The position numbers and the translations under genes were made by a program. A stretch of DNA of 38,166 bases from a virus. A model generated the notes under the pieces. It was not told the DNA's origin. It ran no database searches and saw only the letters and a program-made list of their open reading frames with translations. Below, piece after piece: positions 1 to 38,166 of this stretch. The stretch is taken from positions 1 to 38,166 of IMG/VR virus record IMGVR_UViG_3300044678_001290. One strand, 5' to 3'. The first letter of the stretch is position 1. Each line of letters starts with the position of its first letter.

Positions 1-121
1 GGTCGCCTGCAATGATGCGTATCTCGGGGTTGAAGTCTTTGGTGAAGGCTAGGGCGGCGGCGGTAGCTTGAGGGTCTGCATGGTTGCCGTGAATGTCTGC
101 GACTATGACGAATTTCTTCAT
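1..121 (-). CDS. Calcineurin-like metallophosphoesterase, N-terminal part (cut by window end)
   Basis: The first 40 codons, reading leftward off the window from the ATG at 121. They begin MKKFVIVADIHGNH and end IIAGD, giving the first two metal-binding blocks of calcineurin-like phosphoesterases (D9-x-H11 and the GD at 39-40). The GNHD, VVHGFH and GHCH blocks lie at the other end of the window (37621-38166, same strand), so the two pieces are very probably one gene of about 222 residues interrupted by linearisation. The direct end-to-end join is two bases short of keeping frame. The start lies one base after the stop of the upstream HNH gene. Phage enzymes of this family may act on nucleic acid or protein phosphate; the substrate here is unknown. 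Confidence 0.85.
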   Translation of the reverse strand, partial: MKKFVIVADIHGNHADPQATAAALAFTKDFNPEIRIIAGD

Positions 122-122
122 G

Positions 123-482
123 TTATTTGAGTTTAGCAGCTTTACGGACAAGTCTTTCCTCTGATGTCTTAATCTGGTGACAGGCTACACAAAGGGCTTG
201 GTAGCCTTCCTTCTCCACAAACAAGCGTTCAATGAAGCTATCCCAGCTCACCCAGCCTTTAACAGGGTCAACTACGGGGTGGATGTGGTCTATCTTTATG
301 TCCTTATTCCCTACACTCTTTGAGCACAGGGAACAGGTGTATGTGTTTCTGGCAGTCCTAGCGTTTTTCTTGGAAGTAAACTTAGGAGCCCAACGAGACG
401 AAGCCCTACGCAAGGCAGAGGTGATGAAGCTCTTCTTGCGAGCCGCAGTCCATTGTCCATTGCAGTAGGGCTTGTCATTCAT
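123..482 (-). CDS. HNH endonuclease family protein
   Basis: A 119-residue protein with a zinc-bound HNH fold. It has a CSLC knuckle (C50, C53), the DHIHP core (D65, H66, H68) and a CVACH knuckle (C98, C101, H102) followed by QIKT, all in the usual order and spacing. The first 45 residues are basic and could help bind DNA. HNH proteins cut or nick DNA; in phages they can be free-standing homing nucleases, packaging helpers or host-DNA nucleases, and the sequence does not say which. It overlaps the upstream gene by four bases (ATGA) and sits one base before the phosphoesterase start, so it is translated as part of the leftward operon. A second HNH gene lies at about 2.9-3.3 kb. Confidence 0.85.
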   Translation of the reverse strand: MNDKPYCNGQWTAARKKSFITSALRRASSRWAPKFTSKKNARTARNTYTCSLCSKSVGNKDIKIDHIHPVVDPVKGWVSWDSFIERLFVEKEGYQALCVACHQIKTSEERLVRKAAKLK

Positions 483-967
483 TGTTTATCGGTTGCTTTG
501 CCGGTTAGCACTTTAATGATTTCTTCAGCTGTTTTCTGAAACGAGGGGTAATTCAGAACACTAAAACTCTTACCGTGTTTAGCGATGAACCACTCCCAAT
601 CCTTCTTCTCCTCGTCTGACAAAACAAGTTTTACAGGCTTAGCCTCACAAGCTTCTGCAATGATGGTAATAAGATCATCCTCCATTGAGATTGCGGCGGC
701 GTGGATAGCCACCTTATCCGGCACTATTTCCTGACGAATAGATGTGCATCCATCCTCTATTTTAATGAGCCAAAACCCCTCTCCAAGCCCATCAAGGGCA
801 TAGGGGTCGTTAACTCTGACAAAACGCTTCCCGTCTTTACGGTAGAGTTTCTGGTTTTCTCTGCGAGCTGCGAGCGCGAGCGGGTGGTCGGTTTGCCACC
901 GATAACGAAGCTCAGCTTGTAAGCGTTTGCATTCTTCTTTGAAGTAATCTCGATCTTGTGTTTTCAT
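479..967 (-). CDS. Hypothetical protein, 162 residues
   Basis: I do not recognise the family. The N-terminal 35 residues are charged and probably helical (DYFKEECKRLQAEL). The middle contains LDGLGEGFWLIKIEDG and a long acidic helix, and the C-terminus ends with NYPSFQKTAEEIIKVL. There is no signal peptide or membrane segment, so it is probably a soluble cytoplasmic early protein. It is locked into the operon by four-base ATGA overlaps at both ends, with the 47-codon gene before it and the HNH gene after it. No clear Shine-Dalgarno precedes its ATG, so translation probably depends on coupling. Confidence 0.75.
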   Translation of the reverse strand: MKTQDRDYFKEECKRLQAELRYRWQTDHPLALAARRENQKLYRKDGKRFVRVNDPYALDGLGEGFWLIKIEDGCTSIRQEIVPDKVAIHAAAISMEDDLITIIAEACEAKPVKLVLSDEEKKDWEWFIAKHGKSFSVLNYPSFQKTAEEIIKVLTGKATDKQ

Positions 968-1107
968 AGGTTAAAACAGACCCCGCCGCATGGAAGGGCC
1001 GGAAATTTCCAGCACCCTAAGCGTCCATGCGCTGTGTTCAGGCTTTCGCAACCCATTGGGAAGCTATACTCCTGAGACTCGGCTTGCAATAGCACGGGGA
1101 AAATCAT
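964..1107 (-). CDS. Small cysteine-containing protein, 47 residues
   Basis: A short open frame filling what would otherwise be a 136-base gap. Its ATG (1107-1105) overlaps the TGA of the upstream gene, and its own TGA (966-964) overlaps the ATG of the downstream gene, so it has ATGA junctions on both sides like its neighbours. The product has an N-terminal hydrophobic patch (MIFPVLLQ) and a Cys-rich end with C20, C32, C40 and C44 (GCWKFPALPC, then GGVCF). The same DNA holds an 8-bp inverted repeat (CGCATGGA/TCCATGCG) around a GGAAATTTCC palindrome, so it may also fold as RNA. An internal ATG at 1056 has AGGAG upstream and could start a 30-residue form. Function unknown. Confidence 0.6.
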   Translation of the reverse strand: MIFPVLLQAESQEYSFPMGCESLNTAHGRLGCWKFPALPCGGVCFNL

Positions 1108-1289
1108 ACGCTTTCTAAGGCGAAAATTAGGGCAATCTCTTTGCTCTGAGCGTCAGTAAATCCAGCCAGCCCGTTGTTCCATTGCCATCTCCAGAGTTCG
1201 CCATCTTGCCACAGCTTTAGTCTAAACCCCATGCTGGAGAGCAGGGAGGCTTTAGCTTGAAGGATGGCGTAGGTGCGGGGTTGGTTCAT
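1104..1289 (-). CDS. Hypothetical small protein, 61 residues
   Basis: A 61-residue protein with a predicted helix at residues 8-18 (ILQAKASLLSS), followed by a Trp-rich stretch (LKLWQDGELWRWQWNN) and a C-terminal helix. There is no membrane segment. I do not recognise the family. It starts within the stop of the coiled-coil gene (ATGA overlap at 1286-1289) and ends within the start of the 47-codon gene, so it is a bona fide member of the leftward operon. The Trp-rich region could be a small beta-hairpin binding surface, but that is only inference. Confidence 0.7.
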   Translation of the reverse strand: MNQPRTYAILQAKASLLSSMGFRLKLWQDGELWRWQWNNGLAGFTDAQSKEIALIFALESV

Positions 1290-2146
1290 GGCGTGCCTTT
1301 CATGGCCGCGTCGATTGCGGCGCGACGCACGAGCACGCTATGTGCGGAGTTCCACTGCCAGTCGAAGCCTGCTGGACTTTCCAGCCAATCCAGCCGCGCT
1401 TTATCCCTCTGAAGCTCCGCGTTTTTTAGCCTTAGCTGTTCATATTTCCCAAGCTCTCCATGCCCATGTTTAATGGCCGCGAGTTCGCTTTCAAGACGTC
1501 CAAGTTTTCCCGATAGGTCGGCTTCTCGTTCCCCTGACATACCGAGCAGGCGGGCTTGCTCCTCAATTTCGCTAATCAAGTCAATCTCGCGGTCGTCGCG
1601 GGACATGAGGAGTAGCTTTTGCCACTTGGCGTTGTCAGCCTCGGCTTTCTCGGCGCGGTTGACGATTGCGGTCATACGCTCGCCGAACAAGTGCGCGATC
1701 TGGCCCTCGGTAAGCGTGCGGAGGCAGTGAGCGTGCAGGGTGTGCGGGTCTGCAAACGCAGCCTCCGCTTTCTCGGCGCGGGCGATGGCCTTAGAGAGCG
1801 GCGTGCCTGTAGCGTGGTTGGTCGCGCCTTCAAGATAGCGTATCCTATCCGCTTGGTTTCCGATTTTGGCCGTCAACCGCTCCACCTCGGCGCGGAGGCG
1901 GGTGAGTTCGGCGGTGTAATAGTCGGCCCACTTCTGCACGTCGCCGCAGGTGTGCTTATCGATTGCGCCAGACCAAAGGATGCAAGCGACACGAGTGATG
2001 GCGAGGTCGCGTTCCGACCGGGCGGAGGTGAGTTCGCGTTCGAGGATGCGAGCCAAGTCGGTCATTTCCACAATGTATGCAGGCTCTGGGTAGCCTCTAT
2101 GCGCGATGGCGTTGGTTCGCGGCGTGGGTTGGTCGGGTGGGTTCAT
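1286..2146 (-). CDS. Coiled-coil phage protein with RLDWLE/AAIDAAM C-terminus, 286 residues
   Basis: The start was placed at the ATG at 2146 because it overlaps the TGA of the upstream paralogue (ATGA); a longer frame exists to 2332 but runs through that paralogue. The protein begins MNPPDQPTPRTNA and is dominated by heptad-rich helices (ARILERELTSAR, LRAEVERLTAKI, LGRLESELAAIK). It ends in KARLDWLESP and VRRAAIDAAMKGTP, a C-terminal signature I associate with many phage early proteins of unknown role. It is probably cytoplasmic and oligomeric. It shares its N-terminus with the next gene upstream, so the pair arose by tandem duplication or domain shuffling. Confidence 0.8.
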   Translation of the reverse strand: MNPPDQPTPRTNAIAHRGYPEPAYIVEMTDLARILERELTSARSERDLAITRVACILWSGAIDKHTCGDVQKWADYYTAELTRLRAEVERLTAKIGNQADRIRYLEGATNHATGTPLSKAIARAEKAEAAFADPHTLHAHCLRTLTEGQIAHLFGERMTAIVNRAEKAEADNAKWQKLLLMSRDDREIDLISEIEEQARLLGMSGEREADLSGKLGRLESELAAIKHGHGELGKYEQLRLKNAELQRDKARLDWLESPAGFDWQWNSAHSVLVRRAAIDAAMKGTP

Positions 2147-2511
2147 GGTTTTGCCTCGTTGAGAACTGTAAGCATTTTTGCGGCTGTTTCCCCGTCTGTT
2201 CCATCGTGAAAGAATTGCACGCTGGCACGGTTGATTATGTCGTTCAACCGATCTACCTCGGTGCGGAGGCGGCTCGCTTCGTTGGCGTTGTGCTCGCGCT
2301 CGGCGGTCATCTGCGCGGCAACGGTTTTCCACCGCTCCACCTCGGCGCGGAGGCGGCGGCGATCTGCATCTGCACCAAAGCGCAGGCGTTCGGTTTCGGT
2401 GAGTTCGCGTTCGAGAGTGCGGGCAAAACAGCGGACCTCGTCAACGGTTTCCCATTGCTCAGCATCCGTGCGCGGCGTCGGCGCGAGGGTGGGTTGGTCG
2501 GGTGGGTTCAT
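2143..2511 (-). CDS. Coiled-coil phage protein, 122 residues, paralogue of the downstream gene
   Basis: Begins MNPPDQPTLAPTPRTDA and has FARTLERELTETERLRF, matching MNPPDQPTPRTNA and ARILERELTSAR of the 286-residue neighbour. The middle is a continuous charged coiled coil (RRRLRAEVERWKTVAAQM and RLRTEVDRLNDIINR). The last 25 residues (FHDGTDGETAAKMLTVLNEAKP) have no counterpart in the neighbour. It lacks the RLDWLE/AAIDAAM tail, so it looks like a shortened or differently capped copy. It is preceded by a four-base gap after the SWIM-like gene and overlaps its paralogue by four bases. Function unknown. Confidence 0.75.
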   Translation of the reverse strand: MNPPDQPTLAPTPRTDAEQWETVDEVRCFARTLERELTETERLRFGADADRRRLRAEVERWKTVAAQMTAEREHNANEASRLRTEVDRLNDIINRASVQFFHDGTDGETAAKMLTVLNEAKP

Positions 2512-2515
2512 GTTT

Positions 2516-2773
2516 TTATTTGTTAAAACTAGCTATCACTGTGTTACCTAAGAACATTACTGCTGCGTTTATGTGTTTGCATCGGGTTCGTTGAGGGTTG
2601 CCGTATTCCACCACTTTCTTTGTTTTGTCCCATTCCTTCTGACAGCGAGTCATGAAGTCGGCGCAATTACAAGCTCCGTTTGGACAATTCTCGTCTAGGT
2701 CAATGGTGTATTTTACGTCCCGGTCGGCGGATTCGCATTCTATCTGCGAGCGTCCAATCAGTTCACACTTCAT
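2516..2773 (-). CDS. SWIM-type zinc-finger-like protein, 85 residues
   Basis: Contains a C-x-C...C-x-H arrangement (C35-N-C37 and C65-K-H67) embedded in ACNCADF and RTRCKHINAAV, as in SWIM zinc-binding modules. SWIM domains bind DNA or proteins and often accompany nucleases or transposases; here the domain stands almost alone. I chose the ATG at 2773 rather than an in-frame ATG at 2818, because the longer version would overlap most of the C-terminus of the upstream 59-residue gene. The chosen start overlaps that gene by 11 bases. The zinc-binding call is inferred from residue pattern only. Confidence 0.6.
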   Translation of the reverse strand: MKCELIGRSQIECESADRDVKYTIDLDENCPNGACNCADFMTRCQKEWDKTKKVVEYGNPQRTRCKHINAAVMFLGNTVIASFNK

Positions 2774-2942
2774 GGCCGGTGTCCGGAATGTAGTGTTCCA
2801 GTTCGTGAATGCGGGCAATGTTGAGGAGGGCGATAGAGCCCTTCTCCAAGCGCACTAGGGCGTTGTAAAGATCGGTGGGGTTCTCCGAATGGATGCAGTC
2901 CCCGAGCATGTGGTTGATTAACTGGTTAATTTTTGGTTTCAT
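2763..2942 (-). CDS. Hypothetical small protein, 59 residues
   Basis: A small open frame in the interval between the SWIM-like gene and the second HNH gene. It begins MKPKINQLINHMLGDCIH and is largely helical (LVRLEKGSIALLNIARIHELEHY). Its ATG (2942-2940) overlaps the TGA of the HNH gene in the ATGA pattern used throughout this operon, and its end overlaps the next start. There is no membrane segment or known motif. The amphipathic helices suggest a small DNA- or protein-binding partner, but this is inference. Confidence 0.65.
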   Translation of the reverse strand: MKPKINQLINHMLGDCIHSENPTDLYNALVRLEKGSIALLNIARIHELEHYIPDTGHEV

Positions 2943-3256
2943 AATAGGTAGCCTTGTTCCCTAGCCCAGCTAGGGTGGTTGTGTATGTTGGTGTGGCAGG
3001 AACGACAGGTTTGCAGCCATGTCGTTGTTTCGTTGGTCTTAGAGCCTCGGCCTTCCTTGTGGTGGATGTCCGTGGCTGGTTGGTTGCATATGGCGCAGAA
3101 GGGCGACTCCTTCAGAAATATGCGCCTCAGATTGGTGTATTGCTTGTTCCTTGCCGATTGCTTGGAGCTTACTCGTTTAAGCCCCTTGCTCTTCTTCTTC
3201 TTCGGCAAGAAGTAGTTTACGCTACTCGCGGGTCGTAATTGTTCTGGCGTCTCCAT
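2939..3256 (-). CDS. HNH endonuclease, 105 residues
   Basis: A compact HNH nuclease with CAIC knuckle (C54, C57), the catalytic/zinc pair in TDIHHKEGR (H65, H66) and CRSCHTNIHNHP (C84, C87, H88, H92). This is the arrangement of small phage HNH proteins that act in recombination or packaging. The N-terminus is very basic (PKKKKSKGLKRVSSKQSAR), as expected for DNA contact. The first ATG is at 3256; a GTG 15 bases upstream (3271) is an alternative. Either start overlaps the end of the PD-(D/E)XK nuclease gene by 40-55 bases. Having a PD-(D/E)XK nuclease and an HNH nuclease adjacent suggests a joint role in DNA metabolism or host-DNA breakdown. Confidence 0.85.
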   Translation of the reverse strand: METPEQLRPASSVNYFLPKKKKSKGLKRVSSKQSARNKQYTNLRRIFLKESPFCAICNQPATDIHHKEGRGSKTNETTTWLQTCRSCHTNIHNHPSWAREQGYLL

Positions 3257-4026
3257 AAACGTGTGAGACACAGGAAGTCTTTGTAGGACTCCATTAACGC
3301 TTCTCGGTCATACTTCACTACGTCAATGCGGCCCGGTTCTGTGGTCGAGATATAGACATTGATGCAGATAGCATCGGTGAAGAAGCTGTCACAAAAATGT
3401 GCCATCCAGTAGGCCGCAAGTTGCATGGGATGGGTTTCACCGGGAAAGATGGGTTCTTCCGGCTTTGTCCGCTTGCTCTTCCAGTCGAGGATTCCTTTGC
3501 CGTAGGGACTCTCAAACACTACGTCCGTAGTCCCCGCGTAGCCTTGCGTAGCGTTTACGAGAACGGTCTCAGCCTTGACTACCTTAATGCTCAGGCTTTC
3601 CAGCTTAGAGAAGGCTGGTTCCACTAGCTCAGACAGCATACAACTACGCTCCTCAGTCAGAGCTACCTCATGGTCGAAGTAGTCTTGTCCCCTCGTCTTG
3701 CCCTCAATGGCCGCGTGAATCGTTGTCCCAAGATCGGCTGCGCCCATGCCGTCCTGCTTGGACTTCTCCAGCATATTCCTAACGTAGTCCCCCATCTCCT
3801 CACCGGGGTGCGGAGGCATCTGGAAGCAAGTTTCCGCCACCTTGCTCATCTTCCAGCGTTCTAGGCCGGGAGAGGCGAGCATCTTCGTGTAGGCTGTAAC
3901 GCTAGGCAGGAGCTTCTGCTCCCTCGCGTCCTTTAAGTTGGTGGGACGGGTGGGGTTCTTGGCCCCCTTCTTTGTGGCCTGCGTGTGGCAAGGCTTACCG
4001 TCTAAGGTGTAATAGTGTTCGCTCAT
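3217..4026 (-). CDS. PD-(D/E)XK nuclease (Cas4/RecB-like exonuclease), 269 residues
   Basis: Shows the full motif set of the RecB-like PD-(D/E)XK nucleases: GTTIH (H104), E153 in KAETVL, D168 in GTTDVVFE, D181-W-K183 in GILDWKSKR, and the Q202-x3-Y motif in HPMQLAAYW. Such enzymes are magnesium-dependent DNA exonucleases; in phages they process ends for recombination, often with an annealing or ssDNA-binding protein. The OB-fold candidate lies two genes upstream and would be a natural partner. No cysteine cluster of the Cas4/AddB iron-sulphur type is evident. The start overlaps the stop of the 58-codon gene (ATGA). Confidence 0.88.
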   Translation of the reverse strand: MSEHYYTLDGKPCHTQATKKGAKNPTRPTNLKDAREQKLLPSVTAYTKMLASPGLERWKMSKVAETCFQMPPHPGEEMGDYVRNMLEKSKQDGMGAADLGTTIHAAIEGKTRGQDYFDHEVALTEERSCMLSELVEPAFSKLESLSIKVVKAETVLVNATQGYAGTTDVVFESPYGKGILDWKSKRTKPEEPIFPGETHPMQLAAYWMAHFCDSFFTDAICINVYISTTEPGRIDVVKYDREALMESYKDFLCLTRLWRRQNNYDPRVA

Positions 4027-4199
4027 GGTTGTTTGTTTTTTTCTAGGTCTGCTGAGATTTCTTTGCTGAGAGCCGCAAGTTTTTGCAACTGCTCATGGAG
4101 CACATCGACTCCCTGTTCCTTGCCGTAAAGCCCTACAAACTCACAGGCTCCTAAGAGTCTGCCTAGAGAGTGGGCCATTAGATAGTCGTTTTTGTTCAT
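4023..4199 (-). CDS. Hypothetical small protein, 58 residues
   Basis: A short frame filling the gap upstream of the nuclease. It starts MNKNDYLMAHSLGRLLGACE and ends in a helical, charged tail (LAALSKEISADLEKNKQP). Its TGA overlaps the nuclease ATG by four bases, which is the strongest evidence that it is translated. There is no known domain; it is small, soluble and probably helical. An interval of 80 bases (4200-4279), in which I see no gene or clear hairpin, separates it from the OB-fold candidate. Confidence 0.65.
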   Translation of the reverse strand: MNKNDYLMAHSLGRLLGACEFVGLYGKEQGVDVLHEQLQKLAALSKEISADLEKNKQP

Positions 4200-4279
4200 G
4201 TTTATTTATTGACCGCGTATTTTCGCACGCCCACGGTCGGGCTCGGAGGGTTCTGGTTTAAGTCGATACCGGCGACAAA

Positions 4280-4834
4280 TTAGTAGGGCTGTTCTTCGGA
4301 GGGTTCGTTGCTGGGTTCTGGTGCAAGGTTGCCAGATTGGAGCTTCTGGGCCACGCGGATAAGCATGGAGGCATGTTGCCAAACTGAGGTCTCGTCAATA
4401 TGGACACCGCTCGGAATGAGGATGTCCACGGCTTTGTTGATAGCCATGCCTACCGTTACACCCTCAATGCGCGGGCTTTGGGTGTATTGCGTTGGGGTGC
4501 CTGTAACCGTTGTGGCTGGCGCGGATTGGGTTGCCTCTCCTACTGGACTGATGATGGACTTATCGCCCAAAACCACTTGACCCTTCCCCTGATAGTCGTC
4601 GCCGCGCTTGATGCCCATGCCGCCGAACTTAACGAGCTTACCCTCAAGCGGAGAAAGATCGCGGCTAAACGAGGTGGCGGAGACTTCTACGCCATCACCT
4701 GACAGGTTGGCTTTGTAAAAGGTTTTGCCTGCCTTAGTGCTCACGGCTTTACAGCCGCTCACATTTGCTTGGAAGGTGCCGGAAAAGAAAGTTCCCGGTG
4801 CCGTGTTCGCTAGTTCTTGGAGTGTCTTATTCAT
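4280..4834 (-). CDS. Candidate single-stranded DNA-binding protein (OB-fold-like), 184 residues
   Basis: Residues 12-95 alternate short beta-like segments with glycines (GTFFSGTFQANVSG, FYKANLSGDG, KLVKFGGMGIKRG, GKGQVVLGDK), a pattern typical of an OB fold. A flexible Thr/Gln/Pro linker follows. The last dozen residues are acidic (PEPSNEPSEEQPY), reminiscent of the acidic tail by which SSB proteins recruit partners. Residues 125-165 form a helical segment that is not usual for SSB. It lies between a DnaB-type helicase and a PD-(D/E)XK nuclease, which fits a role coating ssDNA in replication or recombination. The assignment is by pattern, not by a recognised family signature. It overlaps the upstream gene by eight bases. 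Confidence 0.55.
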   Translation of the reverse strand: MNKTLQELANTAPGTFFSGTFQANVSGCKAVSTKAGKTFYKANLSGDGVEVSATSFSRDLSPLEGKLVKFGGMGIKRGDDYQGKGQVVLGDKSIISPVGEATQSAPATTVTGTPTQYTQSPRIEGVTVGMAINKAVDILIPSGVHIDETSVWQHASMLIRVAQKLQSGNLAPEPSNEPSEEQPY

Positions 4835-5099
4835 TGTTTTTTAGGTTCTTGAGTTCTTCGCAGATTCTACGAAAAGAGTTCTTGGCTTGCTGAGTGTTGA
4901 GGCCGAGTTCGGCGCACATTGCTTCGTAGGGGCAACCTTGGAGGCCGCGCCTGTATTCATACATCTCGTCACCGTCAACGATGTGGCCCACTTCTGGGTG
5001 GTCCACCAACATGAAGTCGCCGTCAATAAAGCAGAAGTCCGTGGGGAGAACAGTCTCTCCGATTCCTAGCAAGCGTGTGTTTTCTATATTTATATGCAT
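4827..5099 (-). CDS. Hypothetical protein with possible C-terminal HTH, 90 residues
   Basis: The N-terminal half looks like a small beta domain (ETVLPTDFCFIDGDFMLVD, then GHIVDGDEMYEYRRG). The C-terminal 40 residues (CPYEAMCAELGLNTQQAKN, then SFRRICEELKNLKNNE) read like a helix-turn-helix of the kind found in phage regulators. It could bind DNA in the replication block, but I do not recognise a family. It is six bases downstream of the clamp-motif gene and overlaps the OB-fold candidate by eight bases, so it belongs to the helicase/nuclease cluster. Confidence 0.65.
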   Translation of the reverse strand: MHINIENTRLLGIGETVLPTDFCFIDGDFMLVDHPEVGHIVDGDEMYEYRRGLQGCPYEAMCAELGLNTQQAKNSFRRICEELKNLKNNE

Positions 5100-5105
5100 C
5101 TGTTT

Positions 5106-5279
5106 TTAGGTTTCGTGGAATATCCACGTTGTTTCTTTATCTATCCGAAGAACGGAGAAAGGACGATTGATTGATTCGTGTCGAGTTATTTCTTCTTTTT
5201 TTTCTTCAACTTTTGCAACTGGTTTCTCCGTCGCCTTTTCTATGCTAATTTCGTTGCCGAAAAGATCGTATTGCTTCAT
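5106..5279 (-). CDS. Small protein with a sliding-clamp-binding-like motif, 57 residues
   Basis: Begins MKQYDLFGNE. The Q3-Y-D-L-F7 segment resembles the bacterial beta-clamp-binding consensus (QL-S/D-LF). The rest is highly charged and Glu/Lys-rich (KPVAKVEEKKEEITRHES), ending in a short hydrophobic part (LRIDKETTWIFHET). The ATG at 5279 was chosen because it overlaps the helicase stop by four bases; a longer frame to 5300 exists. A small clamp-binding peptide next to a DnaB-type helicase in a phage lacking its own polymerase would suggest recruitment or inhibition of the host clamp. That role is inference from a short motif. Confidence 0.65.
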   Translation of the reverse strand: MKQYDLFGNEISIEKATEKPVAKVEEKKEEITRHESINRPFSVLRIDKETTWIFHET

Positions 5280-6535
5280 GCCTGTTCCTCGTAAAACCAT
5301 GTATGGGGCGCGAAGTATTTGATGCGGCTGTATGCCAGCGGTCCATCCCTGAGCTTCAGTTGAAGGAGTTCGTAGTCGTAGGTGGATTGCCCTAGTTCTT
5401 GCACGTTTCCAGTGTGGCTCTTGCTAGGCCGGTGGAGGGCAATGACTCTGTGCGCGTCTTCCTCAATGGAGCCAGCGTCCCGAAAGTCGCTACGAGTTGG
5501 CGCACGATCTTCCCGTTCGTTGGAGCGGTTGAGTTGAGCCGCCACCATAAGAACACATCCAAGGGTTTTGCGTAGCGGTATCATGGCTTTAGACAACTGC
5601 CCCATGCGTTCGTAGGCTGAGCCATCGGTGCCCCTGATTAGCCCGAGGTAGTCAATGATTACTAGCTGAGGCTTCCAGCTTGCGGCCAATAGACGACAGC
5701 GAGATTCGATTTGGCCAACAGTCATATCCTTGTCGAATACTCTCAGGTGTTGCTCGCCTAGTCTTTTAAGGGCTTTGAAATATTCCTGCTGTTTATCTGA
5801 CAATTCTTGGTTTATCTGACGCAAATTCACCTTGCTGCGCTGTCCCGCGATTTGTTTGACCACCGCCCCGGCTGAGGTTTCAAGGGTGAAGTAGGCCACT
5901 CTAAGCCCCCGGTTGAGGTTGTGCGAAGCGATTTGGCTCATAAACGAGGACTTGCCTATGCTGGTCCGCGCCCCCACCACCACATATTCATGTGCTTCCA
6001 TAGGCGAAGCGAGCTTATCGAAGCTAGGTAGGCCGGTAGTTACGAGGTCCCTATTGTCCCTAGTCCCCGCAATTTCCTGTTCAGCCCAGAGTTTAACCTC
6101 CGTTATGAGCTGGATTAGGCTCGGAGCCTCGCTTTCTGTGGGTTTTAAGTGAGTTTGTAGCCCTTCCACGAGTGTTGACACCTCTTCAGCCTTCCCGCCC
6201 CGTAAAACGCAAGCAATCGTGTCCTGAAGGGCAGGCTTGAGGGTGGCCAACTGTCCTTCCCATATCAGGCTCTTCAATGCCTTCTTGCCGGTCACTGAGC
6301 TTTGGCAGGCTTTCTCAGCCGCAAATAGCTCATCGGCTGGGCACTTATCGCCCAAAGCTAGATAGACACTGTTACAGTCGGTGAGTTGCGCCTTGCTTCT
6401 CAGCCCCACAAGGGTCTGCCAGAGGGTGCGGTGGGCGGTGCCGAACGCCGCGTTGCTGAGTCCCTGCGCTATGCCGTCGTCTATGAGTTCGGGGCAAGCC
6501 AAGCAAGCCCCTATGAAGATGGATTCTTTGTTCAT
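5276..6535 (-). CDS. DnaB-type replicative helicase, 419 residues
   Basis: Has the RecA-like core of DnaB helicases: Walker A G188-ARTSIGKSS197, the FTLE segment (E219), Walker B LVIIDYLGLI (D295), the AAQLNR motif (Q334, N336, R337) and a late R/D element in QLKLRDGPL. The N-terminal 130 residues resemble the DnaB helical N-domain. DnaB enzymes form hexamers that unwind DNA 5' to 3' at the fork and recruit primase. No primase, loader or polymerase is evident in the window, so those functions are probably taken from the host. It starts inside the stop of the upstream gene (ATGA, 6532-6535) and ends inside the next start. Confidence 0.95.
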   Translation of the reverse strand: MNKESIFIGACLACPELIDDGIAQGLSNAAFGTAHRTLWQTLVGLRSKAQLTDCNSVYLALGDKCPADELFAAEKACQSSVTGKKALKSLIWEGQLATLKPALQDTIACVLRGGKAEEVSTLVEGLQTHLKPTESEAPSLIQLITEVKLWAEQEIAGTRDNRDLVTTGLPSFDKLASPMEAHEYVVVGARTSIGKSSFMSQIASHNLNRGLRVAYFTLETSAGAVVKQIAGQRSKVNLRQINQELSDKQQEYFKALKRLGEQHLRVFDKDMTVGQIESRCRLLAASWKPQLVIIDYLGLIRGTDGSAYERMGQLSKAMIPLRKTLGCVLMVAAQLNRSNEREDRAPTRSDFRDAGSIEEDAHRVIALHRPSKSHTGNVQELGQSTYDYELLQLKLRDGPLAYSRIKYFAPHTWFYEEQA

Positions 6536-6897
6536 TTGTCATCCTCCCATTTGCCAATCGTGCGGAGAAAAGCCTCTGCGCGTTGGATGGCAGTGGCGTC
6601 GTGGACAAACCACCAGTTCGGAATCGCCCTGTCGTTACGACCTGTCCAAATGTAACCAAGCTCGCGGACATATTCAATCCGCTGCTGTTGCGTCAGCACC
6701 CTCTCCGCTTGGTGCATAGCGTTAAGGTCGGAGAGGTAGTCGGGCCTGTGATGGTTAAAGCGCAAAACGCCCTTTGGGTCCATGCACCACTTCTCTGGCA
6801 TTATCCAACCCTGCTTGAGCTTCATTGCGTCGGGATGGTCAGCGTTCTTCCATCCACACGCTTCCGCGATGGCAATTCTTTGTTTTTCAGTGTTCAT
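6532..6897 (-). CDS. Phage ABA-sandwich-domain-like protein, 121 residues
   Basis: Contains IAIAEACGWKN near the start and RPDYLSDLNAMHQAERVL in the middle, a sequence pattern I associate with the phage ABA sandwich domain found in many tailed-phage early regions. WTGRNDRAIPNWWFVHDAT and a last helix (IQRAEAFLRTIGKW) complete it. The biochemical role of the family is not known. It is soluble and helical with conserved aromatic residues. It overlaps both neighbours by four bases (HTH-like gene upstream, helicase downstream), so it is co-translated with the helicase. Confidence 0.75.
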   Translation of the reverse strand: MNTEKQRIAIAEACGWKNADHPDAMKLKQGWIMPEKWCMDPKGVLRFNHHRPDYLSDLNAMHQAERVLTQQQRIEYVRELGYIWTGRNDRAIPNWWFVHDATAIQRAEAFLRTIGKWEDDK

Positions 6898-7184
6898 TTT
6901 TTTATTTTGTAGCTTATGTTATCTAACGTGGGTGAGTGGTTGTCCTTGTTTGCCTTCACCAATCGATCAACCGAGGGCAAGGAAAGGCTGTGTATCTTAC
7001 ATAAATCCTTTCGGCTAAGCCCCTTTCGCCAGTCTTGCACAACGGCTAACGCTTTTTCGGCGTCAATTCTAGGCCGTGAAGCAAACTCCCGGCTTTTCCC
7101 CTGTGCAATAGGGTTGTCCGCAAATCGTTTGTAGTATTTTCCCATCAAAAATCTGACGGAAGCCATCGTTTCTGATATGTTCAT
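6894..7184 (-). CDS. HTH-like DNA-binding protein, 96 residues
   Basis: I chose the ATG at 7184, which overlaps the stop of the upstream HTH gene (ATGA); a longer frame to 7211 would intrude on that gene. Residues 40-80 contain KALAVVQDWRKGLSRKDLCK and IHSLSLPSVDRLVKAN, a clear helix-turn-helix spacing. The N-terminus is basic (FLMGKYYKRFADN). It is the third of three consecutive small HTH-type proteins ahead of the helicase, a likely regulatory or replication-initiation cluster. The target is unknown. Confidence 0.65.
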   Translation of the reverse strand: MNISETMASVRFLMGKYYKRFADNPIAQGKSREFASRPRIDAEKALAVVQDWRKGLSRKDLCKIHSLSLPSVDRLVKANKDNHSPTLDNISYKIKK

Positions 7185-7420
7185 AAAGGCTTTACGTTGT
7201 TCTTTCGGCAATGGACCTGAATTGCGGCCCTACTTACGCCCAGCTCCTTACCTATTTGTTTGATGGGCATACCACTTTTTCGCATTTCGAGAATAGCGAA
7301 AATCGTTTTGGCTGAGAGCTTGTTAGTTTTCCTGTCCTCCTCGATTGGTCCCCCACCTTCGCGCATAAGGCGCGGAGCATGACGAAAGATTAGGTCTAGG
7401 CAAGTGCTGGCTGTGCTCAT
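7181..7420 (-). CDS. HTH DNA-binding protein (resolvase/homeodomain-like), 79 residues
   Basis: The C-terminal half carries a canonical helix-turn-helix: IFAILEMRKSGMPIKQIG followed by KELGVSRAAIQVHCRKN, the spacing seen in resolvase-type and homeodomain-like HTH modules. The N-terminal 35 residues are a short charged extension. It is likely to bind a specific DNA site as a dimer or as part of a complex with the adjacent HTH proteins. It overlaps both neighbours by four bases. Candidate targets in the window are the dyads at 13110-13205, though no sequence evidence links them. Confidence 0.8.
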   Translation of the reverse strand: MSTASTCLDLIFRHAPRLMREGGGPIEEDRKTNKLSAKTIFAILEMRKSGMPIKQIGKELGVSRAAIQVHCRKNNVKPL

Positions 7421-7650
7421 TTTGTTTTATTTTGGTAGAGATAGTGTCTTGCTAGGTGGAGCGGAGCCCCATGATCCCGGCAGAGCTCTCGTAACGTTTT
7501 TTGTGCTTTGAACAGGTCTGCGACCTTCATGGCCGCCCAGCCACGTTTCGTTGGCAATCTAATTCGATTCTTAATGACTATCTCTTTAGGCATTAAGACT
7601 GAATGTTCAGGACTAATGCTTGTTTCTTGAGGTGTTATTTCTTGATTCAT
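7417..7650 (-). CDS. Small basic HTH-like protein, 77 residues
   Basis: The start at 7650 (MNQEITPQETSIS) was chosen because the longer frame to 7725 passes through an intrinsic terminator. The C-terminal half is basic and helical (KRGWAAMKVADLFKAQ, then TLRELCRDHGAPLHLARHYL), looking like a degenerate HTH. It overlaps the next HTH gene by four bases. A terminator hairpin ends 11 bases before its start codon, so this gene either begins a new transcript or is read only when that terminator is bypassed. Family not recognised. Confidence 0.6.
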   Translation of the reverse strand: MNQEITPQETSISPEHSVLMPKEIVIKNRIRLPTKRGWAAMKVADLFKAQKTLRELCRDHGAPLHLARHYLYQNKTK

Positions 7651-7652
7651 GT

Positions 7653-7901
7653 TTAAATGAGGCGAAAAACCCCCTTTAAGGGGTTTCCCGCATTTTTGTT
7701 TCTTGTTTGTGACGCCGCTACGCAATTCGCGGCTAGGTAATAAGCTGCCAAATATCCGACAGAGAAGATTCCATAGGCCGTTAGGCCAATGTCTGAGAGT
7801 CCCGTTTGCACCACCCCAAAAGAATCAGGGCTTCGGTATGCGCTTAGCTGCCAAATGATCCTCCAGAGGGAGTTCCATACCGCCCTCCCTCGAATCTTCA
7901 A
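7653..7901 (-). CDS. Doubtful small membrane protein frame
   Basis: An open frame with only TTG or GTG starts (TTG at 7901, GTG in the middle). It contains one hydrophobic stretch (LTAYGIFSVGYLAAYYLAAN) that could cross the membrane, and ends GNPLKGVFRLI inside the terminator hairpin at 7661-7686. No ribosome binding site stands out for a GTG start. The region also contains a GAGGGAG-N12-CTCCCTC inverted repeat (7866-7891). It may be a small membrane protein or non-coding DNA; I keep it only as a low-confidence entry because it is otherwise the only content of 7690-8018. Confidence 0.25.
   Translation of the reverse strand: MKIRGRAVWNSLWRIIWQLSAYRSPDSFGVVQTGLSDIGLTAYGIFSVGYLAAYYLAANCVAASQTRNKNAGNPLKGVFRLI
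7661..7686 (-). terminator. Intrinsic terminator or attenuator upstream of the HTH cluster
   Basis: Read on the minus strand, AAACCCC - TTAAA - GGGGGTTTTT: a 7-bp GC/AT stem with a five-base loop and a U-run. It lies just ahead of the ATG at 7650 and would separate the upstream leftward genes from the HTH/helicase block. Because no strong promoter is evident between it and the ATG, it may work as an attenuator or be bypassed by antitermination. Confidence 0.7.
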
Positions 7902-8018
7902 AGTTGGGGAACGGATTTTCGCGCTGTCCTAGCAAAGCTGAGTGTGTCGCCGTTTAAGGCGTAAGGTGCAACATGGCTTATACGTCCCCTTAACGGTACG
8001 TCTTACTTTCAGGGCAGT
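7902..8018. other. Intergenic stretch without a recognised gene
   Basis: Between the candidate small RNA terminator and the doubtful membrane frame I see no open frame with a good start. A TATAAG hexamer occurs on the minus strand near 7980 but lacks a -35 element. A leftward promoter for the HTH/helicase block might lie here or in 7690-7900, but I cannot point to one. Confidence 0.4.
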
Positions 8019-8056
8019 AAAAAACCCCTTGGCAGTACAAGTACCAAGGGGCTTTT
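8019..8056 (-). terminator. Strong intrinsic terminator
   Basis: On the minus strand CCCCTTGG - TACTTGTACTG - CCAAGGGG followed by TTTTTT: an 8-bp GC-rich perfect stem with a six-base U-run. It ends transcription of the 8132-8464 gene and of the candidate small RNA. On the plus strand it has only a four-base T-run, so leftward termination is favoured. Confidence 0.85.
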
Positions 8057-8124
8057 CTGAAGATTCCCTCCGTCGGCAGGCGGGAAAAATGAAATGTCCG
8101 TAGGCTCTTGTACAGCTACCTAAC
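8019..8124 (-). ncRNA. Candidate small RNA (about 105 nt)
   Basis: Bounded upstream by a perfect extended -10 promoter (8131-8139) and downstream by a strong intrinsic terminator (8019-8056), with no open frame of note between. The transcript would contain a TTCCC/GGGAA hairpin around GCCTGCCGACGGA (about 8067-8089) and then the terminator stem. Such promoter-short spacer-terminator units are typical of bacterial and phage small RNAs. Alternatively it is just the 3' end of the upstream operon plus its terminator. Targets unknown. Confidence 0.4.
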
Positions 8125-8130
8125 GAGGGG

Positions 8131-8139
8131 ATTATACCA
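8131..8139 (-). promoter_or_regulatory. Extended -10 promoter (TGGTATAAT)
   Basis: A perfect TATAAT preceded by TGG, the extended -10 form that can work without a good -35. It overlaps the last codons and stop of the 8132-8464 gene. A perfect TTGACA lies only 12 bases upstream (8149-8154), too close for normal sigma-70 spacing. Start would be at about 8124. Confidence 0.45.
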
Positions 8140-8464
8140 TAGGTTCAGTGTCAAGTGGTTTGTAGGGCACTTTCGCGCTTTGTTTGTAAATGGCGTCCAT
8201 CGACGATTCTACGTCTGCAATCTCTGTTGGGGTTAAGGGACTGAATGCCTCCTTCTCAAATTGTTCTGCCTCTTGAATGCAGCGTTCAATTTCCGTTTCT
8301 ACCCATTCGTTAAGCGCGGCCTTATCCGTGATCGTCACCCCCGGTATCACCCCGTAGGGCAGGCAATAGCGTAAAAGGGCCTGCAGTTGGCCAACGTGGT
8401 AGGGGAAGCAGATTTTGCGGGTGCCAATTTCTGCTCTTAATGGTGTTTCGTTTTCTGTTTTCAT
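8132..8464 (-). CDS. Hypothetical protein, 110 residues
   Basis: A soluble protein beginning MKTENETPLRAEIGTRKICF with a beta-rich N-terminal 40 residues, then two acidic helices (ALNEWVETEIERCIQEAEQF and PTEIADVESSMDAIYKQSAK). I do not recognise it. It follows the Ala-repeat gene by five bases, and its leader reads AAAACACATG like two other genes nearby, with no Shine-Dalgarno. An extended -10 promoter is embedded in its 3' end, and a strong terminator follows 75 bases downstream of its stop. Confidence 0.7.
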   Translation of the reverse strand: MKTENETPLRAEIGTRKICFPYHVGQLQALLRYCLPYGVIPGVTITDKAALNEWVETEIERCIQEAEQFEKEAFSPLTPTEIADVESSMDAIYKQSAKVPYKPLDTEPMV

Positions 8465-8469
8465 GTGTT

Positions 8470-8958
8470 TTATTGGGTGAAAGGGTTTTTAACCATGGCG
8501 CGAAATTGGGTAGCCTGAGCCTTATCCGCAGCATACCCCGCAGCAGCCCCCGCATCCCGCGCAGCATACCACGCAGCAGCCCCCGCAGCAGCCCCCGCAT
8601 CCCGCGCAGCATACCACGCAGCATCCCCCGCAGCAGCCAATTCAGCCGCGCTTGCTTTGCCATTTGCAAATCGTTCAGCCACGTCAAGCGCGAAAAGTGA
8701 TCGCGGGTCAGTTATTAAGTCCCCTGTTTTTCGGCCATCGGGCAACGGCGTGTTTCGAGCACACCAGACCGCGAACAACCTAAGTGTTCGGTCGTCCGGT
8801 CGTCCGGTTTTGTCGGTGATCCATAAGAGCCAATCAACTTTTGGGCAATTGTCCCAAACCTCGCTCATGGATTGATATTTAAGGGCGAATTTGCGCCCCT
8901 CGTTGCAAGCGTTTTTTGCGTCGCAGAATTGTTTCGGTGTCATTTCAGTTAGTTTCAT
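8470..8958 (-). CDS. Phage protein with Ala-rich 15-residue repeats, 162 residues
   Basis: The start was placed at the ATG at 8958 (MKLTEMTPKQFCDAKNAC) rather than 9042, which would overlap the upstream small membrane gene. The N-terminal 100 residues carry the pattern EVWDNCPKVDWLLWITDK, LRLFAVWCARNTPLPDGR and DPRSLFALDVAERFANG, which I associate with a widespread phage and bacterial family of unknown function. The C-terminus is a helical Ala-rich repeat (AAWYAARDAGAAAG twice, with partial copies). In that family the repeat number varies between relatives. The role is unknown. It may be soluble and form an extended helix. Confidence 0.75.
   Translation of the reverse strand: MKLTEMTPKQFCDAKNACNEGRKFALKYQSMSEVWDNCPKVDWLLWITDKTGRPDDRTLRLFAVWCARNTPLPDGRKTGDLITDPRSLFALDVAERFANGKASAAELAAAGDAAWYAARDAGAAAGAAAWYAARDAGAAAGYAADKAQATQFRAMVKNPFTQ
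8543..8623. repeat. 36-bp perfect direct repeat, period 45 bp
   Basis: The segments 8543-8578 and 8588-8623 are identical, offset by 45 bp (15 codons), and are flanked by partial copies from about 8526 to 8640. They encode the AAWYAARDAGAAAG repeat. Because the period is a multiple of three, slippage or recombination would change repeat number without breaking the frame. Confidence 0.9.
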
Positions 8959-8960
8959 GT

Positions 8961-9019
8961 GTTTTTTTGTTATATCTAAGCGATTTTTGTTATATTTGAC
9001 TAAGTTTCTGCAGTTTTTG
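8961..9019. repeat. Three ATAACAAAAA-type repeats in the leader of the Ala-repeat gene
   Basis: On the minus strand the short intergenic stretch ahead of the ATG at 8958 contains TGTAACAAAAA, ATATAACAAAAA and ATATAACAAAAA, the first overlapping the stop of the upstream gene. They may be a protein binding site or simply an A-rich unstructured translation leader; there is no Shine-Dalgarno. Confidence 0.5.
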
Positions 9020-9139
9020 TTACAATTCCCAACTGTCGTCATCGTCTTTGCGCCAAATTTGCCAGAGGACGATTAGACCGAGCAATTGGAGGATAATTAG
9101 AACGGCCAAACCTAGGCCGATGAGGTTGATAAGTGTCAT
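9020..9139 (-). CDS. Single-span membrane protein, 39 residues
   Basis: Too short for most gene callers. It reads MTLINLIGLG, then LAVLIILQLLGLIVLWQIW, then a charged tail RKDDDDSWEL: one strongly hydrophobic segment of about 25 residues and a cytoplasmic-type charged C-terminus. It begins eight bases after the stop of the upstream gene. It could be a spanin-like, antiholin or pinholin-type peptide, or a membrane anchor; nothing beyond topology supports any of these. The secreted lysozyme gene lies about 500 bases upstream on the same strand, so a lysis role is possible. Confidence 0.65.
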   Translation of the reverse strand: MTLINLIGLGLAVLIILQLLGLIVLWQIWRKDDDDSWEL

Positions 9140-9147
9140 AGTGTCAT

Positions 9148-9369
9148 TTATTGAGGTTTATCTGAGTTATCAGGCAAAGGATTGCCGTTTACCGGAAGAC
9201 GGAAAATAAACGCCCCTTCACCCCGCATGGCATGATCGAAGAGTGCATCTAGGCTCTCCCCAATGGGTATTCCGTAGGCTTTACGCCACGCTTGCAGGCT
9301 TGCGAGGGTGCGAGGGTTAACTAGGCCGACAAGCCTCACCTTGGGCAGTCTGTAGGGCTTAGGCGTCAT
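9148..9369 (-). CDS. Hypothetical basic protein, 73 residues
   Basis: I chose the ATG at 9369 (MTPKPYRLPKVRLVGLVNPR) because it overlaps the stop of the 28-codon membrane peptide (ATGA). The longer frame to 9522 runs antisense to nothing but overlaps two well-supported small genes. The protein has a basic start and a helical middle (LASLQAWRKAYGIPIGESLD, then ALFDHAMRG), the look of a small ribbon-helix-helix or CopG-like DNA-binding protein. Family not firmly recognised. Confidence 0.6.
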   Translation of the reverse strand: MTPKPYRLPKVRLVGLVNPRTLASLQAWRKAYGIPIGESLDALFDHAMRGEGAFIFRLPVNGNPLPDNSDKPQ

Positions 9370-9452
9370 CTGAGAAGCCTTACGGCTAGGCATAGGACTA
9401 GCGCGCCGATGGAAAGCAGGCAAAGCGCGGCGTTGAGAATAAGTCTTGTCAT
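9366..9452 (-). CDS. Micro-protein with one membrane span, 28 residues
   Basis: A 28-codon frame with ATGA overlaps at both ends (its ATG shares bases with the stop of the 53-residue gene, its TGA with the next start). The product starts MTRLILNAALCLLSIG and continues ALVLCLAVRLLR: almost wholly hydrophobic with arginines at both ends, a transmembrane peptide. The double coupling makes chance unlikely. Function unknown; size and topology would suit a lysis-timing or toxin-like membrane peptide. Confidence 0.55.
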   Translation of the reverse strand: MTRLILNAALCLLSIGALVLCLAVRLLR

Positions 9453-9610
9453 GGGTGTTTATAGCTAAAGACCAATTCAATAAACCGCTTCTCATGCGAT
9501 TCGCGCCATGCGTCTTCCTCATCCATAGATGAAAATCCGCCCTTAGGCCGAGGGAATTTCATGTTTATTTGTTCGCGCATTTCATCATTTATCTCGTCAT
9601 GTGTTTTCAT
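9449..9610 (-). CDS. Hypothetical charged protein, 53 residues
   Basis: Begins MKTHDEINDEMREQINMKFP, with RPKGGFSSMDEEDAWRESHE in the middle and ends FIELVFSYKHP. It is very charged, probably partly helical, with no known motif. Its start lies three bases after the lysozyme stop and its end overlaps the 28-codon membrane peptide (ATGA). It is missed by length cut-offs of 60 codons. It is part of the lysozyme-containing cluster. Confidence 0.6.
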   Translation of the reverse strand: MKTHDEINDEMREQINMKFPRPKGGFSSMDEEDAWRESHEKRFIELVFSYKHP

Positions 9611-9613
9611 TTT

Positions 9614-9985
9614 TTATAGGTGTTTTTTGATTTTGTTCCAATAAGCAATTGTTGCCCGTTTTTTGTTTCCCGTAGGCCCGCCGTTCCAAATTCGGGCTTT
9701 TACCTCGTCAGATTGGCCCTTGCCATAGTGTTCAGTGTAAAGCCGAAACATTTGCCGTGATTTTTCGGGGTCGAACCTATCATTTGGGGTGTATTTTGTC
9801 CCCGCTATTCGGTTAACGTCCTTTACGGTTATCGCCCATATCTGAGCTATTCCCGCCGCACGTCCGCCATCACCTACGGCAAGCGGGTTTCCGTTGCTTT
9901 CGACACGGCAAACAGCCTCCCATAGCCCCGCCCTTGCGGGCAAGGCAGACACGGCAAGGCATAGGATGAAAAGGGCGCGTTTCAT
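9614..9985 (-). CDS. Secreted lysozyme/transglycosylase-like endolysin, 123 residues
   Basis: The ATG at 9985 starts a classical signal peptide (MKRALFILCLAVSALPARA, cleavage after ARA), directly followed by a lysozyme-like domain. It has the catalytic glutamate in CRVESNGNP (E29), GIAQIW (45-50), DRFDPEKSRQMFRLY and the WNGGP motif (100-104). This is the SLT/goose-lysozyme-like fold of phage muramidases. Export by Sec or a signal-anchor mechanism would place it in the periplasm, so the host is probably Gram-negative. It overlaps the upstream gene by four bases, confirming the start. It is far from the holin-like genes (25.1-25.7 kb) and in the leftward arm, which is unusual for a lysis enzyme. 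Confidence 0.88.
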   Translation of the reverse strand: MKRALFILCLAVSALPARAGLWEAVCRVESNGNPLAVGDGGRAAGIAQIWAITVKDVNRIAGTKYTPNDRFDPEKSRQMFRLYTEHYGKGQSDEVKARIWNGGPTGNKKRATIAYWNKIKKHL

Positions 9986-10236
9986 GCGACCTCCTCCCAA
10001 AGATTGGGCATGGATTGATGCACGGCCCCGGCATCGGTCTTTACCTGCACGCCGTAACCATATTTCCCCTTCTCGCATGAAACCACCGTTCCTATGGTTG
10101 CCTTTCGCTTCTCATATTCATCCAAATAGGCTGTCTTAAGTTGAGGGCTACCGGCACGCAACCAACTATCGCGGGCAGGCCGCAAGCTATATTCGCTAGG
10201 CGTTACCCGTTGGCCGGGTTGAAAGGGTGCGCTCAT
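9982..10236 (-). CDS. Hypothetical protein, 84 residues
   Basis: A soluble protein starting MSAPFQPGQRVTPSEYSLRP. The C-terminal half alternates basic and hydrophobic residues (KATIGTVVSCEKGKYGYGVQ, VKTDAGAVHQSMPNLWEEV), as in small SH3-like or KOW-type beta barrels. I do not recognise a defined family. It overlaps its neighbours by four bases on each side (upstream 95-residue gene, downstream lysozyme). Confidence 0.7.
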   Translation of the reverse strand: MSAPFQPGQRVTPSEYSLRPARDSWLRAGSPQLKTAYLDEYEKRKATIGTVVSCEKGKYGYGVQVKTDAGAVHQSMPNLWEEVA

Positions 10237-10520
10237 GCGTTGCCCTTCGCTTTTCGCGTTTCACATCCCGCCAAATATGCGCGCATATTACCCTCCGCCG
10301 CCTTTTTAGAAATGTATGTTGCCCAAATCGGTGTTGTGATTCCGCCATCCTCATTTGCAATTCTATGCACGCATACCCCGCCGTAACCTTGTGAGAGATG
10401 AAAGTTTCCGATGTTTGCAGTTAGTCCGGTTTCCGTGCGCGTGTAAGGCGTCGCAGGCGAACCCGTGGCGATGTTTATCAATTCGCAGAGATTTTTTAAT
10501 GTGTTGATCGTCGTGCTCAT
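10233..10520 (-). CDS. Phage hypothetical protein (GNFHLSQGYGG type), 95 residues
   Basis: Contains LCELINIATGSPATPYTRTE, then ANIGNFHLSQGYGGVCVHRI, then NEDGGITTP. Proteins with this N-I-G-N-(Y/F)-H-L-S...YGGV pattern recur in many phage early regions without known function. The rest is a helical C-terminus (KKAAEGNMRAYLAGCETRKA). It is a soluble, cytoplasmic protein. ATGA overlaps occur at both ends, so it is translated together with its neighbours. Confidence 0.75.
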   Translation of the reverse strand: MSTTINTLKNLCELINIATGSPATPYTRTETGLTANIGNFHLSQGYGGVCVHRIANEDGGITTPIWATYISKKAAEGNMRAYLAGCETRKAKGNA

Positions 10521-10837
10521 TTCACGCCCTCCGCTTTGGCTATGGCTTTAGCCGCATCTTCCGCGCTACGCTTAAAACTGTCTTGCATAGGCCCGGCAAT
10601 TTTTGCCGCCATACGCATCAAAAACGCGGCATCCTCTAAAGCTTCAAGCAACGCCGGCGCGGCTGCAATCAAACGGGCGTTTGCGTTGGCTTGCGGTCCC
10701 GTGCATATTGCAACATTCCAAGGGCGCATCAACTCCGGGATTTCTCCAAAAGAATGAACGCTCGAAAGGGAGGAGTTATTTTTGCAAATGTCGGCAAACC
10801 AGTTGCCCGGCGTGTGTGTGTGTGTGTGTGTGTTCAT
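10517..10837 (-). CDS. Phage protein with NARLIAAAPALLEAL motif, 106 residues
   Basis: The middle carries ANANARLIAAAPALLEALED, a signature of a very common small phage family of unknown function. The N-terminus is MNTHTHTHTPGNWFADICKN, encoded by a perfect CA/TG dinucleotide run. The last 40 residues are helical and Ala-rich. A change in the dinucleotide run by one unit would shift the frame after the first codons, so expression could be phase-variable. The downstream gene overlaps its stop by four bases. Upstream, 65 bases without a gene separate it from the ArdC gene. Confidence 0.8.
   Translation of the reverse strand: MNTHTHTHTPGNWFADICKNNSSLSSVHSFGEIPELMRPWNVAICTGPQANANARLIAAAPALLEALEDAAFLMRMAAKIAGPMQDSFKRSAEDAAKAIAKAEGVK
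10811..10832. repeat. Dinucleotide (TG/CA) microsatellite at the start of a gene
   Basis: An uninterrupted run of about ten TG units on the plus strand (CA in the coding sense) directly after the start codon of the 10517-10837 gene, encoding the His-Thr repeat. Such runs are prone to slipped-strand mispairing. Confidence 0.9.
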
Positions 10838-10902
10838 AAGTGTTCACCCCAAAGGCCCGCCCCATTAACGGGAGCAGGCTTTTGATTGTGTTTGAGGGTT
10901 AA

Positions 10903-11775
10903 TCAATCGGCGTGCGTTTCCATCTTTCCCAAAATGAAATCGGCGGCCCGTTGTCCCTGCGCGGCGGCGTGAATTACTAGCTTGGCATCCTCTTTCAATT
11001 GCTTTAGCCATCCCTGAATATAAGAGGCGGAAGCGGGCAAGGTGTTGTCAATCCCCGAAACAGCGCAAAGGAACGCCGCGCCCATCTCCGCGACTAGTTC
11101 CTCTTTCGCGTAGGTTTCCCCGCCAAACGCCGCAACCTCTGCAACCCCTTTACGGTTTAACCGACTTTCGTGCCCCGTTGCGTGCGCTAATTCGTGGAAA
11201 AGTGTGGAATAGTAGTTTCCGGACGTGTCAAACGTTTCGGCTTTTGGCATTTGCACGCTATCTGTTGACGGGCGATAATATGCTCTGTCGCCGCCGTGTG
11301 CCAATTTGGGAGCCCTTGGCATATTGGAAACAATCTTTTCCGCCTCTGCTACGGGGTTAAAGGTTGCCCCTTCAATCTTTTCTGCCGCCCATGCTATGCC
11401 GTCGCACTGTTCAACGTTGAAAACCGTGTAATACTTCAGGAAGGGGATTTTCTTCGGCTTGCCGGTAGCGTCCTTTTCTGTTTTGCTATCAACCCAATTC
11501 CAAAAGACTACCGGCGTCCCCTTTTCCCCTTTCCGCACGCTTCCCTTCAATTCGGCGGCTTGTTTGTAAGTGAGCCAAAACGGGCACGAATAAGGGGAAA
11601 AGGATAGCAGAAACCAATTTATGCCCCGGTAGGATTTGCGGCTTCCAAAGTTTGCAGGGTTGCCGCCGTTTTGCGCTTTCCAAGGTTTGCGCCAAGGAAC
11701 CGTCCCCGCTTCTAATTGGGAAACGATGCGTTCCGTGATGATGCTATAAACGTCTTTTTTTTCTTCCGTTGTCAT
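10903..11775 (-). CDS. ardC: ArdC-like antirestriction protein with metallopeptidase domain, 290 residues
   Basis: Residues 1-125 match the N-terminal ssDNA-binding domain of ArdC/TraC-type proteins (YSIITERIVSQLEAGTVPWR, PWKAQNGGNPANFGSRKSYR, KGEKGTPVVFWNWV). Residues 160-280 form a zinc metallopeptidase-like domain with HELAHATGH (194-202) and a downstream YAKEELVAEMGAAFL helix supplying the third ligand. ArdC proteins protect incoming DNA from host restriction. The start at 11775 (MTTEEKKD) follows a GGGAAA-type ribosome site and is preferred to an ATG at 11901, which would read through a repeat element. Its place near the start of the leftward arm suits immediate early expression on entry. 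Confidence 0.9.
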   Translation of the reverse strand: MTTEEKKDVYSIITERIVSQLEAGTVPWRKPWKAQNGGNPANFGSRKSYRGINWFLLSFSPYSCPFWLTYKQAAELKGSVRKGEKGTPVVFWNWVDSKTEKDATGKPKKIPFLKYYTVFNVEQCDGIAWAAEKIEGATFNPVAEAEKIVSNMPRAPKLAHGGDRAYYRPSTDSVQMPKAETFDTSGNYYSTLFHELAHATGHESRLNRKGVAEVAAFGGETYAKEELVAEMGAAFLCAVSGIDNTLPASASYIQGWLKQLKEDAKLVIHAAAQGQRAADFILGKMETHAD

Positions 11776-11834
11776 TGTGTTTTTCCCTAGTCTTTTTCTA
11801 GCGTTGCCTTCCCCGGACGTCATGCCCGGGCACT

Positions 11835-11888
11835 CCAAAACCCCGCCGAGTGTCGGCAGGGTTGGGGGTTGGGAGTTGCGGGGTGTTA
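11835..11888. repeat. Repeated 3'-end hairpin/G-run element, copy A
   Basis: A stretch of about 54 bp nearly identical to 12497-12548. On the minus strand it begins with the TAA of the 11886 gene, runs TAACACCCCGCAA, then CCCTGCCGA-CAC-TCGGCGGGG, a 9-bp stem followed by TTTT, so it may terminate transcription. On the plus strand it reads GGG-TT-GGGGG-TT-GGG-N6-GGGG, a G-quadruplex pattern. Confidence 0.8.
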
Positions 11889-12140
11889 AGCTTTCAGCCA
11901 ATTAGTGAGCGAGCGAGAGACGAAAAGCGTGCGGCGATTTCCCTTTGTCTCCCATTCTGTCGAGATATTGTAGTAATTAGGGTTGCACGGCGGCATTAAG
12001 CCGACGTCCCAACTTTTGGTGAGCTTTCTCAACGCGCTGTTGGCCTGTTGGCAAATGGCAATTGCGTTGTTAGCTAGCAAATCGCGTTTCGCCGTGCGAT
12101 ATTGGCGGCGCAATAAGTGATAGATTTCCCGGGTGTTCAT
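11886..12140 (-). CDS. Hypothetical protein, 84 residues
   Basis: The ATG at 12140 (MNTREIYHLLRRQYRTAKRD) follows the leader AACAGAAAAGGAAACAA, with AGGAAA as ribosome site; a longer frame to 12308 reads through the upstream gene and is rejected. The N-terminal half is a basic helix bundle (LLRRQYRTAKRDLLANNAIA, ICQQANSALRKLTKSW), the rest a short beta-rich part with KGNRRTLFVSRSLTNWLKA. Family not recognised. Its stop is built into repeat copy A. It is one of three small genes with near-identical leaders, probably a co-regulated early group. Confidence 0.7.
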   Translation of the reverse strand: MNTREIYHLLRRQYRTAKRDLLANNAIAICQQANSALRKLTKSWDVGLMPPCNPNYYNISTEWETKGNRRTLFVSRSLTNWLKA

Positions 12141-12168
12141 TTGTTTCCTTTTCTGTTTTATGGGGTGT

Positions 12169-12462
12169 TTACTTGGTGAGGGCAGAAATTTCCATAACTC
12201 CAAACACCGCTGAAGAGCCATATTGATAACAAGCGTCGTCAATAATCGTTTCAACGTATTCCAAGTGAATCTTGCAACCAATCGAATCACCCTTTGAAAG
12301 GGCCTCATTTGCCCGCGCTACTTCTTTCAACACTTCCGCAAGGACGTTTCCGCACGTCATTTTCTCAAAGTGTTTGCGCGAAGTAATGCCAGCGATTGCT
12401 TGCTTTTCTCCGCGTTCAATTGCGCCCGTGACGTGATAGCGGAGTGTTTCTAATGGATTCAT
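12169..12462 (-). CDS. Hypothetical protein, 97 residues
   Basis: The ATG at 12462 (MNPLETLRYHVTGAIERGEK) was chosen because it follows CAGAAAGGAAAACAA, the leader shared with its neighbours; the longer frame to 12561 crosses repeat copy B. The protein is mainly helical (RYHVTGAIERGEKQAIAGIT, LAEVLKEVARANEALSKGDS). It is acidic to neutral and has no known domain. There are 28 bases between its stop and the next start, enough for that gene's own ribosome site. Function unknown. Confidence 0.7.
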   Translation of the reverse strand: MNPLETLRYHVTGAIERGEKQAIAGITSRKHFEKMTCGNVLAEVLKEVARANEALSKGDSIGCKIHLEYVETIIDDACYQYGSSAVFGVMEISALTK

Positions 12463-12496
12463 TTGTTTTCCTTTCTGTTTTGGGTTTCTGTTCAGC

Positions 12497-12548
12497 CCAA
12501 AGCCCCGCCGAGTGTCGGCAGGGTTGGGGTTGGGTTTGCGGGGTGTTA
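12497..12548. repeat. Repeated 3'-end hairpin/G-run element, copy B
   Basis: Nearly identical to 11835-11888, differing at about three positions. It includes the TAA of the 12546 gene, the 9-bp stem CCCTGCCGA/TCGGCGGGG (12503-12523) and GGG-TT-GGGG-TT-GGG-N5-GGGG on the plus strand. The T-run after the stem is weaker (CTTTGGG). Confidence 0.8.
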
Positions 12549-12731
12549 TGAGTTCATCCAAGACTCAGAACGATTGGCCGCAATTGCTAAGTCTTCCGCT
12601 GTTCTGTTCAAGTGATAGCGAAGCGTGCGGTGCGCGTCCCGATATGCGGTGCGAATATTTGCGTTTCGGTGAAGAAAGGCGGAGGCGAGTTTTGCGGCGG
12701 CTTTGGCAATCTTGTCGTGTTTCGTTTCCAT
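12546..12731 (-). CDS. Hypothetical small helical protein, 61 residues, first gene of the leftward arm
   Basis: Begins METKHDKIAKAAAKLASAFL, with IRTAYRDAHRTLRYHLN in the middle: a basic, Ala- and Arg-rich helical protein that could bind nucleic acid. The leader AAACAGAAAAGGAAAACACATC supplies an AGGA ribosome site. It is the first gene leftward from the control region, a position often held by early regulators or host-takeover proteins. Family not recognised. Confidence 0.7.
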   Translation of the reverse strand: METKHDKIAKAAAKLASAFLHRNANIRTAYRDAHRTLRYHLNRTAEDLAIAANRSESWMNS

Positions 12732-13002
12732 GATGTGTTTTCCTTTTCTGTTTTTGGTTGCCTCTGCGTTGTGCGTTGGCTATGCGGTGAGAGTGTGCGA
12801 GCGTGTGAGCGATTGCAAGTCTTTTTGTGAAAAAAGAATAGCGAGAGACGCAAGTGAAGCAATGTCAAAGGGTTAAAATTCATTTCGGGCATCCAACGCG
12901 CGGCCCCTAATACCTCACACTGTAAGAGCAGAGCAAAAGGCTAGGGATAGCGTAAGCACAAAGGAAGAGAGCCAACGGCCAACGCTAGGTATGGACTGCC
13001 CG

Positions 13003-13041
13003 CCCGCCTGAATCCTCGCCGTCAATCCCCCGCCTGAATCC
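13003..13041. repeat. 13-bp direct repeat, period 26 bp
   Basis: CCCGCCTGAATCC occurs perfectly at 13003-13015 and 13029-13041. It sits upstream (in the leftward sense) of the first leftward gene and next to the dyad array, so it may bind a regulator or initiator. Confidence 0.85.
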
Positions 13042-13109
13042 ATTCACCTCCCTTACGCGAATAACCGTCTCGCGACTGAGACTCTGTCGCATTAAGCCCT
13101 TGAGGCTGA

Positions 13110-13205
13110 GACATAGGCTGTCCCACCTATCGTTTTGCCGTGATGGGTAGGACATCGACTGTCTCACCCTATGGCCTGCCGCCGATAGGTAGGACATACC
13201 TTGTC
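13110..13205. promoter_or_regulatory. Three evenly spaced operator-like dyads, GACA-N5-TGTC
   Basis: Perfect dyads at 13110-13122, 13151-13163 and 13193-13205, with centres at 13116, 13157 and 13199 (41 and 42 bp apart, about four helical turns). Each is flanked by RG on the left and by TC or CC on the right. The second and third lie in a 30-bp direct repeat (GATRGGTAGGACAT...TGTCTCACC); the first is the inverted copy. A GTCTC-N6-GAGAC palindrome centred near 13074.5 continues the same spacing. Confidence 0.75.
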
Positions 13206-13223
13206 TCACCCCTACAACCAAGC

Positions 13224-13260
13224 AGGGGGGGGAGGGGGGTCGGGCTTGGGGGGGGTGGGG
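13224..13260 (+). promoter_or_regulatory. G-run tract with G-quadruplex potential
   Basis: On the plus strand there are runs of eight, six, three, eight or more, and four guanines separated by one to three bases. This satisfies the usual four-run G-quadruplex pattern several times over. It begins 19 bases after the last dyad and lies ahead of the rightward promoter repeats. Confidence 0.75.
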
Positions 13261-13301
13261 TTATTGTAATTGGTCAGAACGCCCCCATAAAAAAATAATT
13301 C

Positions 13302-13355
13302 AAATGGTCCCTCATAAAAGGAGGGAATATTGTAAATGGTCCTTCCTAAAAGGAG
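13302..13355. repeat. Two 22-bp direct repeats upstream of the late promoter
   Basis: AAATGGTCC-YTC-N-TAAAAGGAG at 13302-13323 and 13334-13355, 20 of 22 positions identical, period 32 bp (about three helical turns). A degraded third copy may lie at about 13267-13290. They lie 50-100 bases upstream of the -35 element and could bind an activator. Confidence 0.8.
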
Positions 13356-13362
13356 AACGTAG

Positions 13363-13397
13363 AACATAGTTGAAGAAGACGGGGAAACATAGTTGAA
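13363..13397. repeat. 12-bp direct repeat AACATAGTTGAA, period 23 bp
   Basis: Perfect copies at 13363-13374 and 13386-13397; the second ends eight bases before the -35 hexamer. The position fits an activator or repressor site for the rightward promoter. Confidence 0.8.
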
Positions 13398-13405
13398 CAA
13401 ATGGC

Positions 13406-13435
13406 TTGACAGAAATTTTGGGGGCTGGTTACAAT
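13406..13435 (+). promoter_or_regulatory. Rightward sigma-70 promoter for the structural operon
   Basis: TTGACA at 13406-13411, an 18-base spacer, TACAAT at 13430-13435. Start at about 13442, giving a leader of about 17 nt to the leader-peptide ATG at 13459. It is the only strong match to both elements upstream of the terminase genes. Confidence 0.75.
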
Positions 13436-13458
13436 CCATACGCAAGCGAAGGATAACG

Positions 13459-13551
13459 ATGAAAGACTTTTTTTCATTGTTTTTGTTTGGCATTCTATGT
13501 CTGGATTGTTTAAAGTATAAGTCGATTATGATCTATTTGTCTAAAGTATGA
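13459..13551 (+). CDS. Hydrophobic leader peptide coupled to the terminase small subunit, 30 residues
   Basis: Starts MKDFFSLFLFGILCLDC and ends KSIMIYLSKV. The ATG (13459-13461) follows GAAGGATAACG, a good ribosome site (AGGA, five bases). Its TGA (13549-13551) overlaps the ATG of the terminase small subunit (ATGA), which itself has no ribosome site. This is the arrangement of a translational coupling or leader peptide. The sequence is hydrophobic in residues 4-15 and rich in Leu, Phe and Lys. It may only serve to load ribosomes, or be a real membrane micro-protein. Confidence 0.6.
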   Translation: MKDFFSLFLFGILCLDCLKYKSIMIYLSKV

Positions 13552-14042
13552 GCCTAGAGAACATCAGCCCCGTTCTATTGTCCTCCCTAGTGGACAGTGA
13601 TTGTCGCACCCTAGAGGCGCGAGAGCCGACGAAGGCTATGCTGTGCTTGGAGCAACTAGCGGAAGGGAATACGTGGGAGGAGATAGCTGAGGCTACAGGC
13701 TTCTCGTTCAATCAGATTAGTAAGGTGAAGGCGCGGCATGAGGTGGCGATTGAGGTGAGACGAAAGCAGTTGGCGGCTGATGGGTTTGAGATGGCAGAGG
13801 GGCTGAGGTTGTTGGCTAAACAGAAGCTAGAGATGCTGGCGAACAACCCAGATGCTTTGGCTAAGGTGAACATTCGAGACTTGGTTCTTTCCTACGGGAT
13901 AGCCGTGGATAAGGGTATGCAGGCTATAGGGGAGAACAAGGTGGTGGTAGAGCATAAGGCCGGGAAGCCTAGCTTGGAGGATGCTATGAAGGCTATAGCT
14001 GATGCTAGGGCCGCGCTTCAGAAGGAGGCTGTTGAGATATGA
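13548..14042 (+). CDS. terS: Terminase small subunit, 164 residues
   Basis: Directly upstream of and overlapping the large terminase gene (ATGA, 14039-14042). Residues 30-65 carry a helix-turn-helix (AEGNTWEEIAEATGFSFNQI, SKVKARHE) as in many small terminases that recognise the packaging site. A helical oligomerisation core (EMAEGLRLLAKQKLEMLANN, then KVNIRDLVLSYGIAVDKGMQ) and an Ala/Glu-rich C-terminal helix for contact with the large subunit follow. It forms a ring that binds phage DNA and starts packaging. The start is supported by overlap with the leader peptide stop. Confidence 0.85.
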   Translation: MSLENISPVLLSSLVDSDCRTLEAREPTKAMLCLEQLAEGNTWEEIAEATGFSFNQISKVKARHEVAIEVRRKQLAADGFEMAEGLRLLAKQKLEMLANNPDALAKVNIRDLVLSYGIAVDKGMQAIGENKVVVEHKAGKPSLEDAMKAIADARAALQKEAVEI

Positions 14043-15640
14043 TTTGGAGGAAACACGCCATTCTCGCGCCACCAACCAATGAGGAGATGGCGCAAATGCA
14101 GCCGGAAGTTCTAGCTAGTCTCTACGACATCTACCATCAGGCGATAGAGAACAGCATCCGAGACCCTTACAGGTATGGATTTAAACTTCCCCACTGGAAG
14201 AAGGCAGAGGAGTTGTTAGAGTCTTTCAATGAGATACTTGTGAGCGGCGGCAATAGATCGTCTAAGACAACGTGGGCAGCAACAGCGGTGGTGAAGGCTG
14301 CAATGGACAATCCCGGTAGTGTCATTATGTGCTTCGCGCAGAACGCAGACGTGTCTATTCGCCAGCAACAATGCGCCATATACGATGCTCTCCCTGAAGA
14401 GCTTAGAAAGAAAACCCTTAGTGCGGAGGAGAACATTAGCTACACACGGAAGAACGGGTTCTCCAAGAGTAGTCTAATCCTGCCGGGGACTAGGAGCCAC
14501 ATCATCTTCAAAACCTATGCTCAATTTCTTAACAACGATACTATTCTGGAAGGTGCGGAGTTGGGCAGTCGTGAACCGGTATGGCTCAATATTGGGGCTT
14601 GGTGTGATGAATACCTTATTGGCCCTGAGCTACTACGCACTCTGCGTTTTCGATTGGCTACCCGTAACGCCAAGGTCATTGTTACGTTCACTCCGATTGA
14701 CGGTTACACGGAGGTGGTTAGAGACTACCTTGAGAAAGCAAGAACTGTTGAAACCAAAACGGCGGAACTCCTCAATGATAGACCAGTTCCGTTTATTCAG
14801 CACGCTGCGAATGGAAACAGCGCAATCATTTATTTCCATTCAAAAGACAATCCGTTTGGCGGTTATGATCGTATTGCTCAGGACTTACAGGGCCGTGGTG
14901 AAGAGGAAATTCTAACGCGAGCCTACGGGGTTCCGACCAAGAGTGCGTCCACTAGGTTCCCTATGTTCTCTAGGGAGGTTAATGTCATACCACATGACAA
15001 GATACCGCGTGATAACGTAACACGCTACATGATCTTAGACCCGGCTGGGCGCAAGAACTGGTTCATGTGCTGGATAGCCGTAGATGAAAGCGAAACCTAC
15101 TACGTCTATCGTGAGTGGCCGGATGTTAATGTGGGAGACTGGGCCAAGTGGCATGGAGGACGATGGATAGGTGGAGACGGAAGCAAGGGGCTTGGCTACG
15201 GCATTAAGAACTACGTTGACCTAATCATCCGGTCGGAGTCGGATGACAAGGAGGAAATACTGGACAGGCTCATTGACCCGCGCCTTGGCGCAGCCAAGTA
15301 TCAATCGCAGAACGGGGCGAGTTCGATCATCGAAGACTTGGCTGACAACGGGCTGACATTTAATCCTGCTCCCGGTTTGGACATTGAAGACGGCATCCAA
15401 GCCATCCAAAGCAAGATGGCCTACAATCGTAAAGCGAAGATGGATAGCCTCAACCGCCCACGATTCTATGTCTCAGAGAATTGCCAGAACATCATCACTG
15501 CCCTTCAGGAATACACGGGAGACGGCGGAACGGATGAAGCATGGAAAGACCCGATAGACGTTATCCGCTATGCGTGCATTGACGGCATACGCTGGATGGA
15601 TAAGACAATACAACAACCAAAACGAAGGAGCGGATACTAA
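14039..15640 (+). CDS. terL: Terminase large subunit (ATPase/nuclease), 533 residues
   Basis: Packaging motor. Walker A is G70-GNRSSKTT78, Walker B ends in WCDE (D191, E192), and the coupling motif VTFTP is at 216-220. The C-terminal RNase-H-like nuclease starts with MILDPAG (D335) and continues with acidic residues (IIRSESDD, SIIEDLADNG). The protein translocates DNA into the procapsid and cuts it. A strong ribosome site (AGGAGG about ten bases before the ATG) lies in the end of the small subunit gene. The nuclease type does not reveal whether ends are cohesive or headful, although the gene split by the window ends fits a circularly permuted or circular assembly. Confidence 0.95.
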   Translation: MIWRKHAILAPPTNEEMAQMQPEVLASLYDIYHQAIENSIRDPYRYGFKLPHWKKAEELLESFNEILVSGGNRSSKTTWAATAVVKAAMDNPGSVIMCFAQNADVSIRQQQCAIYDALPEELRKKTLSAEENISYTRKNGFSKSSLILPGTRSHIIFKTYAQFLNNDTILEGAELGSREPVWLNIGAWCDEYLIGPELLRTLRFRLATRNAKVIVTFTPIDGYTEVVRDYLEKARTVETKTAELLNDRPVPFIQHAANGNSAIIYFHSKDNPFGGYDRIAQDLQGRGEEEILTRAYGVPTKSASTRFPMFSREVNVIPHDKIPRDNVTRYMILDPAGRKNWFMCWIAVDESETYYVYREWPDVNVGDWAKWHGGRWIGGDGSKGLGYGIKNYVDLIIRSESDDKEEILDRLIDPRLGAAKYQSQNGASSIIEDLADNGLTFNPAPGLDIEDGIQAIQSKMAYNRKAKMDSLNRPRFYVSENCQNIITALQEYTGDGGTDEAWKDPIDVIRYACIDGIRWMDKTIQQPKRRSGY

Positions 15641-16026
15641 TGGCTAAAGTAAAAATCATCACGCTGGCCGACAGGCTGGGCAAGACAGTTAACGAGCTGC
15701 TTAAAATTAAAGCGGCAAAGCTAAAGGAGGGGCTGCACTACTCCGGCTATGGAAAGAACACCTACCTCACCGAAGAAGCTGTAGAGTTAATTGAGCTATC
15801 GCTTGAGGCTCCGCTTGCTGTTCCAAACAGAATTAGGGCAACAGTGTTGATGGAAGCACGCAACCCACGATGGGTTTACGCAAAGCTGGAGGGACATGAA
15901 GGCAAGGTGCCTGTTGCAATCCCTCGCAAACTCCGTGGTAAGCTGTTGGGCAAACGAATAAATGTTGACGCAATTACAGACTCATCCGGTGGAACTACCT
16001 ATCGCCATGAAATGCTTGGAGATTGA
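15640..16026 (+). CDS. Hypothetical protein between terminase and portal, 128 residues
   Basis: The N-terminal 55 residues (KIITLADRLGKTVNELLKIK, then HYSGYGKNTYLTEEAVELIE) look like a MerR-like or winged HTH, and the rest is a beta-rich domain (NPRWVYAKLEGHEGKVPVAI, then KLRGKLLGKRINVDAITDSS). It overlaps the terminase stop by one base (TAATG) and has AAGGAG nine bases upstream. Small DNA-binding proteins are often found here and may help packaging or regulate the late genes. Family not recognised. Confidence 0.65.
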   Translation: MAKVKIITLADRLGKTVNELLKIKAAKLKEGLHYSGYGKNTYLTEEAVELIELSLEAPLAVPNRIRATVLMEARNPRWVYAKLEGHEGKVPVAIPRKLRGKLLGKRINVDAITDSSGGTTYRHEMLGD

Positions 16027-16219
16027 TATTACATTGGACCGTAAGTGGCAGGACGAACAGATTGATCGTCTGTTGGGTTTTGAAATTTTGCAACGAACAC
16101 TTCACGCTGAATACCAACCAATTGAAGCTGCTGTCCTAGCGGACAAGGTAGCAATTGATAAGGGTGCAGCCTACCGCATCATTCGCGCTATTGGACAAAA
16201 CCTAAATGGAAAACGATAA
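16007..16219 (+). CDS. Hypothetical small protein with HTH-like region, 70 residues
   Basis: Start placed at the ATG at 16007 (MKCLEIDITLDRKWQDEQID), which overlaps the preceding gene by 20 bases; the earlier in-frame ATG at 15962 would overlap it by more than 60. The second half (QPIEAAVLADKVAIDKGAAY, then RIIRAIGQNLNGKR) has HTH-like spacing. It overlaps the portal start by 14 bases. It probably acts with the adjacent 128-residue protein, but there is no direct evidence. Confidence 0.6.
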   Translation: MKCLEIDITLDRKWQDEQIDRLLGFEILQRTLHAEYQPIEAAVLADKVAIDKGAAYRIIRAIGQNLNGKR

Positions 16220-18317
16220 TCAAGAAGCACTTATTTACGTTCAGGATAAGCCAAATGTTATGGCTATCCGTAATGCGTATGAACGCACTACCACTGACCT
16301 CAATTTCTATTTTGACCAGTGTGCTGACGCCTATGATAATCGGCGCAACTTGTGGGCAGGGAAGTCCGAGGACTTACGCAAGGGTGGAAGCGATGCCTTC
16401 CCGTGGAAGGGTGCATCCGATCAGGAGGCCCATGTCATTAACGAGCGCATCAATCGCTATGTGGCGATGTTCATGTCTTCGCTTAACCGCGCCAACATTC
16501 GCGCCTATCCGGTTGAGTCTGGCGACATTGGCCGCGCCCGCGTTACTAGTGCTTTCTTAAAGTGGATGGTGGCTAATTATATTCCTCAGTTCAAACGGCA
16601 GATGGAACTTGGGGCCAACTACCTCCTTGAGCGTGGCATCATGATTACCTATGTGGGCTGGCAGAAGGAAGATCGCATCTTCAAGCAGAAGCTAACACTA
16701 GATCAGCTCCAACAGGTTAGTCCCGATTTGGTTAAAGCCATCTTGGAGAAAAAGTCCGACGACCAACTGGTTGAGCTTTTGAAAGGTCAATTCAACGGAA
16801 TGACTGACAAGAAAGCCAAGCGTGCTTTGAATGATTTACGAAAGACTGGTAATGCTGAGTTCCCCATCATTCGGCGCAGCGTAGATTGCCCAATGGTTCA
16901 GGCCATTGCTCCCGACGGAGATGTTTTGTTTCCGTCTTACACCACCGACCCACAGAAAGTTCCCTATTGCTTCTGGCGTGTGTTGATGAGCGCCCAGCAG
17001 CTCAAGAACAAAATTGCAACAGAGGGTTGGGATGAGAGTTGGGTTGATTATGTCATTGAGAATTGCGGCGAAGAAGGCGACCCAATCAACAACAATAACA
17101 ACAACACCAATTTCACCTACAAATCCACGACGTATGACGCCAGTGAGTTGTTTGAAGTGATTTATTGCTACCAACGCTTAGTCGATGAGGACAACGCGGA
17201 GGGTATCTATTGCACCGTTTTCCATAGAAACGTAATTGGTAAGCAAAACGTAGAAGATTATGCAAAGCATGAGCTTTTAAACGGCTACGAAGACTACCCA
17301 TTTGTCGTAACAAAGATTAGCGAGGACAACAAACGTCTCTACGATCTTCAAAGTTTTGCTGATTTGCTCAAGGGAATCCAGTGGCAAACAAAGGTGGAGC
17401 GCGATAGCCGCACAGACCGCAACTCGCTTGCTACCCTTCCGTGGATTGAACATCCAATGGGCTTCCCGCCTAGCGATATTCGTCCCGGTGGCCTCCTTCC
17501 CTATCGTCGCCAAGGGGAGATTCGTTACGGCCCAACGCCACAATACAATCCCGGCTCGGTGGAGATGGAAAACACTCTGCTTACGCAAGCCGACAAGCTA
17601 ATTGGTTTGGATGTTGGCAATCCCTTGTCCACAATTCAGCAGCAGTATTTCGTGGATAAGTTCCTGACTCACGTTAGGGACGTTCTGCGCTTGTCATACA
17701 AGTGCTATCAACGTTTTGGCCCAGATCAAGTGTTCTTCCGCGTAACAGGCGTTTCCGACCCTCAAAAGTTTAGCAAGGGCGACCCTAACGAAAACTTTGA
17801 CATAATCATCAACTACGACGTTCTGCACAACGACCCAGACAACGTGGAAACACAACTTGGTCAGTTTGTTCAATTGATGCAGCTTGATAGAAATGGCCGC
17901 ATTGACGTTGATGCCTTGCTTGAAATTAGCGGCTCAGCCATCAATCCAGTCATTGCGGACGCTATCCTGCGTCCACGCGAGCAAGCCCAAGAGCAAGTGG
18001 TCAAACAGGTCACAGATGACTTGTCTAAGATTTACGCTGGCATTGAGGTGGGCGCACGGCCTAATGGTGCTCAAATCGCTATGCAGGTTCTTCAGCAATA
18101 CAGCCAGCAGCCTGACGTTATGCAGCGTTTGCAGCAGGATAAGGCATTTGCGGCACGCTTCCAGAAGTATGCCCAGCAATACCAGTTCCAAATGCAGCAA
18201 ACTCAGAACGCTGAGATTGGTCGCATTGGCACAGCTCCCGCCGAAATGGGCGGAATGCAAACACAGGGTATGCAGCAAGCTCCTTCGGGTATGGCCCCCG
18301 GCCCACAACAATACTAA
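16206..18317 (+). CDS. Portal protein, 703 residues
   Basis: A large dodecameric-portal-type protein. The N-terminal region NRRNLWAGKSEDLRKGGSDA, FPWKGASDQEAHVINERINR is typical of podovirus and SU10-like portals. The length (703) is within the usual range for these. A Gln-rich C-terminal tail (from about residue 620, with QQYSQQPDVMQRLQQDKAFA and MQQTQNAEIG) would line the crown or barrel. It forms the DNA entry ring and the head-tail joint. It follows the terminase block and precedes scaffold and capsid genes, the usual order. Confidence 0.9.
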   Translation: MENDNQEALIYVQDKPNVMAIRNAYERTTTDLNFYFDQCADAYDNRRNLWAGKSEDLRKGGSDAFPWKGASDQEAHVINERINRYVAMFMSSLNRANIRAYPVESGDIGRARVTSAFLKWMVANYIPQFKRQMELGANYLLERGIMITYVGWQKEDRIFKQKLTLDQLQQVSPDLVKAILEKKSDDQLVELLKGQFNGMTDKKAKRALNDLRKTGNAEFPIIRRSVDCPMVQAIAPDGDVLFPSYTTDPQKVPYCFWRVLMSAQQLKNKIATEGWDESWVDYVIENCGEEGDPINNNNNNTNFTYKSTTYDASELFEVIYCYQRLVDEDNAEGIYCTVFHRNVIGKQNVEDYAKHELLNGYEDYPFVVTKISEDNKRLYDLQSFADLLKGIQWQTKVERDSRTDRNSLATLPWIEHPMGFPPSDIRPGGLLPYRRQGEIRYGPTPQYNPGSVEMENTLLTQADKLIGLDVGNPLSTIQQQYFVDKFLTHVRDVLRLSYKCYQRFGPDQVFFRVTGVSDPQKFSKGDPNENFDIIINYDVLHNDPDNVETQLGQFVQLMQLDRNGRIDVDALLEISGSAINPVIADAILRPREQAQEQVVKQVTDDLSKIYAGIEVGARPNGAQIAMQVLQQYSQQPDVMQRLQQDKAFAARFQKYAQQYQFQMQQTQNAEIGRIGTAPAEMGGMQTQGMQQAPSGMAPGPQQY

Positions 18318-18320
18318 TTC

Positions 18321-18533
18321 ATGGACATTAAAAAACTAGAACAGCTTTCGCACAACGAAACCTTTGTTGATTTCCTTGAAGAAATTCACAGCACACGCGA
18401 AGCCCTCATTCAACAGCTTCATGACGTAAGTGCTGATAGGATTCAGCAGATTAGCGGACGTATTCTCCAATGCGACGAAATCCTCGTAGCTGGTGGCTTC
18501 AACACCATCCAGCTGCGACGGATGGGGAGATAG
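18321..18533 (+). CDS. Hypothetical helical protein, 70 residues
   Basis: Begins MDIKKLEQLSHNETFVDFLE and is helical (EIHSTREALIQQLHDVSADR, IQQISGRILQCDEILVAGGF). Small proteins of this look are common between portal and scaffold genes in podoviruses and may be head-assembly factors. It begins three bases after the portal stop. Its TAG stop directly touches the 3' end of an antisense tRNA gene. Confidence 0.75.
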   Translation: MDIKKLEQLSHNETFVDFLEEIHSTREALIQQLHDVSADRIQQISGRILQCDEILVAGGFNTIQLRRMGR

Positions 18534-18608
18534 TGGAGCCCCCGATAGGGATTGAACCTACGACAGCCAGTTTACAAAACTGGTGCTCTACCACTGAGCT
18601 ACAAGGGC
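18534..18608 (-). tRNA. tRNA-Thr (anticodon UGU)
   Basis: A full cloverleaf on the minus strand, 75 nt. Acceptor GCCCTTG/CGGGGGC, D arm GCTC/GAGC, anticodon stem CCAGT/ACTGG with loop TTTGTAA (anticodon TGT, reading ACA), five-base variable loop CTGTC, T arm GTAGG-TTCAATC-CCTAT, discriminator T and an encoded CCA. It runs against the structural genes around it, and its CCA abuts the stop codon of the 18321-18533 gene. No clear minus-strand promoter was seen in the 100 bases upstream. Confidence 0.95.
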
Positions 18609-18710
18609 GTTTAATGTTTCTCCATGCCTAGTCGCAAAATAGCAAACAAAATCTTTGCTATGATGGCCCCACGCAATCGCTGTGGCGTAAAGTCAGCGGA
18701 AAACAATAAT
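18609..18710. other. Leader between antisense tRNA and scaffold gene
   Basis: A 102-bp stretch that could also be read as an N-terminal extension of the scaffold gene from an ATG at 18624. That extension (MPSRKIANKIFAMMAPRNRC) is basic and unlike the rest of the scaffold, so I treat it as untranslated or uncertain. It would also hold any promoter for the tRNA. Confidence 0.4.
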
Positions 18711-19814
18711 ATGTCTAATGTCGCACCGTCCGCCGCTGGGGACGATAAATCAACAGTGAGTAATGATAAGTCTAACATCACGATGAACGAATATGCTGTT
18801 CGTCGTTTGGGTGAGCTTAAAGCCAAGCCTCCGGCTCCTGTAACACAGAAGCAAGAGATTGACGAAGAGCCCACTATTAAGGCCGCGCCAGCGGAAGAGG
18901 GAGATACTGAATCGCCAGACCCACAGGAAGGTGGCGAAGCTCAGGATTCAACCAACACCAAAGGCAAGGATGTTCTTTCACAACTTGACCTAACGGAATT
19001 GTCAGATGATGACATTGCCGAGCTTGCTCAAAAGGGTAAATCTGGTCTGCTTAAACGCATTGCGGAACTTACGGCCAAACGAAAAATGGCTGAGGAACGC
19101 ATGGCGCAAATGGAGTCCTATCTCCAACAGCAGAGCAATAAAACCGCCCTTGAGCCAAAGGTTGAGAACAACCCCTACGAACACATCAAAACTGCGGACG
19201 AACTCAGTAAACAATCTGAGCAAGTTAACGAAGTTATTGAGTGGGCTGAGGATGTTCTTGATAAAGCTGAGACTCTTGGATATGAGGATATTGCCGCCAG
19301 TGTGGATGGCAAAGACCTTACCAAAGCTGAGGTAAAAGATCATTTGCGTCGTGCCAGAAAAGCACGGGACAAATATCTTCCCGCCCAGCAAAAAGAGTTG
19401 AACGCCAAGGAACAGCGCAAGTCGCTACGTTCCGCCTTTCAAAACCAAGCTACAAAAGAGTTGGATTGGCTGTCTTCGCAAGAGGACAACGATGTTCGTC
19501 GCCAATACCAAGCAATGATGTCCGACCCACGCCTCAAAAATATTGAGGATGTGATGCCGGAAATTGCTCCTCAACTCCCATACCTGTTGGCGCACGCCGC
19601 TAACTCGTTGTATGGCCGCAAACTCATCAGTCTTGATAAGCCCGGTCACAAGGTCAATCCGCCCGGTAGTCCCGATCTATATGCCGCACCTAATGAGCGG
19701 CCAGTGGTGAAGGGCGAAAAGGCCGTGAAAGACGCTCGAACGCGCCTTATGGACTCAGGAAGCATAGGCGACTATATTGCCTTCCGCACCCTTCAAAAAA
19801 CTAAACGCAAGTAA
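18711..19814 (+). CDS. Scaffolding protein, 367 residues
   Basis: Acidic, disordered N-terminus (IDEEPTIKAAPAEEGDTESP) followed by long charged coiled coils (ELTAKRKMAEERMAQMESYL, then QSEQVNEVIEWAEDVLDKAE) and a basic C-terminal end (LQKTKRK), the classical scaffold pattern. It lies just upstream of the major capsid gene. The start at 18711 (MSNVAPSAAGDD) is preferred because the context AATAATATG is shared with the capsid and decoration genes. An ATG at 18624 would add 29 residues. It directs procapsid assembly and is then lost. Confidence 0.8.
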   Translation: MSNVAPSAAGDDKSTVSNDKSNITMNEYAVRRLGELKAKPPAPVTQKQEIDEEPTIKAAPAEEGDTESPDPQEGGEAQDSTNTKGKDVLSQLDLTELSDDDIAELAQKGKSGLLKRIAELTAKRKMAEERMAQMESYLQQQSNKTALEPKVENNPYEHIKTADELSKQSEQVNEVIEWAEDVLDKAETLGYEDIAASVDGKDLTKAEVKDHLRRARKARDKYLPAQQKELNAKEQRKSLRSAFQNQATKELDWLSSQEDNDVRRQYQAMMSDPRLKNIEDVMPEIAPQLPYLLAHAANSLYGRKLISLDKPGHKVNPPGSPDLYAAPNERPVVKGEKAVKDARTRLMDSGSIGDYIAFRTLQKTKRK

Positions 19815-19826
19815 ACTTTTAATAAT

Positions 19827-20813
19827 ATGGCCTTTTCTAATACCTACGATACAACTAATCCCGGCTCCGCTGTTTCTAACCGCGAAGACCTCACAGACGT
19901 TCTGACGATCCTCGCCCCCGAGGAGACACCAGTTCTTTCGTCCGCCTCTAAATCCAAAGCTACCGCTACCTACGTTGAGTGGACTGTCGATAGCCTTGCT
20001 GCCCCCACCACAACGGGCGTTGCAGAAGGTGCAGACGTTACATCATTCACGGACAAATTCTCCAACCGCGCTCGCCTCGGTAACTATATCCAAAAGTTCC
20101 GCCGCGACTACATGGTTAGCGACTTGCAAAACGCTGTTGACAGCGTTGGTCCAGCAAAGATTGCCCAAGCTGAGGCAAAATCGGTGCGCGAAATCAAGCG
20201 CGACATCGAGGCTACCCTCTGCTCCAACAACGACCGTTCGATTGAGGACGGCGCGGGCACGCCATACGGCCTTCGTGGTCTTGGCGACTGGATTGATAGC
20301 GCAGGTCCAGCAGACGTTCCAGCAGCCTATCGCACCCCAGCGGGTTCGATTCAGGGCTCCGGCACGACCTTCACGGAAACCGTTTTCAATAACCTCATCA
20401 CCAGCATCTTCCGCGTTACCGGCATGAGCAATGGTTTGACGCTTGTTGCTGACACATCGCTCCGTCGCGTTATCAGCGACTTTGCTCGCACTTCGGGTAG
20501 CTCGGACTACTCGGTTCGCAAAGTTAGCTATGATGGCGGCGAGGCGTCTATTAAGCTGTCGGTTGAACTCTACGAGTCCGACCACGGCATCGTGTCCATC
20601 GTCAACATGAATCCTGACTGCGCTCCGGATACGACCAACAAAGACACCGGCTACTTGGTTAACCCCGAGTATTACGGCATTGCTGAGCTCATCCCAACTG
20701 GCTCGACCCGTCTCCCCAACCTTGGTGGTGGCGAACGCGGCTACGTTGATTGCGCCTTGACTCTCATCGTGAAACACCCCGGTGCTCACGGCAAGATCAC
20801 TGCCCTCACATAA
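19827..20813 (+). CDS. Major capsid protein (SU10-like HK97 fold), 328 residues
   Basis: Starts MAFSNTYDTTNPGSAVSNRE and contains PEETPVLSSASKSKATATYV, then RDYMVSDLQNAVDSVGPAKI and AEAKSVREIKRDIEATLCSN, a pattern characteristic of the SU10-type major capsid family. Its length of about 330 residues is normal. It forms the icosahedral shell. The gene sits between scaffold and decoration genes. AATAATATG precedes the start. A terminator follows two genes later, which would increase its share of transcripts. Confidence 0.9.
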   Translation: MAFSNTYDTTNPGSAVSNREDLTDVLTILAPEETPVLSSASKSKATATYVEWTVDSLAAPTTTGVAEGADVTSFTDKFSNRARLGNYIQKFRRDYMVSDLQNAVDSVGPAKIAQAEAKSVREIKRDIEATLCSNNDRSIEDGAGTPYGLRGLGDWIDSAGPADVPAAYRTPAGSIQGSGTTFTETVFNNLITSIFRVTGMSNGLTLVADTSLRRVISDFARTSGSSDYSVRKVSYDGGEASIKLSVELYESDHGIVSIVNMNPDCAPDTTNKDTGYLVNPEYYGIAELIPTGSTRLPNLGGGERGYVDCALTLIVKHPGAHGKITALT

Positions 20814-20834
20814 TCCAACGAAAGGAATAATAAT

Positions 20835-21299
20835 ATGCCTAAACTCACGGTAAATGAAAGCGCGTTCGGGATGACCGACGAGCTTGTTATCGACTTCTCC
20901 GCCTTCTCGGTTGCTAATGCTGGCGTTTTGGCTGACAACGCGACCAAGACATTCACATACGTCATCCCTGCTGGGACGATGGTTACGGATGTCTCGGCCT
21001 ACCTGATGACTGCGTTCGACGACAGCGGCGGCGGCGATGAGCTGAACGTCATTGTTGGCGACGGCACGGACGATGATGGCTTTCTGACAACTGCGGCTCT
21101 GCACGTTGACCAGACAGAAATCACTTTTGTTGCTGACACGGGTGCTTACATCGACAATGAAAACGGCAAGGTTTATACCGCAGCCGACACCATTGATCTG
21201 AAGTTCACGCCCAACGTCTCGACTGGTACGGATTACTCGCTCAACGAGCTCACCGCTGGTCAAGTGAAGTTTAAGTTCCGCTTGGTTAGTCTCGCCTAA
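20835..21299 (+). CDS. Putative capsid decoration/stabilisation protein, 154 residues
   Basis: A beta-rich acidic protein (VIDFSAFSVANAGVLADNAT, YVIPAGTMVTDVSAYLMTAF, then AADTIDLKFTPNVSTGTDYS) directly downstream of the capsid gene. It has a good ribosome site (AAAGGAA) and the AATAATATG start context. Position and composition fit a head decoration protein; no family signature is recognised. It is followed by an intrinsic terminator, so it is expressed together with the capsid at high level. Confidence 0.7.
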   Translation: MPKLTVNESAFGMTDELVIDFSAFSVANAGVLADNATKTFTYVIPAGTMVTDVSAYLMTAFDDSGGGDELNVIVGDGTDDDGFLTTAALHVDQTEITFVADTGAYIDNENGKVYTAADTIDLKFTPNVSTGTDYSLNELTAGQVKFKFRLVSLA

Positions 21300-21323
21300 G
21301 CCAACTTTTTAGTTGTGTTAAAC

Positions 21324-21360
21324 TTGGCCACCTCTTAACTGGGGTGGCCAATTTCGTTTT
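21324..21360 (+). terminator. Intrinsic terminator after the capsid/decoration genes
   Basis: A 9-bp perfect stem TTGGCCACC/GGTGGCCAA (21324-21332 and 21343-21351) with a ten-base loop, followed by TTTCGTTTT. The next ATG begins at 21363, immediately after the T-run, so downstream genes depend on read-through or incomplete termination. Confidence 0.8.
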
Positions 21361-21362
21361 GC

Positions 21363-21671
21363 ATGAATATCATCAATAAACCAAAAACCTATTCCAAAGA
21401 AGAAATTGATAACGAGCTTATCAACATCGTGAAAGAGAGTCTTGCGGAAGAAAAGGCAACGGAGTTTGAGCGCACCAACGTAGCTCGCGCACAAGCCTCT
21501 GTGATGAAAAACCACAAGAGCGTTCCCGGCCTAGGGAAGTGCATAGGTGTTATGCCGGGACGTGAGTATTTCCGGCTTGTAAAGAAATACGGATACGAGA
21601 CGGTTCACAGCAAAGATTTCATGCGATTCTTCAACAAGAAGATGCCTGAACTTTCCCCCAATAGAGTTTAA
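21363..21671 (+). CDS. Hypothetical phage protein, 102 residues
   Basis: A basic protein starting MNIINKPKTYSKEEIDNELI, with FERTNVARAQASVMKNHKSV, then PGLGKCIGVMPGREYFRLVK, then KDFMRFFNKKMPELSPNRV. I do not recognise the family, but a Cys/Gly-rich region with basic C-terminus suggests nucleic acid or protein binding. It begins right after the terminator T-run with no clear ribosome site, and its stop overlaps the next start by one base (TAATG). Confidence 0.7.
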   Translation: MNIINKPKTYSKEEIDNELINIVKESLAEEKATEFERTNVARAQASVMKNHKSVPGLGKCIGVMPGREYFRLVKKYGYETVHSKDFMRFFNKKMPELSPNRV

Positions 21672-22534
21672 TGAAAAACAAGTCATATTCCGAGTTGCTA
21701 GCACTTGTCCAAGCTCTTTCGGGCGTGGATGCGTTCACTGTGCTTGAACAATCGAAAGTGTTGGCAATGGCCAATCGTCGCTTGTATGAGGCGTATGACT
21801 TCAGCCCAACGTGGCCGCGTTACATCGTGGGCGCACAGGTGAGGCCAGCTACAAATAATCTAATTGCCCGTGAATACGATCATGTTGCTGGAATTAGAAC
21901 ATCGTCGTCTGCTTCGCGTAACGGGACAACGGTTACAATCGTTTGCACGGCCTCTATCAGCTTTGTTGCTGGAATGACTGTTGTTGTGTCAGGGCTCACT
22001 GGAACGGTTAGCCCCAATGGAACTCAAACAGTTGTAAGCATTGAAACAACCAACCTAAGTAACGACACATTTACTTACAGCCTTGCATCCGGAACAGGGG
22101 TTGAGACGTATAGCGGCACCGCCACCGTGTCCCCTGTTGCCATTGACGACATTTCGGACTACAACCGTATCTGGAACGCCAATCCATTTGGCACAAACCC
22201 ATCCTATGAATACGACTTCTTTGTTGATAGCAATGGCGCGACAGTCATTAACAACGCGACAGGCAACCTTGGGTTTTGGGTTGGCTACAAGAAGGAATGG
22301 CCCGGTCCATACACCACCGCTGCGGTTGATATTCCACTAGAGTTTTTCCACTATGCAGCCCACGCTACCTATGCCGATTTCCTTCGTATGGACGGTCAGG
22401 TTGACAAGGCTATTGCCGAAGAACAAATTGCCATGAGCTACCTTATGCTAGAGTTGAGCAAGGCCCAGAATCAGCGCAATAACAACTTCTTGTTTCGCCG
22501 CATTTCTACCTACGTTTCAACACAATCACGCTAA
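21671..22534 (+). CDS. Head-tail adaptor/tail tubular-type protein with inserted beta domain, 287 residues
   Basis: The N- and C-terminal parts (SYSELLALVQALSGVDAFTV and AIAEEQIAMSYLMLELSKAQ, NQRNNNFLFRRIS) are helical, as in podovirus adaptor (gp11 or tail tubular A-like) proteins that connect portal and nozzle. Residues about 80-155 form an inserted beta domain (TVTIVCTASISFVAGMTVVV, SGLTGTVSPNGTQTV, GVETYSGTATVS). The same module occurs in the 726-residue nozzle-like protein. It follows the capsid block, as expected for adaptors. The adaptor assignment is by position and helical core. Confidence 0.7.
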   Translation: MKNKSYSELLALVQALSGVDAFTVLEQSKVLAMANRRLYEAYDFSPTWPRYIVGAQVRPATNNLIAREYDHVAGIRTSSSASRNGTTVTIVCTASISFVAGMTVVVSGLTGTVSPNGTQTVVSIETTNLSNDTFTYSLASGTGVETYSGTATVSPVAIDDISDYNRIWNANPFGTNPSYEYDFFVDSNGATVINNATGNLGFWVGYKKEWPGPYTTAAVDIPLEFFHYAAHATYADFLRMDGQVDKAIAEEQIAMSYLMLELSKAQNQRNNNFLFRRISTYVSTQSR

Positions 22535-22848
22535 TGAATAACTCCCTTGTTGTTAATCTCTATCCGTCTCCAACCGGGGAGGCCGACGAACGCCTTGCTG
22601 TAAGCACAGCGGCAGTTGCTCTTACGAATGTCTGGTCTTCGTCCAAGACGAAATACATCCTAATTGATATTCAGGGTGACGATGTTATGGTGACTTTTGA
22701 CGGTAGCACACCCACCGCTACGAATGGTCATTTGTTTAAGAAACTAACGCCCCCATTTTTCTGGAACAAGAGCACGGCTCTTGCGGCTAAGTTTATTCGC
22801 GCTGCTTCTACGGATGCTTCGGTTCACGCAACCCCATTCACTGTCTAA
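22534..22848 (+). CDS. Putative virion protein, 104 residues, paralogue of the next gene
   Basis: A small beta-rich protein (YILIDIQGDDVMVTFDGSTP, TATNGHLFKKL). The DVMVTFDGSTPT and GHLFK segments align with DVRLTIDGSTPT and GHIFK of the next gene, so the pair are tandem duplicates. A one-base overlap with the adaptor gene and position between adaptor and fibre genes suggest a virion or tail component. Function unknown. Confidence 0.7.
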   Translation: MNNSLVVNLYPSPTGEADERLAVSTAAVALTNVWSSSKTKYILIDIQGDDVMVTFDGSTPTATNGHLFKKLTPPFFWNKSTALAAKFIRAASTDASVHATPFTV

Positions 22849-22850
22849 CC

Positions 22851-23171
22851 ATGTCAAACTCACGCATAGTTAACGGACCAATGCAGGTGCTTCCGGTTAG
22901 CGGAACATCCATGCGAACGCTTTCGGTTGGAGGAACAGCTACCAACTTCATTGTTGCAGCTCTTAATGTTAATACGAGCCATGTCTATTGGACGCTAGAA
23001 GGCGCAGATGTGCGTCTCACCATTGATGGCTCTACTCCCACTACTTCCGTTGGCCACATTTTCAAGGATGGTAACAGCGGCATTTGGAGCGCGGGCTGGG
23101 CAAAGAACGCCAAAGTCATTGCGGTTAGCGGAACGGGTGTGTTTACGATTAGCGAACTCAACTACATTTAA
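22851..23171 (+). CDS. Putative virion protein, 106 residues, paralogue of the previous gene
   Basis: Beta-rich, beginning MSNSRIVNGPMQVLPVSGTS. VYWTLEGADVRLTIDGSTPT and GHIFKDGNSGIWSAGWAKNA match the upstream gene in order and spacing. It follows two bases after that gene and precedes the first fibre gene by two. It may be a small tail or head spike component; nothing more specific is visible. Confidence 0.7.
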   Translation: MSNSRIVNGPMQVLPVSGTSMRTLSVGGTATNFIVAALNVNTSHVYWTLEGADVRLTIDGSTPTTSVGHIFKDGNSGIWSAGWAKNAKVIAVSGTGVFTISELNYI

Positions 23172-23173
23172 CC

Positions 23174-24430
23174 ATGTCCGGCATTTTTGACCAAATCATC
23201 AACTATTCCCCCCCGCTGATTGTTAGCGGCACGGTCAATTACAAAGGGACATGGAATGCTTCGACAAACAATCCAACCTTAAACGACCCGCCTGCGGCTT
23301 CTACCAAGGGCGACTATTACGTTGTAAGCACGGCTGGCACGCAGTTTAGCATTACGTTTGGCGTCGGTGACTGGATTATCAGCAACGGCACGGCTTGGGA
23401 AAAGGTGGATTTGACGGACGCTGTTCATAGCGTGTTCGGGCGCACAGGAGCGGTGGTAGGGGATAGCACCGACTATTCCGCTGTTGGGCTCACAAACACG
23501 GCTATTGGGGCTTCTAGCCCATCTACGGGTGCATTTACAAGTCTATCATCATCCAGCACCACCACGCTTAACGGAACAACGATTCCGGCCTCCAAGACCT
23601 TGGTGGTAACGACGGACAAGCTTTCGGCTTTAGCAGCCACAACTTCGGCAGAACTTGCCGGTGTGATTAGCGACGAAACGGGATCGGGCGCGCTGGTGTT
23701 CGCCACGTCTCCAACCCTCGTCACGCCAATCCTTGGCACGCCTCAAAGCGGGACACTGACGAGCTGCACGGGCCTGCCCATCAGCACGGGCGTGTCTGGT
23801 CTCGGCACGGGCATTGCAACGGCACTGGCGGTCAATACGGGCAGCGCGGGTGCTCCGGTGCTGTTCAATGGTGCGTTGGGCACGCCGACAAGCGGCACGG
23901 TTACGAACCTGACGGGCACGGCCTCAATCAACATCAACGGCACGGTGGGAGGGACGACCCCAGCGGCAGGCGCGTTTACGACGTTGAGCACCACTGGTCG
24001 TTTGGGTGTTGGGGTGGCCGCACCAACATTAAATTATCTTCACGTTTCAAGCGGTGCCTTAGCAAGTCCACCTACATGGCTTTCAAGTGATATTGCGCTT
24101 TTTGAAGCTCCAAGCGGAACCGCAAACATTCAAGTCTATTCATCTTCGACAAGCGATGGAGCGGTGCGTTTTTCTCGTCCCGGTGTGCGAACGGCAGGCG
24201 GAATTTTTTACAATCATTCCTCTGACGAGCTTCGCGTTCAAGCCGGCGGTTCCGGTGCCGTAATCGCGGCCTTCTCCTCCACCGGCCTCGCCGTGACCGG
24301 GGCGTTGTCGAGCACGGGAGCACTTGCCATCGGCAACACCGTCGCCACAGCCGTCGCCGTCGCCTCGACGCACAAGGTCACAATCGTCATCGGCGGAACG
24401 ACCTACTACCTTCTAGCCACAAACGTCTAA
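23174..24430 (+). CDS. Tail fibre protein, 418 residues
   Basis: Very rich in Gly, Ser and Thr, with the repeats AGVISDETGSGALVFATSP, TLVTPILGTPQSGTLTSCTG and LPISTGVSGLGTGIATAL, which recur in many phage tail fibres. The N-terminal part (NYKGTWNASTNNPTLNDPPA, STKGDYYVVSTAGTQ) looks like an attachment domain. The C-terminal region (FSSTGLAVTGALSSTGALAI and STHKVTIVIGGTTYYLLATN) is a beta-helical end. It probably mediates host recognition. It follows two small virion genes and is separate from the second fibre gene at 28.2 kb. Confidence 0.85.
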   Translation: MSGIFDQIINYSPPLIVSGTVNYKGTWNASTNNPTLNDPPAASTKGDYYVVSTAGTQFSITFGVGDWIISNGTAWEKVDLTDAVHSVFGRTGAVVGDSTDYSAVGLTNTAIGASSPSTGAFTSLSSSSTTTLNGTTIPASKTLVVTTDKLSALAATTSAELAGVISDETGSGALVFATSPTLVTPILGTPQSGTLTSCTGLPISTGVSGLGTGIATALAVNTGSAGAPVLFNGALGTPTSGTVTNLTGTASININGTVGGTTPAAGAFTTLSTTGRLGVGVAAPTLNYLHVSSGALASPPTWLSSDIALFEAPSGTANIQVYSSSTSDGAVRFSRPGVRTAGGIFYNHSSDELRVQAGGSGAVIAAFSSTGLAVTGALSSTGALAIGNTVATAVAVASTHKVTIVIGGTTYYLLATNV

Positions 24431-24434
24431 TTAC

Positions 24435-24575
24435 ATGACCACCGAACAAGCACTCCAGAACCTCTACGCAGCCGCCCGCCAAGCCCCATTAAAGGCCGAC
24501 GACCACGATTTGCTACGCAAGTGCGCGGAGCAGCTTGCCGAGGCGTTAAAGCCAAAGGAACCGAAAGCCGAATGA
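24435..24575 (+). CDS. Hypothetical small helical protein, 46 residues
   Basis: Begins MTTEQALQNLYAAARQAPLK and ends KPKEPKAE: an Ala-rich helical protein. It starts four bases after the fibre gene stop and its TGA overlaps the next ATG (ATGA, 24572-24575). It is shorter than typical length cut-offs. The position between fibre and beta-helix genes suggests a fibre chaperone or small linker, but this is inference. Confidence 0.6.
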   Translation: MTTEQALQNLYAAARQAPLKADDHDLLRKCAEQLAEALKPKEPKAE

Positions 24576-25102
24576 GCGGGACGGCGGACACGAACTGGCG
24601 CAGCTACGTTGGGCCGCAGGACAACGGGCTGACGGTGAACGCGGCTGAGTGGCAGGCTCCGCTTGATCCCGAAAACTACGACGATCTCGTAAAGGGCTCT
24701 AACGTATCGAACCTATGCGTGTCAGGTCTCACTATTCCAGCCTCGCAGGAGGATAGCATAGACTTCGTGCGCGGCAAGGATTATGTCGTCCAGCATTGCA
24801 TCGTTCAAGGGTCGATCACCGCCAAAGGCTCGATTGACGGGCTATCGCTCTACGGGTGCTCCATCTCGGGCACAATTGAGCTTGGTCAGTATGACAACTA
24901 TTGGACCAAAGGCCGCGCTCCCACGCGCAACGTGTCTATAATTAGCTGCACCTCGCCGGATGGCTCGCCTATTAGGGTGAAGCTCTGGGATGCGGAAATG
25001 CCGTTTATTGAAAGCACTAACGTAAAGGTGACGAAGATTCCAAAGTGGGTCTGGTTGCCCTACTTTCTGTTCCGTCGTCTTACCAACCCTAAAGCCGCCT
25101 AA
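24572..25102 (+). CDS. Putative beta-helix virion protein, 176 residues
   Basis: Start at 24572 (MSGTADTNWRSYVGPQDNGL), chosen for the ATGA overlap; an in-frame ATG at 24521 would intrude on the preceding gene. The body has short repeating beta turns (SNLCVSGLTIPASQEDS, DYVVQHCIVQGSITAKGS and DGLSLYGCSISGTIELGQYD), as in right-handed beta-helix proteins. The C-terminus has a short hydrophobic stretch (IPKWVWLPYFLFRRLT) that may associate with the membrane. Family not firmly recognised. Confidence 0.65.
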   Translation: MSGTADTNWRSYVGPQDNGLTVNAAEWQAPLDPENYDDLVKGSNVSNLCVSGLTIPASQEDSIDFVRGKDYVVQHCIVQGSITAKGSIDGLSLYGCSISGTIELGQYDNYWTKGRAPTRNVSIISCTSPDGSPIRVKLWDAEMPFIESTNVKVTKIPKWVWLPYFLFRRLTNPKAA

Positions 25103-25104
25103 CA

Positions 25105-25503
25105 ATGCTCGATCTTCTTACCAACGCACTGGGCGGCGGCGCACTCGGTGTCCTGCTCAGAATCGGCAACGGGTTCTTTGACAACTACAAGGCTAGTCAA
25201 GAGCACAAGCGAGAGCTAGAGAAGGCCAAAGCTATGGCCTCTATTGCGGCTGATAAGGCTCAATGGGAAGCGTTTACAGCCAGCCAAAATGCGGCGATTG
25301 CACCTGTAAACACCGCACCTTGGGCGGCGAATGTTCTCACCCTCTTTCGTCCTGCCATCACCCTCCTTCTCCTTGTCCTAGTTACCATTGTCTTCTTCAA
25401 TGTTCCAGATTTTGAACAAGCTGACATGGTGGACGAAGTGCAATTTGCGGCCTTCAATTGTGTAGGCTGGTGGTTTGGTGACAGAATGACCCGTAAGCGA
25501 TGA
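25105..25503 (+). CDS. Holin-like protein (GTA/3TM-type), 132 residues
   Basis: The N-terminus (LLTNALGGGALGVLLRIGNG) is a first hydrophobic segment, then a charged coiled coil (ASQEHKRELEKAKAMASIAA), then NVLTLFRPAITLLLLVLVTI, a strong transmembrane helix, and FAAFNCVGWWFGDRMTRKR at the end. This arrangement matches the three-transmembrane phage/GTA holin family. Holins make the lesion that lets lysozyme out or triggers lysis. It overlaps the next small membrane gene by four bases, so the two are probably one lysis unit. Confidence 0.8.
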   Translation: MLDLLTNALGGGALGVLLRIGNGFFDNYKASQEHKRELEKAKAMASIAADKAQWEAFTASQNAAIAPVNTAPWAANVLTLFRPAITLLLLVLVTIVFFNVPDFEQADMVDEVQFAAFNCVGWWFGDRMTRKR

Positions 25504-25655
25504 ACTCCTACGAGAAAGACATCTTAGTGGCCTCTACCCCAGCGGCAGCAGCATTAGGTCTAAGCCAAATTAACCATCTCATCGGCATCATTGGCGGCTT
25601 GGTGGGATTGGCCTATTTAATCTGGAAATGGCATAAGGAATACAAGAAGGAATGA
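25500..25655 (+). CDS. Small membrane protein, 51 residues (lysis-associated)
   Basis: Begins MNSYEKDILVASTPAAAALG and then LSQINHLIGIIGGLVGLAYL, IWKWHKEYKKE: one or two hydrophobic segments and a basic tail. It has ATGA overlaps with the holin gene and with the next gene, which proves it is in the coding chain though it is below usual length cut-offs. It may be an antiholin, a second holin or a spanin component. Confidence 0.7.
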   Translation: MNSYEKDILVASTPAAAALGLSQINHLIGIIGGLVGLAYLIWKWHKEYKKE

Positions 25656-25894
25656 ACCCTCGTAAGCTACCCTGTAACAGCCCTAGGCGGGACATTAGCG
25701 GCGGAAAGAAGTCCGTTGTCCGCGCCTGTGCCAATGGTAAGTCCAAAGTCATACGCTTTGGGGACGCCAATATGTCCATTAAGAAGAGCGTGCCTGCCCG
25801 TAAAGCCTCCTATTGCGCCCGTTCCGGTGGCATCAAGGGCACATCTAACAAACTATCGGCAAACTACTGGAGCCGAAAAGCATGGTCGTGCTAA
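25652..25894 (+). CDS. Hypothetical basic Cys-containing protein, 80 residues
   Basis: A basic protein (MNPRKLPCNSPRRDISGGKK, then VVRACANGKSKVIRFGDANM, then SIKKSVPARKASYCARSGGI, with a final SANYWSRKAWSC). Similar basic proteins with RACxNGK and RFGDANM-like patterns occur in aquatic phages and some large viruses, function unknown. Cysteines C8, C26, C55 and C80 could bind zinc. It overlaps the small membrane gene by four bases. Confidence 0.65.
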   Translation: MNPRKLPCNSPRRDISGGKKSVVRACANGKSKVIRFGDANMSIKKSVPARKASYCARSGGIKGTSNKLSANYWSRKAWSC

Positions 25895-25903
25895 TATCTT
25901 TTT

Positions 25904-26026
25904 ATGAAAAACGAAAACTACAAGTCACGCAAGCAGATGATTAAGCACGAGAAGAAAGAGAACAAGAAGAAGGACTATGACGGTTTTGGCAAAGCGGCCT
26001 ACGGCAAACGTAAGTCCTGTTCCTAA
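25904..26026 (+). CDS. Small lysine-rich protein, 40 residues
   Basis: Begins MKNENYKSRKQMIKHEKKEN and continues KKKDYDGFGKAAYGKRKSCS. It is extremely basic. Its start is nine bases after the previous stop. It may bind nucleic acid or be packaged. A short GTGC/GCAC hairpin and 33 bases separate it from the nozzle gene. Confidence 0.55.
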   Translation: MKNENYKSRKQMIKHEKKENKKKDYDGFGKAAYGKRKSCS

Positions 26027-26059
26027 TTGTGCTAAGGCACAGTAGGGTATGATAGGCCA

Positions 26060-28240
26060 ATGGCTCGTTATAACACTTTTGGCGAAAAAGACAGTCAGTT
26101 CAATGATGAGGTGGACATTGGATTCTCACGAATCAATGCCCGGTTGCGCCCCGATCAATTAAAGTCTGGCGAGCTTGCTGTGTCCATCAATGGACGCATG
26201 GACATTGACGGTGCTTGGCAACCCCGAAAAGGGTCTAATGCTTTTGGGCCCCAGCTTGGTAATAGCGGCGAAGCGTTGATTGTTCCGTTCTACGTTTGGA
26301 CCAATCGCACTATTTCTAGCGCGACTCGCAGCACAACGACGGTTACAATTACAACCTCCGTTGCACATGGGTTTATTACAGGCACGCAAGTGGGTATCGC
26401 TGGGCTTACTGGAACTGTTGACCCCAATGGCAATCGCACAATCACCGTAACAGGTTCAACAACATTTACATTTACCATTACAGGTGCTACGGGTAGCGAA
26501 ACCTATTCAATTGGTGGAAGCAACTTTGCCGGGGCTCCTCTTCTGAGCAGCAACATTAACAATGCCTATGGCTCTTGTTTGTTCTCCGACCCCTCGGATG
26601 ATAACGACGAATACTTTATCCTTGCCCTTAATTCTAGGGCCATTGCGGTTAATTGCGCGACAGCAGCTACAACTAACATCGCCTATCCATCCGGCATCAC
26701 CATAACGGATGACGTTGAGATGATTCAGGCGTTCAACAAGGTGTTCATCTTTCGAGATGGACTTACAGCCCTATCTTGGAACGGCGTTGTTACGGGTAGC
26801 CCAGCCTTCGTTAAGGTGGCAAACGGCACCCATGCCAACACAACGTATTATGATAGCAACAACAATACGGTGATAACGGATGGCGTAGTAACTGTAACTG
26901 AAACGGCTCACGGTCTTTCCGTTGGCAGACAGATTTTTGTGGTGGATAATGGCACAACTCCACTAGTAGAAAACGGGACTGGTTACACTATTGCGTCTGT
27001 TCCTAACGCCAATACGTTCACTTTCTTTGCCCAAGTTGCAGATCACTCAAGCCACAAAGTTATTTATTCGGTGGCTCAGTCACAGGGGATTGGATTTGTT
27101 CACATGCCCGCGCCCCCGTGGGGAGTCTATCACCAACGTCGTATCATTGCACCCTACTACTACACCTCTACGGGAACATCTGGCAGCGAAACAATTACTA
27201 GCCGCAACGTCAGGGATGAGTTGATATTCTCCGACATTTTTGATTCAGACACCTATGACCAAATCCAGAATCAGTTCAAGGTTACAGCAGGCATTGCTGA
27301 CTATTTGCAGTATGTCCACCCGTTCACCGACGACAATGCTGTGGTTCTCAATCGCAATAGCATTCATCTTCTTAGCGGACTTTCGGGTAGCCTGACGGAC
27401 ATTACACTCAAAGAAATTACACGCGAAGCTGGGCTTGTTGCTCGTCGTTCCGTTGTAACCATTGCCAATCAAATCTTCTTCCTTTCAGACAACGGTGTTT
27501 ACGCAACAGCCTTCGGCGACCTCTATAATCTTCGCGGAGCAGGACTACCCTTGTCTGACCCAATTGACCCCATCATTCGCCAAATCAACAAGGAGTATGC
27601 TGACAAGTCGGTAGCCATCTATCACAACAATCGCTACTACATCGCCATCCCGTTAAACGCATCCATCTACAACAATGCCATATTGGTTTACAACTTGCTC
27701 AACCAAGGCTGGGAAAGCATTGATTTGATTGAACAAGAAGGCTGGGACGTAGCCAACTTCATTACCTCTAGTGCTGGTGGCGTTAATAGACTCTTTGCCA
27801 TCAACCGATTTGGCGGCATCAATGAGGTGGAGTCCCGCGTTGATGACGTAGATAACATCTACACCTTCCCCGGCCTTCCCTCCAAGTTCTTCCACGTTGA
27901 ATCCGAAGCGTTAACCCGTGAGTTTACATTCCAAAGCCCAGAACGTAAGAAGTTCAACAGCTTTGAAATCCATACTGAATCTAGTGAAACCAACAACTCT
28001 GATGCCCTAATTGAAGGTGTGTCCGAGAATTTGGATAGTGAATTTGAGCTTGGCACCGTATCAGGCATCCTTGGTGAAGTCCTTGCCGTTGGTGAAGACG
28101 CATCCCTGCGTGGTAGAATCGGCAACATTCGGGCTTACGGAATGCAACTTAGATATACTCCGACTGCTGGACGACCCAAGTTGCGCTTAGTAAAGCTCAC
28201 AGCATCACCCACCTTCAGAGCGTTAACACAAGCCTCATAA
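26060..28240 (+). CDS. Tail nozzle/stabilisation-type protein, 726 residues
   Basis: A large beta-rich protein. The N-terminus (MARYNTFGEKDSQFNDEVDI, then LKSGELAVSINGRMDIDGAW) and the later DLTALSWN-like and LVARRSVVTIANQIFFLSDN segments match podovirus nozzle or packaged-DNA stabilisation proteins with a propeller. Two Ig-like modules occur near the N-terminus (VTITTSVAHGFITGTQVGIA and VVTVTETAHGLSVGRQIFVV), one related to the insert in the adaptor. It probably forms the tail nozzle below the adaptor. It is followed by the second fibre gene after a single base. Confidence 0.75.
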   Translation: MARYNTFGEKDSQFNDEVDIGFSRINARLRPDQLKSGELAVSINGRMDIDGAWQPRKGSNAFGPQLGNSGEALIVPFYVWTNRTISSATRSTTTVTITTSVAHGFITGTQVGIAGLTGTVDPNGNRTITVTGSTTFTFTITGATGSETYSIGGSNFAGAPLLSSNINNAYGSCLFSDPSDDNDEYFILALNSRAIAVNCATAATTNIAYPSGITITDDVEMIQAFNKVFIFRDGLTALSWNGVVTGSPAFVKVANGTHANTTYYDSNNNTVITDGVVTVTETAHGLSVGRQIFVVDNGTTPLVENGTGYTIASVPNANTFTFFAQVADHSSHKVIYSVAQSQGIGFVHMPAPPWGVYHQRRIIAPYYYTSTGTSGSETITSRNVRDELIFSDIFDSDTYDQIQNQFKVTAGIADYLQYVHPFTDDNAVVLNRNSIHLLSGLSGSLTDITLKEITREAGLVARRSVVTIANQIFFLSDNGVYATAFGDLYNLRGAGLPLSDPIDPIIRQINKEYADKSVAIYHNNRYYIAIPLNASIYNNAILVYNLLNQGWESIDLIEQEGWDVANFITSSAGGVNRLFAINRFGGINEVESRVDDVDNIYTFPGLPSKFFHVESEALTREFTFQSPERKKFNSFEIHTESSETNNSDALIEGVSENLDSEFELGTVSGILGEVLAVGEDASLRGRIGNIRAYGMQLRYTPTAGRPKLRLVKLTASPTFRALTQAS

Positions 28241-28241
28241 C

Positions 28242-29387
28242 ATGGCAATTCTATCCAAAGGAGCAACGATTGTTGCCGACACGCAAGTTAGTGCAACCAA
28301 CCTCAATAACTTGGTGGATGCAGCTACGTTTGTATCTGGTGCGGTTGACGGCACCACCACTCAACTTTCAAGTGGAGCCATCATTGTTAAGGACGGTGGC
28401 ATCACCCCAGCCAAAATAAGCACGGGTGGCCCTAGCTGGACAAGCGGCGGAACGGTGTCTGCCACAGCGTTTTCTGGTCCCCTTACGGGAGCTGTAACGG
28501 GTAATGTTACAGGTAATGTAACGGGTAACTCTTCAACGGCAACGGCTTTTGCAACAGCGCGAACCATCTCAATTACTGGTGATCTTGCCTACACCTCGCC
28601 TAGTTTTGATGGCACAGGTAACGTAACGGCGGCTGGCACCTTGGCAACCGTAGCAACGGCTGGAACAACAGGAGGCTCCACCGCAATTCCAGTCATTACG
28701 ATTAACGCCAAGGGATTAACAACTTCTATTACCACTGCGGCTGTTGTTGCTCCAGCTGGAACACTAAGCGGTTCGACGTTGGCTTCAGGCGTAACAGCTT
28801 CAAGCCTGACAAGCGTTGGCACACTTGGTAGCCTCACCGTCACCAACCCCATTTCGGGCTCAGTTACAGGCTCTAGCGGTAGCACTACGGGTAATGCAGC
28901 AACAGCCACCAAGATTGCGAGCATAACCAATTCAGACATTGTTCAACTAACGGCAAGCCAGACGTTAACAAACAAGACGTTAACCTCACCGACCATTACG
29001 GGAACCGGAGCTATTGCGGGTAGTTTTACGGGTCCACTTACGGGTAATGTCATTGCTAGCATCGCCAACATTACGCTGCTTGATTTGGTTCCTGAATTTG
29101 GCTACCCCACGAGCGGAACCATCACCCTCAATCTTGCGGCTGCAAGTAATGCCAAAATTGAACTTGCTGGTAATAGCACGTTTGCACTTTCTGGCATTGA
29201 TAGCGGCCAAGTAAACATTGTGGCCCTAAAGAACAATACGGGTGGAAGCATTAACACTACTTGGCCGGCGTGGACATCTGCCGGTGGCACATTCCCCGCT
29301 TCTCTAACATCTGGGCAAGCAATGGTTGTTTCGCTCTATTCCTACGGCTCCACCACAGCAAGCGTTTACGCAGTTTCTTCCCTCTAA
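28242..29387 (+). CDS. Tail fibre protein, 381 residues
   Basis: Highly Thr/Ser/Gly-rich. It begins MAILSKGATIVADTQVSATN and has AVTGNVTGNVTGNSSTATAF, SQTLTNKTLTSPTITGTGAI and IAGSFTGPLTGNVIAS, repeats that are very common in phage tail fibres. The C-terminal 100 residues (YPTSGTITLNLAAASNAKIE and GSINTTWPAWTSAGGTFPAS) look like a globular tip. It starts one base after the nozzle gene. It is probably a second receptor-binding fibre. Confidence 0.85.
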   Translation: MAILSKGATIVADTQVSATNLNNLVDAATFVSGAVDGTTTQLSSGAIIVKDGGITPAKISTGGPSWTSGGTVSATAFSGPLTGAVTGNVTGNVTGNSSTATAFATARTISITGDLAYTSPSFDGTGNVTAAGTLATVATAGTTGGSTAIPVITINAKGLTTSITTAAVVAPAGTLSGSTLASGVTASSLTSVGTLGSLTVTNPISGSVTGSSGSTTGNAATATKIASITNSDIVQLTASQTLTNKTLTSPTITGTGAIAGSFTGPLTGNVIASIANITLLDLVPEFGYPTSGTITLNLAAASNAKIELAGNSTFALSGIDSGQVNIVALKNNTGGSINTTWPAWTSAGGTFPASLTSGQAMVVSLYSYGSTTASVYAVSSL

Positions 29388-29391
29388 TTTT

Positions 29392-32247
29392 ATGCCTTAC
29401 AACCCACAGACAGGCGAGTATGAACCAGACATGGGGCAAGTCCCGGTTAACGCTCCTGCGGCTAACCCATTTGGCTTTGACCCCGGCCAAGCTACCCGTG
29501 ACTATCTTGCAGGCATAGCCAATCCACAAACGCTTACAGCCCTCCTTGGAGCCGAAGCTGCGGCACGTCCTCAATTGGGTGCTCAGGGACTTAGAGACCT
29601 TAGCCAATTTCAGGCTGGCGCACCACAATTTAATGTTCAGGCGTTTCTTGCCGCTCGTCCCGACATCCTCAATAATTTCAACAATGACCCCGGCTATGCT
29701 CAGACATATGGAAGTCTTGAGCAATACGCTAAGGCTGCTGCTGACGCCGAGGGTCTTACGCCTCAATTTACAACTACCCAAGGTGGTAGTCTCGATCTTC
29801 TAAGACAATCTGCTGGTGTTACGAGTGGCGTAGAGACGGCGGCAAATACTGCCCTACGAACAGCAGGAGCGGCGGATGTTGCTGCTTTGGCTCCCCAACT
29901 TGCGGCCACCTACAATCAGCTAAATCCACAGATTCAGGGAAGTTTGCAGCGGGCCGAGGATTTGAGGCGAGTTCCTGATGCCTATGCTCCAATGCGGACG
30001 GCGGCTTTTAACGCTCAACAATTTGGCGATCTTCAATTCAATCCAGCCCAAGCCTCTTTGCTGGGTAGTGCTCCGCAAGTAGGTCTAGGTGGATACAACG
30101 CCGCACAAGTTGGGGCTCAGGGTTACAATCCCGCACAGGCTTCCGCACAAGGCTATAACGCGGCCCTAGCGCAGTCTCAGGGCTACAATGCTCAACAGGC
30201 ACAGTCGCAAGGCTACAATGCCGCTCTGGCTCAATCACAGGGCTATGACGCTGCACAGGCCCAATCACAAGGCTATCAATCTCAAGGCTACACCCCACAA
30301 GGCTATCAAGCTGCTCAGGCTGGTGCTGGTATGCAGACGGAGGCCGAGCGTTTGGCCCGTGGTCAACTTGGGCAATCGCTCTATTCTCAGGCTTTGCAGG
30401 CTGGTCCCAGCCAAGCTGCTCAACTCCTTGGTGGTCGTGCGGCAGAATTTGCCGCTAGCACAGGTCAACTTTCCCCTGAAGAACTAAGGAACATTCAGCA
30501 AGGCACCCGCGAAGCCTATGCTGCGCGTGGCATTGAGATGAGCAATCCAGCCATTGCTGCTGAGGCTGCGGCACGTTCTGGGGCAATGCGTCAACGTCAG
30601 GCTGAAGACTTGGCTCAAGCTGTCGCTCTCAATCAGGTTTATACCCAAGACCTTTCAGCTAACCGTCAATTTGGCACAGGTCTATATGGGCAGGAAATTG
30701 GTCTGCAACAGGCCAACCAACAGGCCGCGCTTCAAGCTGCTCTTGCCAATCAACAGACTGGCCAAAACTTGTCCTTGGCCAACCTTCAAGCCACCAATCA
30801 AGCTGGTCAATTTACCGCTGGTTTGGGTGCTGAAGCTGCTCAGTTTGGTGCTAATGCAGCCAATCAAGCCGGTCAGTTTGCGGCTACCGCTGCAAATCAG
30901 GCTGCGTTACAAAATGCTCAGTTGGCTTCTCAGGCCGGTCAATTTGGTGCTAGTGCGGCCAACCAAGCGGCCATCCAGAACGCTCAGAACATATCCCAAG
31001 CCAACCAATTTGGGGCTGGAGCGTTTAACCAAGCTCAGTTGCAAAATGCCTTGCTGGGCTCACAAGCTGGGCAATTTGGCGCATCTGCCTTCAATCAGGC
31101 TCAATTGCAGAACGCCCAGAACATTTCTCAGGCTGCTCAATTTGGTGCTGGGGCTCAAAACCAAGCATCCCTAGCCAACCAAGCGGCCTTTAATCAGGCA
31201 GGTCAATTCGGGGCTGGAGCCCAGAATCAAGCCAATCTCTCTAACCAAGCTGCACTCAATCAAGCGGGTATGTTCCGAGCTGAGGCTGGCAATCAAGGCC
31301 AGCTTACAAATGCTCAGCTACAAGCTCAGTATGCTATGGCCAATCAGGGCGCGGCCAATCAGTTCTCCCTCGCCAATCAAGCTGCGGGTATGGATTTGAA
31401 CGCTCAGAATCGTTTGTTTGCCGCCAATCAGCAACAGCAGAACATTGCTAACCTTGGTCTAATTGGACAAGCTGACTCGGCTACTTCTGAAGCCAATAGA
31501 GCTTATGCCCTCAACTTGGCTCAAGGCTATCGTGGCGCGGCGTATGACCCAACGGCTATGCTGTTAGGTCAACAGAGCAATGCCGGTCAAACCGCTGCTC
31601 AACAGCAAGGGTATGCTCTGGACTTGGCCAAGACGTTCAACACCCCCACAACTTACAATCCAGACACGGGTATTAACTTGGCGTTGGCCAATCAAGCTAA
31701 CATCACCAATAAGAGCATTGCTGAAACTGCTGCTAAAGCTCAAATGGATGCTGCTAAAGCGTCTGCCTCTGCTACAAAAACTTCCGGTATTGCAGGTGGG
31801 CTTGGTTCCATTCTTGGTGGAGCTTTATCCACAAAAGTATTATTCAAATGTATTCCAGAGGGCGAACTTATTGATACACCAGAAGGCCAAGTGGCCATCG
31901 AGGACATCCGCTCCGGTGATAGCGTCATTGGCTTCTCCGGTGAACCTGTTAAAGTGCTCATTAAACATGAGTATGCTGAGAACCCAGAAGCAGAACGCTT
32001 CCATCGTTTCTATCTCGATAATGGCAAGGACTTCTCTGTATGCGATATGCACCGCATTGAAGGCGAACGCTCGATGGACTACAATGCGGGGAATAGCTTT
32101 AAGGGCGGCGAAGTCATTGAAGCCATCGCTGTCTATGGCGGCGTCACCCGTTCCTATGACTTGTTGACTGAAGACATCGGCTATCGTATGTCTGGCGTAG
32201 CTGTTAACAGCATGATTGAAGAACTTGCCGCCTTCTCATCCACCTAA
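29392..32247 (+). CDS. Large Ala/Gln/Asn-rich repeat virion protein with C-terminal Hint domain, 951 residues
   Basis: Start at 29392 (MPYNPQTGEYEPDMGQVPVN), five bases after the fibre stop; an in-frame ATG at 29326 overlaps the fibre gene. Residues about 233-306 are QGYN-A-x-AQS repeats of 11 residues. Residues about 468-646 are 22-residue repeats (SQAGQFGASAFNQAQLQNAQ). Residues 820-940 are a Hint (intein/hedgehog) domain: C820 in FKCIPEG, IEDIRSGDSVIGFSG, the H887 block (VCDMHRIEG), YDLLTEDIGY and a last AVNS (N939-S940). It lies in the ejection-protein position and may be injected or processed. The residue before N939 is Val, not His, so full splicing is doubtful. Confidence 0.8.
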   Translation: MPYNPQTGEYEPDMGQVPVNAPAANPFGFDPGQATRDYLAGIANPQTLTALLGAEAAARPQLGAQGLRDLSQFQAGAPQFNVQAFLAARPDILNNFNNDPGYAQTYGSLEQYAKAAADAEGLTPQFTTTQGGSLDLLRQSAGVTSGVETAANTALRTAGAADVAALAPQLAATYNQLNPQIQGSLQRAEDLRRVPDAYAPMRTAAFNAQQFGDLQFNPAQASLLGSAPQVGLGGYNAAQVGAQGYNPAQASAQGYNAALAQSQGYNAQQAQSQGYNAALAQSQGYDAAQAQSQGYQSQGYTPQGYQAAQAGAGMQTEAERLARGQLGQSLYSQALQAGPSQAAQLLGGRAAEFAASTGQLSPEELRNIQQGTREAYAARGIEMSNPAIAAEAAARSGAMRQRQAEDLAQAVALNQVYTQDLSANRQFGTGLYGQEIGLQQANQQAALQAALANQQTGQNLSLANLQATNQAGQFTAGLGAEAAQFGANAANQAGQFAATAANQAALQNAQLASQAGQFGASAANQAAIQNAQNISQANQFGAGAFNQAQLQNALLGSQAGQFGASAFNQAQLQNAQNISQAAQFGAGAQNQASLANQAAFNQAGQFGAGAQNQANLSNQAALNQAGMFRAEAGNQGQLTNAQLQAQYAMANQGAANQFSLANQAAGMDLNAQNRLFAANQQQQNIANLGLIGQADSATSEANRAYALNLAQGYRGAAYDPTAMLLGQQSNAGQTAAQQQGYALDLAKTFNTPTTYNPDTGINLALANQANITNKSIAETAAKAQMDAAKASASATKTSGIAGGLGSILGGALSTKVLFKCIPEGELIDTPEGQVAIEDIRSGDSVIGFSGEPVKVLIKHEYAENPEAERFHRFYLDNGKDFSVCDMHRIEGERSMDYNAGNSFKGGEVIEAIAVYGGVTRSYDLLTEDIGYRMSGVAVNSMIEELAAFSST

Positions 32248-32262
32248 ACTTTCTTAAACACA

Positions 32263-33573
32263 ATGATTGGAAGCTCCGTAAATCCCGCCCTAGGTCGCAT
32301 TGACTACTCCCCCATCACACAGGGGGCGCAATCTGCTGCACAAAGCATTCAAGCAGGCGGCCAAGCATACGGCCAAATGTTCGCCAATCTTGGCCAACAA
32401 ATCGGTAGTGGCATCCAGCAATATCAACAAAACAAGCAGAAGCGCGATTTCCTTGAGGCACAGGTAAGAAGCAACATCGGTGAAGCAATTCAGTCGATGA
32501 ATAAATTTAATGCTGATTCTTCAGCTTACGGCGGCAAAGCTCCCATTCGCCCTGAAGCATTTGAGAGTATTTCTCTTGGGGAACTTCCTAGGATGCCTAT
32601 TGGTAAACTAGAAGCACTTGTTACCCAGACGGAAAAACTGCTGCAAAAACCACGGGCAATTGAGAGCTTCATCCAACAGCAAGCCCTGACGGATGCCGCA
32701 ACCCAGCAGCGTAATACAAGGATTGCCGCTGCAATGACGCCACCACAGGCCAATGCGCCATTCTATCTGGGACGGCCAATGCAGCCAGACACGCCAGAAG
32801 CACTAACTAAACGGGTGGTTGAAGCTGGTGGTTCAATACAAGAGGCTCTTGCCGCTGCAAGGGCTCCTTCCGAGATTCGTGAGACTGAAGCAAAAACAAT
32901 GGCTTTGAGCAATAAACAAGCGCCATTGCCATCCTATCAGCAACAGCGTTTAGACGCTGAAGTTGCTGCTTTTGCAAACAAATTCGGAAGACAGCCTAAT
33001 GCAAATGAGGTTGCTGGCATTTTTTCAAAAATAGATCAAACTGCTCTCCAGAATCCATATATCGCGCTTATTGCACCAGATTTGTATAATCAATATAAAA
33101 CCGCTAATTCAGCCGTCCAGCAATTTGAAAGCATCAACAAGCAAATTTCAATGCTGGATAAAGGAGAGGTTAATGTTGGTTTCACGGGAGAACTTTCGCA
33201 AGGAATAGACAAAATAAAAGCACTTTTTGGAAACGAAAAATCTCGTGACCAAGTTGCGAATACAGAAATCATCGAGAGTATGCTAGGGAAAGACTTGATG
33301 TCAGCAATTGCTACGGCTGGTCTTACAACACGGAGTTTTGATACGCCTGCTGAAATGAAGAATCTCCGTTCTGCTTTTGTTGGCGGAACAACATTAAGTC
33401 CAAAAGCACTTAAAACCATTGCTGAATTTCGTCGTGGAGTCATTCAAACAGTTGTTAATAAATTTAATGAACAAGTTGATAGTGGTGTCTATGAACAACT
33501 AGGCGAGTCTCTGAGGCAGCCTGTTAAGAAAATTAAACTACCCACCGTAATTAACTCCATAACACCGCGCTAA
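32263..33573 (+). CDS. Putative internal/ejection virion protein, 436 residues
   Basis: Begins MIGSSVNPALGRIDYSPITQ, then a Gln/Gly/Ala-rich helical part (SAAQSIQAGGQAYGQMFANL, GQQIGSGIQQYQQNKQKR), and long helices. The middle has Pro/Ala-rich linkers (PPQANAPFYLGRPMQPDTPE). It overlaps the next, even larger gene by one base. Its position after the repeat protein and before a 968-residue protein fits the ejection (internal virion) set of podoviruses. No enzyme motif is recognised. Confidence 0.65.
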   Translation: MIGSSVNPALGRIDYSPITQGAQSAAQSIQAGGQAYGQMFANLGQQIGSGIQQYQQNKQKRDFLEAQVRSNIGEAIQSMNKFNADSSAYGGKAPIRPEAFESISLGELPRMPIGKLEALVTQTEKLLQKPRAIESFIQQQALTDAATQQRNTRIAAAMTPPQANAPFYLGRPMQPDTPEALTKRVVEAGGSIQEALAAARAPSEIRETEAKTMALSNKQAPLPSYQQQRLDAEVAAFANKFGRQPNANEVAGIFSKIDQTALQNPYIALIAPDLYNQYKTANSAVQQFESINKQISMLDKGEVNVGFTGELSQGIDKIKALFGNEKSRDQVANTEIIESMLGKDLMSAIATAGLTTRSFDTPAEMKNLRSAFVGGTTLSPKALKTIAEFRRGVIQTVVNKFNEQVDSGVYEQLGESLRQPVKKIKLPTVINSITPR

Positions 33574-36479
33574 TGCCAACCTACACCAAGAAAATTGACG
33601 GAAGAGAATATACGGTTGATGCTGAAAGCGAGCCATCCGAGGCTGAAATCAGAGCATTTATCGCTAGGCAATCAGCTCCCGCATCTGCTGTTGATTCAGC
33701 TCCCACTTCCGCGCCTGCTCCCGTAGCTGCTCAATCACAGGCAAATCAATATGCTCCCATGATGGCGGCAGCGGCTCGCGCTGGTGGCATGGGTGGACTG
33801 GGTATGTCTGCTCCGATTCAGCCTGAATATGGCCCTAACATCGTTCGTTACGGTGTTCCGGTTGCAGCGGGGCTTGCTACTGGTGGCGCGGGTTTCATTC
33901 CCACCGTTGGAACTGGGCTGGTATCTTCTTTCTTATCTGAAGCAGGTGCTCAAGGAATGGAGAAAATGCAGGGAACTCGCTCAGAATACTCACCACGGGA
34001 AATGGGTGCAGCGGGTGCTATGGGTATGACTGCAGCAACTAGGCTTGCACCAAGAATGTTGCCCGCTGTTTCCAACTTTCTAGCAAGCTCCGCCGTCAAT
34101 GTTGGCTCATCCGAGTTGGGTAGATTTATTCAGGAAGGAGAGGTCAAGAAGCCTTCTTCTGTTGAAGAAGCAACATTACGTTTTGGACTTCCTGTTGGCT
34201 TAGCATCGTTTTCAAGTTTTGCAGGAAGCAAGAATGCTAAGGCGCAAACAGCCAAGATTGGTCGTGATGATTTGATTTTAAGTCGTGGTGGTGGAAGTGT
34301 TATGCTTTCCGAGATTCTTCCTGACTATACCGGCCTTGAAGCCAAAGTCATCCGCGATGGTAATGAGTTTGCTATTAAGGCTCTGAACAACCTAGACGTG
34401 GAAATTGGGCCTATGTTGGCCAAGACGTATGAGGGGGCTAAGGATAGTGCCGAAATTGCAGGAAAGCTATCACCTCACGTTGGCCAGCTAACCAGCTTGC
34501 AAGCATTGGCTCGGACCTCTAGGGATGAGGCTATAAGGCTTGAAAGACAAGCCGCTGAAGCCATTGCTTCACAACGGGCAGATGCTTTGAAATTGAGGGC
34601 GGATGCCAAGGATGCCGCAATGACCGCCGCTAAGGACAAGTATGTTTACGATCAGGGATTGGAACGCATTTTTGGCGGCGTATCGCAGAGGATTGGCACA
34701 GTGGTCAATGGGGCAAGCATGGACAATTTGCGTTCAATTGCTAGGGCTTCCAAGGACTCTGTTGAGGCCGGTTTGGACAGAGCTTACGCCAATCTCAATA
34801 TCGGCTTAAATGACCCAGTTGTTTCCGTTGGGGATATTGTTAAGAGCGCAACCAAGGCTTCAGCCAAGGGACTTGGGCTTGAGGGCGATATTGCCAAAAC
34901 TGAATTTATAAACGCTCTTGGAGCAAGTCTCAAAACATTAGACCCAACGGGAAGCGGAGTCATCTCACTGGAGGGCTATCGCAAGTTTAGGGATTCGTTT
35001 GTCCGAGAACTAACAGAAGTAACAAAAGACCCCAATTATGCCAATAGGGTAGCTTCTAGCAGCTATGGCATCATAAAGGAAGCTGCGGATTCCTATATCG
35101 CTAAGAACATTCCAGCTAAGTCAGAGATTTGGAAACTCACCAATGCTCAGGCGGCGGCTGTGTATGGCGCAAAGAAAAGCAATGTAATTGAACTTCTCGC
35201 GGAGGGAGACATGAATGGTATTCTTTCTTTGATGAAGAAAGAGGGGACGGTTGCTCCAATTCTGAATGAGGTTAATGCCTACGCGGATGCAATTACTGGA
35301 TTGGGAGGGAGTAAGTCTCTGAATGCAGCCAATCGCTTCAAGAAAGACTTCTTGGGCGCAATACGCGATACACTGGTCGAGGATAGTCTTAATTTCGGCA
35401 AGGGGCAGGATAGTGCGGCCAAAATCGTTGATTTTCCAAAGCTAATCACCACGTTGGATGAACTGAGACAGCGTAAGTTTCCGGTTGAATTGCTAGATTT
35501 GGGTAGTGCCAAAGACATTAGACAACTTGCCCGCGTATCCTCTGCTGGTGGAGAAGGCGGAATGACCTCCGATCAATTCAGCAAATACATCCAAAATAGA
35601 AAGAATCTTGGAGAAGGGGCTGCTGCTGCTCGCACCGCTTATGATAGAGCCTATAAAGACTTCCTTATCTCCAATGATGTGAAGAATCGGGCTAATGCGG
35701 CTGCTCGTATGAGCAAAGAAGCCAAGGCTGCTAATTTCAAAGCTGGAGAAATTGAGGAAGCTCAAATTCTGGCCAAACAAGACCCCGTTGTTGCTCTTCT
35801 TGGCAACATGAACATGGGTTTGAGCAAGGACGCATCTCAGAATGGACGATGGGTTGCTAGCTTGTTCTCAATGAGCCCATCTGTTGTTGGCCAATTTGTT
35901 GATGCTTTACAAACAAGTGGGCGAACCAATGTTCTTGAAGACCTTAAAAAGTCAGCAATGGCTACGGTTATGCGGGATACGTTCTCAAAGACGGATGATG
36001 TCGCAATGAAGCGTATTAACAGCAAGAACGCCCTTAACTTCTTCCAAGGTGAAAATGGTGCGGCACGGCGCGATATATTGAAAACACTAATGGGCAAGGA
36101 AGAGTATGCCAACTTTGAGAAAAACTTCTCTAAGCCCCTTGAGCGTATTGTTAACACAAGAGAGCTTCTTGGTGATAAATATTCTGATTTTGGTGATTTG
36201 GTAAGACCAGCAGTATCAGCCAAGGGGCTTCTTGAATCACGGGCCACTGGTGCCACTCTTTTCAAGACCGCATTCGACAATGTTAAAAAACTTGTTGATG
36301 AGCAGCGTTACAACACGATTTACGCTCTCTACGTCAATCCATCTACCGCCAATGCCTATGCTGCGGCTGCGTATGATGCTGACAAGTTCATTAAAAGTTC
36401 TGCTGCAAACTCTTTTGCCCTTAAACTGGCAATGGAAGAGGACAATCGAAACCTCAATCGGCAGGCTCCATCACGCTAA
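33573..36479 (+). CDS. Large internal/ejection virion protein, 968 residues
   Basis: Begins MPTYTKKIDGREYTVDAESE with EAEIRAFIARQSAPASA, then an Ala/Pro-rich linker and a glycine-rich hydrophobic segment (VPVAAGLATGGAGFIPTVGT) that could enter membranes. The rest is long mixed helices (IRLERQAAEAIASQRADALK, then SKEAKAANFKAGEIEEAQIL). The size and order (last gene of the late operon) match podovirus ejection proteins that form the DNA-transit channel. It overlaps the previous gene by one base and, by 26 bases, the convergent gene at 36454-36693. Confidence 0.7.
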   Translation: MPTYTKKIDGREYTVDAESEPSEAEIRAFIARQSAPASAVDSAPTSAPAPVAAQSQANQYAPMMAAAARAGGMGGLGMSAPIQPEYGPNIVRYGVPVAAGLATGGAGFIPTVGTGLVSSFLSEAGAQGMEKMQGTRSEYSPREMGAAGAMGMTAATRLAPRMLPAVSNFLASSAVNVGSSELGRFIQEGEVKKPSSVEEATLRFGLPVGLASFSSFAGSKNAKAQTAKIGRDDLILSRGGGSVMLSEILPDYTGLEAKVIRDGNEFAIKALNNLDVEIGPMLAKTYEGAKDSAEIAGKLSPHVGQLTSLQALARTSRDEAIRLERQAAEAIASQRADALKLRADAKDAAMTAAKDKYVYDQGLERIFGGVSQRIGTVVNGASMDNLRSIARASKDSVEAGLDRAYANLNIGLNDPVVSVGDIVKSATKASAKGLGLEGDIAKTEFINALGASLKTLDPTGSGVISLEGYRKFRDSFVRELTEVTKDPNYANRVASSSYGIIKEAADSYIAKNIPAKSEIWKLTNAQAAAVYGAKKSNVIELLAEGDMNGILSLMKKEGTVAPILNEVNAYADAITGLGGSKSLNAANRFKKDFLGAIRDTLVEDSLNFGKGQDSAAKIVDFPKLITTLDELRQRKFPVELLDLGSAKDIRQLARVSSAGGEGGMTSDQFSKYIQNRKNLGEGAAAARTAYDRAYKDFLISNDVKNRANAAARMSKEAKAANFKAGEIEEAQILAKQDPVVALLGNMNMGLSKDASQNGRWVASLFSMSPSVVGQFVDALQTSGRTNVLEDLKKSAMATVMRDTFSKTDDVAMKRINSKNALNFFQGENGAARRDILKTLMGKEEYANFEKNFSKPLERIVNTRELLGDKYSDFGDLVRPAVSAKGLLESRATGATLFKTAFDNVKKLVDEQRYNTIYALYVNPSTANAYAAAAYDADKFIKSSAANSFALKLAMEEDNRNLNRQAPSR

Positions 36480-36693
36480 TCCCGTTCCCGCTCAGGTAGA
36501 ATTGGAGGCCGCAATTGGCTCCTCCCACCACTTCACAATGGGCGGTAAGTTCTTTGTCCACGCTTAGCATCCTGAACTTGTAGTTTTTAGGTAGCTCCAT
36601 GAGCCTCTTGTCGTCTAGCTGAACTAAGACGCTTACCTTTTCTGGTAGGTTCTTAAACCAATAGAGCGGGTAGTTGGGGGATGTGTTGTTCAT
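36454..36693 (-). CDS. Hypothetical protein, 79 residues, convergent with the late operon
   Basis: Begins MNNTSPNYPLYWFKNLPEKV and has SVLVQLDDKRLMELPKNYKF, then HCEVVGGANCGLQFYLSGNG. It is a soluble, mostly beta protein with no recognised domain. It is the last gene of the leftward arm and its 3' end overlaps that of the ejection gene by 26 bases. No terminator is visible at the convergence. Confidence 0.65.
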   Translation of the reverse strand: MNNTSPNYPLYWFKNLPEKVSVLVQLDDKRLMELPKNYKFRMLSVDKELTAHCEVVGGANCGLQFYLSGNGISVMEPAD

Positions 36694-36736
36694 AGATTTT
36701 GTAAGGGAGGCTCAAACTCCCATCCTCAGTATGGCC

Positions 36737-36754
36737 CCCACCTCGTCAGGTGGG
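36737..36754. other. Stem-loop in the gap before the last leftward gene
   Basis: CCCACCT-CGTC-AGGTGGG, a perfect 7-bp stem with a four-base loop, lying between the stop of the 208-residue gene (36768) and the start of the 79-residue gene (36693). There is no T-run, so it is not an obvious terminator. It could modulate translation or protect the message. Confidence 0.6.
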
Positions 36755-36767
36755 CAGCACTGAAATG

Positions 36768-37394
36768 TTATTCTTTAACACCATTACAAAAAGTATTGAG
36801 GTCGGCGTTGCGGCCAAGTTCAGCGTGCCATGTTTCGTCTGGCATTACAGCATACTCCATAAGAGTGGCTGGGTTGGGATGGACGAAGGAGTCATCATTC
36901 CAAAGGATACGGTTGTTGGGTTGAGCCGCAATTTGGCCTGAGCCGTCTTCCAATAGGAGCAGATGATAGCATTTATGCTCTGGGGGATATTGGGAATAGC
37001 CGTTGTCTGTGTGGTCTAGGGTGAACCAATAGGAGGCCGGGACCATGATGCCGTCCCTTGTGCGGTAGGAGCAGCCCATCTCCCGTAGGTATTCGTAGGC
37101 TGTTACCGAGAAATCCCATCCATGGCAGTCCCAGCTCTGGAGTTGTGGGAGTTCATGCCTAGGGCCGTTCTCCTCTGGTTCTGTATGCCGCAGTTTGTGT
37201 AGGGGTATTCTGGCCCACTGGCTACCCACTTCTGTCATTATGGAGAAGTGGAGGGCGCGGGATGGGAGGGAGGTAACTCCAAAGATGACGCAGCGGTCAA
37301 AGCAGGCGGATTCCTCAATGGAACCTCGTAGGATGTTCTGGTCCACCAGTCCATAGAGGTGCTGAGGAACTGAGGCGTTTAGTGTGTGGTGCAT
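36768..37394 (-). CDS. Hypothetical protein, 208 residues
   Basis: A soluble protein, many Trp, His and Asp residues (LQSWDCHGWDFSVTAYEYLR, then DGIMVPASYWFTLDHTDNGY, then PPEHKCYHLLLLEDGSGQIA). It ends with NPATLMEYAVMPDETWHAEL. I do not recognise the family. The start overlaps the stop of the winged-helix candidate by one base. It belongs to the far end of the leftward arm, after the phosphoesterase. Confidence 0.75.
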   Translation of the reverse strand: MHHTLNASVPQHLYGLVDQNILRGSIEESACFDRCVIFGVTSLPSRALHFSIMTEVGSQWARIPLHKLRHTEPEENGPRHELPQLQSWDCHGWDFSVTAYEYLREMGCSYRTRDGIMVPASYWFTLDHTDNGYSQYPPEHKCYHLLLLEDGSGQIAAQPNNRILWNDDSFVHPNPATLMEYAVMPDETWHAELGRNADLNTFCNGVKE

Positions 37395-37621
37395 TATTTT
37401 TTGGCGTAGCGGTAATAGGTGCCTCTTTTCCCGTCAGCGACAACTCCAGCTTTCTTCTCAAGCGCACCTAGGGCAAGCCAAGCCTCAATTCGTGAGCGGG
37501 CTGTGGTTCTGGGGCATTTGTAGTTGTCCATAAAGTCTTGCATGGAAAACCACCCGTCCTTACGGGAAACGGTTTCCTCTGCCATTAGCTTGTCCATCTC
37601 AGTCCAAGGATTTGTTTTCAT
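37394..37621 (-). CDS. Winged-helix-like DNA-binding candidate, 75 residues
   Basis: The sequence DGWFSMQDFMDNYKCPRTTA, then RSRIEAWLALGALEKKAG and GKRGTYYRYAKK has a helix-turn-helix followed by a basic beta-wing (GKRGTYYRY), the normal winged-helix order. It may regulate phage or host genes. The start overlaps the phosphoesterase stop by one base (TAATG). It is a single small domain, so it probably works as a dimer. Confidence 0.7.
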   Translation of the reverse strand: MKTNPWTEMDKLMAEETVSRKDGWFSMQDFMDNYKCPRTTARSRIEAWLALGALEKKAGVVADGKRGTYYRYAKK

Positions 37622-38166
37622 TAGTAGGTTTTTATGTTTGTGGGAGCGCGAAATTTGCCGTTGATGCCGCGCACTTGAAAGATGGAATAGCTTCCGTCGT
37701 CTTCTACCCAGCCATACACCCAGCCGTGACTCCAGCGGAGTTTTCCGGTTTTCCTGTTGGCGTAGCCGGGGTTGAGGTCGCAGAGACAGCCTATGCAGCG
37801 GGCTTCCTGTGGCTTCAAACCGGGGGTTTGATAGGACTCTATGCTGTGGCAGTGGCCGAAAACTACGTTGCCGTAGATGCGGGAGTGGGAGGCGCAGGCT
37901 GACATTCCCGTGTGGAAGCCGTGAACTACGTTCAAATGGCCAATAGAAACAACCCCTAGGCGGCTATCGTAGGGGATTAGAGAGGCTTTGTTCCTCTTTG
38001 CCACCATTTGTATGTCCTTAACCATTCGTTGCCCCAAATCGGCTTTAACGGCATCTGTGGACTCAGCTAAGTCCCATGCTCTTACGTCGTGGTTGCCTAG
38101 CATTAGGGTGTTTTCCTTGCCTCCCTTGAAGAAGGAGTCGGCAAATCGCGCCCCTACGTCAAAGTC
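37621..38166 (-). CDS. Calcineurin-like metallophosphoesterase, C-terminal part (cut by window end)
   Basis: The frame is open from the window edge (38166) to a TAA at 37621. It begins DFDVGARFADSFFKGGKENT, LMLGNHDVRAWD, giving the GNHD block, and later has VVHGFH and FGHCHS, the remaining metal-binding histidines. The first two blocks are at 1-121 on the same strand. An internal ATG at 38103 lies within LMLGNHD and is too late to be the real start. Together the halves make an enzyme of about 222 residues. Confidence 0.85.
   Translation of the reverse strand, partial: DFDVGARFADSFFKGGKENTLMLGNHDVRAWDLAESTDAVKADLGQRMVKDIQMVAKRNKASLIPYDSRLGVVSIGHLNVVHGFHTGMSACASHSRIYGNVVFGHCHSIESYQTPGLKPQEARCIGCLCDLNPGYANRKTGKLRWSHGWVYGWVEDDGSYSIFQVRGINGKFRAPTNIKTY

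Follow-up and report, generated by a model that had tools for sequence, protein, structure and literature searches.

The window analysed here, the whole 38,166-nucleotide stretch of the IMG/VR virus record IMGVR_UViG_3300044678_001290, carries a predicted structured RNA on the minus strand. It belongs to the block of early genes and precedes, in the same orientation, a gene for a DnaB-type helicase. A gene for a lytic transglycosylase (SLT) domain protein (9614-10078, minus) also belongs to the early block, and nearly all relatives have a homologue of it upstream of the RNA. The same block encodes an ArdC-type antirestriction protein with a zincin-like domain (10903-11901, minus). A 190-aa gene (8470-9042, minus; PHROG 18326) contains an alanine-rich repeat, AAWYAARDAGAAAG, and the matching stretch is repeated in L020, one of the relatives. 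Elsewhere in the window, a 703-aa protein encoded directly 3′ of the terminase gene (16206-18317, plus) has no match in PHROGs or Pfam, and the only tRNA gene, tRNA-Thr (TGT; 18534-18608, minus), sits amid plus-strand structural genes. The features of the RNA and its flanks are as follows.

8131-8154, minus: predicted extended -10 promoter, TTGAC-N10-TGN-TANNAT
8124 to about 7713, minus: predicted structured non-coding RNA, about 410-420 nt
8101-8124, minus: hairpin H1 with a 3-nt bulge; its loop forms the 5′ side of a kissing helix
8064-8086, minus: hairpin H2, TTCCC/GGGAA
8019-8057, minus: hairpin H3, terminator-like
8011-8028, minus: alternative hairpin formed by the 3′ strand of H3 (GGGG) and a downstream CCC, with the U-tract in its loop
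7983-8000, minus: core hairpin CGU.CC/GG.ACG with a bulged A
7988-7992 with 7962-7966, minus: pseudoknot 1, made by the core hairpin loop
7948-7961, minus: hairpin P4, CGCC/GGCG, supported by the core pair count
7928-7942, minus: hairpin P5, CTCAGC/GCTAGG, supported by alignment
7840-7924, minus: domain closed by helix PX (7924-7921/7843-7840)
7914-7909/7885-7880, minus: helix PI, inside the PX domain
7764-7899, minus: helix PY (7899-7892/7771-7764), pseudoknot 2, between the PI loop and a distal strand
7846-7856, minus: direct repeat ATTTGGCAGCT, copy 1
7802-7836, minus: PZ, CCG...CGG closing a covarying hairpin (7830-7827/7817-7814)
7743-7753, minus: direct repeat ATTTGGCAGCT, copy 2
7714-7733, minus: 3′ hairpin GCCGC/GCGGC, with one CG to GC double change
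7665-7683, minus: second, downstream terminator, found in some relatives only

Homologues were found with the upstream gene and then with DNA patterns taken from the RNA. They come only from IMG/VR, through patterns derived from the family itself, and the about 44 distinct examples obtained therefore underestimate its diversity. All belong to uncultivated phages of two deeply diverged groups. Subfamily A includes about 30 members besides the window; the members of subfamily B are L024, L033, L044, L057, L061, L065, L069, L078 and L086-L091. One 14.8-kb contig, L028, carries two diverged copies of the RNA together with early genes on opposite strands (2847-3281, minus; 10281-10717, plus), as the result of either a chimeric assembly or a real inverted duplication.

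A sequence-only reading of the window had proposed a small RNA of about 105 nt between an extended -10 promoter and a strong terminator, with an internal hairpin, and was silent on strand. All three elements are found, on the minus strand. The promoter sequence TGGTATAAT (8139-8131) overlaps the TAA stop codon (8134-8132) of a 110-aa gene (8132-8464). On its own, this 9-mer is unremarkable, with one occurrence in the window against 0.65 expected. The longer pattern TTGAC-N10-TGN-TANNAT also occurs a single time, and in none of 100 shuffles. Moreover, it recurs once per RNA, at a fixed distance from the first hairpin, in 30 distinct subfamily-A sequences. This conservation backs the proposal that the RNA has its own extended -10 promoter at 8131-8139, with a predicted start near 8124. 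The reading had also pointed to the location of this promoter inside the 3′ end of a gene. The overlap is real, but the placement is incidental: among relatives the upstream gene differs or has its end at another place whereas the promoter is constant, and for the same reason the promoter is not a by-product of coding sequence. In subfamily B, the sequences of most members reveal a conserved TTGATGTCAA element located 16 nt from a weak -10. Specifically, subfamily A has TTGACA 12 nt from TATAAT, whereas L065, L069, L033 and other subfamily-B members have TTGATG 16 nt from the weak -10; the -35 region may overlap with a regulator site. A consensus promoter and terminator scanner listed neither the promoter nor the terminator, since its -35 and loop-size rules exclude them, and thus the case for both elements rests on comparison.

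The predicted fold of 111 nt at this site has an energy of -39.7 kcal/mol (z = -3.0). The proposed TTCCC/GGGAA hairpin is present (8086-8082 with 8068-8064), although its sequence is highly variable between relatives. A 7-bp kissing helix joins the H1 loop GTACAAG (8113-8107) to the H3 loop CTTGTAC (8041-8035). There are 18 distinct loop pairs among the homologues, and each loop matches its own partner at 7 of 7 positions (one G-U included), whereas mismatched combinations of loops average 3.4 of 7 and reach 7 in only 3 of 306 cases. Double changes occur in six of the eight column pairs of the subfamily-A alignment (A1), the eighth of which is confined to four RNAs whose loop is longer, and in five of seven in the subfamily-B alignment (A3). 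Such covariation is consistent with either an intramolecular or an intermolecular helix, and alone cannot distinguish between them.

The stem of H3 is formed by 8 bp between CCCCTTGG (8051-8044) and CCAAGGGG (8032-8025), and in the window it leads directly into six U residues (8024-8019), exactly as the sequence-only reading had described it. Relatives keep the stem and a U-rich tract, but in many of them the tract is poor as a terminator and its junction with the stem is often imperfect (GGGGCACTTTTTT in several subfamily-A members, GGGCTTCTTTCTTTT in subfamily B). The alternative hairpin is weak in the window, at about 4-5 bp, and in subfamily A it has only about 4 bp. It is clear in subfamily B, where the 3′ strand of H3 can pair instead with a strand just past the U-tract over 6-9 bp, such that the U-tract is looped out. 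Both pairings are possible in 10 of 10 subfamily-B examples, and in L087 the shared strand has changed and both of its partners have changed to match. L044 (5886-6379) carries about 85 nt of extra, structured sequence between the core and H3, placed precisely where the alternative hairpin has its loop and closed by an 8-bp stem of its own, TTTGTCTG/CAGACAAA. These observations suggest a possible conformational switch between H3 and the alternative hairpin. It cannot work as a classical antiterminator, since the U-tract has already been transcribed before the second partner exists.

Downstream of H3 lies the best-conserved portion of the RNA. The core has the consensus CGY.CC/GG.RCG with a bulged A, a loop UNNGG that pairs with CCNNA downstream to form pseudoknot 1, and then CGCC/GGCG. 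In 21 distinct sequences drawn from subfamilies A and B, pairing holds in 100% of cells, with double changes in 7 of 14 pairs; when the core partners are slid by one column, pairing drops below 50%. The sequence-only reading had named covariation in related phages as a check, and this covariation proves to be strong: the scores are 0.395 for subfamily A (0.110 when shuffled), 0.386 for subfamily B (0.138) and 0.419 for the core (0.117), none of 500 shuffles reaches any of the three, and sliding by one to three columns collapses them. In the fully paired helices of these three alignments, G-U pairs occur repeatedly and A-C pairs never do, which argues that the conserved element is a minus-strand RNA rather than a DNA element. 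Among the long-range helices, PX is represented by 11 and PI by 16 distinct complementary strand pairs, PY by 9 distinct strand pairs and PZ by 13, but these strands were picked by hand and their support is weaker than that for the kissing helix or the core. PI is the exception, since it was also counted on the subfamily-B alignment, where double changes are seen in 4 of 6 pairs. PX is only 82% paired on the subfamily-A alignment because the variants are imperfectly aligned there.

The two copies of ATTTGGCAGCT are located about 103 nt apart and change together in 14 diverse homologues. For example, CGGGGAGC is present twice in L030, and ATTAAGCCACT twice in one of the L028 copies. Several candidate partners for the repeats were found within the RNA, none of which is consistent across homologues.

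How far, then, does the RNA extend? Conserved structure runs past 8019 to about 7713. Among 25 subfamily-A sequences, conservation averaged over 25-base blocks is 0.54-0.89 from 8126 to about 7702, and its peak (8001-7977) lies past position 8019, where the small RNA was proposed to end. The roughly 300 nt located 3′ of H3 equal the 5′ part in conservation and covariation in every homologue that spans far enough. On this comparative evidence, the proposed small RNA of 105 bases forms the front part of a predicted non-coding RNA of about 420 bases that is intricately folded, and the notion of a self-contained transcript is not supported because structure and covariation go on for some 300 nt past the hairpin, to about 7714. 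The length would be up to about 460 nt if the 3′ end is the terminator at 7683-7665. No terminator at the 3′ end is conserved among relatives, and thus the RNA may simply be the leader of the genes that follow. Inspection of the homologue alignments revealed no conserved helix that closes the 5′ and 3′ ends.

No open reading frame is kept across this region, since relatives differ in both the frame and the length of their stop-free runs. An 82-aa ORF (7901-7653) and a 53-aa plus-strand ORF (7942-8103) were considered as coding candidates and set aside as incidental because their frames are not conserved across homologues. The window and 12 homologous loci have no match in Rfam 15 at gathering thresholds, and permissive thresholds gave nothing credible either. 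Likewise, blastn searches with the window RNA and one subfamily-B RNA gave no match in the phage records (50,697) or the plasmid records (72,556), and pattern scans of 84,980 genomes yielded no relative, but only five chance matches in unrelated sequence. Phage C75C1, which has the closest terminase found in phage records, lacks the core. No description of the RNA was found among open-licence papers searched with general terms, which is weak evidence of absence. Judged by these searches, the RNA represents a new family of large, structured RNAs in phages that is absent from Rfam. The downstream DnaB-type helicase in subfamily B is only 29-35% identical, and yet it again follows the RNA on the same strand. 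The RNA has been retained while the phage proteins diverged, and it is under strong selection in both of the deeply diverged groups.

Several known RNAs resemble this one in part. GOLLD and ROOL are large RNAs carried by phages, with no known function, and assemble into multimers via kissing loops and other contacts (PMC12286853). The new RNA is likewise large, ornate and phage-borne, with pseudoknots and kissing loops. However, their covariance models match neither the window nor the 12 loci searched with Rfam 15, their lengths are 659 to over 800 nt versus about 410 nt, and they often reside near tRNA islands, whereas the new RNA lies beside replication genes with the sole tRNA 10 kb away. 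By these comparisons, it is similar to GOLLD and ROOL in style but a member of neither and unrelated to them. The phi29 pRNA also has two complementary loops that covary between phages, a shared feature that is no proof of membership. That RNA works with the phi29 packaging ATPase, whereas the window phage has an ordinary large terminase, and the new RNA is in the early block and has no Rfam match to pRNA.

We consider it reasonably likely that the locus encodes a phage structured RNA of about 410 nt, of which the originally proposed interval is the 5′ module, that undergoes partial termination and acts in trans early in infection. The RNA would be transcribed early from its own promoter, and RNA polymerase would partly terminate at the U-tract to release a short product of about 105 nt, and otherwise would read on to the full-length product. 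Thereafter, the 3′ strand of H3 could swap to its downstream partner, while the kissing loops might hold the 5′ module in place or else connect separate RNA molecules. The full RNA, folded and either alone or with a protein, would act in trans. We favor trans action for two reasons: the 300 nt that follow the hairpin form an elaborate fold, and the identity of the next gene changes between relatives.

The main rival is a cis-acting leader, since the 3′ end is without a terminator in many relatives. In this arrangement, the RNA would be the 5′ UTR of the downstream early operon (small genes and the DnaB-type helicase), H3 would serve as an attenuator, and the alternative hairpin and kissing loops would set read-through. 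Its constant position upstream of the next genes on the same strand, even where the helicase is only distantly similar, is consistent with such a role, as is the fact that, in a good share of the relatives, no terminator separates the RNA from the start codon that follows. Attenuators, riboswitches and put-type antitermination RNAs similarly have a terminator-like hairpin that shares a strand with an alternative hairpin near the 5′ end of an early transcript, as is observed in all 10 subfamily-B examples, although the alternative is weak in subfamily A. If this were true, then why is so much structure placed after the attenuator? The elaborate 300 nt exceed what an attenuator needs, and the alternative partner lies past the U-tract, too late for classical antitermination. 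Furthermore, the next gene is C5 in most relatives, but C18 in L027 and C59/C60 in L033/L044, and no Rfam riboswitch matches the RNA. We regard a leader as possible but rather unlikely.

An arrangement of two RNAs, in which a 105-nt small RNA ends at H3 and is followed by a separate structured RNA, seems improbable. The kissing helix does lie entirely within 8124-8019, and the H3 stem of the window directly meets U6, but the short gap between H3 and the core has no promoter-like sequence, the alternative hairpin bridges the two parts, and these adjoin in the about 44 distinct homologues and are never apart where the sequence spans both. A replication primer or origin RNA similar to ColE1 RNA II with RNA I-like kissing loops is very improbable. 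The likeness is that the RNA is long, has 5′ hairpins and kissing loops, and precedes replication genes. Against it, ColE1 uses an antisense transcript pair whereas both loops here are on one strand of one transcript, there is no Rfam match, and the locus shows no GC-skew break that would mark an origin.

Large structured RNAs are rare, and often prove to be catalysts, scaffolds or unusual regulators. Beyond the trans-acting structured RNA that we favor, a more speculative and unlikely prospect is that this is a third phage-borne ornate RNA in which the kissing loops, variable yet matched, link copies of the RNA into a multimer that recognises itself, and in which the repeats at 7856-7846 and 7753-7743 change together because they share a binding partner. 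The 18 natural kissing-loop pairs, which are swappable, offer a clean experimental handle. The RNA would enlarge the small set of ornate phage RNAs by an independent case, and would make it possible to address the function of such RNAs in phages that are small, at about 38-39 kb.
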